Part shown: in pieces, positions 1-41,408 of the stretch
Position numbering within the stretch: position 1 is the stretch's first letter
How the letters are laid out: every line of letters begins with the position of its first letter
IMG/VR virus record: IMGVR_UViG_3300032163_000913
Coordinates: 1 to 41,408 of that record
Origin: a virus
Length of the DNA stretch: 41,408 bases
Reading direction: 5' to 3' (one strand)
Made by a program: the position numbers and the translations under genes
Notes under the pieces: model-generated
Told to the model about the DNA's origin: nothing
Database searches by the model: none
Seen by the model: the letters and a program-made list of their open reading frames with translations, nothing else

Positions 1-218
1 TTGATTGAGACGTCGATTTCGGACTTCTGTTGCTTGATGAGCGCGGCGTAGTCGTTCAGCTCGGCGTCCAGCTTGAGCTTCGACGCCTCCAGCTCCACAA
101 CGTCCGCGTCGAGCTTGGACACGGTGCCGATGATTCCTCGGCCCCAGTCGCCGCCTCCGTTGGGCAGGCGCTCGATCCATGCGATGTCAGTGTTCGGGTT
201 CGTATTCGTGTTCGACAT
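1..218 (-). CDS. Hypothetical small protein, 3' end beyond the left edge
   Basis: This is the only minus-strand gene in the window. It begins at an ATG (complement of 216-218), preceded by an AGGAG ribosome binding site (complement of about 224-232), and reads open for 72 codons to the window edge, so its C-terminus is missing. The protein opens with an Asn/Thr-rich stretch (MSNTNTNPNTDIAW). From about residue 34 it turns into a Leu/Glu/Lys-rich helix of coiled-coil character (KLDADVVELEASKLKLDAEL). It diverges from the KH-domain gene at 296. Function unknown; other frames here look like shadows. Confidence 0.7.
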   Translation of the reverse strand, partial: MSNTNTNPNTDIAWIERLPNGGGDWGRGIIGTVSKLDADVVELEASKLKLDAELNDYAALIKQQKSEIDVSI

Positions 219-254
219 TCTGCTTCTCCTTCGTGGGCGCTTTCCGCCTCGGGG

Positions 255-284
255 TTGACCAGCGTACACTGTGCCGACGATAGG
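255..284 (+). promoter_or_regulatory. Putative promoter for the KH-domain gene
   Basis: TTGACC (255-260) is followed about 18 bp later by GATAGG (279-284), 11 bases before the ATG at 296. It lies in the divergent intergenic region and resembles the TTGACA-type promoters found elsewhere in the window, but the -10 is weak. Confidence 0.4.
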
Positions 285-295
285 CTGATAGGACT

Positions 296-610
296 ATGAG
301 AACAGTGCCAGTCGAAAAAACTCAACCCAACGTGCCAGTGCAGGAGCTGGAGTCGATGCTGTACGCGATCGCGCGCGGAGTAGTCGATCGCCCCGACGAG
401 GTCGTGATCTTCCCGGCGTCCGGTCATGGCTTCGTGCACTTTGAGCTGCGCTGCGACAATAGCGACGTCGGCACGCTGGTTGGCAGGCGCGGGATGCATG
501 CCGATGCCATCCGCACGCTCATGATGGCGGCCGGTGCCGTGAGAAAAATGAGAGTGACGTTGCAGATCCTGAGTCGCGACGGGGACGACCACTTTGCCAC
601 GGGTGGCTGA
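296..610 (+). CDS. KhpA-like KH-domain RNA-binding protein
   Basis: The 104-residue protein matches the small bacterial KH protein KhpA (YlqC) in layout. A helix (about residues 18-30) leads into the typical RPDEV stretch (32-36) and a beta strand, then the KH core. The GxxG loop reads VGRRGMHA (62-69, GRRG at 63-66), followed by AIRTLMMAAGA and a last strand. In bacteria KhpA binds RNA, often with KhpB/Jag. Seen: the motif and length. Inferred: single-strand RNA binding, possibly modulating host or phage transcripts. Residues 1-15 and the last 10 extend beyond the fold. The stop overlaps the next start (TGATG). Confidence 0.8.
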   Translation: MRTVPVEKTQPNVPVQELESMLYAIARGVVDRPDEVVIFPASGHGFVHFELRCDNSDVGTLVGRRGMHADAIRTLMMAAGAVRKMRVTLQILSRDGDDHFATGG

Positions 611-1329
611 TGTCCCGAAGACACCACTTCTCGCATGGGCTGCCCGGCATCCTGGGCGTCATCCGCTCGAACCCGGAGGTCATTGCCGTGTTCCCTGAAC
701 TGAGCGCAACCATCATTCCACACGCCCAGGAAATTCGGCTACGGCGAGGAGACTCGGCCGACATCGGCGTGCAGTTCCAGAACGATGCCGACCCTCCGGA
801 CGCCTACCAAATTCCCGGCGGCAGCGTTCTGCGCTGGGCAGCCAAGATTGGGTTCGGCCAGACCGAGCGCGAGGGCGTGGTCGTCGGCAACGACGGCGCG
901 CTCCTGGTCAAGCGGAGCTACTCCGCCGACGAGATCGAGATGCCCACCTCCTCCAGGGCCGTGATTCACATTGGTCGAGAGGAGGCGCTTTCCCTGCCGC
1001 TGACGTTCGCTGTATGGGACCTCGAAGCGACCATGCCCACGACCCCGCTGGCAATCCCGCCGGGGGCCACGGCCGTGCTGCTGGCTGGCAGCGACGTGGT
1101 AATTGCTGGCCCGATCACCAACTGGGAGGCGCTCGGGGCACGTGCCGGGTGCCTGATCACGATTCAGGGCCGGACAGTGCTCGTGTTGGAGCGGCTGAGC
1201 CAGGCACACCTGCGCGTGGACTTCTCGGGCTGGACCACGGCGGTGGCTGTGACCTTCAGCCTGAGCCGGTCGGTGACCAAGACGCTGGCCTCGGGGCCGT
1301 TCGTGGTCGAGGGCGACGTCGTGCTGTGA
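610..1329 (+). CDS. Hypothetical protein, possibly baseplate/fibre-type beta domain
   Basis: The 239-residue protein starts with an ATG overlapping the stop of the KH gene, so the two are translationally linked. It is rich in beta-forming stretches and has no membrane segment or Cys motif. Residues about 40-75 (RLRRGDSADIGVQFQND and after) resemble the N-terminal beta domain of BppU-type baseplate proteins, where GD precedes alternating hydrophobics. That is a loose resemblance only. The C-terminal half repeats Val/Thr-rich strands and ends SGPFVVEGDVVL. It could be a minor structural protein, but it is far from the head genes. Function not established. Confidence 0.6.
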   Translation: MSRRHHFSHGLPGILGVIRSNPEVIAVFPELSATIIPHAQEIRLRRGDSADIGVQFQNDADPPDAYQIPGGSVLRWAAKIGFGQTEREGVVVGNDGALLVKRSYSADEIEMPTSSRAVIHIGREEALSLPLTFAVWDLEATMPTTPLAIPPGATAVLLAGSDVVIAGPITNWEALGARAGCLITIQGRTVLVLERLSQAHLRVDFSGWTTAVAVTFSLSRSVTKTLASGPFVVEGDVVL

Positions 1330-1342
1330 TCATGTGTAAAAG

Positions 1343-1371
1343 TTGACAAACTTACGTAGCGCCATCACAGT
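1343..1371 (+). promoter_or_regulatory. TTGACAAACT promoter for the gene at 1380
   Basis: The decamer TTGACAAACT starts at 1343. With a 17-bp spacer the -10 is CACAGT (1366-1371), a weak match. The start codon ATG lies at 1380, giving the same -35-to-start distance (37) as the other members of this promoter family. Confidence 0.5.
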
Positions 1372-1379
1372 TGATAAGC

Positions 1380-1613
1380 ATGGCAGACCTAACCAAGTGC
1401 CGAGGGTGCGGAAAGCCCCTGTTCGACACCGATGAGCGCAACAACCGAGCCGTGAGTATCCAGTTCGGTACTCTCGAAGGAGACAAGGAATCTCCGCAAT
1501 GGAGCAGCCCGGCCCCCGTGAAAAACACATGGGGTCGGATGCACGAGCGGTGTTTCCTGTTGGTCATCGGTGACCGCCGCGGTGTCGAGCTGGCAGCCCG
1601 TCACGCAGGCTAG
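1380..1613 (+). CDS. Small putative zinc-binding protein
   Basis: A 77-residue protein. An upstream TTG in frame at 1371 is ignored because it would lie in or next to the promoter; ATG 1380 fits a nearly leaderless transcript from the TTGACAAACT promoter. The N-terminus holds CRGCGKPLFD (C-x2-C at residues 7 and 10), and a second metal-binding pair is likely HERC further on (GRMHERCF), giving a C2HC arrangement typical of small zinc ribbons. No recognised family. It forms a single-gene transcription unit between two promoters. Confidence 0.65.
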   Translation: MADLTKCRGCGKPLFDTDERNNRAVSIQFGTLEGDKESPQWSSPAPVKNTWGRMHERCFLLVIGDRRGVELAARHAG

Positions 1614-1625
1614 CAACAACGGGCA

Positions 1626-1654
1626 TTGACAAACTCTCGTGACCCTCTCATATT
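1626..1654 (+). promoter_or_regulatory. TTGACA-N17-CATATT promoter, leaderless geometry
   Basis: TTGACA at 1626-1631, 17-bp spacer, CATATT at 1649-1654 (4 of 6 to TATAAT). The predicted transcription start, about 7 bases further on, coincides with the ATG at 1662, so the mRNA would be leaderless. Confidence 0.75.
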
Positions 1655-1661
1655 AGGGGGC

Positions 1662-2171
1662 ATGGGAACCCGTTTTGTAGACGTACCGGCTGACGCGATT
1701 CTGGGCGAGCTGCGAGCAATCGCGAGCGCTGTGCAGGGCAAGCGAGGCTACTCCAGCGAGGGCGTCGCGGGGCGCGAGATAGTGTTCGACATTGGGCCGC
1801 CGGGCGGCGTCGCAGTGGTGCGCGTGTATACGTCGCTCGCGCTCGGCGAGGACGCGGTGCGCGACTGCGGGGAAGACGCCGTGCGGCTGGTGTTGGGCGC
1901 GGTGATGCCCAGCGACACCGGGCTTCGTTTCAAGCCCCTGGGCGAGTCCAGGCGCATCTACCGGACGGCTCCCAAGGGCACGGCCGACGAGCGGGTTGCG
2001 GTCTTCATGAAGCGCCTGCGCGATGCCATCCGCGAGTTCTACGCGATGGCCCTGCGCGTGCCGTCATGCCCGAGCTGTGGGGGCCCGCTGGTCCGGCGCG
2101 AGAGCAGGGACGGGCGGGCCTTTCTGGGGTGCGCCAGGTACCCGGTATGTCGCGGAACGAGGCCCGCGTGA
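1662..2171 (+). CDS. Protein with C-terminal topoisomerase-I-type zinc finger
   Basis: 169 residues from ATG 1662. The frame is open further upstream to a TTG, but that TTG is the -35 hexamer itself. The last ~40 residues form a C4 zinc finger of the kind found in tandem at the C-terminus of bacterial topoisomerase I: CPSCGGPLVRR, then FLGCARYPVCRG, with four cysteines and the diagnostic aromatic-Pro. The N-terminal ~120 residues have a mixed alpha/beta pattern I do not recognise. No topoisomerase catalytic domain is present. Inferred role: DNA binding, possibly at single strands. The very short leader suggests independent expression. Confidence 0.7.
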   Translation: MGTRFVDVPADAILGELRAIASAVQGKRGYSSEGVAGREIVFDIGPPGGVAVVRVYTSLALGEDAVRDCGEDAVRLVLGAVMPSDTGLRFKPLGESRRIYRTAPKGTADERVAVFMKRLRDAIREFYAMALRVPSCPSCGGPLVRRESRDGRAFLGCARYPVCRGTRPA

Positions 2172-2200
2172 GCCGGGTCATCGGGCGCTCAGTCAGCCTC

Positions 2201-2229
2201 TTGACAAACTGCCCTGATGGCATCATATT
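2201..2229 (+). promoter_or_regulatory. TTGACA-N17-CATATT promoter
   Basis: TTGACAAACT begins at 2201; the spacer is 17 bp and the -10 is CATATT (2224-2229), the same two hexamers and spacing as the promoter at 1626. The predicted start is at about 2236, where a GTG is in frame with the next gene. Confidence 0.75.
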
Positions 2230-2256
2230 GATGGCGTGGCAAAGGAACACATCAAG

Positions 2257-2544
2257 ATGAAGATCACCGTGAGCTACTCCTCTATCGACCGGTGCTACAA
2301 GACTCGGTCATTCGCGACCCTCGCGGGCGCGCGCAAGTTCGCGCACCGGTGCGTGGGCGCGCACCCAGAAATGGGCGGCTACTACGCCGTGTCCGGAGAC
2401 GGCATCGGCAAGATCACCGTGAGAGGGGACGCGAGCCTCAAGGACTTGTTCCCGGAGCCCGCCGAGGACGACGGCCCGGCCCTGGGCAGCGACGAATCGA
2501 AATACGACGATCGAGGCTGGCCCAAGTCGAACTCCTACCTGTGA
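2257..2544 (+). CDS. Hypothetical small protein
   Basis: 95 residues from ATG 2257, which has AAAGGA about 10 bases upstream. An in-frame GTG at 2236 sits at the predicted transcription start and would give a leaderless 102-residue form, so the start is not settled. The N-terminal part (MKITVSYSSIDRCYKTRSFAT) looks like a small alpha/beta domain with a helix over GARKFAHRCVG. The C-terminal ~35 residues are acidic and probably disordered (EPAEDDGPALGSDES). No family recognised. It is followed after 33 bases by another short gene, probably in the same transcript. Confidence 0.6.
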   Translation: MKITVSYSSIDRCYKTRSFATLAGARKFAHRCVGAHPEMGGYYAVSGDGIGKITVRGDASLKDLFPEPAEDDGPALGSDESKYDDRGWPKSNSYL

Positions 2545-2577
2545 CAATGATTCTCGGACCGAAAGGAATCCAGAGCG

Positions 2578-2769
2578 ATGAAGATCAAGATTGAAATCGG
2601 CACCGGCAACGAGGCTTTCTCGGACGAGAATCTGTGTCCCGAGGTGGCGCGCATCTTGCGCAAGCTCGCGGATAGCATCGAGCGCGGCGGCCAGCTGGAG
2701 CCCGGCGACAGCAGTCGGCTCATGGATTTGAACGGCAACGCCGTTGGCTTTTCCAAGGTGACCCGGTAG
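2578..2769 (+). CDS. Hypothetical 63-residue protein
   Basis: A short gene starting at ATG 2578 with a GGA-containing purine stretch upstream (AAAGGAATCC). The sequence begins with a beta strand (MKIKIEIG), followed by an amphipathic helix (PEVARILRKLADSIERG) and a closing strand containing MDLNGNAVG. This strand-helix-strand plan is common in small phage proteins that sit next to LPD-type proteins. No function assigned. It lies 32 bases before the LPD29-like gene and is probably co-transcribed. Confidence 0.65.
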   Translation: MKIKIEIGTGNEAFSDENLCPEVARILRKLADSIERGGQLEPGDSSRLMDLNGNAVGFSKVTR

Positions 2770-2801
2770 CTCACTGACCCACCCAAAGAAGGAACAGAGC
2801 A

Positions 2802-3416
2802 ATGATTTACGGAAGCAAGTACGACCGCTCTATCGACATCGTCGAGATTGCCAAGCGCGTGCGCGCCGACGTCAAGACCGCGGTGGACGAGGGCAGGTTG
2901 CCCGCTCCGTTCGCGGTCGGCGTGCGCGTCCAAAAGTATTCGGGCGGCCGGAGCTTGCACGTGACCATCAAGGACATGCCCGGCGACATCTTCAGTTCGG
3001 ACTTCATCGCCTGGTATGTCGCCAATCCGCACGCATCCTTCCACGACGCTCCGGCCAGGTACGTGCCCGAGGCCAGGGCTGTGCTCGACTGCATCAAGGA
3101 GATCGTGGGCGCGTACAACCACGACGGCAGCGACATCTCGACCGACTACTTCAACGTCAACTTCTACGAGCACATCTCGTTTGACGAGGCGCTCGAACGG
3201 TCCAGCCGAGAGCGCATCCTCGCCCGGATGGCCGAGGCCGCGTTAGCCGGTCCCGAGCCGACGGCTGAGCCCGAAAAGGTGGCCGTGGGCGCCGAGCGCC
3301 CTGGCATGAACTTCACCGTCGGCGACATCGAGATCACCACGACGCTGCGCGATATCTACCCGAGCAACGTCATCCCGTTTCCGGTGGGCGGCCGACGCGG
3401 CATGGCCCGTCGCTGA
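2802..3416 (+). CDS. LPD29-like conserved phage protein
   Basis: 204 residues from ATG 2802 with an AAGGAACAGAG site upstream. The N-terminal ~125 residues resemble the LPD29 domain (large polyvalent protein-associated domain 29). A helix (IAKRVRADVKTAVDEGRLP) is followed by VGVRVQKYSGGRSLHVTIKD and, later, HDGSDISTDYFNVNFYEH; the DGSD...DYF...FY signature is typical. That domain occurs in phage and mobile-element polyproteins, with no proven activity. The C-terminal ~60 residues are linker-like. Seen: the motif order. Inferred: family assignment only. Confidence 0.6.
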   Translation: MIYGSKYDRSIDIVEIAKRVRADVKTAVDEGRLPAPFAVGVRVQKYSGGRSLHVTIKDMPGDIFSSDFIAWYVANPHASFHDAPARYVPEARAVLDCIKEIVGAYNHDGSDISTDYFNVNFYEHISFDEALERSSRERILARMAEAALAGPEPTAEPEKVAVGAERPGMNFTVGDIEITTTLRDIYPSNVIPFPVGGRRGMARR

Positions 3417-3420
3417 CCTC

Positions 3421-3449
3421 TTGACTAACGCAAGTCTCCCGCTTAGATT
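3421..3449 (+). promoter_or_regulatory. TTGACT-N17-TAGATT promoter for the UvrD-like helicase
   Basis: TTGACT at 3421-3426, 17-bp spacer, TAGATT at 3444-3449. The predicted transcript starts near 3456, so an in-frame GTG at 3450 lies upstream of it. This favours ATG 3474, which has its own Shine-Dalgarno (GGAAGGA). Confidence 0.65.
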
Positions 3450-3473
3450 GTGGCTCGGAAGGACCAAGGCATC

Positions 3474-5510
3474 ATGACTGACTTTCACGACAAGTTGCTC
3501 TCTGGGTTGAATCCCGAGCAACGCGAAGTCGTGCTCCACGACAAGGGGCCGTTATTGGTGGTCGCTGTCGCCGGGGCAGGCAAGACTCACGCCCTGGTCA
3601 ACCGGTGCGGCTACCTCGTGCGCGTGCGCGGGGCGGACCCGTCACGCATCTTGGCGGTCACATTCTCCAAGGCGGGGGCCTCGGAGATGCAAGAGCGACT
3701 CGAATCGCTGATCGGCTCGTCCGGTGCGCGCATCGGCACGTTCCACTCGCTCGGCCTGGAGATCGTCTTCTCTGAGCGGCCCGAGATGAAGGGCTGGAAG
3801 ATCGACGACTCCGACCGCTATCGGCTCTGCCTCAAGGACGCCGTTGGCTACAAGGAGATGGACTGGAAGGAACACGACATCACTCTGCTCAGCTCGTTTG
3901 TCGGCCTGTGCAAGGCGAACATGGCGCGGCCTGAGAGCGACGTGGCCAAGGCCATCGCCGAGGACATCTACAGGCGCGTGCGGAAGCCAGGCGCGCATCC
4001 AGGCTTGAGCCTGCGGGCGTACGCGCGCGCGGAGGAGCTGCGCCGTGAACGGCTGCTGATGACCTTCGATGACATGCTTGTCGAGTCGGTCGAGCTGCTG
4101 CGTGACAACGATGCCGTGCGCGAGCGCTGGGCCAGCCGGTACGACTACGTGCTCCAAGACGAGGCGCAAGATCAAAACCTGGCGCAGCTCCTGATGGGCG
4201 AGCTGCTGGCTCAAGACCACAAGAACTACATGCTGGTCGGTGACCCAGCGCAATGCATCTACACCTGGCGCGGCGCCAAGCCGGAGAAGCTGCTGAACTT
4301 TGAGTCCGCCTGGAGCGCCAGGGTGGTGCGGATGGGCCGCAACTATCGCTGCGGACAATCAATCATCGACGTGGCGAACGCCTCGCTCGACTCGATGGAC
4401 CCGGCCACCAAGCTCGACATCAGGATGATTGCGGAGCGTCGCGAGGTAGGCAGCGATGACGTGGTCGCAGGCGAAGTGACCTGTCGTCAGTACACGACCA
4501 TCGACGACGAGGGCTTCGGGATTGTCGATCAAATCCAATTGCTGGTCGAAGACGGCCGCAAGCCCAAGGATTTCGTGGTGCTCTATCGTGTGAACGCGCA
4601 ATCGAGGTCGCCCGAGGAGGCGCTGATCACGGCGCGCATCCCATACCGTGTCATCGGCGGCGTGAGCTTCTACGAGCGCAAGGAGGTCAAGAACCTCCTG
4701 GCCTACCTGCGACTGGCCAACGGCGGCGGCACTCTTGACGACGTCGGGCGCTGCATCAACACGCCCTTTCGGTATCTCGGCAAGGCATTCGTGGACAAGG
4801 TTCGCGAGGAGGCCGAGAAGCGCGGCGCGACGACTGGACCGGCCAACTGGTCCGATATCGTTCGCGTGGTCGCGGATCGCGCGGGCCTGCAAAGTCGGCA
4901 ACGGAGCAGCGCGCTTGGCTGGGCCGACATCCTCGATCGCATGCATGCGCGGATCGCGAAGGGACCGACCGCGATGCCGGGAACGTCCGCCTACGACGAG
5001 TCGCTGCCCGCGGCCATCCTCGAACGAATCGTGCTCGAAACCAGGTACTCCGAGGCTCTGCTCAAGGAGGAGGGCGAGGAGAGCACCGAGAACAGTCGCG
5101 TGAGCAACGTGCGCGAGATGATTCGGGCGGCTGGCCGGTTCAACTCGGCCACCGACCTGCTCAGCTACGTGGATGTCAACATCAAGGCCAGCAAGGCCAA
5201 CTCGAAGGACAAGGACCCAAACCAAGTCACGCTGTGCACGCTGCACCGCGCCAAGGGCCTGGAGTGGCCCGTCGTGTTCCTGGCTGGCGTCTCGGACCTC
5301 ATCCTGCCGCACGGCAAGGCCGAGGAACCCGAGGAGGAGCGTCGGCTCTACTACGTCGGCGTGACGCGCGCGCGCGACATGCTGCACGTGAGCTGCGTGA
5401 AAACCATCGCCTTCGGGAGCAAGCTCCGCGAAGTGGCGCCGAGTCCGTTCTTGGCCGAGTCCGGGCTGACCCCGATTCCGGCGGGCGGAAAGGTCGCGAT
5501 GGCAAGTTAG
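3474..5510 (+). CDS. UvrD/PcrA-like superfamily 1 DNA helicase
   Basis: 678 residues from ATG 3474. The Q-motif region is LNPEQREVV (12-20); motif I is AVAGAGKTH (31-39); motif II is LQDEAQD (about 226-232); motif III is VGDPAQCIYTWRGAK (about 255-269). Then come NYRCGQSIID, motif V in TLHRAKGLEWPVVF (about 588-601) and motif VI in YYVGVTRARDML (about 626-637). All SF1A motifs are intact, so an ATP-driven 3'-5' helicase is expected. Known family roles are repair, recombination and rolling-circle or lagging-strand support. Inferred: a phage recombination/replication helicase complementing the DnaB-like and UvsW-like enzymes. Length is near the family norm (~650-720). Confidence 0.93.
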   Translation: MTDFHDKLLSGLNPEQREVVLHDKGPLLVVAVAGAGKTHALVNRCGYLVRVRGADPSRILAVTFSKAGASEMQERLESLIGSSGARIGTFHSLGLEIVFSERPEMKGWKIDDSDRYRLCLKDAVGYKEMDWKEHDITLLSSFVGLCKANMARPESDVAKAIAEDIYRRVRKPGAHPGLSLRAYARAEELRRERLLMTFDDMLVESVELLRDNDAVRERWASRYDYVLQDEAQDQNLAQLLMGELLAQDHKNYMLVGDPAQCIYTWRGAKPEKLLNFESAWSARVVRMGRNYRCGQSIIDVANASLDSMDPATKLDIRMIAERREVGSDDVVAGEVTCRQYTTIDDEGFGIVDQIQLLVEDGRKPKDFVVLYRVNAQSRSPEEALITARIPYRVIGGVSFYERKEVKNLLAYLRLANGGGTLDDVGRCINTPFRYLGKAFVDKVREEAEKRGATTGPANWSDIVRVVADRAGLQSRQRSSALGWADILDRMHARIAKGPTAMPGTSAYDESLPAAILERIVLETRYSEALLKEEGEESTENSRVSNVREMIRAAGRFNSATDLLSYVDVNIKASKANSKDKDPNQVTLCTLHRAKGLEWPVVFLAGVSDLILPHGKAEEPEEERRLYYVGVTRARDMLHVSCVKTIAFGSKLREVAPSPFLAESGLTPIPAGGKVAMAS

Positions 5511-5551
5511 TAAGCACGGCTTGCCAGTCCCCCCTGGTAAATCGCGCTTCT

Positions 5552-5630
5552 GCCCGCTCCCCCACCCGTGAACGTCCGCCTTTCCTTCCAGTTTCGGTCA
5601 GGGCGTTAGGGTGGGGAGCGGGGTCTTTTT
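5552..5630 (+). terminator. Putative intrinsic terminator after the helicase
   Basis: The left arm GCTCCCCCACCC (5556-5567) pairs with GGGTGGGGAGC (5609-5619) with one bulge; flanking G/C bases extend the stem. The large loop (about 41 nt) may contain a smaller stem around AACG/CGTT. The right arm is followed by GGGGTCTTTTT (5620-5630). The long loop makes it atypical. Confidence 0.55.
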
Positions 5631-5633
5631 ACG

Positions 5634-5661
5634 TTGTCGTCCAGGCCCAGGCGGGTAGGCT
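5634..5661 (+). promoter_or_regulatory. Weak putative promoter for groES-like gene
   Basis: TTGTCG (5634-5639), 16-bp spacer, TAGGCT (5656-5661), directly downstream of the terminator and 22 bases before the GroES start. Both hexamers are imperfect. Confidence 0.3.
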
Positions 5662-5683
5662 GCTCGGGCACAAGGAGAAGTCG

Positions 5684-5989
5684 ATGCAAATCAGGCCGCT
5701 CGGAGATCGCGTGCTCGTGTCCAGGATCGAAGCTGAATCAGTGACGTCCGGCGGCTTCCTGGTGCCGGACAACGCCAAGGAGAAGAAGGATCGGGCGACC
5801 GTGATCGCCGTCGGCGACGGCCGCGTGATGGACGACGGCACGGTGATGCCGCTCGACGTTAGAGCTGGAGACCTGGTGCTGTTCGGCAGGCACTGCGGCA
5901 CCGAGGTAGAGGCGGGCGGCAAGAAGCTGCTGATGATTGGCGAGGACGACGTGCTCGCGATTATCGAGCCCTACCTGGACGAAAAGTAG
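5684..5989 (+). CDS. groES: GroES-like co-chaperonin
   Basis: 101 residues, the usual length of Cpn10. It starts IRPLGDRVLVSRIE, carries a mobile loop region with TSGGFLVPDNAKEK, then ATVIAVGDGR, the core VRAGDLVLFGRHCGTEV, and ends DDVLAIIEPYL. These are the conserved blocks of GroES. ATG 5684 is preceded by AAGGAGAAG. Known role: caps GroEL during protein folding; T4 gp31 replaces GroES for folding of the capsid protein gp23. A gp23-like capsid gene occurs in this window, so an analogous role is a reasonable inference. No GroEL is seen here. Confidence 0.92.
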   Translation: MQIRPLGDRVLVSRIEAESVTSGGFLVPDNAKEKKDRATVIAVGDGRVMDDGTVMPLDVRAGDLVLFGRHCGTEVEAGGKKLLMIGEDDVLAIIEPYLDEK

Positions 5990-6041
5990 ACACAGGCCGA
6001 GTCCGGGCCCTATGCTGGCCACCAGCGGAGGGCCTGCCCCC

Positions 6042-6566
6042 ATGTCGGTTTCGCCAATCACGACTTTCGGTGTCTTCAAGAACCTGCTCACGCAGGCCGT
6101 GAACAACGACAGCACGCTGTCGAGCGCGGTCAAGTCTTCGATGCTGGCGAGGCTCAACGAGCTGCCGCGCGAGGTCGGCATCGCGCTCGACTTCTCGACG
6201 GTGGAGAGCGTGGCTGGCTTCGTGTCGGTGAGCCAAATCACGCGCTCGGTCGAGGTCGCCATCGGCGCGTCCGGCTCGAACCGGGCGACCTGGGGACTGC
6301 TGAGCTTCGGCGTGCCGCTGACCATCGGCGGCATGAAGACGGCTGCCGGGTTCTTCGCTGGCAACACTGGCGCGAGCGCCAACACGCCGGTGGACATCGC
6401 CGACGTGGCCCTGGAGTACCGTCTGTCAGCGACCGACTCCTGGAAGTCGTTCGACCGCAACACCGTGCTGTACGGCGTGACCGCGATTCAGTTCGCGGCG
6501 GCCATCGCCGATCAGGTGGCGGCAGTCGCGTTGCCGGGGCTGCACCTGGGTGCCGTTCAGGAGTAG
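6042..6566 (+). CDS. Hypothetical protein, unknown function
   Basis: 174 residues from ATG 6042, chosen because GGAGGG (6027-6032) lies upstream at good spacing; an in-frame ATG at 6012 is less well placed. The first ~45 residues form helices (FKNLLTQAVNN, SAVKSSMLARLNELP). The centre is rich in Ser/Gly/Ala with short strands (FVSVSQITRSVEVAIGAS, SFGVPLTIGGM). There are no Cys motifs and no clear membrane helix. The composition would suit a virion or surface-layer-like protein. It sits between GroES and a possible membrane-anchored protein. Confidence 0.6.
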   Translation: MSVSPITTFGVFKNLLTQAVNNDSTLSSAVKSSMLARLNELPREVGIALDFSTVESVAGFVSVSQITRSVEVAIGASGSNRATWGLLSFGVPLTIGGMKTAAGFFAGNTGASANTPVDIADVALEYRLSATDSWKSFDRNTVLYGVTAIQFAAAIADQVAAVALPGLHLGAVQE

Positions 6567-6589
6567 ACCGCGAGACATCGGGGACTGAT

Positions 6590-7588
6590 TTGGGGCGCTG
6601 GCTGAGGCGATGGTGGTGGTTGCTGTGGCTGGTCGTATGTGCCAGCTGCATGCGCCGCGAGGCCATGGCTCCACATGCCGACCACGGCGTTGCCGACGCC
6701 GATCGTGTGGAGCATCCAGCGAAAGCGGGACCCGTGGACGATCGCCTTGACCTGGACAGGGCAGTCGTTGAGAGAGAGATGTCAGGGGCGGAGTCTTCGG
6801 CGATCGAGGGCACCGGAAACCTCGGCTCCGGCCACGGGCGTATGGGTGGCGGATCCGAGGGCTCCGGTTTCGGCGCAGGCCACGGGCGCCTCGGTGGCTC
6901 CGAGGGTCTCGGCCTCGGTCACCGGCCCACGCCGCCAACCACGGGGCTCGGTGCGCCCGCCGACCACGCCGCTGAAGACCCGGTCGAGAACCCATCGGCC
7001 ACGCCGACGACCGCGGACCCGCTGGCAACGGTTCAGTCTGTCGTGGACAAGTTCGGCTCGGCGAACATTGCGTTCAATCCGCCGAAGTCGATGAACATGG
7101 GAGACAGGAGGCTGGTCGAGCTGCTGCTGTCACCGGCGGAAACCCAGGCTGCGCTACGGGCCGGGTTGCCAGCCGAGGACCAGGGCTCGGCCGAAACGGC
7201 TGCGGTCCAGGTTGCTCCACGCATGGAGGCGAGGCTTACCGGCCTCGGCTTTGCGGTCGAGAGCCTGTCTCCGTCCGAGCAGGCCGTGGGCAAGTCGCAG
7301 CGCGCGCGCTGGTCATGGCTCGTGACGCCGACAGCGGAAGGGATTCAGTTCCTGCACCTATCGCTATCCGCTCGGATTAGCGTGGAGGGGCACGATACTC
7401 CGTTCGTGGTCAGGACATTCGACCGGCAAATCGCGGTGAAGGTGACGACGATGCAGCGTCTACAGACGCTGATCTCAGAGCACGGTGGCTGGGCTTGGGG
7501 CGCACTCGGCGTCCCGCTGTCTGGCTATCTTTGGAAGCGGTACAGGCAGTACCGCAAGAAGCGAAAGGTAGAGAGCGATCATGGGTAA
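6590..7588 (+). CDS. Putative membrane/lipoprotein-anchored protein with Gly-rich linker
   Basis: 332 residues from TTG 6590 (GGGGA just upstream). The N-terminus has basic residues and a Trp/Leu/Val core ending VVCASCMRR, which resembles a lipoprotein or signal-anchor sequence. Residues ~65-110 are Gly/His/Ser-rich with a duplicated GHGR...GGSEG unit. From ~140 a folded domain starts (NIAFNPPKSMNMGDRR), followed by alternating strands. Near the end GGWAWGALGVPLSGYLW (about 302-318) is a probable membrane helix with a Lys/Arg tail. I recall a similar beta-domain-plus-TM unit in bacterial caspase/TIR-type sensor proteins, from memory only. The dual anchoring also recalls u-spanins. Function open. 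Confidence 0.6.
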   Translation: MGRWLRRWWWLLWLVVCASCMRREAMAPHADHGVADADRVEHPAKAGPVDDRLDLDRAVVEREMSGAESSAIEGTGNLGSGHGRMGGGSEGSGFGAGHGRLGGSEGLGLGHRPTPPTTGLGAPADHAAEDPVENPSATPTTADPLATVQSVVDKFGSANIAFNPPKSMNMGDRRLVELLLSPAETQAALRAGLPAEDQGSAETAAVQVAPRMEARLTGLGFAVESLSPSEQAVGKSQRARWSWLVTPTAEGIQFLHLSLSARISVEGHDTPFVVRTFDRQIAVKVTTMQRLQTLISEHGGWAWGALGVPLSGYLWKRYRQYRKKRKVESDHG

Positions 7589-8009
7589 GAGGCTGTTCGT
7601 AGGAAACCTGGCATGGGGGACGACCGATCAGGACTTGGTCGATTTCTTCGGCGCCGGGACGGTGAGCGCGAAGGTCATCATGGACCGTGAGTCCGGCCGC
7701 TCGCGCGGGTTTGCCTTCGTCGAAACGGAGTCCGACGCGGACGCCGAGCGCATCATGCGCACGTTCGTCGGGGCCAATCTCCAGGGGCGCGAGCTGCGCA
7801 TCAACGAGGCCGAGGAGCGGACGAGGTCGGATAGTCGGCCGCGCTCAAGCGCCGGTGGTGGCGGCGGCGGCGGTGGTGGCGGTGGCTACAGCGGCGGTGG
7901 CCCTGGCGGTGGCGGGCGCTATACGCCATCGGCTTCGCCGTCAGAGGTGCGGCACAGCAAAGGCTCGCGCCGCCGCGGTCGAGGCGACCACGACAGCGAC
8001 AGTTGGTAG
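7581..8009 (+). CDS. RRM-domain glycine-rich RNA-binding protein
   Basis: 142 residues, overlapping the previous gene by 8 bases. One RNA recognition motif spans about residues 3-80: RNP2 is RLFVGNL (4-10), RNP1 is RGFAFVET (42-49), with the usual ESGRSRG lead-in. A long glycine tract and an Arg/Ser-rich tail (KGSRRRGRG) follow, as in cyanobacterial and plant glycine-rich RNA-binding proteins. Known: RRMs bind single-stranded RNA through the aromatic residues of RNP1/2, which are present here (F6, F44, F46). RRM proteins are uncommon in phages. Inferred role: binding phage or host mRNA. It is the second RNA-binding protein in the first 8 kb. Confidence 0.9.
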   Translation: MGKRLFVGNLAWGTTDQDLVDFFGAGTVSAKVIMDRESGRSRGFAFVETESDADAERIMRTFVGANLQGRELRINEAEERTRSDSRPRSSAGGGGGGGGGGGYSGGGPGGGGRYTPSASPSEVRHSKGSRRRGRGDHDSDSW

Positions 8010-8014
8010 GGCGC

Positions 8015-8043
8015 TTGTCAAACCGACGCAGCCGTATTACTAC
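8015..8043 (+). promoter_or_regulatory. Possible promoter with overlapping inverted repeat
   Basis: TTGTCA (8015-8020; followed by AAC as in the TTGACAAACT family), 17-bp spacer, TACTAC (8038-8043). A perfect 5-bp inverted repeat, CCGTA-ttac-TACGG (8032-8045), covers the -10 and could be an operator or a small hairpin. Weak evidence. Confidence 0.33.
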
Positions 8044-8073
8044 GGCATGCGCGTCGGAGTTGCGAGAGGCTGA

Positions 8074-8688
8074 ATGACGTACACGGACAAGCAGGTTGAG
8101 TTCCTCCCGACGTCGGCTTGGGCCGTGCTGCGCTTCCTCGAAGAAGTGAATCTGCCGGGCGGTCGCTGGCTGGAGCCGTGCGTGGGCGGCGGCTCGATCG
8201 TCAAGGCGGTCAACAGTGTTCGCGACGACATCGAGTGGGTGACGTTGGACATCAAGAGTCGTCCTGAGTTTCCGGCGCAGCATGTCGGCGACTACACGAA
8301 GCTCTATCGGGAGCTGGGCGCCTTCGACGTGGCGATCTTCAATCCGCCGTTCAGCAGGGCGCTGGAGTTCGTGCAGTGCGCCGCTCGGCATGCTCGACAC
8401 GTGTGCATGTTCCAGCGTCTCAACTGGATCGCCAATGGCACTCGCGCCCAGTGGCTCAGGCCGAGGATGCCAGGACTACACATACTGCCCAATCGCCCAG
8501 GCCACTTTGCCGAAAAGGGCAGCACAGACATGCAGGAGTACGCCTGGTTTTTGTGGCCTCGCCAGCACGACGAGGTTCGGATCCTATCGAACACCAGCAG
8601 CGCTACGCGCAAGCACGATCGACTGCTGGCGACGGCAGGGCAGGACCTGGCCGATCGACAGATGTCGCTGTTTCCCGATCCGCGATGA
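8074..8688 (+). CDS. DNA N6-adenine methyltransferase-like protein
   Basis: 204 residues from ATG 8074 (GAGAGG upstream). The SAM-binding motif I is LEPCVGGGSIV (about 33-43), an acidic strand-2 end follows in VTLDIK, and the catalytic motif IV is FNPPFS (about 89-94). The NPPF form is typical of N6-adenine methyltransferases. The target-recognition region is small, so it is probably a compact orphan methyltransferase. Known roles for phage orphan enzymes are protection from host restriction or modification of phage DNA. No restriction nuclease partner is adjacent. The stop overlaps the next start (ATGA). Confidence 0.75.
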   Translation: MTYTDKQVEFLPTSAWAVLRFLEEVNLPGGRWLEPCVGGGSIVKAVNSVRDDIEWVTLDIKSRPEFPAQHVGDYTKLYRELGAFDVAIFNPPFSRALEFVQCAARHARHVCMFQRLNWIANGTRAQWLRPRMPGLHILPNRPGHFAEKGSTDMQEYAWFLWPRQHDEVRILSNTSSATRKHDRLLATAGQDLADRQMSLFPDPR

Positions 8689-9008
8689 ACCCAGGAATCA
8701 CAAAGACAGTCGCGCTGCTGAACGCGCACGGGTTCGACACCTGTGACTCGGGCGACGGAGAGACGCGCGAGTTTTCATGCGATCGCGAGAACGGGTATGT
8801 GGTCGTGCGCCTGCGCCCGGACCAGCCGCTGGAGGCGTCCGCGGACAGCATTGCGGCGCTGCTGAAGGCGCACGGAGTGCCAGTCGGCGAGCCAGTCAGC
8901 GACTCTGGCGGCGTCATCGTCCAGGCCAACTACTGCCCGCACGACGGGGTTCGTCTCGTAGACGTGGAAGGAATACACGATCGGATGCTCACGACACTGT
9001 CTGCTTGA
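8685..9008 (+). CDS. Hypothetical protein
   Basis: 107 residues. ATG 8685 overlaps the methyltransferase stop (ATGA), indicating translational coupling; the frame is open further upstream but only as a shadow of the methyltransferase. It opens NPGITKTVALLNAHGFDTCDSGDG, a helix then a loop, with strands such as GYVVVRLRPD. The helix EASADSIAALLKAHG is followed by a Gly/Val strand pair and ends DGVRLVDVEGIHD. The alpha/beta pattern is compact and soluble. I do not recognise the family; similar short proteins are common in phage accessory regions. Confidence 0.65.
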   Translation: MNPGITKTVALLNAHGFDTCDSGDGETREFSCDRENGYVVVRLRPDQPLEASADSIAALLKAHGVPVGEPVSDSGGVIVQANYCPHDGVRLVDVEGIHDRMLTTLSA

Positions 9009-9034
9009 CAAACTGTATTCACGTCATGGATAAT
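9005..9034 (+). promoter_or_regulatory. TTGACA-N18-GATAAT promoter, leaderless geometry
   Basis: TTGACAAACT begins at 9005; GATAAT (9029-9034) matches 5 of 6 -10 positions with an 18-bp spacer. The next gene's ATG (9043) is 9 bases after the -10, so the mRNA would have at most a couple of leader bases. The -35 overlaps the stop codon of the preceding gene. Confidence 0.78.
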
Positions 9035-9042
9035 GTCGATAG

Positions 9043-9597
9043 ATGGACACTCCGAACGCAAAGATTCTTGATGCGGCAGGCTTTGCGGCTGAGAAGCATG
9101 CGGGCCAAGTCCGAAAGAATGCCGCCGGTAAGAAGGTTCCTTACATTGTTCACCCGCTGCGTGTAGCGGCCAGCCTCGCGCGCTCGGGCGCTCACGAGGA
9201 CGCGATTGTTGCGGCCATTCTCCACGACACGCTGGAGGACACGGACACGACGCACGCGGAGCTGATCGACCGGTTCGGGCGGTCGGTTGCGGACATAGTT
9301 TTAGAGGTGACTGACGACAAGATGTTGTCCAAGGATGAGAACAGAAGTCGCCAAGTCGCCAAGGCTCCACACATGTCTGAGGGAGCCAAGCTGATCAAGG
9401 TCGCGGACAAGACCGACAACGTGATGAGCGTGGTCGAGTCGCCTCCGAACTGGAGCGACGAGAAAAAACTCCTGTATGTCGAGAGCGCGACTCGCGTAGT
9501 AATCGCGCTCGGACTCGGGTTCGAGCACGCGGAGCTTGTGGGGAGATTCTGGTCTGCCGTAAGCGTGGCCAGAGCGACGGTCACCGAGGCTGCGTAA
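9043..9597 (+). CDS. HD-domain alarmone hydrolase (MESH1/SpoT-hydrolase-like)
   Basis: 184 residues, one HD domain of the RelA/SpoT hydrolase type with no synthetase domain, as in MESH1 and other small alarmone hydrolases. Signature: FAAEKHAGQVRK (14-25), YIVHPLRVA (His37), the metal box ILHDTLEDTDT (His61, Asp62, Glu65, Asp66), and KVADKTDNV (Asp122, Asn126). These match the positions used for metal and (p)ppGpp binding in Rel hydrolase domains. Predicted reaction: removal of the 3'-pyrophosphate of ppGpp or a related nucleotide. Inferred role: dampening the host stringent response or a nucleotide-signalling defence. Expressed from its own near-leaderless promoter. Confidence 0.85.
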   Translation: MDTPNAKILDAAGFAAEKHAGQVRKNAAGKKVPYIVHPLRVAASLARSGAHEDAIVAAILHDTLEDTDTTHAELIDRFGRSVADIVLEVTDDKMLSKDENRSRQVAKAPHMSEGAKLIKVADKTDNVMSVVESPPNWSDEKKLLYVESATRVVIALGLGFEHAELVGRFWSAVSVARATVTEAA

Positions 9598-9605
9598 CTC
9601 CAAAG

Positions 9606-10151
9606 ATGCCTGTTTCTGAGGATAGTGGCAGGGCAATGGCGAGAGCGGCAGGCGCGCTCTGTCTTGTCTCCTGGGCCTCTCTTGTGCTGGCGCAGCCTCC
9701 TGTTGCCGACGACTCGCGCAGTGAGCTTCTTCGAGTCTTGGTGGCCGAGTCTCGCTGGAACACTACGCGCTCACATGCCGCGATGCTTCATGTCCTGCGC
9801 AGGTTCGCGATCAGACATGATCTGACAGCGACAGGAGCGGCCGACCGACTCGTCTGGGCCTACAGCAACGCCCAGGCGGACCATCCTTGGATTCGCTACC
9901 TCAGCGGATCATGTGAGCGCCCTGACTACTACAAAGGCACATGGCCGAGGGACAAGTGCTTGCGAGTGGTTGATTTTATTGACTCATTCGAGTCTGGGAG
10001 GGTTGCAGATCCTTGCGCGGGCCAAGCAAGTGGCTGGCGTTCGCCAAAGAGTAAGGCTCTGCGCTACGCTCTGCGTCACGGCTATCGCAGAGTTCGGTGC
10101 GTCGGGGGCACTACACTCGCTTTTGTAAAGGAGGCCAGACATGAACGATGA
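9606..10151 (+). CDS. Exported protein, possible lysozyme-like endolysin
   Basis: 181 residues from ATG 9606; an in-frame ATG at 9636 is an alternative. The signal peptide is clear: MARAAGALCLVSWASLVLAQP, with likely cleavage after VLA. In the mature part, VLVAESRWN (about 45-53) has a Glu-x-x-Trp that may be catalytic. Then AAMLHVLRRFA, several Trp/Tyr, and a C-terminal set of Cys and Gly (CAGQASGW, RVRCVGGTTLAFV). This resembles secreted cell-wall hydrolases that end in a C...W...C-G-x-T...F pattern; that is from memory, not a search. It is followed by a one-TM protein, so the pair may be a lysis cassette. Confidence 0.55.
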   Translation: MPVSEDSGRAMARAAGALCLVSWASLVLAQPPVADDSRSELLRVLVAESRWNTTRSHAAMLHVLRRFAIRHDLTATGAADRLVWAYSNAQADHPWIRYLSGSCERPDYYKGTWPRDKCLRVVDFIDSFESGRVADPCAGQASGWRSPKSKALRYALRHGYRRVRCVGGTTLAFVKEARHER

Positions 10152-10545
10152 TCAACAACGCGCCGAACGACGTGCGGCAATCCGGGCAATCTCGCGGCGT
10201 ACACCGCAAGAGCTGGCCGCAATTCGCGAGGCTGCGAGGTTTGCCAGAAAAAACTACGTACCGCCGAAGCCAGCGCTTTGCCAAACAGACGACTGCAAGA
10301 CGATCGTGTACGGCGGCCGGGTCTGCACGCTGTGCTCGTCGCCAACCCCGGAGATTGAACTCGTGAACGATCAGATTCCTGCTGCGCCAGAAATCGTCGA
10401 GCTTTGTGTCGAGAGGCCGCAGAAGTCGATAGGGCCTGTTGGCATCGCGGTCGTGTGCCTGATGATTGTGTTTTCGTTGGTTGCCTCGTACATGCAGAGG
10501 CACGAAGAATCGCGGACATCTGGGTCAGTGATCGTTGCGGATTGA
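10141..10545 (+). CDS. Single-pass membrane protein with N-terminal zinc-ribbon-like Cys
   Basis: 134 residues from ATG 10141, with the strong Shine-Dalgarno AAAGGAGG seven bases upstream, overlapping the previous gene by 11 bases. The N-terminal ~40 residues are Arg/Ala-rich helix. Cysteines follow as CQTDDC and CTLC (residues ~47-65), a possible zinc site. One hydrophobic segment, GPVGIAVVCLMIVFSLVASY (about 98-117), is the only membrane helix; a short tail follows. Linkage to a putative exported hydrolase makes a holin- or lysis-regulator role possible, but the cytoplasmic zinc-like part is unusual for a holin. Confidence 0.6.
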   Translation: MNDDQQRAERRAAIRAISRRTPQELAAIREAARFARKNYVPPKPALCQTDDCKTIVYGGRVCTLCSSPTPEIELVNDQIPAAPEIVELCVERPQKSIGPVGIAVVCLMIVFSLVASYMQRHEESRTSGSVIVAD

Positions 10546-10569
10546 CGGTGGTAAGCGGGACAAAAGCCT

Positions 10570-10989
10570 ATGTTATTCGTTGAGCCAGACGAGATCGAAA
10601 TCATCCCCGCCGGGCGCACGAAGTGCCAGGCATGCGAGGAGCGCTACGCCTCGTGGCGCATAGGCACGGTTGAGGCGCCAACGGTCAGGCGCGACCTATG
10701 CGGATGGTGTGCGCTCTACGACCAGAAGACGGCATGGGCGCACGACAACCGCGAGGAGCTGGCTCACGTGGGCGAGATGGTGCTCGGGTACGCGCGTAGG
10801 TCGGTCAACAAGAAGGCCGTCATTCCCGAACTGGACGATCGACATCGTCTCGATCCGGACGCTGCCGATCGATTCTTCATGGGCGTGGTGTTCACCAGTC
10901 GGATGCTTGGGAGCGGGCCGCTCGGCCGAATGACCAAGGTCGGCGCAGCCGCGAGAGAATTGCTCGATGACGACGAACCCACCGCCTAG
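10570..10989 (+). CDS. Hypothetical protein with two CxxC motifs
   Basis: 139 residues from ATG 10570. A zinc-ribbon-like N-terminus has CQACEERYASWRIG (C-x2-C) and then RRDLCGWCALYD (C-x2-C), about 25 residues apart. The rest is helical, with a conserved-looking VGEMVLGYARRSVNKK and an acidic end (LLDDDEPTA). Role unknown; zinc-ribbon proteins of this size may bind nucleic acids or RNA polymerase. It overlaps the next start by 23 bases. Confidence 0.6.
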   Translation: MLFVEPDEIEIIPAGRTKCQACEERYASWRIGTVEAPTVRRDLCGWCALYDQKTAWAHDNREELAHVGEMVLGYARRSVNKKAVIPELDDRHRLDPDAADRFFMGVVFTSRMLGSGPLGRMTKVGAAARELLDDDEPTA

Positions 10990-11254
10990 CTCGTGGCCGC
11001 GCGTGCGCGTGGGCCAGCGTGTTCGGTTGCTGAAGAATGGCGCCGAGGGCGAGGTCGTTGGAGTTCGCCAGGCGCGAGACGTGCTGCGCACGATGACCGA
11101 GATGGACGCGATAATGCTTGGGCCCAAGTGCCAGGCGCTGTATGGCTCGCGCTGGCTCGACGTCTACTACGAGGCGGACGTGAGGCTTGGAGAGGGCGCG
11201 CTCGTGACCGTGGGGCCGAACGGCATCGAGCTAGTGCTTCCCGATCGGCGTTGA
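10967..11254 (+). CDS. Hypothetical protein with SH3/KOW-like start
   Basis: 95 residues from ATG 10967, overlapping the preceding gene by 23 bases in another frame. Residues 12-32 (RVRVGQRVRLLKNGAEGEVVG) have the look of a small beta barrel (KOW/SH3-like), in which V-G-x-x-V is followed by Gly-x-Gly-x-V. More strands follow (RWLDVYYEADVRL, ALVTVGPNGIELV). No catalytic motif. The stop (11252-11254) lies inside the -35 hexamer of the next promoter, so a transcription unit ends here. Confidence 0.6.
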   Translation: MTTNPPPSSWPRVRVGQRVRLLKNGAEGEVVGVRQARDVLRTMTEMDAIMLGPKCQALYGSRWLDVYYEADVRLGEGALVTVGPNGIELVLPDRR

Positions 11255-11278
11255 CAATCGAGGCTGATACGATAGGAT
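11251..11278 (+). promoter_or_regulatory. TTGACA-N16-TAGGAT promoter, leaderless geometry
   Basis: TTGACA at 11251-11256, 16-bp spacer, TAGGAT at 11273-11278, and ATG at 11285 six bases later. The transcript would begin at or next to the start codon. It opens the replication cluster. Confidence 0.68.
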
Positions 11279-11284
11279 GTTTCG

Positions 11285-11716
11285 ATGCAGTCCGATCGCG
11301 ACAAGACCCTTCGGGAGGCGATGGATGCGACCTCGGAGCGATCGAGGTCTGCGAGAGCTGGCAGACGATCCAAGATCCAGGTCACCAAGCCATGGCGAGT
11401 CTTGGAGGAGTCGTGGCACGAGCAGATGCGGCTGACGTTCGGCAAGAAGTACCAGTCGTCGCCGTGGGGCGTGGCCGAGACGAGCCTCGCCAAGGCGTTG
11501 CTGAAGGAGGTCGATTTGGAGACGGCCACCAAGATGGTCCAGGCGTTCATCCCGGCCTGGAAGAAGGATGGGACGCCAGGGTTCGGCTACTTCTGGAAAG
11601 CGCGGGATTCGTACCGAGCCATCGCGCTCGGCCAGGTGAAATCGAAACGCGAGCGCATCAACCAAGACGAGTTCAACGAGGCCAGGGACGGCCATTTACC
11701 CGATATAGGATGGTGA
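11285..11716 (+). CDS. Hypothetical replication-cluster protein
   Basis: 143 residues, the first gene of the replication operon, in front of the DnaC-like loader. The N-terminus is basic and disordered (SERSRSARAGRRSKI). The core is helical and aromatic (WRVLEESWHEQMRLTFGKKY, LAKALLKEV, GFGYFWKARDSYRAIA) and recalls small helicase-loader partners or origin-binding accessory proteins of phages. That is inference from position only; there is no nucleotide-binding motif. The leaderless promoter directly upstream fixes the start at ATG 11285. Confidence 0.6.
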   Translation: MQSDRDKTLREAMDATSERSRSARAGRRSKIQVTKPWRVLEESWHEQMRLTFGKKYQSSPWGVAETSLAKALLKEVDLETATKMVQAFIPAWKKDGTPGFGYFWKARDSYRAIALGQVKSKRERINQDEFNEARDGHLPDIGW

Positions 11717-11718
11717 GT

Positions 11719-11747
11719 TTGCACACGACGTGACATGGCGTTACACT
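11719..11747 (+). promoter_or_regulatory. Possible internal promoter before the DnaC-like gene
   Basis: TTGCAC (11719-11724), 17-bp spacer, TACACT (11742-11747). It would start transcripts near 11754, just before GGCAGG and the ATG at 11768. It conflicts with use of the upstream ATG at 11735. Confidence 0.4.
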
Positions 11748-11767
11748 ACAGGCGTGGCAGGCAATAC

Positions 11768-12412
11768 ATGCGAGTCGAGGGATACAGAAACCGGCTAACT
11801 GCCGATCACTTCGAGCTGATGCGAATTCCGCGTCGCTTCTGGGGCGCCTCTGTCTCCGAAATCGAGCCGCTGACCAGGAAAGTCATCGTCAGCTACCTCC
11901 GCCAGCTCGACGACATGCTCGACCGCGGTGCCGGTATCTTGCTCTGGGGCAGGAACGGTCGCGGCAAGACGAGCGCGGCGGTGTGCGTGGCCAAAGAGGC
12001 TCGCCGTCGCGGCGCATCCGTGTTGATGGTCACCGCAGCCGCCCTCATCGAGGCGGCCAGGGAACGGTCCACCGAGGATCGGCAACTTGTGGAGCGCGTG
12101 CGCGGCGTGGACTTTCTTTTGCTCGACGATCTCGACAAGGAGTACCCCGGCGACAGCGGGTACTCGGAGCGATTCCTGGAGAACCTGTTTCGCGAGCGCG
12201 GAGCGAACCGGCTCACGACCTGGATCACCTCGAACGCTGGGCGTGACGGTCTGATCGAGCGTTACAAGATTTCCATGATGGAAGTGCTCAAGGAGATGGT
12301 CGTGCCAGTGCGCATGAGGACGGGCATCGGCGAGAACGGTGACGAAGGCGAGAATCACCGCGACGACGAGCAGAAAAAACTGAGCGATCAGCTTCTGGCT
12401 AAGGTAGGTTAG
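11768..12412 (+). CDS. DnaC-like AAA+ helicase loader
   Basis: 214 residues from ATG 11768 (GGCAGG upstream); an ATG at 11735 in the same frame would add 11 residues but overlaps the possible promoter. Walker A is LLWGRNGRGKTSAA; Walker B is FLLLDDLDKE; a sensor/arginine-finger region follows (LFRERGANRLTTWITSN). This matches the ATPase domain of DnaC/IstB-type proteins. Known role: ATP-dependent loading of the hexameric DnaB helicase onto single-stranded DNA. It lies directly before the DnaB-like helicase, which is the expected partner. The C-terminus is charged (EGENHRDDEQKKL). Confidence 0.88.
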   Translation: MRVEGYRNRLTADHFELMRIPRRFWGASVSEIEPLTRKVIVSYLRQLDDMLDRGAGILLWGRNGRGKTSAAVCVAKEARRRGASVLMVTAAALIEAARERSTEDRQLVERVRGVDFLLLDDLDKEYPGDSGYSERFLENLFRERGANRLTTWITSNAGRDGLIERYKISMMEVLKEMVVPVRMRTGIGENGDEGENHRDDEQKKLSDQLLAKVG

Positions 12413-12500
12413 GCAGTCCTGGGCCTGACGTGGCCGATGTGAATTCGGCTGGCAGCCACGTCGCTGTTGGTCCTGACTTGTCAGCAATAGGGGCGCGGAC

Positions 12501-15116
12501 GTGGACATTGATGCGGCAATCCTTTGGTGCGCGACGCGAGACGACAGCGCGTTGAAGATGGCCAAGTCGCTCGGCGTAACCGATCGGCTGCTGAACGGTA
12601 ACGCCAAGGCGGCTTGGAAGTTCATCGGCGAGTACCAGGAAAAGTACGGCACGATCCCAAGCGTCGGACTCATCGTCGAGAACAGCGGCTGCGTCGTGAA
12701 GCCGCCGGACAGCGAGGAGGATCGCGTCGAGCTGCGATACGTTGTCGATCAGCTCTATGATCGCTTTCAGTTCAAGTCGCTCAACTACGGCCTCGGCAAG
12801 TCGAGCGAGGCGCTTGAGAACGGTAACCAGCAAGAAGCTGTAGACGAGGTCCTCAAGCTATCCGATCACCTACGCTCCGAGCGAAGGGATCAGCTTCAGA
12901 TCCACTCGCTCGGCGACGTGGCGCCGGACGTGCTCGCGATGTACGAGCGCGTAAAGCGCGGCGAGACTGGCGTGCCGTTCCCGTGGCAGACCATGACCGA
13001 CATGACTCTCGGCATGTGGCCAGGGACGCTGACGTTCTTCGTAGCTCGTCCTGGGGTCGGTAAATGCGTCCACGAAGACACCGAGATCATCGATCCGGTC
13101 ACCGGCGTGCCGACCTCGATTCGGCAGGTATACGACAGTCGCGGCTTTGCTCGCGTGGCGAGCTGGTCGAAGGAGCGTGGCGTCCACGCCGTGCCGATCT
13201 CGGCCAAGGTGGACACCGGGAGAAAGGAATGCCTGCGGGTCACGTTTCGCACAGGGCGAACGATCACGGTCACGCCAGAGCATCCATTCCTGTCGCCAGA
13301 AGGTTGGCTACGAGCCGACGCGATCAAAGTCGGAATGACCATGGCCTTGCCCGCCAGGATGCCAACGCCGGAGCAGCCCGTGTCGCTGAGTCCGCTCGAA
13401 GTGGATCTGCTCGCCGTGCTTCTCTCGGAAGGCAGCTATACCGGACACCACACCGGGTTCACCACGTCCGACGCGAGCATCCTTGAGATCGCGCGCGCGG
13501 CGGGCGAGTGGGCGGGTGCGCCGGTGAAGCATCGCAGTCGCTACGACTACGACTTTGTGCGTCCAGCTCAGTCTGCCGAACCGAACGCGGTCAGAGAGAT
13601 TCTGCGCCGTCACGGGATCGCCGGAACGCTTGCCAAGCACAAGGTTTTGCCGGAGGCGATCTGGCGATTGCCGCTTGAACAGCTGTCTCGTTTCTTGTCT
13701 GTGTTCTGGATGTGCGACGGGTACGTGGACGCGGCTCCAGGGGTCACGCTTGCATCTGAGAGGCTCGTTCGGCAGATCCAGTCGCTGCTGCTGCGTCTCG
13801 GTGTCCAGTCATCTGTCGGAGAAAGGACAGCAAAAATCGGAGAGGCTTCGTATCCGGCGTGGAGGCTGCGTGTTCACGCGGAGTGCTTCGAGGCGTTCGC
13901 GGCCGGGACGTCGCTCTGGGGAGACAAGAAGGACAGGCTCGACGCGCTTCTGACCATGGAGCGTAACCCAAACATCGGCTTTCCGAGGGTTAGCGACGAG
14001 ACGATTGAGGCGTTGCGGCGAGTCTCCGACTCAGGGACTGGCCGATGGCAGGGCGGCAAGCATGAGATGGTGGCCGCGGCGCTTGACAGGGTTCAGTTTC
14101 AGTTCCGAGACATGTTCGGAGCCAGCAACAGCATCAAGAAGACGGCTTTCGTTGGCTTCGCAGAGGTGTACGGGATCGCCGATCAGTATGCATGGTGGTG
14201 GAACTCCGACATCTTCTGGAACGAAGTGGTGACGATCGACTCGGTGGGCGAGCAGAAGATTTACGATCTCACGATCGCCGACACACACTGCTTCGTGGCC
14301 AACGATGTCATCGTTCACAACACTTGGACAGCGGTCATCATGGCCATGCACGTCTGGCAGGTGGCCAAGCTCAAGGTGTTGATCGTGTCGCCTGAGCTTG
14401 GCCGAGTTGAGCTTGGCGAGCGGTGCGTGGCCAAGTACGGAGGGTTTTCGTACAAGGACATGGTCAGCGCCGAGCTGGGAGTGTTCGCCGAGCCCAAGTT
14501 CTACCAGGTGATCGAGGAGTTGAAGGCCAATGGCGAGGGCCTCTACATCCTCGACGATGAGGATCGGTTGCAGCCCGACTACATCGAGCAAGCGGTGGAG
14601 GCGGTTCAGCCGGACATCGTGATCATCGACAGCCTCTATATGCTGCGTGTCGAGCGCGGTAAGGTGAAGTCGGGCGCTGGCAGCAAAGGCGACCGCATGG
14701 AGCGCGTGGTCGAGACCATCAACTGGATGCGCGGATTGTCACGCAAGAAGCGCTCGTTCGCCCCGGAGGGGTTGCCGGTGGTCGGCATCCACCAGCTCTC
14801 GCGAGACGGCAAGGTGCGCTCCGACGCCGCAAAGTCCATCAAGTCCGGACGTGGTACCGGCGGCCTGGAGGACACCGTGGCCCTGTCGGACGCCCTGTTC
14901 TGGAACGCGCACAACCTGTTCGCGATGTACCAGGACCAGTACATGATGCAGGATCATCAGCTCATGTACGTTCCGCTCAAAGCGCGCCGTCAGACGAAGG
15001 TGTCGAGCCTCGTGATCAGCTGGGACCTGGTCACGATGGATTTCAAGGAGTTGGGTACGAAGGTTGGCGAGCAGACCGCGGCGTACCAGGATGAGGAGTT
15101 GGAGGTTCCGTACTAG
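12501..15116 (+). CDS. DnaB-like replicative helicase interrupted by an intein
   Basis: 871 residues from GTG 12501 (AGGGG upstream). The host protein is about 452 residues once the 419-residue intein (189-607) is removed, a normal length for DnaB. An N-terminal helical domain precedes the RecA-like motor; Walker A is ARPGVGK/TWTAV, split by the intein between Lys188 and Thr608. The motor continues KVLIVSPELGRVE, then Walker B VIIDSLYML and GIHQLSRDGK. Known role: hexameric helicase at the fork, loaded by the DnaC-like protein just upstream. Without splicing the P-loop is broken, so the precursor should be inactive. The primase follows downstream. Confidence 0.9.
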   Translation: MDIDAAILWCATRDDSALKMAKSLGVTDRLLNGNAKAAWKFIGEYQEKYGTIPSVGLIVENSGCVVKPPDSEEDRVELRYVVDQLYDRFQFKSLNYGLGKSSEALENGNQQEAVDEVLKLSDHLRSERRDQLQIHSLGDVAPDVLAMYERVKRGETGVPFPWQTMTDMTLGMWPGTLTFFVARPGVGKCVHEDTEIIDPVTGVPTSIRQVYDSRGFARVASWSKERGVHAVPISAKVDTGRKECLRVTFRTGRTITVTPEHPFLSPEGWLRADAIKVGMTMALPARMPTPEQPVSLSPLEVDLLAVLLSEGSYTGHHTGFTTSDASILEIARAAGEWAGAPVKHRSRYDYDFVRPAQSAEPNAVREILRRHGIAGTLAKHKVLPEAIWRLPLEQLSRFLSVFWMCDGYVDAAPGVTLASERLVRQIQSLLLRLGVQSSVGERTAKIGEASYPAWRLRVHAECFEAFAAGTSLWGDKKDRLDALLTMERNPNIGFPRVSDETIEALRRVSDSGTGRWQGGKHEMVAAALDRVQFQFRDMFGASNSIKKTAFVGFAEVYGIADQYAWWWNSDIFWNEVVTIDSVGEQKIYDLTIADTHCFVANDVIVHNTWTAVIMAMHVWQVAKLKVLIVSPELGRVELGERCVAKYGGFSYKDMVSAELGVFAEPKFYQVIEELKANGEGLYILDDEDRLQPDYIEQAVEAVQPDIVIIDSLYMLRVERGKVKSGAGSKGDRMERVVETINWMRGLSRKKRSFAPEGLPVVGIHQLSRDGKVRSDAAKSIKSGRGTGGLEDTVALSDALFWNAHNLFAMYQDQYMMQDHQLMYVPLKARRQTKVSSLVISWDLVTMDFKELGTKVGEQTAAYQDEELEVPY
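13065..14321 (+). mobile_element. Intein in the DnaB-like helicase P-loop (LAGLIDADG type)
   Basis: Residues 189-607 of the precursor. Block A begins CVHEDTEIIDPVTG; block B is TVTPEHPFLSPEGW. Two degenerate LAGLIDADG motifs read LLAVLLSEGSY and LSRFLSVFWMCDGY. The end is KIYDLTIADTHCFVANDVIVHN (blocks F and G, shortened here: the Asp-Leu-x-I and HCF...VHN core), followed by Thr+1. Cys1, His606 and Asn607 needed for splicing are all present. The insertion is between Lys and Thr of GKT. Confidence 0.92.
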
Positions 15117-15530
15117 ATGAATATCGAAACCATCATCGGCCTCGTCGGAGTGACGCTGGCGATCACCGTTGGCGGGGTGATCGACGACCTGAGAGGATGG
15201 CTCGTTGGCTTCGCCGTGCCGTACAACCCACTAAGAGTGCTCGGTAACATGCTGTCATCGACGATGACCGTTGGGTTCTTTTGCGGAGTCTTGTGGGCAG
15301 CGTTTACCAGGCACGACCCGGCGCTGTCGGGCGGCTTGGTGGCTATGGCCTCGGCCGTTGCCGACGAAGGGCTCGCGCTGCTGCACGGCCTCGTCCGCAG
15401 GGTGATGCCGTTCAGGCCGCCGCAGCCGATGCCAATGCCTATCGAGGTCCCGGCCAAGACAAGGGCGCCCAAAAACGAGGACGAGGCTCATGCCGCGATG
15501 GATCGCAGGGATGCGGAGCGAGAAGGGTGA
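15117..15530 (+). CDS. Small membrane protein
   Basis: 137 residues; the ATG immediately follows the helicase stop. Residues 5-22 (TIIGLVGVTLAITVGGVI) and about 44-62 (NMLSSTMTVGFFCGVLWAAF) are likely membrane helices, with a weaker hydrophobic stretch near 71-90. The C-terminal ~40 residues are Pro-rich then acidic/charged (RPPQPMPMPIEVPAK, DEAHAAMDRRDAEREG), so probably cytoplasmic. A holin-like topology is possible, but the place in a replication operon argues against a simple lysis role; a membrane anchor for replication is another idea. Not assigned. Confidence 0.65.
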   Translation: MNIETIIGLVGVTLAITVGGVIDDLRGWLVGFAVPYNPLRVLGNMLSSTMTVGFFCGVLWAAFTRHDPALSGGLVAMASAVADEGLALLHGLVRRVMPFRPPQPMPMPIEVPAKTRAPKNEDEAHAAMDRRDAEREG

Positions 15531-15706
15531 GTGGGCCATCGCGTGGCGCGGTGATCCTCTCTGCGCTGCGGTGGCTTGTGCGGCGCGAGATGAGTCGTTT
15601 CCCGGCTCAGGACGATGGTGGCAGCGAGGTGCTACACGTCATTGACGCGGAGCTGGAGTTGGAGAAACAGGAGCGAGGAGAAGCAGATGACAGCAAGGAG
15701 AGCTAA
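15527..15706 (+). CDS. Short hypothetical protein
   Basis: 59 residues from GTG 15527, which overlaps the previous stop as GTGA and has GAGAAGG just upstream. The N-terminal ~25 residues contain a short amphipathic or hydrophobic helix (AVILSALRWLVRREM); the rest is acidic (HVIDAELELEKQERGEADDS). It overlaps the next gene's start by 20 bases. This coupling between two well-supported genes is the main reason to believe it. Confidence 0.55.
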   Translation: MSGPSRGAVILSALRWLVRREMSRFPAQDDGGSEVLHVIDAELELEKQERGEADDSKES

Positions 15707-16133
15707 AGGATTCCCGATCAGCCCCAGAGCGGATCTTGTGTTCGTGGCTGACTACGGTCAGCCGGACATGACGGAAGGCGGGCTCATGATCGGCGACAGT
15801 GGCACGGACTACTGGCGCTACAGAGCCAACGATTGGCGATTCGGGGAGGTGATCGCCATCGGCCCCGGTCCTTGGTCGGAGGACGGCAGTCGCCGACTGC
15901 CAATGCCTCGGATCGAAATCGGCGACGTGATCATGTTCAGCCGCAAGCACGGCACACGTCTGCCGGGAGACATGCGCTACAAGCATCCGCTGTACTCCAA
16001 GGGTCCCGCCGCCGACGGCTTGCTCATTCGCGTGCTCGATCCCATGAAGTGCCAGGCAGTCTGCGCCGACTTCAAGCCATGGTGGAACGTCCACCTGAGC
16101 CAGCTCGAACCGTCCAACACGATGACGGGCTGA
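15687..16133 (+). CDS. Second, divergent GroES-like protein
   Basis: 148 residues from ATG 15687 with a strong AGGAG site. It carries the Cpn10 outline: ISPRADLVFVADYG (first strand, in place of PLxDRVLV), a loop with EGGLMIGDSG, GEVIAIGPGPW, then IEIGDVIMFSRKHGT and the closing LLIRVLDP. It is longer than standard GroES owing to insertions at the mobile loop and after the core, plus a ~30-residue tail. Known: phages such as T4 and RB49 encode divergent co-chaperonins. Two GroES-type genes in one phage is unusual. It could alternatively be a GroES-fold protein with another role. Confidence 0.65.
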   Translation: MTARRAKGFPISPRADLVFVADYGQPDMTEGGLMIGDSGTDYWRYRANDWRFGEVIAIGPGPWSEDGSRRLPMPRIEIGDVIMFSRKHGTRLPGDMRYKHPLYSKGPAADGLLIRVLDPMKCQAVCADFKPWWNVHLSQLEPSNTMTG

Positions 16134-16134
16134 T

Positions 16135-17334
16135 ATGCAGGCCGACGAGCTGGCATCGCTGCTCCAGGGCGCGGGCGCAGAGCGTGTGCGCGTAATCTCT
16201 CACTCCAAGGTCTCGTGCGCGTGCCCGCTCGCGCGATGGACGCATCCCAAGGGAGCGGACAATCACCCGTCGTTTGTGGCCTTCACTGAGGGCAAGCACG
16301 GAGATCCGATCTACGCCTGCCAGGCGTGCCACGACGAAGGGTCGGTGCGCGACCTACTGCTGTTCCTCTGGAGCAAGGGCGTAGAGGTGTTCCACTGGAT
16401 CGAGGTGCTCGACGCTGGCAAGACGGTCACCAAGCAGGAGGTCGCCGAGGCAACGAAGCGATCCGAGCGGCTGCTGGCGAGCGCGGCCCGGTCTGATGTC
16501 CAGGGGTTCCGCGTGATGGCGCCAGTACCGGCGCCGCTCACTCCGATCGTCGAGCGGCTTGCCACGGACAGGCCGTGGTACGACTACAAGTGCCTGGCCG
16601 AGGCCGATGCTGTGCCGGAGATTCCATGGGCCGAGTACGAGCCCTACGTCGGCAACGTGCCGCAGTACGCCCTGGATCGCGGACTGACCGAGGAGACGTG
16701 TCGCGTGTGGGAGCTGGGACACGACGTCCAGGGCAAGCGCCTGCTCTTTCCGATTCGAGATCGCCGAGGGCGACTGATCACGATCTCAGGGCGGCTCTAC
16801 ACCAAGCGATGCCCGCGATGCGATGGCGGCTTTCGCACGGGCTGTGGACGGTGCGGGAAGCCGGAGGCCGATCATGCCGAGGGCGGCGACTGCGAGTTCA
16901 AATCCACCAGGCCGGTGTGCGAGAAGTGCGGACTCGGCGAGCCGCCGAAATACCTGCACCGCAAAGGGTTCCAGCGGAACTTCACGCTCTACGGCGAGCA
17001 CCGCGGCGACGACACCGACGGGCGCGTCTACGTGGTCGAGGGTCACTTGGACATGCTCAGGCTGTGGCAGGCCGGGTACAGGCCGGTCGTGGCCGTGCTC
17101 GGGACCGGGGTTGGCGAGGCGCAGATCGAGAAGATCGTAGCCAGGTGGTCGAAGGTCATTGTCGTGCCCGACGGTGACAAGGCCGGTCGAGACATGGGCG
17201 CTCGAATCAAGCACATGGTGGCCGATAGGATCGGCGTCACGGTCAAGGTCTTGCCGGAGGGCTCAGACCCCGGCGGAATGACCGATTTTGATCTGCAAGA
17301 GCTGCTCGGAAAGCCGCCTGCTCAGACCGCTTGA
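16135..17334 (+). CDS. DnaG-like DNA primase (zinc finger plus TOPRIM)
   Basis: 399 residues from ATG 16135. The N-terminal zinc-binding domain has CAC (C28, C30), HPSF and CQAC (C62, C65). The TOPRIM domain contains VYVVEGHLDML (about 299-309; Glu is the catalytic acid) and VVPDGDKAGRD (about 342-352; the DGD metal site). Between them is an extra cysteine-rich segment (CPRC, CGRC, CEKCG; about 223-275), probably a further zinc module. Known role: RNA primer synthesis at the fork, working with DnaB. It is shorter than bacterial DnaG (~600) because no C-terminal helicase-interaction domain is present. Confidence 0.9.
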   Translation: MQADELASLLQGAGAERVRVISHSKVSCACPLARWTHPKGADNHPSFVAFTEGKHGDPIYACQACHDEGSVRDLLLFLWSKGVEVFHWIEVLDAGKTVTKQEVAEATKRSERLLASAARSDVQGFRVMAPVPAPLTPIVERLATDRPWYDYKCLAEADAVPEIPWAEYEPYVGNVPQYALDRGLTEETCRVWELGHDVQGKRLLFPIRDRRGRLITISGRLYTKRCPRCDGGFRTGCGRCGKPEADHAEGGDCEFKSTRPVCEKCGLGEPPKYLHRKGFQRNFTLYGEHRGDDTDGRVYVVEGHLDMLRLWQAGYRPVVAVLGTGVGEAQIEKIVARWSKVIVVPDGDKAGRDMGARIKHMVADRIGVTVKVLPEGSDPGGMTDFDLQELLGKPPAQTA

Positions 17335-17359
17335 CAAAGGCTTGTGTCTGAGTGACAAG
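17331..17359 (+). promoter_or_regulatory. Possible TTGACA promoter for the SSB-like gene
   Basis: TTGACA at 17331-17336 (overlapping the primase stop) with a poor -10 (GACAAG, 17354-17359). A leader of about 60 nt with AGGAG before ATG 17428 would follow, unlike the leaderless members of the family. Confidence 0.4.
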
Positions 17360-17427
17360 TGCTGAACATTGGTTTGCCAAAGCAAACCTTCAAGTTGTTC
17401 CAAGGAACACAACACAGGAGATTCAAC

Positions 17428-18195
17428 ATGAGTTGGATGGGCACCGGATACAGTGGTCTCGACAAGGTTTACGAGGAGATGGGCGGCAAGGGCGGACCTC
17501 GCCGCGTGTGGGTTCCGCCGGGGAAGACGACCAGGTTTATGTTCCTGGATGACGACCCGTCGAAGTTCTTCGAGCATCAGTTCTTCTACAACGGCAACTG
17601 GCGCAACTGGGAGCCGTGCATCGTGCGCAACAAGATCGGTCCGAGCTGCCCGATCTGTGATGCATCCGACAAGAACTACGCCGCATACGTCGGCCTGCAC
17701 ACCGTCATCAACATGACGCCGTGGTTCACGAAGAAGGACGTGGAGGTCTGCTTCAGTCGCGAAATCTTCGCGGCTCGACTCGGCAGCGACGAGAAGCCGG
17801 GCGTGCTCAAGAAGCTGAAGAAGCTCTCCGAGAAGTACGGCCGACTGCGCGGACTGGTGTTCGACATCGAGCGCCCGGGCAAGAAGACCGAGGTCTGCGG
17901 TAGCGAGTTTGAGCTGGTCGAGCAGATCGATCCGAAGGGCATCCGCGAGTATGCGACGGCGCAGCTCAAGGATTACATCGATCGCACGAACAAGAAGGCG
18001 ACGCAGGACAAGCAGCTCACGATGGAGCAGCAGTGGAAGCGCAACCCGTGGGAGCCGTACAACTTCGAGGAGGTTATCAAGCCTCGATCGTATGAGGAGC
18101 TGAAGGGAATGTTCGCCCGCGGCGGCGGCAAAGGCGGCGGCGACGACGACGAAGGCGGCGGCACCGGCACCGGCGACGACGAGATGCCCTACTGA
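17428..18195 (+). CDS. Phage single-stranded DNA-binding protein (gp32-like)
   Basis: 255 residues from ATG 17428, chosen for the AGGAGA site; the frame is open 23 codons further upstream without a good start signal. It opens SWMGTGYSGLDKVYEEMG, then a beta core with RFMFLDDDPSKFFEHQFF and an internal zinc-like site (C64, C74, C77 in CIVRNK and CPICDAS). The C-terminus is Gly/Asp-rich and ends GDDEMPY, closely like the DDDIPF acidic tip of bacterial SSB that recruits partners. Position between primase and recombination genes fits. Inferred: coats single-stranded DNA at forks and during RecA recombination. Confidence 0.75.
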   Translation: MSWMGTGYSGLDKVYEEMGGKGGPRRVWVPPGKTTRFMFLDDDPSKFFEHQFFYNGNWRNWEPCIVRNKIGPSCPICDASDKNYAAYVGLHTVINMTPWFTKKDVEVCFSREIFAARLGSDEKPGVLKKLKKLSEKYGRLRGLVFDIERPGKKTEVCGSEFELVEQIDPKGIREYATAQLKDYIDRTNKKATQDKQLTMEQQWKRNPWEPYNFEEVIKPRSYEELKGMFARGGGKGGGDDDEGGGTGTGDDEMPY

Positions 18196-18203
18196 CGAAA
18201 CGC

Positions 18204-18233
18204 TTGTTGCATCAGTAGAGTGATCGCGATATA
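18204..18233 (+). promoter_or_regulatory. Putative promoter with short leader for the nuclease gene
   Basis: TTGTTG (18204-18209), 18-bp spacer, GATATA (18228-18233), then ATG at 18243, nine bases after the -10. Same geometry as the leaderless promoters. Confidence 0.48.
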
Positions 18234-18242
18234 TCGGCGCCC

Positions 18243-18833
18243 ATGGGTTGGTCGCACGGTAATCGCTGGACACAGGAAATGGTTCGCGTCGCATTGACGG
18301 AGCACGTGGGGAGACTAGGTCGCATGCCGTCGATTGGTGAAATGAGGGCGGCGGGCCAGGGTGCGCTGGCGATGGCCGCTTCGCGTAGCGGTGGGATGCG
18401 AGCCTGGGCGGCCAGGCTTGGCGTTGAGCAGAAGGGCACAGAGACCCATCGAGGCCAGAAGTGGGAGCGCCATGAGGCGGCCTTCTTCTCCTCGATGGGG
18501 CTCTCCGTGGTGCCGCAGACCGCCAAGGCTCCATTCGATCTGCTGGTGAACGGGCATCGAGTCGATGTGAAGTCATCGACGTTCCGGGACTATGGGTATG
18601 TCACCGGGTATCTGTTCAACGGCCTGAAGAACGGATCTGATAGCGACTTCTTCGACTTTGTGTGCGTGGAAGGAGGCTTGGTTCTTCATCGTTTCATCAT
18701 TCCGTCGGCCATTGCCTGTACTCGTTCTTTGACGATCACGCAGAGCAGTATCGACGGCATCGGTAAGCGGAAGAAGTGGTTCGGGTTCAAGGACGCTACG
18801 GCGCTTCTTTTGGAGACACGGGCAGTTCGATGA
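18243..18833 (+). CDS. PD-(D/E)XK nuclease with N-terminal DNA-binding-type domain
   Basis: 196 residues from ATG 18243. The N-terminal ~60 residues (HVGRLGRMPSIGEMRAAG, AASRSGGMRAWAARLGV) resemble the helical repeat associated with some endonucleases, in which a MPS...E...G...GG...WA..LG pattern is typical. The nuclease core follows: WERHEAAFFSSMG, APFDLLVNGHRVDVKSS (Asp and the Asp-Val-Lys of PD-(D/E)XK). It may be a free-standing homing endonuclease (compare the PD-(D/E)XK type of I-Ssp6803I) or a resolvase/repair nuclease. Its own promoter and location next to an intein-bearing helicase favour a selfish or accessory gene. Substrate unknown. Confidence 0.65.
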   Translation: MGWSHGNRWTQEMVRVALTEHVGRLGRMPSIGEMRAAGQGALAMAASRSGGMRAWAARLGVEQKGTETHRGQKWERHEAAFFSSMGLSVVPQTAKAPFDLLVNGHRVDVKSSTFRDYGYVTGYLFNGLKNGSDSDFFDFVCVEGGLVLHRFIIPSAIACTRSLTITQSSIDGIGKRKKWFGFKDATALLLETRAVR

Positions 18834-19024
18834 AGCTCTGGATAACAACTCTGCTGCGATGGCGGCGAAGGTTCGCCCACGACCGGCTCGGCTGGCCGGT
18901 CGTCACGCCAGGTCAGGCGATCGGGTTCGACGGGTGTTCGCACATGACGAGATGCGAGGAGTGCAGCGCCCGCGTGCTGCAAGATAGCAACGGAGATTGG
19001 TTTCACGTGGCGGAGCAATGCTAG
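18830..19024 (+). CDS. Small Cys-containing hypothetical protein
   Basis: 64 residues. ATG 18830 overlaps the stop of the nuclease gene (ATGA), so the two are coupled. The basic N-terminus (KLWITTLLRWRRRFAHDR) is followed by a possible zinc site: HMTRCEECSARV (H, C-x2-C) and HVAEQC at the very end (H-x4-C). Such a C2H/C2HC layout often binds DNA. No family recognised. A structured 104-base gap follows. Confidence 0.6.
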   Translation: MKLWITTLLRWRRRFAHDRLGWPVVTPGQAIGFDGCSHMTRCEECSARVLQDSNGDWFHVAEQC

Positions 19025-19034
19025 TCTCCGCTGG

Positions 19035-19104
19035 CGCACCTACGCGGCCGAAGCGGCGGCGGTTTACCCCCCTAGATCGCCTCAACATGCGGCCCGTAGG
19101 TGCG
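19035..19104 (+). repeat. Long inverted repeat in the gap before the UvsW-like helicase
   Basis: The left arm CGCACCTACGCGGCCG (19035-19050) and the right arm GCGGCCCGTAGGTGCG (19089-19104) pair over about 14 positions with one mismatch/bulge; the loop of ~38 nt contains a C6 run. The right arm is followed by TCTTTCAATTT. It may be a terminator for the nuclease operon or a structured leader of the helicase gene at 19128. Confidence 0.5.
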
Positions 19105-19127
19105 TCTTTCAATTTGGTCGATCGATC

Positions 19128-21956
19128 ATGAGGGTTCGCGTGTCCGGGCTGGTCTGGGTGCCGAAGGCAGAGCTGGGAAACAGCCTGGCCCAGCTCAAGA
19201 AGGCGCTGACCATCGTGCCGAGAAAGTCGGCGTACGCGGATAGCGAGCCGCCGACGCCGGTACCGTGCTGGGCGGAGACGCTCGATGAGTTCGGGTTGCC
19301 GAGGGACTACTTTTTTGGGAGCGCCAAACAGCAGCACGACATCGTTTGGGAGCTGTCCGAGGGCAGCCCAATATCGATCCAAAGCAACCTGCGACAGACG
19401 GGCGACTACGCCGAGCAGGCGCTCGCGCTGGATACGCTGGAGGCATGGTTTCGCGGCTTCGATACCGCGGCCGATCCTATTTCCGCCGGTCTGCATCTTG
19501 GGGCCATCCTCCAGGCTGATCCTGGATTCGGAAAGACCGCGTCCGCCCTGGAGCTGGCGCGCAGGCTCGGGCGCACGACCCTGATCATCGTCCACAAGGA
19601 GTTCTTGCTGACGCAGTGGCAGCGACGCATCGAAGCGTTCTTTCCGGACGCCAAGATCGGAATCGTGCGAGAGGACGTGTGCGACTTCGAGGGCAAGGAC
19701 ATCGTGCTGGCGATGGTGCAGTCGCTGGCGCTCGAAGGGGCAGATGGCAAGCAGCGGTATCCGCTGGCGTTATACAGGCACTTCGGGCTGATCGTGATCG
19801 ATGAGTGCTTCGTTGCCGGAACCATGGTCGAGACGCCCGGTGGGCCACGGCCGATAGAGGGCATTCGGCCAGGAGACGCTGTCCTAAACGCCGTGGGGCT
19901 AGGTAGCGTTGACCGGGTTACGACCAAGCGCGTCGCCGTGGACCGGCTTGTCGTGGTTCGCGTTGACGACGGCAGCGAGTTCGTTTGCACGGATGAGCAT
20001 CCGTGGCTGACCCCGCACGGGTGGACGAAGGCCGCAGAGCTTACTCCTGGGGACGCGCTCGTTGCATTCTCCGAGAGCACTGATACCATGTCAAGACATG
20101 GATATAGCATGCGAGGTGTGCGGGACCCCTTGCAACCCGAGGCTCGACCGGCGTCCAAGGTTCTGCTCGCAGCGATGCTGCGGGTTGGCCAAGGCGAAGC
20201 GGCAGAGGCCATGCGAGGCGTGCGGTCAAGAGGTTGCGAGGAAGGGGAATCGGTTCTGTTCCGTTGTCTGTCAGAGGAGCTGTCACCAGCGGTTCATGGG
20301 AACGCCGGAGATGCGAGCGCGGATGTCAGAGAACGCGAGGCGCCAGCACGCGAAAGACCCAGGTCTTGCAAGGAGATCGTCGGAGCGCATGGTCACGCAG
20401 AACCCAATGGCAGATCAGGCGACCAGGAGGCTTGTGTCGAGCAAGCTCAAGGCAATGAAGTATCGCCCGGTGAGCCGAGGCGGGAACGGGCGCGGTCTTA
20501 CGGTTCCTCAGCAAGCTCTGTTGGAGGCGCTGGGCCACGGCTGGGCGCCGGAACTGGCGGTTCCAACCAAGATGTCGCGGGGGAGCGGCTATCCGACGTC
20601 CTACAGGCTGGATTTGGGGAACACGGCGCTGAGACTCGGGATCGAGGTGGACGGGCCCTCGCACGACAGCCCGAGAGCGAGAGCGAAGGATGGGAAAAAG
20701 AGCGCACTGCTGGCCACGCTCGGGTGGCGAGTGTTGCGCGTGCGGAACGAAGCGATCTTGAGCGACGCGGCATCCGCGTTGGCGACGATTCGCGCGTGGA
20801 TGTCTTCAACCTGAGCGTCTCCGGTCATCCGTCGTATGTGTTGGCGAATGGCTTGGTGGTGCACAACTGTCACCGCATCGGCGCTCTCACGTGGAGCCAG
20901 GTGCCGAAGATGTTCTCGGCGAAGTGGTTGCTCGGGCTGACCGCGACGCCGAGGCGCCGAGATGGGGCGGACAAGGTGTTCTGGTGGAACATCGGCCAGA
21001 TCCGGTACGCGGCCAAGACCAAGCGGCCGATCCTCGGCGTGCGCATGGTGATGGCGAACGTGTCGGGCCCGGACATCCTGCGCAGGGACGTCTCGCCGAG
21101 CATTATCGTCAACGTCCTGGCCAAGCTGTCTGGGCGTAACCGGATCATTGTGCAGGAGATCATCGGGGCGCTGAAGTCGCCGTCCGGGCGCAAGATCATG
21201 GTGCTGAGCGAGCGGCTTGAGCACCTCCGGGAGCTGGACTCCTTGCTGCGAAAGGAAGCGGACAGGGCCGGGATCGAGGTCTCAACCGGGTTCTATACGG
21301 GCGAGTGGTTCACCGGCGATCGCAGCGAGAAGCTCGCGCAAGGCCATTGGGACATGAGCAACGGCGGTCGCAAGAAGGCGGAGGCGGCAATCTACACGTC
21401 TCTCTCCAGGCGGAAGCTGGAGCCGGGCGAGGACAGGGCCGTGGACAAGGATCAGGACGGGACGAAAGTGATCGTCTTCAACGGCGGCGAGCGGATACCG
21501 CTGAGCGATTTGCCCGAGCAGGCGCTGTACTCCCTCGCGCGCAGCTATGACATCAAGCAGAAGGTGACCGAGAAGAAGCGCCGCAGGACCGAGGAGGAGC
21601 TGGCCGAGGCCGAGCGAGCCCGCGTGATCTGGGCCACGTATCAGATGACTTCTGAAGGCATCGACATCCCGGCGGTGGACACGATCGGGTTCGCGACTCC
21701 AATCAGCGACGTCGAGCAGTCATACGGCCGCGGTCGGCGCGTCTGTGTGCCCGTGGCGCACGGCGGCGACAAGACGCCGGAGGCATGTACGCGACTGTGT
21801 TCTTGGCGTGCGGCGACCTGCGTCGGCAAGCCGGTGGGACTGGCGTTTGATGTGGTAGACGTACAAGTCCCACTCGCGACCAGGCGCAGCAAGTACCGGC
21901 GGGAGTTCTACGAGAGCGTAGGGGCTCGCGTCGTAGATATTGACACTCGCAAATAA
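19128..21956 (+). CDS. UvsW-like superfamily 2 helicase interrupted by an intein
   Basis: 942 residues from ATG 19128; about 588 after removal of the intein (227-580). Walker A is ADPGFGKTASAL (about 130-141); motif Ia is LIIVHKEFLLTQW. Motif II is VIDE/CHRIG, split by the intein exactly between Glu226 and Cys581 of the DECH box. Motif III is LGLTATPRRRDG, and motif VI QSYGRGRRVC near the end. Known role of UvsW-type helicases: branch migration, fork regression and control of recombination-dependent replication. The frame is continuously open through the intein and the overlapping endonuclease gene. It is inactive until spliced, since the DECH box is broken. Confidence 0.88.
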   Translation: MRVRVSGLVWVPKAELGNSLAQLKKALTIVPRKSAYADSEPPTPVPCWAETLDEFGLPRDYFFGSAKQQHDIVWELSEGSPISIQSNLRQTGDYAEQALALDTLEAWFRGFDTAADPISAGLHLGAILQADPGFGKTASALELARRLGRTTLIIVHKEFLLTQWQRRIEAFFPDAKIGIVREDVCDFEGKDIVLAMVQSLALEGADGKQRYPLALYRHFGLIVIDECFVAGTMVETPGGPRPIEGIRPGDAVLNAVGLGSVDRVTTKRVAVDRLVVVRVDDGSEFVCTDEHPWLTPHGWTKAAELTPGDALVAFSESTDTMSRHGYSMRGVRDPLQPEARPASKVLLAAMLRVGQGEAAEAMRGVRSRGCEEGESVLFRCLSEELSPAVHGNAGDASADVREREAPARERPRSCKEIVGAHGHAEPNGRSGDQEACVEQAQGNEVSPGEPRRERARSYGSSASSVGGAGPRLGAGTGGSNQDVAGERLSDVLQAGFGEHGAETRDRGGRALARQPESESEGWEKERTAGHARVASVARAERSDLERRGIRVGDDSRVDVFNLSVSGHPSYVLANGLVVHNCHRIGALTWSQVPKMFSAKWLLGLTATPRRRDGADKVFWWNIGQIRYAAKTKRPILGVRMVMANVSGPDILRRDVSPSIIVNVLAKLSGRNRIIVQEIIGALKSPSGRKIMVLSERLEHLRELDSLLRKEADRAGIEVSTGFYTGEWFTGDRSEKLAQGHWDMSNGGRKKAEAAIYTSLSRRKLEPGEDRAVDKDQDGTKVIVFNGGERIPLSDLPEQALYSLARSYDIKQKVTEKKRRRTEEELAEAERARVIWATYQMTSEGIDIPAVDTIGFATPISDVEQSYGRGRRVCVPVAHGGDKTPEACTRLCSWRAATCVGKPVGLAFDVVDVQVPLATRRSKYRREFYESVGARVVDIDTRK
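20062..20089 (+). promoter_or_regulatory. Putative promoter inside the intein for the nested endonuclease
   Basis: TTGCAT (20062-20067), 16-bp spacer, TACCAT (20084-20089), then ATG at 20098 eight bases later. The -35-to-start distance (36) and short leader match the TTGACA-type promoters at 1626, 2201 and 11251. It overlaps codons at the end of the intein N-terminal half. Confidence 0.5.
20098..20814 (+). CDS. Zinc-finger Vsr/DUF559-like homing endonuclease nested in intein
   Basis: 238 residues from ATG 20098, in the +1 frame relative to the intein that contains it. Two Cys clusters open it (CEVCGTPC...FCSQRCC and CEACGQEV...FCSVVC). A NUMOD-like helical linker follows (MGTPEMRARMSENARRQ, then NPMADQATRR). 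Next come GGNGRGLTVPQQALLEALG and GSGYPTSYRLDLGN, and the nuclease core IEVDGPSH (182-189) with DGKKSALL and LGWRVLRVRN (208-217). This is the Vsr/DUF559-type PD-(D/E)XK core seen in phage homing endonucleases. Third codon positions are G/C-rich in this frame, not in the intein frame. The stop TGA lies inside the intein's final splicing block. Predicted role: homing of the intein. Confidence 0.85.
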   Translation: MDIACEVCGTPCNPRLDRRPRFCSQRCCGLAKAKRQRPCEACGQEVARKGNRFCSVVCQRSCHQRFMGTPEMRARMSENARRQHAKDPGLARRSSERMVTQNPMADQATRRLVSSKLKAMKYRPVSRGGNGRGLTVPQQALLEALGHGWAPELAVPTKMSRGSGYPTSYRLDLGNTALRLGIEVDGPSHDSPRARAKDGKKSALLATLGWRVLRVRNEAILSDAASALATIRAWMSST

Positions 21957-21967
21957 TGATGTAAGTT
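21940..21967 (+). promoter_or_regulatory. Possible TTGACA promoter for the MerR-type gene
   Basis: TTGACA at 21940-21945 and a weak TAAGTT at 21962-21967 (16-bp spacer), overlapping the end of the helicase gene. The next start is ATG 22000, with GAGAGG upstream, so this unit would have a ~25-nt leader. Confidence 0.4.
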
Positions 21968-21999
21968 GGTGGGTAACAGCCAGATTGAGAGGTCGAGTG

Positions 22000-22545
22000 A
22001 TGCCGAACAAGCCCGGCTATTTTGAGAAGTATTACGAGGAGAACAAGGGCAAGATCAGCTCCAATCGGAAGCGGAAGTATGAAGCCGATCCGGAGTACAG
22101 ATCGCGCGTGATGGCGGCCTCGCGTGACTATCGCGAAGCGCACAGGTCAGAAGACCGCATCCGCATGCCGCGCTATCAGAAGCCGGTCATCGAGAAGGCC
22201 GGTGATGGAAGCGACGTTGTGCTGTTCAGCGTTGGCGCGATGGCGGCGTACCTGGACCGCAGCGTCCAGGCGATCAACCACTGGGAGCGCGCAGGAGTTC
22301 TGCCTCCGACGCCGTACCGCGACGAGCGCGGCTTCCGGTTCTATACAACCGACATGATGGCGGCCGTGCGCGATGCCGTGGGCAACAAGCGCCGTCTGTT
22401 CCCGGTCGATCCGCAGATGAGAGAGAACGTGCTCAGGGTGTGGAAAGAGTGCGGCGTGCCGGTCAAGGCCCAGAGCATGAAGGCGGCCCTGGCGAACACG
22501 GTCGCTGTCCAGCAGCGTCGGTCCTCGCGCGCGGCCGCGAAGTAA
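22000..22545 (+). CDS. MerR-type helix-turn-helix protein
   Basis: 181 residues from ATG 22000 (GAGAGG upstream). The N-terminal ~65 residues are basic and Tyr-rich (YFEKYYEENKGKISSNRKRK), probably a DNA-contacting extension. A MerR-like winged helix follows: LFSVGAMAAYLDRSVQAINHWERAGVLPP (in pieces: VGAMAAYLDRS, INHWERAGVLPP), then RDERGFRFYTTDMMAAV. The W-E-x-x-G-x-(L)-P and G-x-R-x-Y-(T)-x-x-D patterns are diagnostic. No effector-binding domain. Inferred: transcription regulator or DNA-binding accessory in the recombination cluster; excisionase-like use is an alternative. Confidence 0.75.
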   Translation: MPNKPGYFEKYYEENKGKISSNRKRKYEADPEYRSRVMAASRDYREAHRSEDRIRMPRYQKPVIEKAGDGSDVVLFSVGAMAAYLDRSVQAINHWERAGVLPPTPYRDERGFRFYTTDMMAAVRDAVGNKRRLFPVDPQMRENVLRVWKECGVPVKAQSMKAALANTVAVQQRRSSRAAAK

Positions 22546-22550
22546 GCAGC

Positions 22551-22895
22551 ATGGCAGAAGAAGCAAAGAGCACGGTCACCGCGCCGATCATTGTGACCGT
22601 TGACCATCGGTTTGTGCGGGCCAACGGCAGCACGGTCTGTGTGACCAAGAGCGAGGACCTGTCGGAGGTCAAGGAGTTCGTGACGAGGCCAGCGGTCGTG
22701 CGCCGCGCGTTCGGAGTGACGCTGAACCAGGGCAATTACGAATCGTCTCGCATAGATGTCAGCGTGGAAGTCCCTTGCTACGTCGAGGATCTGGAGCGTG
22801 CCGACGAGTTCGCGCGTGACTTCTGTGAGCAGCGCCTGCGCGCCGAGGTCATGCTCATCAAGCCAGAGAAGAAGTCCGCAGCAGGGCCGTTCTAG
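22551..22895 (+). CDS. Hypothetical protein upstream of recA
   Basis: 114 residues from ATG 22551, five bases after the MerR-type gene. The frame is open further upstream, but only inside the previous gene. It contains a beta-rich core (IIVTVDHRFVRANGS) and a conserved-looking block ESSRIDVSVEVPCYVEDLERADEFARDF. I recall similar S-R-I-D-V-x-V-P-C-Y stretches in phage proteins beside recA or nuclease genes, without known function. It ends with a Lys-rich tail and may be part of the recombination operon. Confidence 0.65.
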   Translation: MAEEAKSTVTAPIIVTVDHRFVRANGSTVCVTKSEDLSEVKEFVTRPAVVRRAFGVTLNQGNYESSRIDVSVEVPCYVEDLERADEFARDFCEQRLRAEVMLIKPEKKSAAGPF

Positions 22896-22904
22896 GAAAG
22901 CTCG

Positions 22905-24176
22905 ATGACGGCAACAAAGCTCACGCAGGTAGCCAAGACGCTACAGGCCAAGTATGGCAGCGGCGCCATTGGCCGTGGCGACACAACTCCATCCGAGGAT
23001 CGCAGAATGACCACCGGGTCACTGCGGCTCGACGCAGTGCTGGGCGGCGGCATGCGGATCGGATGGGTGACATCGTTCTACGGGGAGAAGTCCGGCGGCA
23101 AGAGTACGACCGCCATCCGCTGCATGGGGATCGCGCAGAACCATTGCCGCAACTGTCTGCGGCCGGTCAAGGACGTGCAGGCGGCTCCGCCAGAAGGGGT
23201 CGCGCCGGAGGACGCCAAGACAGCTCGGTGGGGCGCGACCGGAACGTGTACTTGCTATGCCGAGGGGCTCTACCAGCCGGACCCTCCGCCAAAGGAAACC
23301 GGTGAGTCGCCCAAGGTTTACCGCGAACGTGTCGAAGCCTGGATTGAGAAGCTCAAGGGCAACTCCTACGAGGAGATGGTCTGCGCCTGGATCGACATGG
23401 AGCATTCGTTTGACAAGGGGTGGGCGGTCAGGCTCGGTCTCGACACGCGACGCCTGCTCTACGTGAGGCCGGAGTCGGCCGAGGAGTCGCTCGACATCAT
23501 CGCTGCCCTGATTGGCACGATCGAAGTGGACATGCTGTGCATCGACTCGATTGCGAACCTCACTCCGACCAAGGAGCTGACGGACTCGATGGAGCAGTGG
23601 CAGCAAGGTCTCCAAGCGAGGTTGGTCAACAAGGGCATCCGCAAGCTCATCACCGGGTCGTCCTCGGTAGCCAACGCGCATCGGACGATCACACAAATCT
23701 GGATCAACCAGGTGCGTGACAAGATCACGATGTTCGGCGATCCGACCGTGAAGCCTGGCGGCAAGGGCCAGGAGTTTGCAGTTCATGCAGAGGTGAAGTT
23801 CGGCAAGTCCAAGATCGAGATGGACACCGAGCAGTACGGCGCGAAGGACGAGGTCATCAAGATCCCGCGCACGGAGACGTTCTCGTTCAAGTGCACCAAG
23901 AACAGGACGGCCGGGACGAAGGACTCGGAGGGATTCTACATACAGCGCGTGCGAGACACCGATGCCGGGAAGGCTGGCGAGATCGTGGACGGCGAGGAGG
24001 TTTACGCGCTTGCGATGCACTACCTCGTTGATTCGAGCAAGAAGGGCGCTTACCGGCTCGCCGATCGTGAGTACACGAGCCAGAAGGCCATTGCTGTCGA
24101 TCTTCGGGATGACGCCGGTCTTTATTCGGCGGTGCGCGCTGCGCTGCTGGCCAAGCTGATCAAGGGCGCGCGGTGA
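22905..24176 (+). CDS. recA: RecA/UvsX-like recombinase
   Basis: 423 residues from ATG 22905. Walker A is YGEKSGGKSTTAIR (about 58-71); Walker B is DMLCIDSIANLTP (about 210-222). The L2 region and the NQVRDKITMFGDPTVKPGGKGQEF block are standard RecA-type. A Cys-containing insert (CRNCL, then CTCYAEG; about 81-120) lies between the P-loop and Walker B, as in several phage recombinases, and may bind zinc. The C-terminus is a helical domain, shorter than in bacterial RecA. Known role: ATP-dependent strand exchange on single-stranded DNA. The surrounding SSB-like, nuclease and resolvase genes complete a recombination set. Confidence 0.92.
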   Translation: MTATKLTQVAKTLQAKYGSGAIGRGDTTPSEDRRMTTGSLRLDAVLGGGMRIGWVTSFYGEKSGGKSTTAIRCMGIAQNHCRNCLRPVKDVQAAPPEGVAPEDAKTARWGATGTCTCYAEGLYQPDPPPKETGESPKVYRERVEAWIEKLKGNSYEEMVCAWIDMEHSFDKGWAVRLGLDTRRLLYVRPESAEESLDIIAALIGTIEVDMLCIDSIANLTPTKELTDSMEQWQQGLQARLVNKGIRKLITGSSSVANAHRTITQIWINQVRDKITMFGDPTVKPGGKGQEFAVHAEVKFGKSKIEMDTEQYGAKDEVIKIPRTETFSFKCTKNRTAGTKDSEGFYIQRVRDTDAGKAGEIVDGEEVYALAMHYLVDSSKKGAYRLADREYTSQKAIAVDLRDDAGLYSAVRAALLAKLIKGAR

Positions 24177-24179
24177 AAA

Positions 24180-24626
24180 GTGGTAGAGCGATCAAAACCA
24201 CGGCACGTGCCGCCGCTGCTCCAGGATCCGGCTGCGGTCAGTAAGCGCGACGCGACCATCCGTAAGCCGAGCCGACAAGAGAAGTCCGTGGCCGTGGCCG
24301 TAGGCGGCAGACGTCAGCCTGGGTCCGGCGCCTTCTCTGGATTGAAGGGCGACGTTCGGCGCTCGGGCCGGTTTCCGATGCTTGTCGAGTGCAAGCGGGT
24401 ATCCGGCCAGGAAAGCATCCGCGTCGAGCTGAAGCACCTGGCCAAGATCACCGCCGAGGCCCTCGACAAGGGCGCCAACCCGGCGCTGTCCATTCAGTTT
24501 GACGAGGATGTCGTCAGGGCGCTCTCGCTGAGGCTTGGTTTTGCGCCAGCAAGCGCCGACTGGATCGCGGTGCCGTTGTCCGTGTTCAAGGCAATGCTCG
24601 AAGCTCTTGGCGAGGAAGCGCTGTGA
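24180..24626 (+). CDS. Hjc-like PD-(D/E)XK Holliday junction resolvase candidate
   Basis: 148 residues from GTG 24180, three bases after recA. After a basic N-terminal extension the core reads RRQPGSGAFSGLKGDV, then FPMLVECKRVSG (Glu-x-Lys of the PD-(D/E)XK core), a helix (ELKHLAKITAEALDKG) and NPALSIQFD. This S-G-x(n)-KGDV...(L/I)ECK pattern is typical of small phage nucleases compared to archaeal Hjc. Known activity of Hjc: cleaves four-way junctions. Inferred: junction or replication-intermediate processing beside recA. The GTGA overlap couples it to the next gene. Confidence 0.72.
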   Translation: MVERSKPRHVPPLLQDPAAVSKRDATIRKPSRQEKSVAVAVGGRRQPGSGAFSGLKGDVRRSGRFPMLVECKRVSGQESIRVELKHLAKITAEALDKGANPALSIQFDEDVVRALSLRLGFAPASADWIAVPLSVFKAMLEALGEEAL

Positions 24627-24997
24627 GCACGCTGATAGAAGACATGCTGGGCAAAGCCGTGAAGCGGGTCGGGCGCATCAAGAAGCCAGACTGGTCGGCC
24701 TACCATCTCCATGGTGACGACTGGGACCAGGTGTCGGCCGCAATGATGGCCGTGCTCGACGAGGCAAAGGGGCATGGGGCGAAAAAGCCGCTCGCCCTTC
24801 TGCAAGAGCTGGCGTTTCCCAGGTCTCTTGAGCAGTCCGAGCGGGGGAGCGCTGCGCTGCAAACGGTTACGCTGTGGCTCACGAGCACGCGCATCCACGC
24901 CGAGTCGTACGCGAAGGACAAGAACGAAATGGATCGGCGAGTGCTTGAACAGCGCGGGCTGATCAAAAGGAGCGAGGGTGCTGAAGGACATCCTTGA
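24623..24997 (+). CDS. Hypothetical helical protein
   Basis: 124 residues from GTG 24623, overlapping the preceding stop (GTGA). Mostly helical, with charged helices (SAAMMAVLDEAKGHG, ALLQELAFPRSLEQSERG, HAESYAKDKNEMDRRVLEQ) and no motif I recognise. Its place in a nuclease operon suggests an accessory role in recombination, but nothing in the sequence shows one. It overlaps the next gene by 20 bases. Confidence 0.6.
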   Translation: MSTLIEDMLGKAVKRVGRIKKPDWSAYHLHGDDWDQVSAAMMAVLDEAKGHGAKKPLALLQELAFPRSLEQSERGSAALQTVTLWLTSTRIHAESYAKDKNEMDRRVLEQRGLIKRSEGAEGHP

Positions 24998-25850
24998 TGA
25001 GATCGCGGTTCATCGCGAGAACCATCGCTGGCTATTGCCGCCGCTGCTGGAGTCGCTTGCGCATAGCCGCGAGGTCCCGCCGCCCAAGCATGACGCCTGG
25101 TTCAGCGCGTCACGAGTGCCGACCATGTGTCCGAAGGCGTTGGTCCTGGCAGCCAGGATGGGCTTGCCGATGGCGGACAACACCGATGCCAGAGCCAGGT
25201 GGTCCATGGACCGCGGCTCGGCGTTGCATGCGATGTTCCAGAGCTACTGGCTTGGGCCGACCGGCTGGCTGTTCGGGGGATGGGCATGCAGAGCCTGCTC
25301 AAAGCTGCATGGCGGCGTCGGAGAGGATCGCTGGTCAATCGTCCTGGAGAACGCCGTGCCTTTGCCCGAAAGGTGCGACAGGTGTGGGGCTGTGCCGCGC
25401 AGGCAAGAGCCGTGGCAGTTCGTCGAGCCGTACGCGGCCGACAACGAGCTGCGTGTGCGTGGCCGCACGGACGGCTTCTTGCGGATGCCGAGTCGCGGCT
25501 TCGAGGTCATGGACCTCAAGTTCACGGCCCGGCTCGATCTGATTCGGGTCGCGCCAAAGGCCGATCACGTAGCTCAGCTCCATTGGTACCTCGACGCTTC
25601 ATCGCTAAAGACGGGTCGAATCGTCTACGTGGACCCTGGAGCCAAGAGCGTCGAGGAGGCTATGGTGGAGCACTTTGTGGCGTTCGACGCGGCATTGATG
25701 CGCCAGGAGAAGGAGAAAGTCCGTGCCACGCGCCAAGCGCTCATCGACGAAAGAAGACCTGTCCCAGCTTGTCCGTATGGTGGAAAAGGCGCGTACGGGG
25801 AGTGCCCATGCGTCGAAGTGGCGGTGCTCTGGGCCCGTTCTCGGCGTTGA
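24978..25850 (+). CDS. PD-(D/E)XK exonuclease-like protein (Cas4/RecB-nuclease type)
   Basis: 290 residues from GTG 24978 (GAGCGAGG upstream). The core includes WSMDRGSALHAMFQSY (the GxxxH helix of RecB-family nucleases), RVRGRTDGFLRM (Asp) and FEVMDLKF (E...D-L-K), followed by the conserved Q in HVAQLHWY. Cysteines occur in the middle (CRACSK, CDRCG) and at the end (CPYGGKGAYGECPC), so it may carry a zinc or Fe-S cluster like Cas4/AddB relatives. Predicted role: 5' or 3' end resection for recombination or DNA turnover. Its 3' end overlaps the next gene by 128 bases. Confidence 0.78.
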   Translation: MLKDILDEIAVHRENHRWLLPPLLESLAHSREVPPPKHDAWFSASRVPTMCPKALVLAARMGLPMADNTDARARWSMDRGSALHAMFQSYWLGPTGWLFGGWACRACSKLHGGVGEDRWSIVLENAVPLPERCDRCGAVPRRQEPWQFVEPYAADNELRVRGRTDGFLRMPSRGFEVMDLKFTARLDLIRVAPKADHVAQLHWYLDASSLKTGRIVYVDPGAKSVEEAMVEHFVAFDAALMRQEKEKVRATRQALIDERRPVPACPYGGKGAYGECPCVEVAVLWARSRR

Positions 25851-26343
25851 CCTGGCGCTGGATTACACGGGCCTGTCGATCTACACGGCAGACGGGCACC
25901 ACCAGCGGTGTCTGACAATCCAGGAGAAGCTGGCTCGGCGCACCAAGAACGATCCGCCAGTGGCGGAGGTCGAGCGCATCATGCGGATGCTCCGCGTGGC
26001 CAACGAAATTGTCCACGTAGTAGAGATGTTCAAGATCCGGCACGTCGGCATCGAGGGACCGGCGCACAACGCCAGGTACCAGTCTCATCAGCTCGGCGAG
26101 GTGGCAGGCATCGTAAAATCTCAGCTCTGGCTGAAGTTCAAGATCGTGCCGCGGATCGTCCCGCCGTCTAGCGCGCGCAAGCACGTGTTGGGTTATGGTG
26201 GCTCCATCCCGAAGGACCGGGTGACTGCCGCGGTTCGTGAGGGATTGGGAATCGCGGCTGCAAACGATCACGAAGCCGATGCCACCGTTGTCGCGCGCTA
26301 TACGTTCGATTCGGTAGTGGCAGAGGAGAAGGAGCTGGAGTGA
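25723..26343 (+). CDS. RuvC-like Holliday junction resolvase
   Basis: 206 residues from GTG 25723, supported by AAGGAGAAAG nine bases upstream. Residues about 38-60 (GPVLGVDLALDYTGLSIY) form the first RNase H-fold strand with the catalytic Asp; VGIEGPAHN supplies the Glu; near the end DHEADATVVARY gives the final Asp pair (DHxAD). These are the RuvC-type acidic residues. Known role: resolution of Holliday junctions, needed before packaging of branched DNA. The first ~38 residues are basic and translated from sequence shared with the end of the preceding nuclease gene. Confidence 0.8.
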   Translation: MPRAKRSSTKEDLSQLVRMVEKARTGSAHASKWRCSGPVLGVDLALDYTGLSIYTADGHHQRCLTIQEKLARRTKNDPPVAEVERIMRMLRVANEIVHVVEMFKIRHVGIEGPAHNARYQSHQLGEVAGIVKSQLWLKFKIVPRIVPPSSARKHVLGYGGSIPKDRVTAAVREGLGIAAANDHEADATVVARYTFDSVVAEEKELE

Positions 26344-27329
26344 TGGCAATGACCGATGGCGATGGGGACGACTTTTCTGGACTGGCTGTTGTGAGTGGCG
26401 GGGCGGCCGTGGTGGACATAGGCAGCGCGGCGCTGCGCAGGGGCGACTTGGACAAGCTGAGATCGCGCGTGCTCGTGCTGCGCGACGAGATGGGCGAGGC
26501 GTACTTCGAGCTTGGTCGTCTGCTGCACCGGATCAACAAGGATGGGCTTTACGTTCACTGGCTTGGGCCAAACGGCAAGCCGTACGAGAGCTTTCACGAC
26601 TACGTCGAGCACGAGGTCGATTTCGAGTTCCGCAAGGCGAAGTACCTCATGTCGATCTGGTGGTGGTTCGCCGAGGAGCTTGGCGACAAAGAGGTCATGG
26701 AGAAGGTGAAGCAGATCGGCTGGACGAAGGCCGCGATGCTCGTGGGCGTGGTGGATAGCAAGAATGCTGACGCGTGGATCAGCAAAGCCAAGGAGCTGAA
26801 GGTCAGGGACCTGCGCGAGCAAACGCGCTTTGCGATTGAGGCAGCCCAGCGCGGCCGCAGGCCGGACAGGCTTCGCGACGCAGGGCAGACCAATGGCGAT
26901 CGTGAGCTGCCGCTTCCGCAGCCTCTTGCCGCGGCTCCAGCTCAGGCGCAGGACGATCGCAAGGGCATCGATCCGCTGACGCCGAAGGAGGAGAAAGAAC
27001 ACATGTCGCTGTGGGCCGTGAAGGTCACCGGCGATCAGCGCGTGAACATCGAGCTGGCAATCGACGCCGCTCATCACATTGCAGAGAGCGATCCGGATAC
27101 CAAGGGGTACCTGCTCGACCTCGTGGCTACGTCGTTTCTGGCAACGCGCGGCGGAGCGGTCGGGCACAATGACAGGGAGGACAAGATCAACTTCCGCAAC
27201 GACGTGCTGCGCGCCATCGAGCGGACGTTCGCCGTGGATCTGATTGCCGTGGAACGCGGCACCGACAGGCCGCTGTTCGGCAAGGCCGTGATTGATCGGC
27301 TGGCGGGCGGAGGCGACGATGCAAGTTAG
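26343..27329 (+). CDS. Conserved phage protein of unknown function
   Basis: 328 residues from ATG 26343, with AGGAGAAGGAG upstream; an in-frame GTG sits one codon earlier. The helical core at about 40-165 reads LVLRDEMGEAYFELGRLLHRI, ESFHDYVEHEVDFEFRKAKYL, and GWTKAAMLVGVVDSKNADAWI. It recalls DUF3102/ParB-like helical phage proteins in which a small plan of Leu/Trp-rich helices binds DNA. A Pro/Ala-rich linker (about 190-220) leads to a second domain (KVTGDQRVNIELAIDAA...). Located between resolvase and packaging genes. No catalytic motif. Confidence 0.6.
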   Translation: MAMTDGDGDDFSGLAVVSGGAAVVDIGSAALRRGDLDKLRSRVLVLRDEMGEAYFELGRLLHRINKDGLYVHWLGPNGKPYESFHDYVEHEVDFEFRKAKYLMSIWWWFAEELGDKEVMEKVKQIGWTKAAMLVGVVDSKNADAWISKAKELKVRDLREQTRFAIEAAQRGRRPDRLRDAGQTNGDRELPLPQPLAAAPAQAQDDRKGIDPLTPKEEKEHMSLWAVKVTGDQRVNIELAIDAAHHIAESDPDTKGYLLDLVATSFLATRGGAVGHNDREDKINFRNDVLRAIERTFAVDLIAVERGTDRPLFGKAVIDRLAGGGDDAS

Positions 27330-27561
27330 CCGCGAGTATGCGCTCAGGGAGCTTCAGGCCATGGCAGCCACGCTCGCCGAATGGGGCAGGGAGCTGGACT
27401 GTCCGGCCGAGCTGACGGCCGACGGCATGGAGCGACCCGTCTACCCGGACGGCGTGCCGGTCGGGCTGAGCGTGGACGATGTCGAAGGCTTTCCGGCGAC
27501 GCAGTTCCGGGCAGAGCTGATGGCGATCGCGGGAAGACTCGAAGCGCTGGCCTCGTTCTGA
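27319..27561 (+). CDS. Hypothetical 80-residue protein
   Basis: ATG 27319 lies 11 bases inside the preceding gene and has GGCGGAGGCG upstream. The protein is an N-terminal helix (EYALRELQAMAATLAEWGRELD), a Pro/Gly-rich middle (GMERPVYPDGVPVGLSVDD) and a second helix (FRAELMAIAGRLEALASF). The two-helix plan suggests a small dimeric protein. A gap of 75 bases follows before the terminase module, holding only a weak promoter-like sequence (TTGCTA, 17 bp, AACAAT). Confidence 0.6.
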   Translation: MQVSREYALRELQAMAATLAEWGRELDCPAELTADGMERPVYPDGVPVGLSVDDVEGFPATQFRAELMAIAGRLEALASF

Positions 27562-27636
27562 GCCTTCGGCGGCTCGCTTGTCGGCGGTCCTTGCTATACC
27601 ACTGTGTTTTGTCAACAATGGTGGTCAGGGAAGTAT

Positions 27637-28362
27637 ATGGCGAATGAGAAAGGCCCGCCCGCGGCCAGGGCTTCGGTGGCCAGGCTGGTCGAGAGCCTGG
27701 ACTGCCTCGATACCGTGGACACGATGCTGCTAGAGGGCACGCCCGCAATCGACGTGGCCAGGTTCATACAGCAGGATCAGGGCGAGCTGGACCAGGTCAG
27801 CGAGAAGACCCTCGCGAACGCCCTGATTGCCAGGCGGCACCAGAAGCAAGAAGTGATCGGAATGGCCGGTCGCCACGACGTGTCCGGGACCGGGGCTGGA
27901 GCGGCGGCGCCTCGGCAGGCATCCAGGACCCCCGGAACACTGATCCACAGTCTTTACAATCGGACCAAGGGCGGCATCCAAGAGATGCTGGAGTTGGAGG
28001 CGCTGTTCCTGGCCCAGCGCGATCGTGTCGATCGAGCGATGGAGACCGAGAACGAGCTGGGCGCTCTCAGCGAGGACACCGGCAAGGAGATCGAGCGCGC
28101 GGCTGGCATGCTCGTGGATCGTTTCAAGATCACCCAGGCGCTCGGGCTGACCGAGGGCGGCGACAACTTCAGGCTCAACCTCGATATTCGAGGCTACAGC
28201 GAGCGAACGGCGCAGATCCTGAGCAACCCGGAGTCCAGGCACCGTGTCATCTCCATCGTGGAGCGCATCGCGGCTCACGCGAAGCGAGCCATGCCCACGG
28301 AACCCGAGATCGCGCTTCCGTTGCCGAGGTCGCTGAAGACCGGCGACGTCAACGAGGAGTAG
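27637..28362 (+). CDS. Putative terminase small subunit
   Basis: 241 residues from ATG 27637 (GGGAAG upstream); an earlier TTG in frame is poorly placed. It lies directly before the large terminase, the usual place of TerS. The N-terminal part has a helix-turn-helix-like stretch (LEGTPAIDVARFIQQDQGEL, SEKTLANALIARRH). The middle is a long helix (GGIQEMLELEALFLAQRDRVDRA, in pieces), as in the oligomerisation part of small terminases. The tail is charged. Known role: recognises phage DNA and activates the large subunit. The assignment rests on position and helical layout. Confidence 0.6.
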   Translation: MANEKGPPAARASVARLVESLDCLDTVDTMLLEGTPAIDVARFIQQDQGELDQVSEKTLANALIARRHQKQEVIGMAGRHDVSGTGAGAAAPRQASRTPGTLIHSLYNRTKGGIQEMLELEALFLAQRDRVDRAMETENELGALSEDTGKEIERAAGMLVDRFKITQALGLTEGGDNFRLNLDIRGYSERTAQILSNPESRHRVISIVERIAAHAKRAMPTEPEIALPLPRSLKTGDVNEE

Positions 28363-28363
28363 T

Positions 28364-30472
28364 GTGCCGATCATCGATCGCAATGGCCGCCCGAGGTCTG
28401 TCAGGACCGACGACGAAGACCGCGGCGTTCTGCTGAAGGACATCTCGCTTCTGCCGCCGCTGGAGCAGATCGCTGTGCTGGAGATGTACGAGGAGCTGCG
28501 TCTTGGACAGAGCGACTCGTTCGAGTCGATTGCCAAGATCGAATACACGTCTTCTCCGGTGGACATACGGACGTTCCTGACCGACCCGTACTTTCTCGGC
28601 GAGACAGGCAGCTCTCTCTGGCCACAGCTCGTGGAGGACATGGTCGAGCTGTTCGAGGGCCACTATCACGAGGTTGCGCTGACAGGCAGTCTCGGATGGG
28701 GAAAGAGCTTCTTTGCGACCACGGCGCTGGCATACGTGCTCTACCAGATGAGCTGCCTACGCGATCCGCAGAAGGCGTATGACCTCGACAGCGGATCGCA
28801 CATCTATCTTGCGATGCTCAGCGTGACCGAGAAGGTCGCTAGGCGCGTAGCCATCAACGAGTTCATCGGCAAGGTTTCGCACAGCCGGTACTTCAAAGAG
28901 AAGTTCCCGTCGCAGGCAGCCCCGAGCGCGCTAGAGATTCGCTTTCCGCGCCAGATCCAGATCGTGGCCGGTTCCACCGGCAGTTCGGCGATTATTGGCC
29001 TGAATGCGTTCGCCGGGTTCATCGACGAGTCAAGTTTCATGGGCGCCGTCAAGGAGGTCGATCGCAGCGGCCGCGTCATCAGCGTTGACAAGGGCGAGGC
29101 CATCTACAAGTCGATCATTCGCCGCATGAAGTCTCGGTTTCAGAAGGTTGGGCGCTTGCCTGGCCTCATGATCATCGCATCGTCGAAGGAGCGCCCGAGC
29201 GCGTTTGTTGAGCAGCGAATCCAGCAAGCTCGCGAGCAGAACGACGCGGAGTTCTTCGTTCGCGAGTACAGCACGTGGGACGTCAGGCCGTCGTCGGCGT
29301 TTACCGGTCGGTTTTTCAAGGTTGGCGTTGGCGACGAGAAGCTCCATTCGCGCATCCTCTCCGGCGATCCGGATGAGGAGATCAGGCTGCTCGACAGCGG
29401 CATGCGCGTCATGGACGTGCCAGAGGAATATCGCCAGGACTTCGAGCGCGATCTCGAAGGCAGTCTCCGAGACATCGCGGGAGTGGCGACGATCTCGATC
29501 AGTCCGTACATCCAGCGCTCGGAGCAGATTTACGGAGCGGTTGACGACTCGCTGCCGTCGCCTGTCGGCGGCGAGGACAGCGGAGACCTGACGCAGGATT
29601 GGACTGCCGGGACGCCGCTGATGATCCACTGGAGCCGCATCGCGACCCCGAGGGAGATGCGCCTTCCGGGCGGCTACACCGAGATCAAGTGGCGACCAAA
29701 GCGCAACCCGACGACCACGCGCTACGCGCACATCGACCCGTCGCTCACCGGCGACAGCACAGGGCTCGCGATCGGCCACATCTCCGGGTGGACAGAAGTC
29801 GTGCGCAGAGACCCGGCGGGCGAGGAGTACAACGAGCTGGCGCCGGTCATTGAGACGGACCTGCTGCTGCGAATCAGCCCTCCTCCTGGCGACGAGATCC
29901 TGTTGAGCGACGTGCGCTCGATCCTTTACCAGTTCCATGATCATGGTTTCGCCCTGGGCTACGTCACGATGGATCAGTACCAGTCGGCAGATTCGATTCA
30001 GCAGTTCCGCAAGCGCGGGATCGAGTCCGAGGTCGTATCGGTGGATCGAACTACCGAGGCGTACGACGTGCTCAAGACCGCGTTGTACGAGGGCCGTCTC
30101 CGGTTGCACAGGAACGATCATTGTTTGCGAGAGCTGAGTCAGCTACAGCGAGTTCCCAAGCCAGGTGGCCGCGGCATCAAGATCGACCACCCGAGGATAG
30201 GGGCAGACGGAATGCCGGGCTCAAAGGATCTCGCCGATGCCCTGGCAGCTCTCGTGTTCAATTTGACCCAGCGGACTCCTGGGATGCCCGTCGCGCCTCA
30301 GCTCGGTTTGAGCACGGACGGGCGCGGAGAAGCCCGCGACGACTCATGGGTCAACAATGGCCGATTGATTGCCGTGCAAGAAACTAGCCCGCGTCGCCCC
30401 GGCAGAAGTATCGTTGACGGCGGGGCTCCGAGTGCGGGTACTATGCCGCCGATGCCCTTCATCAAAGGCTGA
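28364..30472 (+). CDS. terL: Terminase large subunit
   Basis: 702 residues from GTG 28364, one base after the preceding stop. The ATPase domain has a Walker A-like LTGSLGWGKSFFAT (about 106-119) and Walker B AGFIDESSFM (about 215-224), then a coupling motif around IASSKERPSAF. The C-terminal nuclease domain (RNase H fold) begins with AHIDPSLTGDSTGLAIGH (about 455-472) and ends near KDLADALAALV. Known role: packages DNA into proheads through the portal and cuts it to length. The next gene is the portal. Confidence 0.92.
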   Translation: MPIIDRNGRPRSVRTDDEDRGVLLKDISLLPPLEQIAVLEMYEELRLGQSDSFESIAKIEYTSSPVDIRTFLTDPYFLGETGSSLWPQLVEDMVELFEGHYHEVALTGSLGWGKSFFATTALAYVLYQMSCLRDPQKAYDLDSGSHIYLAMLSVTEKVARRVAINEFIGKVSHSRYFKEKFPSQAAPSALEIRFPRQIQIVAGSTGSSAIIGLNAFAGFIDESSFMGAVKEVDRSGRVISVDKGEAIYKSIIRRMKSRFQKVGRLPGLMIIASSKERPSAFVEQRIQQAREQNDAEFFVREYSTWDVRPSSAFTGRFFKVGVGDEKLHSRILSGDPDEEIRLLDSGMRVMDVPEEYRQDFERDLEGSLRDIAGVATISISPYIQRSEQIYGAVDDSLPSPVGGEDSGDLTQDWTAGTPLMIHWSRIATPREMRLPGGYTEIKWRPKRNPTTTRYAHIDPSLTGDSTGLAIGHISGWTEVVRRDPAGEEYNELAPVIETDLLLRISPPPGDEILLSDVRSILYQFHDHGFALGYVTMDQYQSADSIQQFRKRGIESEVVSVDRTTEAYDVLKTALYEGRLRLHRNDHCLRELSQLQRVPKPGGRGIKIDHPRIGADGMPGSKDLADALAALVFNLTQRTPGMPVAPQLGLSTDGRGEARDDSWVNNGRLIAVQETSPRRPGRSIVDGGAPSAGTMPPMPFIKG

Positions 30473-30480
30473 ATTGATTC

Positions 30481-33400
30481 GTGGCTAAACGACGACCGAT
30501 CGCAGAAGGCTTCGTCTCCGGGGTCAGTAACTCGATCCGGCAGTTCTTTGCCCGATCCGAGATCGCGCAGTCGGCAGAAATTCAGCGCGGCGGGTCGCCG
30601 AGCGTCGAGCGGGCTGGGTTGCCGTTCAACCTGGTCAACCAGTTCGGGTACGACTCGCTCGCCGAGCACCTGCGCATCGACCAAGACCTCCAGGCTCGGT
30701 ACACCGACTACGAGGAAATGGACGAATATCCCGAGATTTCCTGTATTTCCGGACACTTACGGCTACCGAACCTGACTGTATCCGGAAACATAGAGGAGAT
30801 GGTGAAGGGGAAGACCGTCGCCGTCAAGGACTTGTGCGAAGCCGTGGAGTCGGGGCGCGTGCAGAGGTTCTTCGTCTACGCGATCGACCACGCCGCTGGC
30901 CGCGTGGTGGCGGCTGAGGCTAAGGGCATCAGGCGCACGGGCGAGAAGGTCCCGGTTGTACGGGTTGTCTACGAGGACTACCGCCGCAGTGGGCAGTGGG
31001 AGCTGGTGGTGACCGCCAGTCATCTCTGCATGCTGCGCGACGGCTCCTACCGGGCCGCAGGCGATCTCAGGCCCGGCGATCGGATGATGCCCTGCACATT
31101 CCGGCTGGAAAAGCCTGGGTACTTGTCGATCTACGAGCCGTTGAGGAAGACGTCCGGCGGGAAGGCGGTCTACCAAACTGCGCATGCGCTCGTGATGCGT
31201 GCCATGGTCGGCAGTCCGCTGTCCGCGGACGAAGTCGCGCACCACAAGGACGAGGACAAGGCCAACCCGCATCCCATGAACCTCGAACTGAGGGGCAAGG
31301 GCGAGCATGCGGCCGGGCATGTCGCTGGTCCCGGCGACGCCAAGCGTCGCAAGGCCATCCGGCAGACGGTTGCCGGGAAATGGAAGGACCCGAGCTTCAA
31401 GCTCCAAGTGGCCAAGGCGCACCAGGGCTCGCCGAAGTGGCTACAGCGCGAAGCTGACGGGGAGCACAAGCATCGCGAAGCCACCGGCACTATGTCCGAC
31501 GCCCACCGGCAAGCGATCTCCGATGGACGCACGATCGATCTGTCGCCGTCCGTGGTCGAGGCCGCCGTCAGATCGTCGGCGTCGTTCAACGATGCAGCGC
31601 GCAAGGTCGGCGTGTCGTGGAACACGCTCATGCGCCGCATGGATCAGTTTGGTTTCGACCGAGGCATGCTCGGATCATTGCTTGGCGGTCCCGTAGAGGG
31701 GCAAGCCAGCTACGCCAACCATCGCGTCGTGTCAGTGGAACCGGCAGGCGTAGAGGATGTCTACGACATCGAGGTTCCGGGGTACCACAACTTCGCGGTG
31801 GGCGACGAGAACGGCGAAGGCATGGTCTTCGTCCACAACTCGGCTTACGACATTTACGCCGACGACTCTGCGATGCCCAATGAGAAGGGCCAGTCGATCT
31901 GGATCAGCTCCGACAACCGTGCCATCGAGTCCGACCTGATGGAGATGTTGCACAAGCGCATTCGCATCGAGGACGACATCTGGGGCTTGGAGCGCACGAT
32001 CGGCAAGTACGGCAACGCCTTCGGCGAGCTGCTTGTCGGCAAGGAGGGGCTGGTCGGGATCAACTTTCTGCCGCCGCCCACGGTCCGCCGTGTCGAAGGC
32101 CCACAGGGGCAGCTGATCGGCTTCATCCAGGACATCCGAGGCGAGTTCAACGTCGGCCTGGAGGATTTCTACAAGCTTGCGGCCGAGCGCGGAGCGGACG
32201 GAGAGCGCCGTCGCCCGCCTGGCGAGCTGACGGTGTTCGAGGACTGGGAGGTCGTGCACTGGCGCCTCCGAGGCAAGCATCTGCGCTCGGTGTACGGCCA
32301 TGGCGTGGCGGATGGCGCGCGTTGGATCTGGAAGCGCTTGTCGCTGCTCGAAGACGCGCTGCTGATCTACAAGCTCTCGCGCGCGCCCGCGCGCTACGCC
32401 TTCTACGTAGACATCGGCGAGTACGATCACGAGCGCGGCCTGGCCTACGTGAACAGGGTCAAGAACCAGTTCGTGAAGCAGAAATTCGTCAACCCGAACA
32501 CGGGCAAGATGGACATGCGGCACTCGCCGCTTTGCTTGGCTGGAGACACAGTGGTCCCGCTGCTCGACGGCAGCGCCAAGTCCATCGAGGAAATTTCGGA
32601 GGCCCATGCTCGCGGCGAGGAGCAGTGGGTCTGGGGCTGCGATCTCGACGATCAGGGCAAGGCGCGGCCGGTCAAGGTTGCGTGGGCCGGGGTTACTCGA
32701 AAACAGGCTCAGATCGTGCGGATCGTGCTCGACAACGGAGAGTCGATCCGTGTCACGCCGGATCACAAGATGATCCGACGCACCGGCGAAAAGGTGGAGG
32801 CGCAGCGCCTGGCTCCAGGCGATTCGCTGATGCCGTTCCGCAGGAAGATCAGCACCAAATCCAGGGGCGACGCGCTGGAAGGGTACGAACTGGTTTACTG
32901 CCCCAAGAGCACGGCGATGCTCTACGGCCACCGCATCGTAGCGCGCGATCTCGGGCTGACCGTGAGCGGGCAGGTCGCGCACCACGATGATCTCGATCGG
33001 CTGAACAATGCCCCCGCCAACCTTGTGGGCATGTGGCCCAAAGAGCACCGAGCGATGCACGTTGCGATGGGGCAGTCGGGCGGGCGCACAATCGCCAAGA
33101 TGCGCACGACAGACGAGGCGCTCGACACGAAGCTGCGGGACGCATCGCGCAAGAACATGATCAGTTACAACCGCAGCGAGGAGCGCCGCAGGAAGCTGTC
33201 TGGGTGGAACAAGGACCGGGATCAGAGCCGGTTCATCCGCGCCTACAACGGGACCGATAAGCACGACCTGGACAACGAGATTCGCAGTCGCGGGAAGATC
33301 GCGATGTGGGCCGATCCTGAGCGCAGGGCGTTGGCCAAGGAGAACATGCGGATCAAGTTCCCGACGGGTTTCATCGACGGCCTGCGCCAGCTCGTTCGAG

Positions 33401-34560
33401 AGAACCCAGGCGCCGGGATCGACGAGATCGCAATGGCGGCGACAGAAGCCTTGCTCGACGAACTACGCGCAGCGAACACAAGGAACGTCGAGACAATTCA
33501 TCGCCACATGCTTCGGAAGGCGGTGCGGTCCGATGGGTTCAGCAACTTCTCGGCGTTCAGGTCGGCGGCCATCGCGGACAACCACAAGGTTGTATCGATC
33601 GAATGGTTGGACGAGCCAGAGGACACATACACGCTCACGGTCGAGCCGTGTCACACCTTCGCGCTGAAGGCCGGTGTATTCGTATGCAATTCGCACGATG
33701 AGGATTTCTTCATCCCATCGCGCGGCGGCAAGGACTCGACGCGCATCGAGATGCTACAGGGCCCGGATTACGCCGAGACAGACACGGTCGAGTACCACCG
33801 CGACAAGCTGGTGAGCGCAATCAAGGTGCCGAAGGCATACCTCGGCTATGGCGGTGAGGCGTCCAAGTCGTCGCTGTCGTCCGAAGACATTCGGTTCGCA
33901 AGAACGGTGATGCGCGTTCAGCGCGAGACCCGCACCGGCGTTCGCAAGGCGTGCCGCGTTCACCTCGTGGCCAAGGGGGCCGATGTGGATCGCTACGAGT
34001 ACGACGCGGTCATGTCCGTGCCGTCGGCCATCCTTGAGCTGGCCCGACTGGAGGTCTTGTCAGCCACGGCTGATCTTGCTCAGCGGACCGGCGAGATTCT
34101 GTCCACGAAGTGGGTGCTCACGACCTTGTTCAAGTATTCCGAGGAGGAAGCCGAGAGGTTGATCCTCGAAAAGGACGGCGACGCCCTGCGCAAGGCCAAG
34201 GTTGAGGCCGAGTCTCAGCGGTTGTTGGCTCTTGCCCAGCAAGCGGCCCAGCCACCAGAAGAAGGTGGCGGCGAGGCCCCCGAGGCGGGCGCCGAGCCGG
34301 AGCCGGAAGCCGCCCCAGAGTCGATCGGCCGACGCGGTCTCCGGCGCGCTGACCAGATCATGCTGGAGCGCAGACTCGGCGACATGATCAAGCGACAGGG
34401 CGACGACACCCGCAGGTCGCTGGAGCGGAAAATGGATTCTCGTTGGCGGGCCGAGGACAAGATCGCCGAGGCCGTGAGGGATCCCAAGATAGCCAACCGT
34501 CTGCGGCGCATCGAAGGTCTGCTTGGCGACGTGCGCGCTGCGATGCGTCCTGTCGAATAG
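30481..34560 (+). CDS. Portal protein (T4 gp20-like) with two inteins
   Basis: 1359 residues from GTG 30481; two inteins (88-453 and 685-1070) leave a 607-residue portal, a normal size. Extein segments are 1-87, 454-684 and 1071-1359. They join as EYPEIS/SAYDIYADD and MRHSPL/SHDEDFF. Portal features include AYDIYADDSAMP, HWRLRGKHLRSVYGHG, GYGGEASKSSLSSEDIRFA and RTVMRVQRETRTGVRK, as in gp20-like portals. The C-terminus has an Ala/Pro/Glu linker and a charged coiled-coil tail. Known role: dodecameric DNA entry vertex and initiator of prohead assembly. Both splicing events must succeed to make it. Confidence 0.9.
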   Translation: MAKRRPIAEGFVSGVSNSIRQFFARSEIAQSAEIQRGGSPSVERAGLPFNLVNQFGYDSLAEHLRIDQDLQARYTDYEEMDEYPEISCISGHLRLPNLTVSGNIEEMVKGKTVAVKDLCEAVESGRVQRFFVYAIDHAAGRVVAAEAKGIRRTGEKVPVVRVVYEDYRRSGQWELVVTASHLCMLRDGSYRAAGDLRPGDRMMPCTFRLEKPGYLSIYEPLRKTSGGKAVYQTAHALVMRAMVGSPLSADEVAHHKDEDKANPHPMNLELRGKGEHAAGHVAGPGDAKRRKAIRQTVAGKWKDPSFKLQVAKAHQGSPKWLQREADGEHKHREATGTMSDAHRQAISDGRTIDLSPSVVEAAVRSSASFNDAARKVGVSWNTLMRRMDQFGFDRGMLGSLLGGPVEGQASYANHRVVSVEPAGVEDVYDIEVPGYHNFAVGDENGEGMVFVHNSAYDIYADDSAMPNEKGQSIWISSDNRAIESDLMEMLHKRIRIEDDIWGLERTIGKYGNAFGELLVGKEGLVGINFLPPPTVRRVEGPQGQLIGFIQDIRGEFNVGLEDFYKLAAERGADGERRRPPGELTVFEDWEVVHWRLRGKHLRSVYGHGVADGARWIWKRLSLLEDALLIYKLSRAPARYAFYVDIGEYDHERGLAYVNRVKNQFVKQKFVNPNTGKMDMRHSPLCLAGDTVVPLLDGSAKSIEEISEAHARGEEQWVWGCDLDDQGKARPVKVAWAGVTRKQAQIVRIVLDNGESIRVTPDHKMIRRTGEKVEAQRLAPGDSLMPFRRKISTKSRGDALEGYELVYCPKSTAMLYGHRIVARDLGLTVSGQVAHHDDLDRLNNAPANLVGMWPKEHRAMHVAMGQSGGRTIAKMRTTDEALDTKLRDASRKNMISYNRSEERRRKLSGWNKDRDQSRFIRAYNGTDKHDLDNEIRSRGKIAMWADPERRALAKENMRIKFPTGFIDGLRQLVRENPGAGIDEIAMAATEALLDELRAANTRNVETIHRHMLRKAVRSDGFSNFSAFRSAAIADNHKVVSIEWLDEPEDTYTLTVEPCHTFALKAGVFVCNSHDEDFFIPSRGGKDSTRIEMLQGPDYAETDTVEYHRDKLVSAIKVPKAYLGYGGEASKSSLSSEDIRFARTVMRVQRETRTGVRKACRVHLVAKGADVDRYEYDAVMSVPSAILELARLEVLSATADLAQRTGEILSTKWVLTTLFKYSEEEAERLILEKDGDALRKAKVEAESQRLLALAQQAAQPPEEGGGEAPEAGAEPEPEAAPESIGRRGLRRADQIMLERRLGDMIKRQGDDTRRSLERKMDSRWRAEDKIAEAVRDPKIANRLRRIEGLLGDVRAAMRPVE
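30742..31839 (+). mobile_element. Portal intein 1 with HNH endonuclease
   Basis: Precursor residues 88-453 (366 aa). It starts CISGHLRLP and has a block-B-like TASHLCMLRDG. An HNH endonuclease motif (VAHHKDEDKANPHPMNLELR, then GEHAAGH) is followed by a DNA-binding region with helix-turn-helix character (FNDAARKVGVSWNTLMRRM). It ends VYDIEVPGYHNFAV...VFVHN before Ser+1. Cys1, penultimate His and terminal Asn are present. The start is less classical than in the other inteins. Confidence 0.85.
32533..33690 (+). mobile_element. Portal intein 2 with HNH endonuclease and Cys-Asn end
   Basis: Precursor residues 685-1070 (386 aa). It starts CLAGDTVVPLLDG (block A) and has TPDHKMIRRTG (block B). An HNH motif VAHHDDLDRLNNAPANL is followed by HRAMH. 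It ends YTLTVEPCHTFAL...VFVCN before Ser+1. The residue before the final Asn is Cys instead of the usual His. Confidence 0.88.
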
Positions 34561-34571
34561 CAGTCGTTTTC

Positions 34572-34601
34572 TTGACACCAAGTTTCAGCAGCGAATACCG
34601 T
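34572..34601 (+). promoter_or_regulatory. Possible TTGACA promoter for head genes
   Basis: TTGACA (34572-34577), 18-bp spacer, TACCGT (34596-34601; poor match). GTG codons at 34611 and 34617 lie 9-15 bases further on, so the next gene could be read from a near-leaderless transcript. Confidence 0.42.
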
Positions 34602-34610
34602 GGCTACTCA

Positions 34611-35555
34611 GTGAACGTGTCTACCGAAAAGCTTGTTGACGGCGACTTCCTTGCCAAGCTGATGGCTGGGTCGATGGAATCAGCCGTTGGCTCCGTTGAG
34701 GAAGCTGTGGCCGCCAATGCCGCGCTGTTCGGCGCGGAGTCGTGCGAGCTGAGCACGGTCGCCACGTACCCCGACCATTTCATCGTGGTCAACGAGCACG
34801 GCGAGTTCTATCGGGGCCGCTGGAAGATGGGCGGCGACGGCGTCGAAATTTCCGAAGTCGAGGAGATCGACGTCCCGGTGTTCGAGGCGGCAGCCATGGG
34901 CGCACAGGTCCGCCAAGAGGCTCGCGAGGCCGTCAAAGCTCTGCTTACGGACGACATCGAGACAGCCGAGGACAAGATCCGGTCACTGTACCGTCTGGTT
35001 CGGGCTGGTGTGCGCCTCACCGCAGAGGGCGTCGAGGACCTGTACTCGAAGCGTGACTACGCCGACGACGATTGGTTCCGGGCCGTTCAGGAAGAAGGAA
35101 TCAAGATCCGGGCGTTTCTTGGATCGGAGGCAGACCGTGTGCCGGTGTTCAAGCGCCGGTTCTTCTCGGCTGTCGATGGGGCCGTAACCGAGGCCCAGGC
35201 GGAGAGTCAGCGCGACGCCCTGAAGCAGGGGCTCGGGGAGCTGCACCGCGGTTTCGTGGGAATGCGCAATCAGATCGCGTTGGCGCGTCAGATCGACGGC
35301 ACGCGCAAGCTTCGTGACGAGTCCGCCGGAATGGCGTCCTCGGACTTCGTCGAATTCGTGGGCGGCCTCAACGCTGCCCTCGACGAAGTAATCGGCATCC
35401 TGGGCGACGCCCAGGCGGTGGCCGAAGACGGTTCTATCAAGTGCTTGGCACGGGTCCATGACGGGATCGCGGGTCAGGCGAATGAATGGGCTCTGGCGTC
35501 AGCGTTCTGCGAAAAGCTCGCAAGGCGCTTCGTGGCCGCACAATCGGAGGGTTGA
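34611..35555 (+). CDS. Hypothetical head-module protein
   Basis: 314 residues from GTG 34611 (GTG 34617 is an alternative). The frame is open back into the portal gene but has no start signal there. The first ~35 residues (KLVDGDFLAKLMAGSMESAV, SVEEAVAANAAL) are helical. Acidic and charged coiled-coil-like helices follow (DIETAEDKIRSLYRLVRAG, TEAQAESQRDALKQGLGEL). There are no membrane segments or enzymatic motifs. It lies between portal and protease, where T4 encodes small core proteins (gp67, gp68); a core or internal head protein is possible, but its size is different. Confidence 0.65.
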   Translation: MNVSTEKLVDGDFLAKLMAGSMESAVGSVEEAVAANAALFGAESCELSTVATYPDHFIVVNEHGEFYRGRWKMGGDGVEISEVEEIDVPVFEAAAMGAQVRQEAREAVKALLTDDIETAEDKIRSLYRLVRAGVRLTAEGVEDLYSKRDYADDDWFRAVQEEGIKIRAFLGSEADRVPVFKRRFFSAVDGAVTEAQAESQRDALKQGLGELHRGFVGMRNQIALARQIDGTRKLRDESAGMASSDFVEFVGGLNAALDEVIGILGDAQAVAEDGSIKCLARVHDGIAGQANEWALASAFCEKLARRFVAAQSEG

Positions 35556-35558
35556 GAC

Positions 35559-36500
35559 ATGCTGAATCGGAACACGAAGGTTCGTTCGCTGGCTGAGGAG
35601 CTGACCGAGATTGGCTTGGACGCCGATAAGACGATCGGCCAAATCACTCGCACCACGAAACTGGTCGAGTCTCGCATGGGTGGCAACAGCGGCGGAGGCG
35701 CCCCGACGTATCTGCGCCGGGTCAAGCCGACCGAGCCAGGGGGCGCTCCGAAGGATGAGCTGCAAGAATCCGCTGACGACGAGGGCGGCGTCGAGCTGTC
35801 GGAGGCGCTCAAGATCATCAAGGTGAAGCGCCTTTCATCCTCGCAGAAGGCCAAGGGGCGGCGGCTGCGCCGAAAGACGCGCAGCAAGCGCAAGGCGGCA
35901 GGCAAGATGTACCGCAAGCGCTCCAAGCGCCGCATCAAGCGCGTGGCAGCCATGAAGGCCAAGCGTTTCGGCACGTCCGGCCTGAAGAAGCTTCACAAGG
36001 GTCGTCGCAAGGTGATGATGCAGGGCGACAGCCCGCTGTCGAACCTCCGTGAGGAACTGAACAGTGTCGAGGAGGGCGTCCGGTCCGATTCGTCGAATGC
36101 CTTCGAGGATGCGGCGCTCAACGCCAGCTGGCTCGCCATGTATCTCGGCGAGATGTTCGAGGCGGCCGGAGACCTCCAGTCCGCGGACACGATGTACGAC
36201 GCGAGCGATGCGTCGGCCGACTTGGCCGAGCAGCTCTCGGGCGACCTCACCGAGGAGGATCTCTCCGAGGAGCAGTCGCAGATGCTGGAGCGCGTGCTCG
36301 CAACGCTTGTGAAGGCGCTGCGCATGTACGAGGCCATGGGTTCCCCCTCGCTTTCGGAAGCGTTCGACCTCGCCGAGGAAGAAGACGACGAGGGAGACGA
36401 CGAGGAAGAAGACGATGACGAGGACGCTGAGGACGACGAGGAAGACGACGAGGAAGACGACGACGAGGACGATGGCGACAAAGCCAACAAGAACAAGTGA
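35559..36500 (+). CDS. Charge-segregated head protein, possibly prohead core
   Basis: 313 residues from ATG 35559. A basic central part (about 92-150) is packed with Arg/Lys (KAKGRRLRRKTRSKRKAAG, RKRSKRRIKRVAAMKAKRF), followed by a helical region with acidic faces and an almost purely Asp/Glu C-terminus (about 270-305; runs such as DDEGDDEEEDDDEDAED). Such segregated charge is seen in phage scaffold/core or DNA-condensing proteins; T4 gp67 (acidic) and gp68 (basic) lie at this position. One chain here combines both. Inferred: prohead core or internal DNA-binding head protein. The stop overlaps a following GTG. Confidence 0.65.
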   Translation: MLNRNTKVRSLAEELTEIGLDADKTIGQITRTTKLVESRMGGNSGGGAPTYLRRVKPTEPGGAPKDELQESADDEGGVELSEALKIIKVKRLSSSQKAKGRRLRRKTRSKRKAAGKMYRKRSKRRIKRVAAMKAKRFGTSGLKKLHKGRRKVMMQGDSPLSNLREELNSVEEGVRSDSSNAFEDAALNASWLAMYLGEMFEAAGDLQSADTMYDASDASADLAEQLSGDLTEEDLSEEQSQMLERVLATLVKALRMYEAMGSPSLSEAFDLAEEEDDEGDDEEEDDDEDAEDDEEDDEEDDDEDDGDKANKNK

Positions 36501-36709
36501 GCGATGGGCGGATACTGATCCGTCTCTCGGATCTGATCGAAGGCAAGAAACGGAGGTCAGCGTATAGGAGCGCGAGACGGGAACTTATCGGATTCGAGCT
36601 GCCCAGCTCTGGGATCAGCAAGAAAAAGAGAAAGTCCCCCAAGGACAAACCAGGGCGCTTGATTGCAAGAACGCCCTTCGCATCCAAACAACGCTGGCGA
36701 AAGTGGTGA
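36497..36709 (+). CDS. Small basic protein
   Basis: 70 residues from GTG 36497, overlapping the preceding stop as GTGA, and ending one base before the protease start. Very basic (KKRRSAYRSARREL, SKKKRKSPKDKPGRL, FASKQRWRKW). No good Shine-Dalgarno is visible, so translation would rely on coupling. Position matches T4 gp68, a small basic prohead core protein, between core and protease genes. It could be a chance open frame, but the exact fit between neighbours argues for a gene. Confidence 0.55.
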   Translation: MSDGRILIRLSDLIEGKKRRSAYRSARRELIGFELPSSGISKKKRKSPKDKPGRLIARTPFASKQRWRKW

Positions 36710-36710
36710 C

Positions 36711-38357
36711 ATGACCGAACTCCTGATCGATTCGATGCCGATGCTCAATGTCCATCTCCAAGAGGATGCTGGACATCCGGGCAAGATCATCATTCGTGGC
36801 CAGTTCGCCCGGTCGGACAAGGCGACGGAAAACAAGCGCCTGTATCGCGAGCGGCTTTGGCGGCGGGAGTTCGGCCGACTGTCGGAGTCGATCGCGCACC
36901 GGCGCATGTTCGGCGAGTTGGATCATCCGTCGGATGGCCGCACCAAACTTGCGCGCGTGAGCCACATCATCACGAAGCTCGACATCAACGGCAACGAAGT
37001 CATTGGGGAGGCCGAAGTTCTCGACACCCCTAACGGCCGCATCATGAAGGCGCTCGCCGCGGCGAATGCTCAGGTCGGTGTCAGCAGCCGTGGCTTTGGG
37101 TCTACCAAGTCGTTGCCGGATGGCACCCTGGAGGTCCAGGAAGACTTCCGGCTCGACACGTTCGACTTCGTGGCCGATCCAGCCACCAAAACCGCTTACC
37201 CCAAGGTATTCGCCGAGGAGCGCGAGCGGATGTTCGCGGGAGACGACATGACGCTGGAAGACCTCAAGCGCAACTATCCCGGTCTCGTCGAGGAGCTGTC
37301 CAAGCAACTCGTCGAGCAGACCTCTGGCACAAACATCTCTCGCGTCATCCAGGAGACCGAGGAGCGGACCACGCAGCGGCTGACCGAGGACTTCGGCATC
37401 AAGCTGCGTCGGGCGACCGAGGTGCTTGAGGACGAGATCACCTCTCATGTCAGGAGCGACCTGCTCAGTGACCCGATGGTGGCTGGCGCCAAGCAGGTCG
37501 TCGAGCAGATCGTGGGCCTGGTGAAGTCGTACGGACTCGATCCGCAGGCGCGCGAGGACCTGGACAAGCAGACCGAGGAGATCGCTTCGCTGAAGACACG
37601 TCTGGCCGACCGTGAGCTGGAAGTGCAGAAGCTCCAGTCAGAGTCCAGCGAGCTTCGCGCGCTGGCAAAGGAAGCCGCCTACCGGCTGCACCTGGAGCGC
37701 CTGGTCGGCAACGATCCGTCACGTGAGGCCATCGAAGCACTCATCGGTGACGTGACGAAATTTGATACGAAGGAGGAAATCACCTCCAAGGTCGAGACCG
37801 TGAAGGCGGAGCTGGACAAGCGCGGTGGAGCAGTGAAGCCGACGACAGACAAGGCTGCTGAGGCTGCGGCCGAGAGCATCGCCGTGAAGGACGACGAGAT
37901 TGCCTCGCTGAAGTCGCGCCTCTCAGCAATCGAGGCGGACAAGGCGAAAGCGTCGGAGCGCGCCGTGAAGGCCGAGGGCACAGCTCGTAAGGCCGTGCGC
38001 GTCGCCGAGGACCTTGAAATTCAGCTCCATGTTGAGAGGCGCGTGAACGATCAGCCGTCAGAGGAGCATCGTCTTGCTCTGAGAGAGCTGTGCGAGGACG
38101 CGGCTTCGACGACAGAGGTTGATCGCATCGTGAGCCGCTTCAAACCGGCCCGGAGCATCGACGAAGATGAAGCAAGTCGGATTCGAGCCAGGGTTTCCCG
38201 TGGTAAGGGTCGTGACTTGGCGGAAGACACCAGCGGTGCCAAGGGCACCAAAAGTGTGAGCGGATCGAATGGGCGAGGGAGCGGCCCCCTCACCGAGGTC
38301 GGTCTGGACAAGGGTACGTTTGAGCGACTCGCCGGTACCGGAAAAGGCCGGGCCTGA
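36711..38357 (+). CDS. Prohead protease fused to a scaffold-like coiled coil
   Basis: 548 residues from ATG 36711. Residues 1-~165 are the gp21-type protease: NKRLYRERLWRREFGRL, FGELDHPSD (His72), TKLDINGNEVIGEAEVLDTPNG, and VGVSSRGFGST (Ser125/126), then FDFVADPAT. From ~185 on the protein is a long Glu/Lys/Ala/Leu coiled coil (LKTRLADRELEVQKLQSES, VKDDEIASLKSRLSAIEADK) of scaffold character; the last 40 residues are Gly/Ser-rich. Known: gp21 cleaves the scaffold and capsid N-termini after assembly. Fusion of protease and scaffold would deliver protease into the prohead. It is followed by the capsid gene. Confidence 0.85.
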   Translation: MTELLIDSMPMLNVHLQEDAGHPGKIIIRGQFARSDKATENKRLYRERLWRREFGRLSESIAHRRMFGELDHPSDGRTKLARVSHIITKLDINGNEVIGEAEVLDTPNGRIMKALAAANAQVGVSSRGFGSTKSLPDGTLEVQEDFRLDTFDFVADPATKTAYPKVFAEERERMFAGDDMTLEDLKRNYPGLVEELSKQLVEQTSGTNISRVIQETEERTTQRLTEDFGIKLRRATEVLEDEITSHVRSDLLSDPMVAGAKQVVEQIVGLVKSYGLDPQAREDLDKQTEEIASLKTRLADRELEVQKLQSESSELRALAKEAAYRLHLERLVGNDPSREAIEALIGDVTKFDTKEEITSKVETVKAELDKRGGAVKPTTDKAAEAAAESIAVKDDEIASLKSRLSAIEADKAKASERAVKAEGTARKAVRVAEDLEIQLHVERRVNDQPSEEHRLALRELCEDAASTTEVDRIVSRFKPARSIDEDEASRIRARVSRGKGRDLAEDTSGAKGTKSVSGSNGRGSGPLTEVGLDKGTFERLAGTGKGRA

Positions 38358-38427
38358 GTACGAAAAGTTGAAAGACTAAAACGGGTACTGTAGGCCCAAT
38401 ATAGGCCGGTTCATCGGAGGACAGCAG

Positions 38428-39918
38428 ATGGAAGCGCGAAATATGACTGAAGCCAAGTCCGTGCGAGACGACTCGTACGGTGCGTTACTTGAAGACAAGT
38501 GGGGCAACTTTCTCGAAGGCGTCAACGAGCCGTACACGCGGCGCGTCATGTCGCTGCTGTACGAGAACCAGTTCGAGGACATGCGGCACCAGCTCCAGGA
38601 AGACACCCTCGCGTCCAACGCGGGGACGTACACCAAGTACATCTTCCCGGTCCTGCGGCGCGTGTTCCCGAACCTGATCGCCAACGAGATCGTCTCGGTG
38701 CAACCGATGACGGCCCCGGTTGGCGCTGTGTTCTTCTTTGAGTACAAGCACGGCAAGAGCAAGGGCAGGACGACTGCTGGCACCAACCTGATCCAGAACT
38801 TCGACCGCGACTTCTCGTCGGAGAAGGTGAGCGGCGAGCAGCTGGCGGTTCCGGATGGCGTCAAGTTCGGCGGCGCAGGCGCTGCGCTCTCGGTGATCCT
38901 CCAGTACAGCCCGGTGCGACCGCTCGACGCGGCCAACGGCATTTCTTTGGTGATTGAAGACCTCGACGCCGACGGCACTGTCATTCAGTCGGCCACCGAC
39001 GACGGCGCGGGCGGATTCACCGGTGATGTGGCAAGTGGCTCGGTCAACTATGCGACCGGTCAGGTGACCAACTTCAAGTTCACGGCCGCTCCGGCTGCGG
39101 GCGCGGGTCGCTCCATCAGAACCACCTACGTCTACGACTCGGAAGCCAACAAGCAGGTGCCCGACATCTTCTTGGACATCGACTTCCAAGAGATTCGCGC
39201 CACAACGCGCAAGCTCAAGGCTCGTTGGTCGGCGGAAGCGTCGGATGACCTTCGCGCGTTCCACGGCGTCGATGCAGAGACCGAGTTGGTGGCCGGTATC
39301 AGCCAGGAGATCGGGCTTGAGCTGGACCGCGACATCCTGAACCAGCTGTTTCAGGCGTCGGCTTCGACCATCTCGACCTTCGACTTTACTGTCCCCGCTG
39401 GTCTGAGCGAAATGGAGCACATCCGTGCATGTCTGACGCGGATGTCCGCGGTCAGTTTCATCATCCACAAGAAGACCCTGCGCGCTCCCGCCAACTGGTA
39501 CGTGACCTCGCCCGAGGTCAGCGCTAAGCTGGTGCAGCTCCAGTCACACGGCGATTACCGTGCAAACTGGGTGTCAGGCGGCGACAATCCGTATGGACCG
39601 TTTGATGGCGTTCAGACGCCGCCGAGCTACGGACCGATCAGCAGCCACCAGGGCATCCTCAAGATGGGCATGCTGAGCAACAAGTGGTGGGGCTACCAGG
39701 ATCCGTTCTTTTCGTTCAACCAGATCATGCTCGGCCTTCGCGGTCAGAGCTACCTCGACGCTGGCTTCGTCTTTGCGCCATACGTGCCGCTCCAGATGAC
39801 GCCGACGTTCCTCGACCCCGAGGACCAGACCTACCGTAAGGGCATGCGCACGCGCTACGCGACCAAGCGTCTTCGTGACGAGTGGTACGGCCGCGTGACG
39901 ATCACCGGCGGCCTCTGA
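38428..39918 (+). CDS. Major capsid protein (T4 gp23-like)
   Basis: 496 residues from ATG 38428, with GGAGGACAG upstream; the 70-base gap before it holds AT-rich sequence and a TAGGCC direct repeat (about 38392-38409) but no clear promoter. The N-terminus is helical (LLEDKWGNFLEGV, RRVMSLLYENQFEDM). The block YIFPVLRRVFPNLIANEIVSV and QPMTAPVGAVFFFEYKHGKSKG (cited in pieces) is diagnostic for gp23/HK97-fold capsids. An Ig-like insertion may lie at ~170-235 (DADGTVIQSATDDGAGG...). Known role: icosahedral shell; gp23 is cut by gp21 and folded with a co-chaperonin. The gene is followed by a strong terminator. Confidence 0.93.
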   Translation: MEARNMTEAKSVRDDSYGALLEDKWGNFLEGVNEPYTRRVMSLLYENQFEDMRHQLQEDTLASNAGTYTKYIFPVLRRVFPNLIANEIVSVQPMTAPVGAVFFFEYKHGKSKGRTTAGTNLIQNFDRDFSSEKVSGEQLAVPDGVKFGGAGAALSVILQYSPVRPLDAANGISLVIEDLDADGTVIQSATDDGAGGFTGDVASGSVNYATGQVTNFKFTAAPAAGAGRSIRTTYVYDSEANKQVPDIFLDIDFQEIRATTRKLKARWSAEASDDLRAFHGVDAETELVAGISQEIGLELDRDILNQLFQASASTISTFDFTVPAGLSEMEHIRACLTRMSAVSFIIHKKTLRAPANWYVTSPEVSAKLVQLQSHGDYRANWVSGGDNPYGPFDGVQTPPSYGPISSHQGILKMGMLSNKWWGYQDPFFSFNQIMLGLRGQSYLDAGFVFAPYVPLQMTPTFLDPEDQTYRKGMRTRYATKRLRDEWYGRVTITGGL

Positions 39919-39927
39919 TCAAGAGGC

Positions 39928-39943
39928 GGTCCCTGACGGGACC
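39928..39943 (+). repeat. Perfect hairpin GGTCCC-tgac-GGGACC
   Basis: A six-bp perfect inverted repeat with a 4-base loop just after the capsid stop and 13 bases before the terminator; probably a second hairpin protecting the capsid mRNA 3' end. Confidence 0.6.
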
Positions 39944-39956
39944 ATGAGCCTGGAAG

Positions 39957-39991
39957 CGGGAGGGCGTCGGACAACCGGCCCCTCCCGTTTT
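39957..39991 (+). terminator. Intrinsic terminator after the capsid gene
   Basis: CGGGAGGG (39957-39964) pairs with CCCTCCCG (39980-39987). Inside it GTCGG pairs with CCGGC around an ACAA loop, making one long hairpin. TTTT follows at 39988-39991. This is the best terminator in the window. Confidence 0.85.
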
Positions 39992-40019
39992 CATGTCCTG
40001 AAGACGCGAGGAGAGTGAC

Positions 40020-40373
40020 ATGGGCAAGCAAATTGACGAGAAGTCCGGTTTTGACCCCAGCTTCATGATGAAGCTTTCCGATATTCGCAAGAAGAAGGAA
40101 GCGGAGGACGAGAAGCAGGCTAAGGGGAAGAAGAAGCCTGTGGCGTCGGCGAAGAAAGAGGATCTGCTGCGCGAGCTGGAGCGCCTCGAATCGACACCGT
40201 CACCCTTCCCCGAGGCGCGCGAGCGTCGCATGGATCAGCTGCGCACCATCCTGGAGCGTGGCGGCGGCATGGATCCCAGCTTCATGATGAAGCTGAGCGA
40301 TCTTCGCAAGAAGAAGGAAGTGGAGGACGAGAAGGAGGCCGCCAAGGCCAAGGGCAGCAAGAAGAAGAAGTGA
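40020..40373 (+). CDS. Small charged repeat protein
   Basis: 117 residues from ATG 40020 (AGGAGAG upstream). It contains a duplicated 22-residue unit, DPSFMMKLSDIRKKKEAEDE and DPSFMMKLSDLRKKKEVEDE, at about 12-33 and 85-106. Between them lies LLRELERLESTPSPFPEARER and RRMDQLRTIL, a module that recurs in the next gene. The C-terminus is a Lys tract. No enzyme motif. Position after the capsid suggests a virion-associated or decoration-type protein, but none is recognised. Overlap with the next gene is a single base (TGATG). Confidence 0.65.
   Translation: MGKQIDEKSGFDPSFMMKLSDIRKKKEAEDEKQAKGKKKPVASAKKEDLLRELERLESTPSPFPEARERRMDQLRTILERGGGMDPSFMMKLSDLRKKKEVEDEKEAAKAKGSKKKK
40053..40120 (+). repeat. 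Direct repeat A, copy 1
   Basis: A 68-base unit encoding DPSFMMKLSD... within the repeat protein; its partner is at 40272-40339 with only a few differences. Confidence 0.85.
40182..40244 (+). repeat. Direct repeat B, copy 1
   Basis: A 63-base unit encoding RLESTPSPFPEARERRMDQLR; a near-identical copy is at 40805-40867 in the next gene. Confidence 0.85.
40272..40339 (+). repeat. Direct repeat A, copy 2
   Basis: Second copy of the 68-base unit at 40053-40120; encodes DPSFMMKLSDLRKKK and adjoining residues. Confidence 0.85.
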
Positions 40374-41194
40374 TGGGCCAGACTCGGGAACAGATGTTGG
40401 TCGAGGCCCTCGCGCGCGTGAGTGCGCCGGGGGAACTCGTCCAAGCCGTTGCTGAGGCCCTGGGGGTACCCGAGAGCGTTGCCGAGTATGCGCTCGGTGA
40501 AGTCCTGGACGAGAACCTGTTCGGATTGGCGGCCGCCATGGCCGCCACCAATGCCATAAACACATCCCGCCGCAGAGGCGGTCGCGGCAGGGGTCGTTCG
40601 GCGAGAGAGATCAATGCCAGCCTCGACAGGCAAAGGTCGCGGGGAAAGAAGACTGATCGGTACGGTTGGTTCAAGAGTCAGATGCGAAAGCACGGAGTCC
40701 AGAAGCTGGCTGGTAAGATCAGCTCCGCCGCCAAGCGCGGCATGAAAATGGTCTTCGGGAAGTGGCAGAAAGTGGAAGCCGCTGAGATGCGACGCGAACT
40801 GAGACGCCTCGAATCGACGTCGTCACCCTTCCCCGAGGCACGAGAGCGTCGCATGGAGCAGCTGCGCGAGGACCTGAAGGAGTGGGATCCCGGCGCTTAC
40901 AAAAACAGCGCTCCGCCAGCAGGCAGCATCATCATCGACAAGGGATCGTATACGGGATGGGTCTCAAAGACCGGGTTCTATCTTGAATACGACGACCTTG
41001 ACCACGTGCTTGAAGCCAAGTCCAAGCAAGACGCCGCAAAGCTCTATGCGATCGTGTCGAAGGACAAGAAGGCGTTCGCGGACATTTGGAAACACGAGCA
41101 GCACTCCGCCGATCCTTCTAAGCGGAAGCCTGGGATGAGGGAGTGGCTGGAAAGCAAGGGCATCGACTACTATTTCAACAAGGGTTACCACTGA
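40373..41194 (+). CDS. Hypothetical protein sharing a module with its neighbour
   Basis: 273 residues from ATG 40373 (an in-frame GTG lies one codon earlier). The N-terminal helical part (EQMLVEALARVSAPGELVQA, PESVAEYALGEVLDENL) leads to an Arg/Gly-rich linker (RRRGGRGRGRSARE) and a basic region (AKRGMKMVFGKWQKVE). Then comes the shared module RRLESTSSPFPEARERRMEQLR (about 143-164). The C-terminal ~90 residues form a distinct alpha/beta domain (GSYTGWVSKTGFYLEYDD, KQDAAKLYAIVSKDKKAF, GMREWLESKGIDYYF). Not recognised. Probably virion- or head-associated by position. Confidence 0.65.
   Translation: MGQTREQMLVEALARVSAPGELVQAVAEALGVPESVAEYALGEVLDENLFGLAAAMAATNAINTSRRRGGRGRGRSAREINASLDRQRSRGKKTDRYGWFKSQMRKHGVQKLAGKISSAAKRGMKMVFGKWQKVEAAEMRRELRRLESTSSPFPEARERRMEQLREDLKEWDPGAYKNSAPPAGSIIIDKGSYTGWVSKTGFYLEYDDLDHVLEAKSKQDAAKLYAIVSKDKKAFADIWKHEQHSADPSKRKPGMREWLESKGIDYYFNKGYH
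40805..40867 (+). repeat. Direct repeat B, copy 2
   Basis: Second copy of the 63-base unit at 40182-40244, with about five substitutions. Confidence 0.85.
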
Positions 41195-41211
41195 AGGGCA
41201 AGGCCGGAGAT

Positions 41212-41408
41212 ATGCTGATCGAACGAAAAACATACGGCGCTGGTTACGGAATCGCGTCGATGGAGCGTGATCTGTTCGAGGAAGCCCAGGCTGCCCGCAA
41301 GCTGCGCGAGGGCATGGCCAAGCCGCGCACCGGCGACACCGTCTGGTACGACGGCGACAAGGCCAAGATCACGGATGCTCGGCCGGATACGCGATATGGC
41401 GGCTGGAA
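41212..41408 (+). CDS. Hypothetical protein, 3' end beyond the right edge
   Basis: ATG 41212 is preceded by GGAGAT and the frame stays open to the window end (65 complete codons). It begins LIERKTYGAGYGIASMERD, continues with a helix (LFEEAQAARKLREGMAK) and a Gly/Asp-rich strand region (TGDTVWYDGDKAKITDARP). Too short to assign. It follows the repeat-module genes and is probably in the same transcript. Confidence 0.65.
   Translation, partial: MLIERKTYGAGYGIASMERDLFEEAQAARKLREGMAKPRTGDTVWYDGDKAKITDARPDTRYGGW

Follow-up and report, generated by a model that had tools for sequence, protein, structure and literature searches.

The 41,408-nucleotide window (IMG/VR virus record IMGVR_UViG_3300032163_000913, the whole stretch of viral DNA analysed) contains a helicase gene with an intein inside it, and a separate endonuclease gene that overlaps the intein in another reading frame. 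The features are as follows.

19128–21956, + strand: helicase precursor ORF (ResIII/phrog_16 DNA helicase), 942 aa, uninterrupted, with the contiguous intein inside
19806–20867, + strand: intein, 354 aa, C1 to N354 (helicase C227–N580), between the E and C of Walker B (DE/C)
19806–20069, + strand: N-terminal splicing module, intein residues 1–88, block A at C1 and block B at T62..H65 (structure model, invariant columns)
20008–20010, + strand: TGA within the intein, bounding the endonuclease ORF on its upstream side (reading frame)
20062–20064, + strand: alternative TTG start of the endonuclease (start-codon position in several relatives)
20070–20708, + strand: intein-frame linker, residues 89–301, over most of the endonuclease gene, predicted disordered (pLDDT <50)
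20098–20814, + strand: endonuclease gene, 238 aa, ATG start, in the +1 frame relative to the intein (ORF, domain match, fold)
20212–20271, + strand: endonuclease zinc-finger cysteines C39, C42, C54 and C58 (alignment)
20611–20748, + strand: nuclease core D172...E183xD185GxxH189...D198...GWxVLRxxN217 (invariant columns, DUF559, I-Bth0305I-like fold)
20709–20867, + strand: C-terminal splicing module, residues 302–354, ending HN/C (structure model, domain matches)
20709–20814, + strand: dual-coded segment, with the nuclease-core end and endonuclease C-terminus in +1 and the start of the C-terminal splicing module in frame 0 (GW motif at 20722)

The helicase frame is a single open ORF, and the assignment of C227–N580 as an intein in the first-pass annotation is borne out by matches to Pfam Hint_2 and Intein_splicing and NCBIfam intein_Cterm within 19806–20867. 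The insertion interrupts the helicase Walker B motif (DE/C...HN/C), and the residues are those of a class 1 (Cys1) intein (C1, T62..H65 and HN/C). In the structure model, residues 1–88 and 302–354 are predicted to form a Hint fold, and the model has 20 PDB matches at E≤0.001, nearly all of them inteins. The intein is precisely absent from several homologous host genes (L075, phi674, VchM-138 and 234P10), and the intein-free L075 aligns straight across the insertion point. A group I intron with a homing endonuclease gene was ruled out, as a search of 18800–22100 at E≤1 matched no Rfam family and the host frame is open throughout.

The endonuclease is a complete gene lying out of frame in this contiguous intein, and its proposed Vsr/DUF559-type core is supported by a DUF559 match (E=2.7e-9) and by a fold predicted with high confidence. 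The top Foldseek match of the nuclease domain is 3r3p (I-Bth0305I; probability 1.00, TM 0.62–0.70 depending on the target), followed among other nucleases by 3hrl and 1vsr, and the predicted structure has a Vsr/EDxHD catalytic fold. Residues D172, E183, D185, H189 and D198 are conserved in the family alignment. A profile match to 3r3p (E=5.6e-4) is imperfectly aligned, omitting the D and H of E-x-D-G-x-x-H and placing N and W at two catalytic positions. GC content by codon position is 0.58/0.57/0.77 in the endonuclease frame and 0.77/0.58/0.57 in the intein frame, in agreement with an earlier remark that third-position GC is high in the former. The accompanying description of the intein frame as a passive linker holds for its middle only; from ~20709 it again encodes native intein structure, on the bases that also encode the end of the nuclease core, and this functional dual coding means that the 3′ end of the linker is not passive.

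When the endonuclease is re-encoded with the helicase's own codon usage, 5.7 intein-frame stops are expected in the window, where none is seen, and 0 of 400 resamplings leave the intein frame open. Both frames are also open, with intein length unchanged, in each of two independent relatives from IMG/VR (protein identities of 98% and 92%). The first-pass annotation had named an in-frame endonuclease, or stops in the intein frame, as grounds against the overlap, and close relatives show neither. The dN/dS comparison it suggested for both frames was run as pN/pS, and was replaced by stop-codon and codon-choice tests because there are only three informative pairs and their trends conflict.

In the endonuclease frame itself, pN/pS in comparisons of the window with the two relatives nearest to it is ~0.56–0.68, with few changes, many of them at second positions. 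Because these substitutions show little purifying selection, the active phase of the window copy may be over, although its catalytic residues are intact. A stronger form, that the window endonuclease is a decaying remnant within a splicing-competent intein no longer active in homing, we regard as unlikely but well worth keeping in mind. It is favoured by the pN/pS values and by the lack of a Shine-Dalgarno motif upstream of ATG 20098, which also makes the start of this endonuclease uncertain; it is opposed by the high-confidence predicted fold, by a full-length ORF in all three copies (that of the window and those of the two relatives), and by the intactness of every family-invariant residue and cysteine in the window protein. 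We note that this reading concerns the window copy and does not conflict with the family-wide explanation.

Collection by endonuclease similarity alone gave a family of at least 163 nonredundant viral and bacterial loci. In 152 of the 163 listed, with GC contents of 28–70%, a contiguous intein with an open frame carries the endonuclease at +1; not one of the 163 has it at +2. Across the 152, ~1720 intein-frame stops are expected and none is observed, and the splicing residues are retained (C1 in 149, TxxH in 151, and HN or SN with a +1 C/S in 150). Further searches of phages with the intein frame as query, and of a plasmid collection, gave no matches. The only in-frame case among the relatives listed is an archaeal protein (L072) that is 22% identical. 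The +1 overlap is thus a conserved, phase-locked family and no transient accident, and there is strong support for the earlier suggestion of a stable, overlapping selfish element. The other suggestion, an intermediate on the way to a split intein, fits a minority only: L052 and L053 have intein-frame stops with the phase kept and a host gene in two halves of the split-intein type, and L163 has just one such stop. All three stop codons occur among the 35 in L052 (27 TAA, 4 TGA and 4 TAG), which rules out recoding and indicates a split intein. Split inteins can be derived from the dual-coding class. The tree, weakly resolved in its deep branches, does not establish a single origin of the +1 overlap.

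Endonuclease starts were taken as the ATG nearest the zinc cysteines, the in-frame 'first ATG' rule being unreliable. By this measure 144 of the 152 loci listed start with ATG, and Shine-Dalgarno motifs precede 34% of endonuclease ATGs, against 8.1% of out-of-frame ATGs (p=1.3e-15). We infer that the endonuclease is produced by internal initiation. A promoter of its own had also been proposed in the window, but a consensus scan gives no + strand site at that position. An alternative is programmed ribosomal frameshifting from the N-terminal splicing module, with an N-extein/IntN/endonuclease fusion as the product and no internal initiation. In many loci the open endonuclease frame does indeed begin some way before the ATG (median 45 nt), and the motif-less ATG of the window would suit such a route. 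However, a stop within the intein closes the endonuclease frame upstream in 152 of 152 loci listed, at ≤30 nt from the ATG in 56 of 144 and directly before it in some (e.g. L060); no common slippery site is apparent by eye in the start regions; and neither the prevalence of ATG nor the Shine-Dalgarno enrichment would be expected. We consider frameshifting improbable.

The codons of the endonuclease bear directly on why the intein frame is open. Pyrimidine-ending codons followed by AA, AG or GA end in T in 0 of 2212 cases within overlapping endonuclease genes, compared with 60% elsewhere; in free-standing relatives T is used in 81% of these contexts and 72% elsewhere. The avoidance of T in the overlapping genes therefore points to selection maintaining the open intein frame. 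It could instead be supposed that chance or codon bias keeps stops out of the frame, stops being rarer in GC-rich DNA, and that what is really made is a split intein accompanied by a free-standing endonuclease, as split relatives such as L052 and L053 do exist. This is very hard to sustain, since genomes of 28–45% GC are equally open (T in 0 of 706 such contexts, and in 78% otherwise), and free-standing and split relatives have stops at or above expectation in that frame (118 expected and 140 observed for the free-standing). Two compensating sequencing errors or recent indels displacing an in-frame endonuclease, the textbook layout and that of the distant archaeal L072, can effectively be dismissed given the identical phase in 152 nonredundant loci listed and in independently sequenced cultured phages, the codon-level selection for +1, and two close IMG/VR relatives without indels in the intein.

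The phase itself is plausibly fixed by the genetic code. In 57 of 57 proteins no intein-frame stop is unavoidable in +1, whereas stops are unavoidable in the other frame in 51 of 57; a synonymous T-to-C change would remove every intein-frame stop in +1, which is impossible in +2. A second plausible lock on the register is the dual-coded 3′ segment, where the endonuclease GWxVLRFxN motif and the intein strand RV[DE]SVEV are encoded on common bases. The Gly of the GW motif is GGG in 125 of 146 cases, compared with 33% of other endonuclease Gly (p=4e-37), the motif Arg is AGR in 81% versus 38% (p=2e-24), and the motif Leu is xTG in 84% versus 44% (p=2e-19). Codon choice thus indicates that both proteins are under joint selection on these bases.

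Several phages are informative as to mobility. One example is the Corynebacterium glutamicum phage pair phi673 and phi674, which are 99% identical; phi673 has the full intein, phi674 has none, and mismatches between them concentrate at the C-side junction. In a second pair, CP-T1 and VchM-138, the intein is absent from VchM-138. The search for the insertion site without an endonuclease, proposed at the outset, was answered in Vibrio phages, where empty, mini-intein and full alleles are all present. This allelic series and the junction-clustered differences are consistent with site-specific cleavage of the intein-less allele. The endonuclease gene is unannotated in the cultured phages checked, and gene callers therefore miss it.

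Full-length inteins normally carry an in-frame LAGLIDADG or HNH endonuclease, and split inteins have the endonuclease beside them. As in bifunctional inteins, the window element has N- and C-terminal splicing modules with an endonuclease between and is inserted in a conserved active-site motif, but its endonuclease is a separate protein in +1 and a disordered linker replaces the nuclease domain. The fractured genes of Dassa et al. 2009 are reportedly split inteins whose halves are separated by a free-standing gene for a Vsr-like endonuclease. Shared with these are the Vsr/EDxHD-type endonuclease between intein halves and the location in phage DNA-metabolism genes. In the window, by contrast, host gene and intein are one unbroken ORF overlapped by the endonuclease, and because of this splicing would occur in cis; two separately translated host-gene halves are found only in L052 and L053, which resemble the fractured type. 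I-Bth0305I (PDB 3R3P), an EDxHD homing endonuclease and the closest structural match of the nuclease domain, shares 20% identity with it and is intron-encoded, unlike the intein-borne endonuclease here. A further comparison is with ShiLan-type elements, out-of-frame HNH insertions in phage methylases that lack both a splicing domain and a detectable ribosome-binding site and encode their nuclease in the third frame (Arsenault, Gosselin & Gogarten 2025, PMC11855218). They too have an endonuclease out of frame within an open, stop-free host reading frame, but the window has a bona fide intein with its splicing domain and a DUF559/EDxHD-like nuclease in +1, and many family loci carry an endonuclease start signal. 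PMC11855218 cites Gosselin et al. 2025 (bioRxiv 2025.01.02.630785) and Gorbalenya 1998, Non-canonical inteins (PMC147447), for overlapping reading frames in actinobacteriophages; out-of-frame intein endonucleases may already be described in both, the former dealing with actinobacteriophage inteins of non-canonical architecture.

Taken as a whole, the locus is very probably a mobile intein that encodes two proteins in a stable, locked phase, with internal initiation producing the endonuclease. The helicase frame would give one contiguous precursor, as its sequence indicates, in which the two splicing modules are modelled as folding into a Hint domain while the ~213-residue disordered linker loops out. 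The intein would then excise itself and restore Walker B, as its intact catalytic residues and the intein-free alleles suggest. From an internal start codon in +1, to judge from the family-wide start codons and Shine-Dalgarno enrichment, would come a free zinc-finger Vsr/EDxHD-like homing endonuclease; by homology and the allelic series, it should cut intein-less Walker B alleles, into which recombination would copy the element. Synonymous-site selection on the endonuclease would keep the intein frame stop-free, and some lineages appear to have escaped the constraint, with the intein split or the endonuclease freed. On balance, we lean towards a broader view, in which these loci represent a large class of mobile inteins, so far unrecognised, from phages and a number of bacterial contigs. 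Its members would be obligately dual-coding with the phase fixed at +1, both frames would be under amino-acid-level selection at the 3′ end, and split inteins could arise once the shared frame is abandoned.

Such a widespread family would settle the conflict between splicing in cis and a free endonuclease by overprinting, and would offer a testable example from nature of how two unrelated proteins evolve on common bases. Its phase would have a simple reason, that only +1 stops are removable by synonymous changes, and it would show concretely how a contiguous intein can become a split one, with phi673 and phi674 a near-identical pair suited to a direct test of homing.

The helicase gene of the window carries an intein within which an endonuclease is encoded in a different reading frame:

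19128-21956, + strand: helicase ORF of 942 codons, uninterrupted
helicase residues 227-580, + strand: intein (Pfam Hint_2 and Intein_splicing; NCBIfam intein C-terminal splicing region)
20098-20814, + strand, +1 frame inside the intein: endonuclease ORF of 238 residues

The first-pass annotation had proposed a contiguous intein in an open helicase frame enclosing an out-of-frame endonuclease, and both parts hold: the ORF is unbroken with matches to the intein profiles, and the +1 product combines a DUF559 nuclease domain (Pfam, E=2.7e-9) with cysteine clusters. The intein interrupts the Walker B motif after E and before C, a point across which an intein-free homologue (locus L075) is continuous. 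Two IMG/VR relatives retain both frames with identical intein length, and the pN/pS of the window's endonuclease copy (0.56-0.68, from few changes) points weakly to purifying selection. We note that immediately upstream the close relative L002 has ~40 nt in place of the window's ~660 bp (18196-18855); the latter segment is possibly a free-standing mobile nuclease gene adjoining the helicase, containing an ORF (18243-18833; 196 aa, '...VDVKSSTF...') that is PD-(D/E)XK-like by eye and without a match in Pfam. A RecA-family gene (22905-24176; Pfam RecA E=1e-39) lies downstream of the helicase.

The frame change could in principle reflect indels from sequencing error. However, a tblastn search of annotated phages with the endonuclease matched 40 genomes (Vibrio, Corynebacterium and Pseudomonas), and the representatives checked have the identical +1 layout, with an unannotated endonuclease inside a contiguous intein that occupies the same site. 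The overlying CDS, among the matches listed, is always a helicase, P-loop NTPase, coil-containing or hypothetical protein. We then gathered loci by endonuclease similarity alone, afterwards comparing which frame the N-module, C-module and endonuclease each occupy, and obtained at least 163 nonredundant loci (<30% of 12-mers common over the endonuclease). Among the matches listed, 152 of the 163 have the endonuclease at +1 and splicing modules sharing one stop-free frame, and none has it at +2; the N module is undetected in eight, including L087, where a contig edge accounts for its absence and the intein frame is likewise open. Two have stops in the intein frame (L052 and L163), and in one, a distant archaeal protein (L072), the endonuclease is in frame. 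An initial set of 54 loci agrees with this result. Deep branches of the family tree are poorly resolved. The insertion site is almost always Walker B, in genes resembling by sequence helicases, Snf2-like proteins, clamp-loader-like ATPases and terminase-like proteins. L072 (3147-4205) is a Nitrosotalea protein, radical-SAM-like by eye.

Synonymous changes alone can clear intein-frame stops for all 57 endonucleases considered when these are in +1, whereas in the other shifted frame stops are unavoidable for 51 of the 57, a sufficient reason, besides common descent, that +2 is never seen. When every endonuclease was recoded following its host gene's codon usage, 1720 intein-frame stops were expected over the 152 loci among the matches listed; none occurs. 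A within-gene test requires no codon model: a pyrimidine-ending codon before AA, AG or GA creates an intein-frame stop when its last base is T, and T is used in 0 of 2212 such codons compared with 60% before other codons. Free-standing relatives show no such avoidance (T at 81% versus 72%; 140 stops observed, 118 expected), and the constraint therefore operates only where an intein exists.

The endonuclease model (mean pLDDT 89) best matches the I-Bth0305I catalytic domain in the PDB, with 3hrl, PvuRts1I and Vsr next among nucleases; the intein model best matches inteins, and is folded at residues 1-88 and 302-354 with 89-301 disordered. In these models the DNA that encodes a folded protein in one frame encodes a disordered one in the other, with the exception of the shared 3' end. 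There, GWxVLRFxN closes the endonuclease core (G 100%, W 99%, R 99%, N 100%), and the same bases read RV[DE]SVEV in the intein frame, the strand opening the C-terminal splicing module. This strand belongs to the intein, because a comparable one (QRVKSARYV) occurs in Vibrio phage K389, in a mini-intein that occupies the same site but lacks an endonuclease. The codons preferred at conserved endonuclease residues are those yielding the intein residue: GGG for Gly (86% versus 33% elsewhere in the endonuclease), AGR for Arg (81% versus 38%) and xTG for Leu (84% versus 44%), with p from 4e-37 to 2e-19. The 3' end is true dual coding, both proteins being specified by common bases.

The endonuclease frame is closed by an upstream stop within the intein at all 152 loci among the matches listed, 144 of which have an ATG before the zinc cysteines. 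A Shine-Dalgarno motif precedes 34% of those ATGs compared with 8.1% of the ATGs that lie out of frame in these inteins (p=1.3e-15), and in several phages the motif GAGG is formed by the intein codons GAY-GAG-GTN (Asp-Glu-Val). None was found before the window ATG at 20098, and TTG 20062 is an alternative start; the dedicated promoter suggested by the first-pass annotation is unsupported.

Some loci depart from the contiguous layout. Split inteins with Vsr-like endonucleases were reportedly described by Dassa in 2009. In the split type L052/L053 (3017-3991) the N- and C-inteins share phase, separated by 35 stops that include all three stop codons; the endonuclease is still +1 and its GW motif still GGG-TGG. 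L163 (3167-4336), in a clamp-loader-like gene, has an intein frame that is open except for one TAA, either a nascent split or a sequencing error. At L048 (3468-4600) a free-standing relative lies immediately upstream of a helicase in which an apparent frameshift of the Walker B site coincides exactly with the intein position; it may be a trace of intein loss or an error of assembly. Gorbalenya 1998 and a preprint on actinobacteriophage inteins with non-canonical architecture, both cited in PMC11855218, may concern related cases.

Some pairs of phages differ in whether they carry the element. One example is Corynebacterium glutamicum phages phi673, which carries it, and phi674, which does not; their flanks are 99% identical, and the phi674 junction reads DE then V where phi673 reads DE then C. 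Seven of the 16 C-extein differences are ≤78 nt from the junction (p=3e-5 by a binomial test, and p=0.006 when the +1 codon is left out), as expected of co-conversion. A second pair is CP-T1 and VchM-138. In related Vibrio phages one helicase site is empty (234P10), occupied by an endonuclease-free mini-intein of ~150 aa (K389, K459) or full (K391, 1.194.O). The last 42 nt of the K389 and K459 mini-inteins are 95-97% identical to the K391 full intein, which suggests recombination in the C block. The allelic series matches a putative homing cycle.
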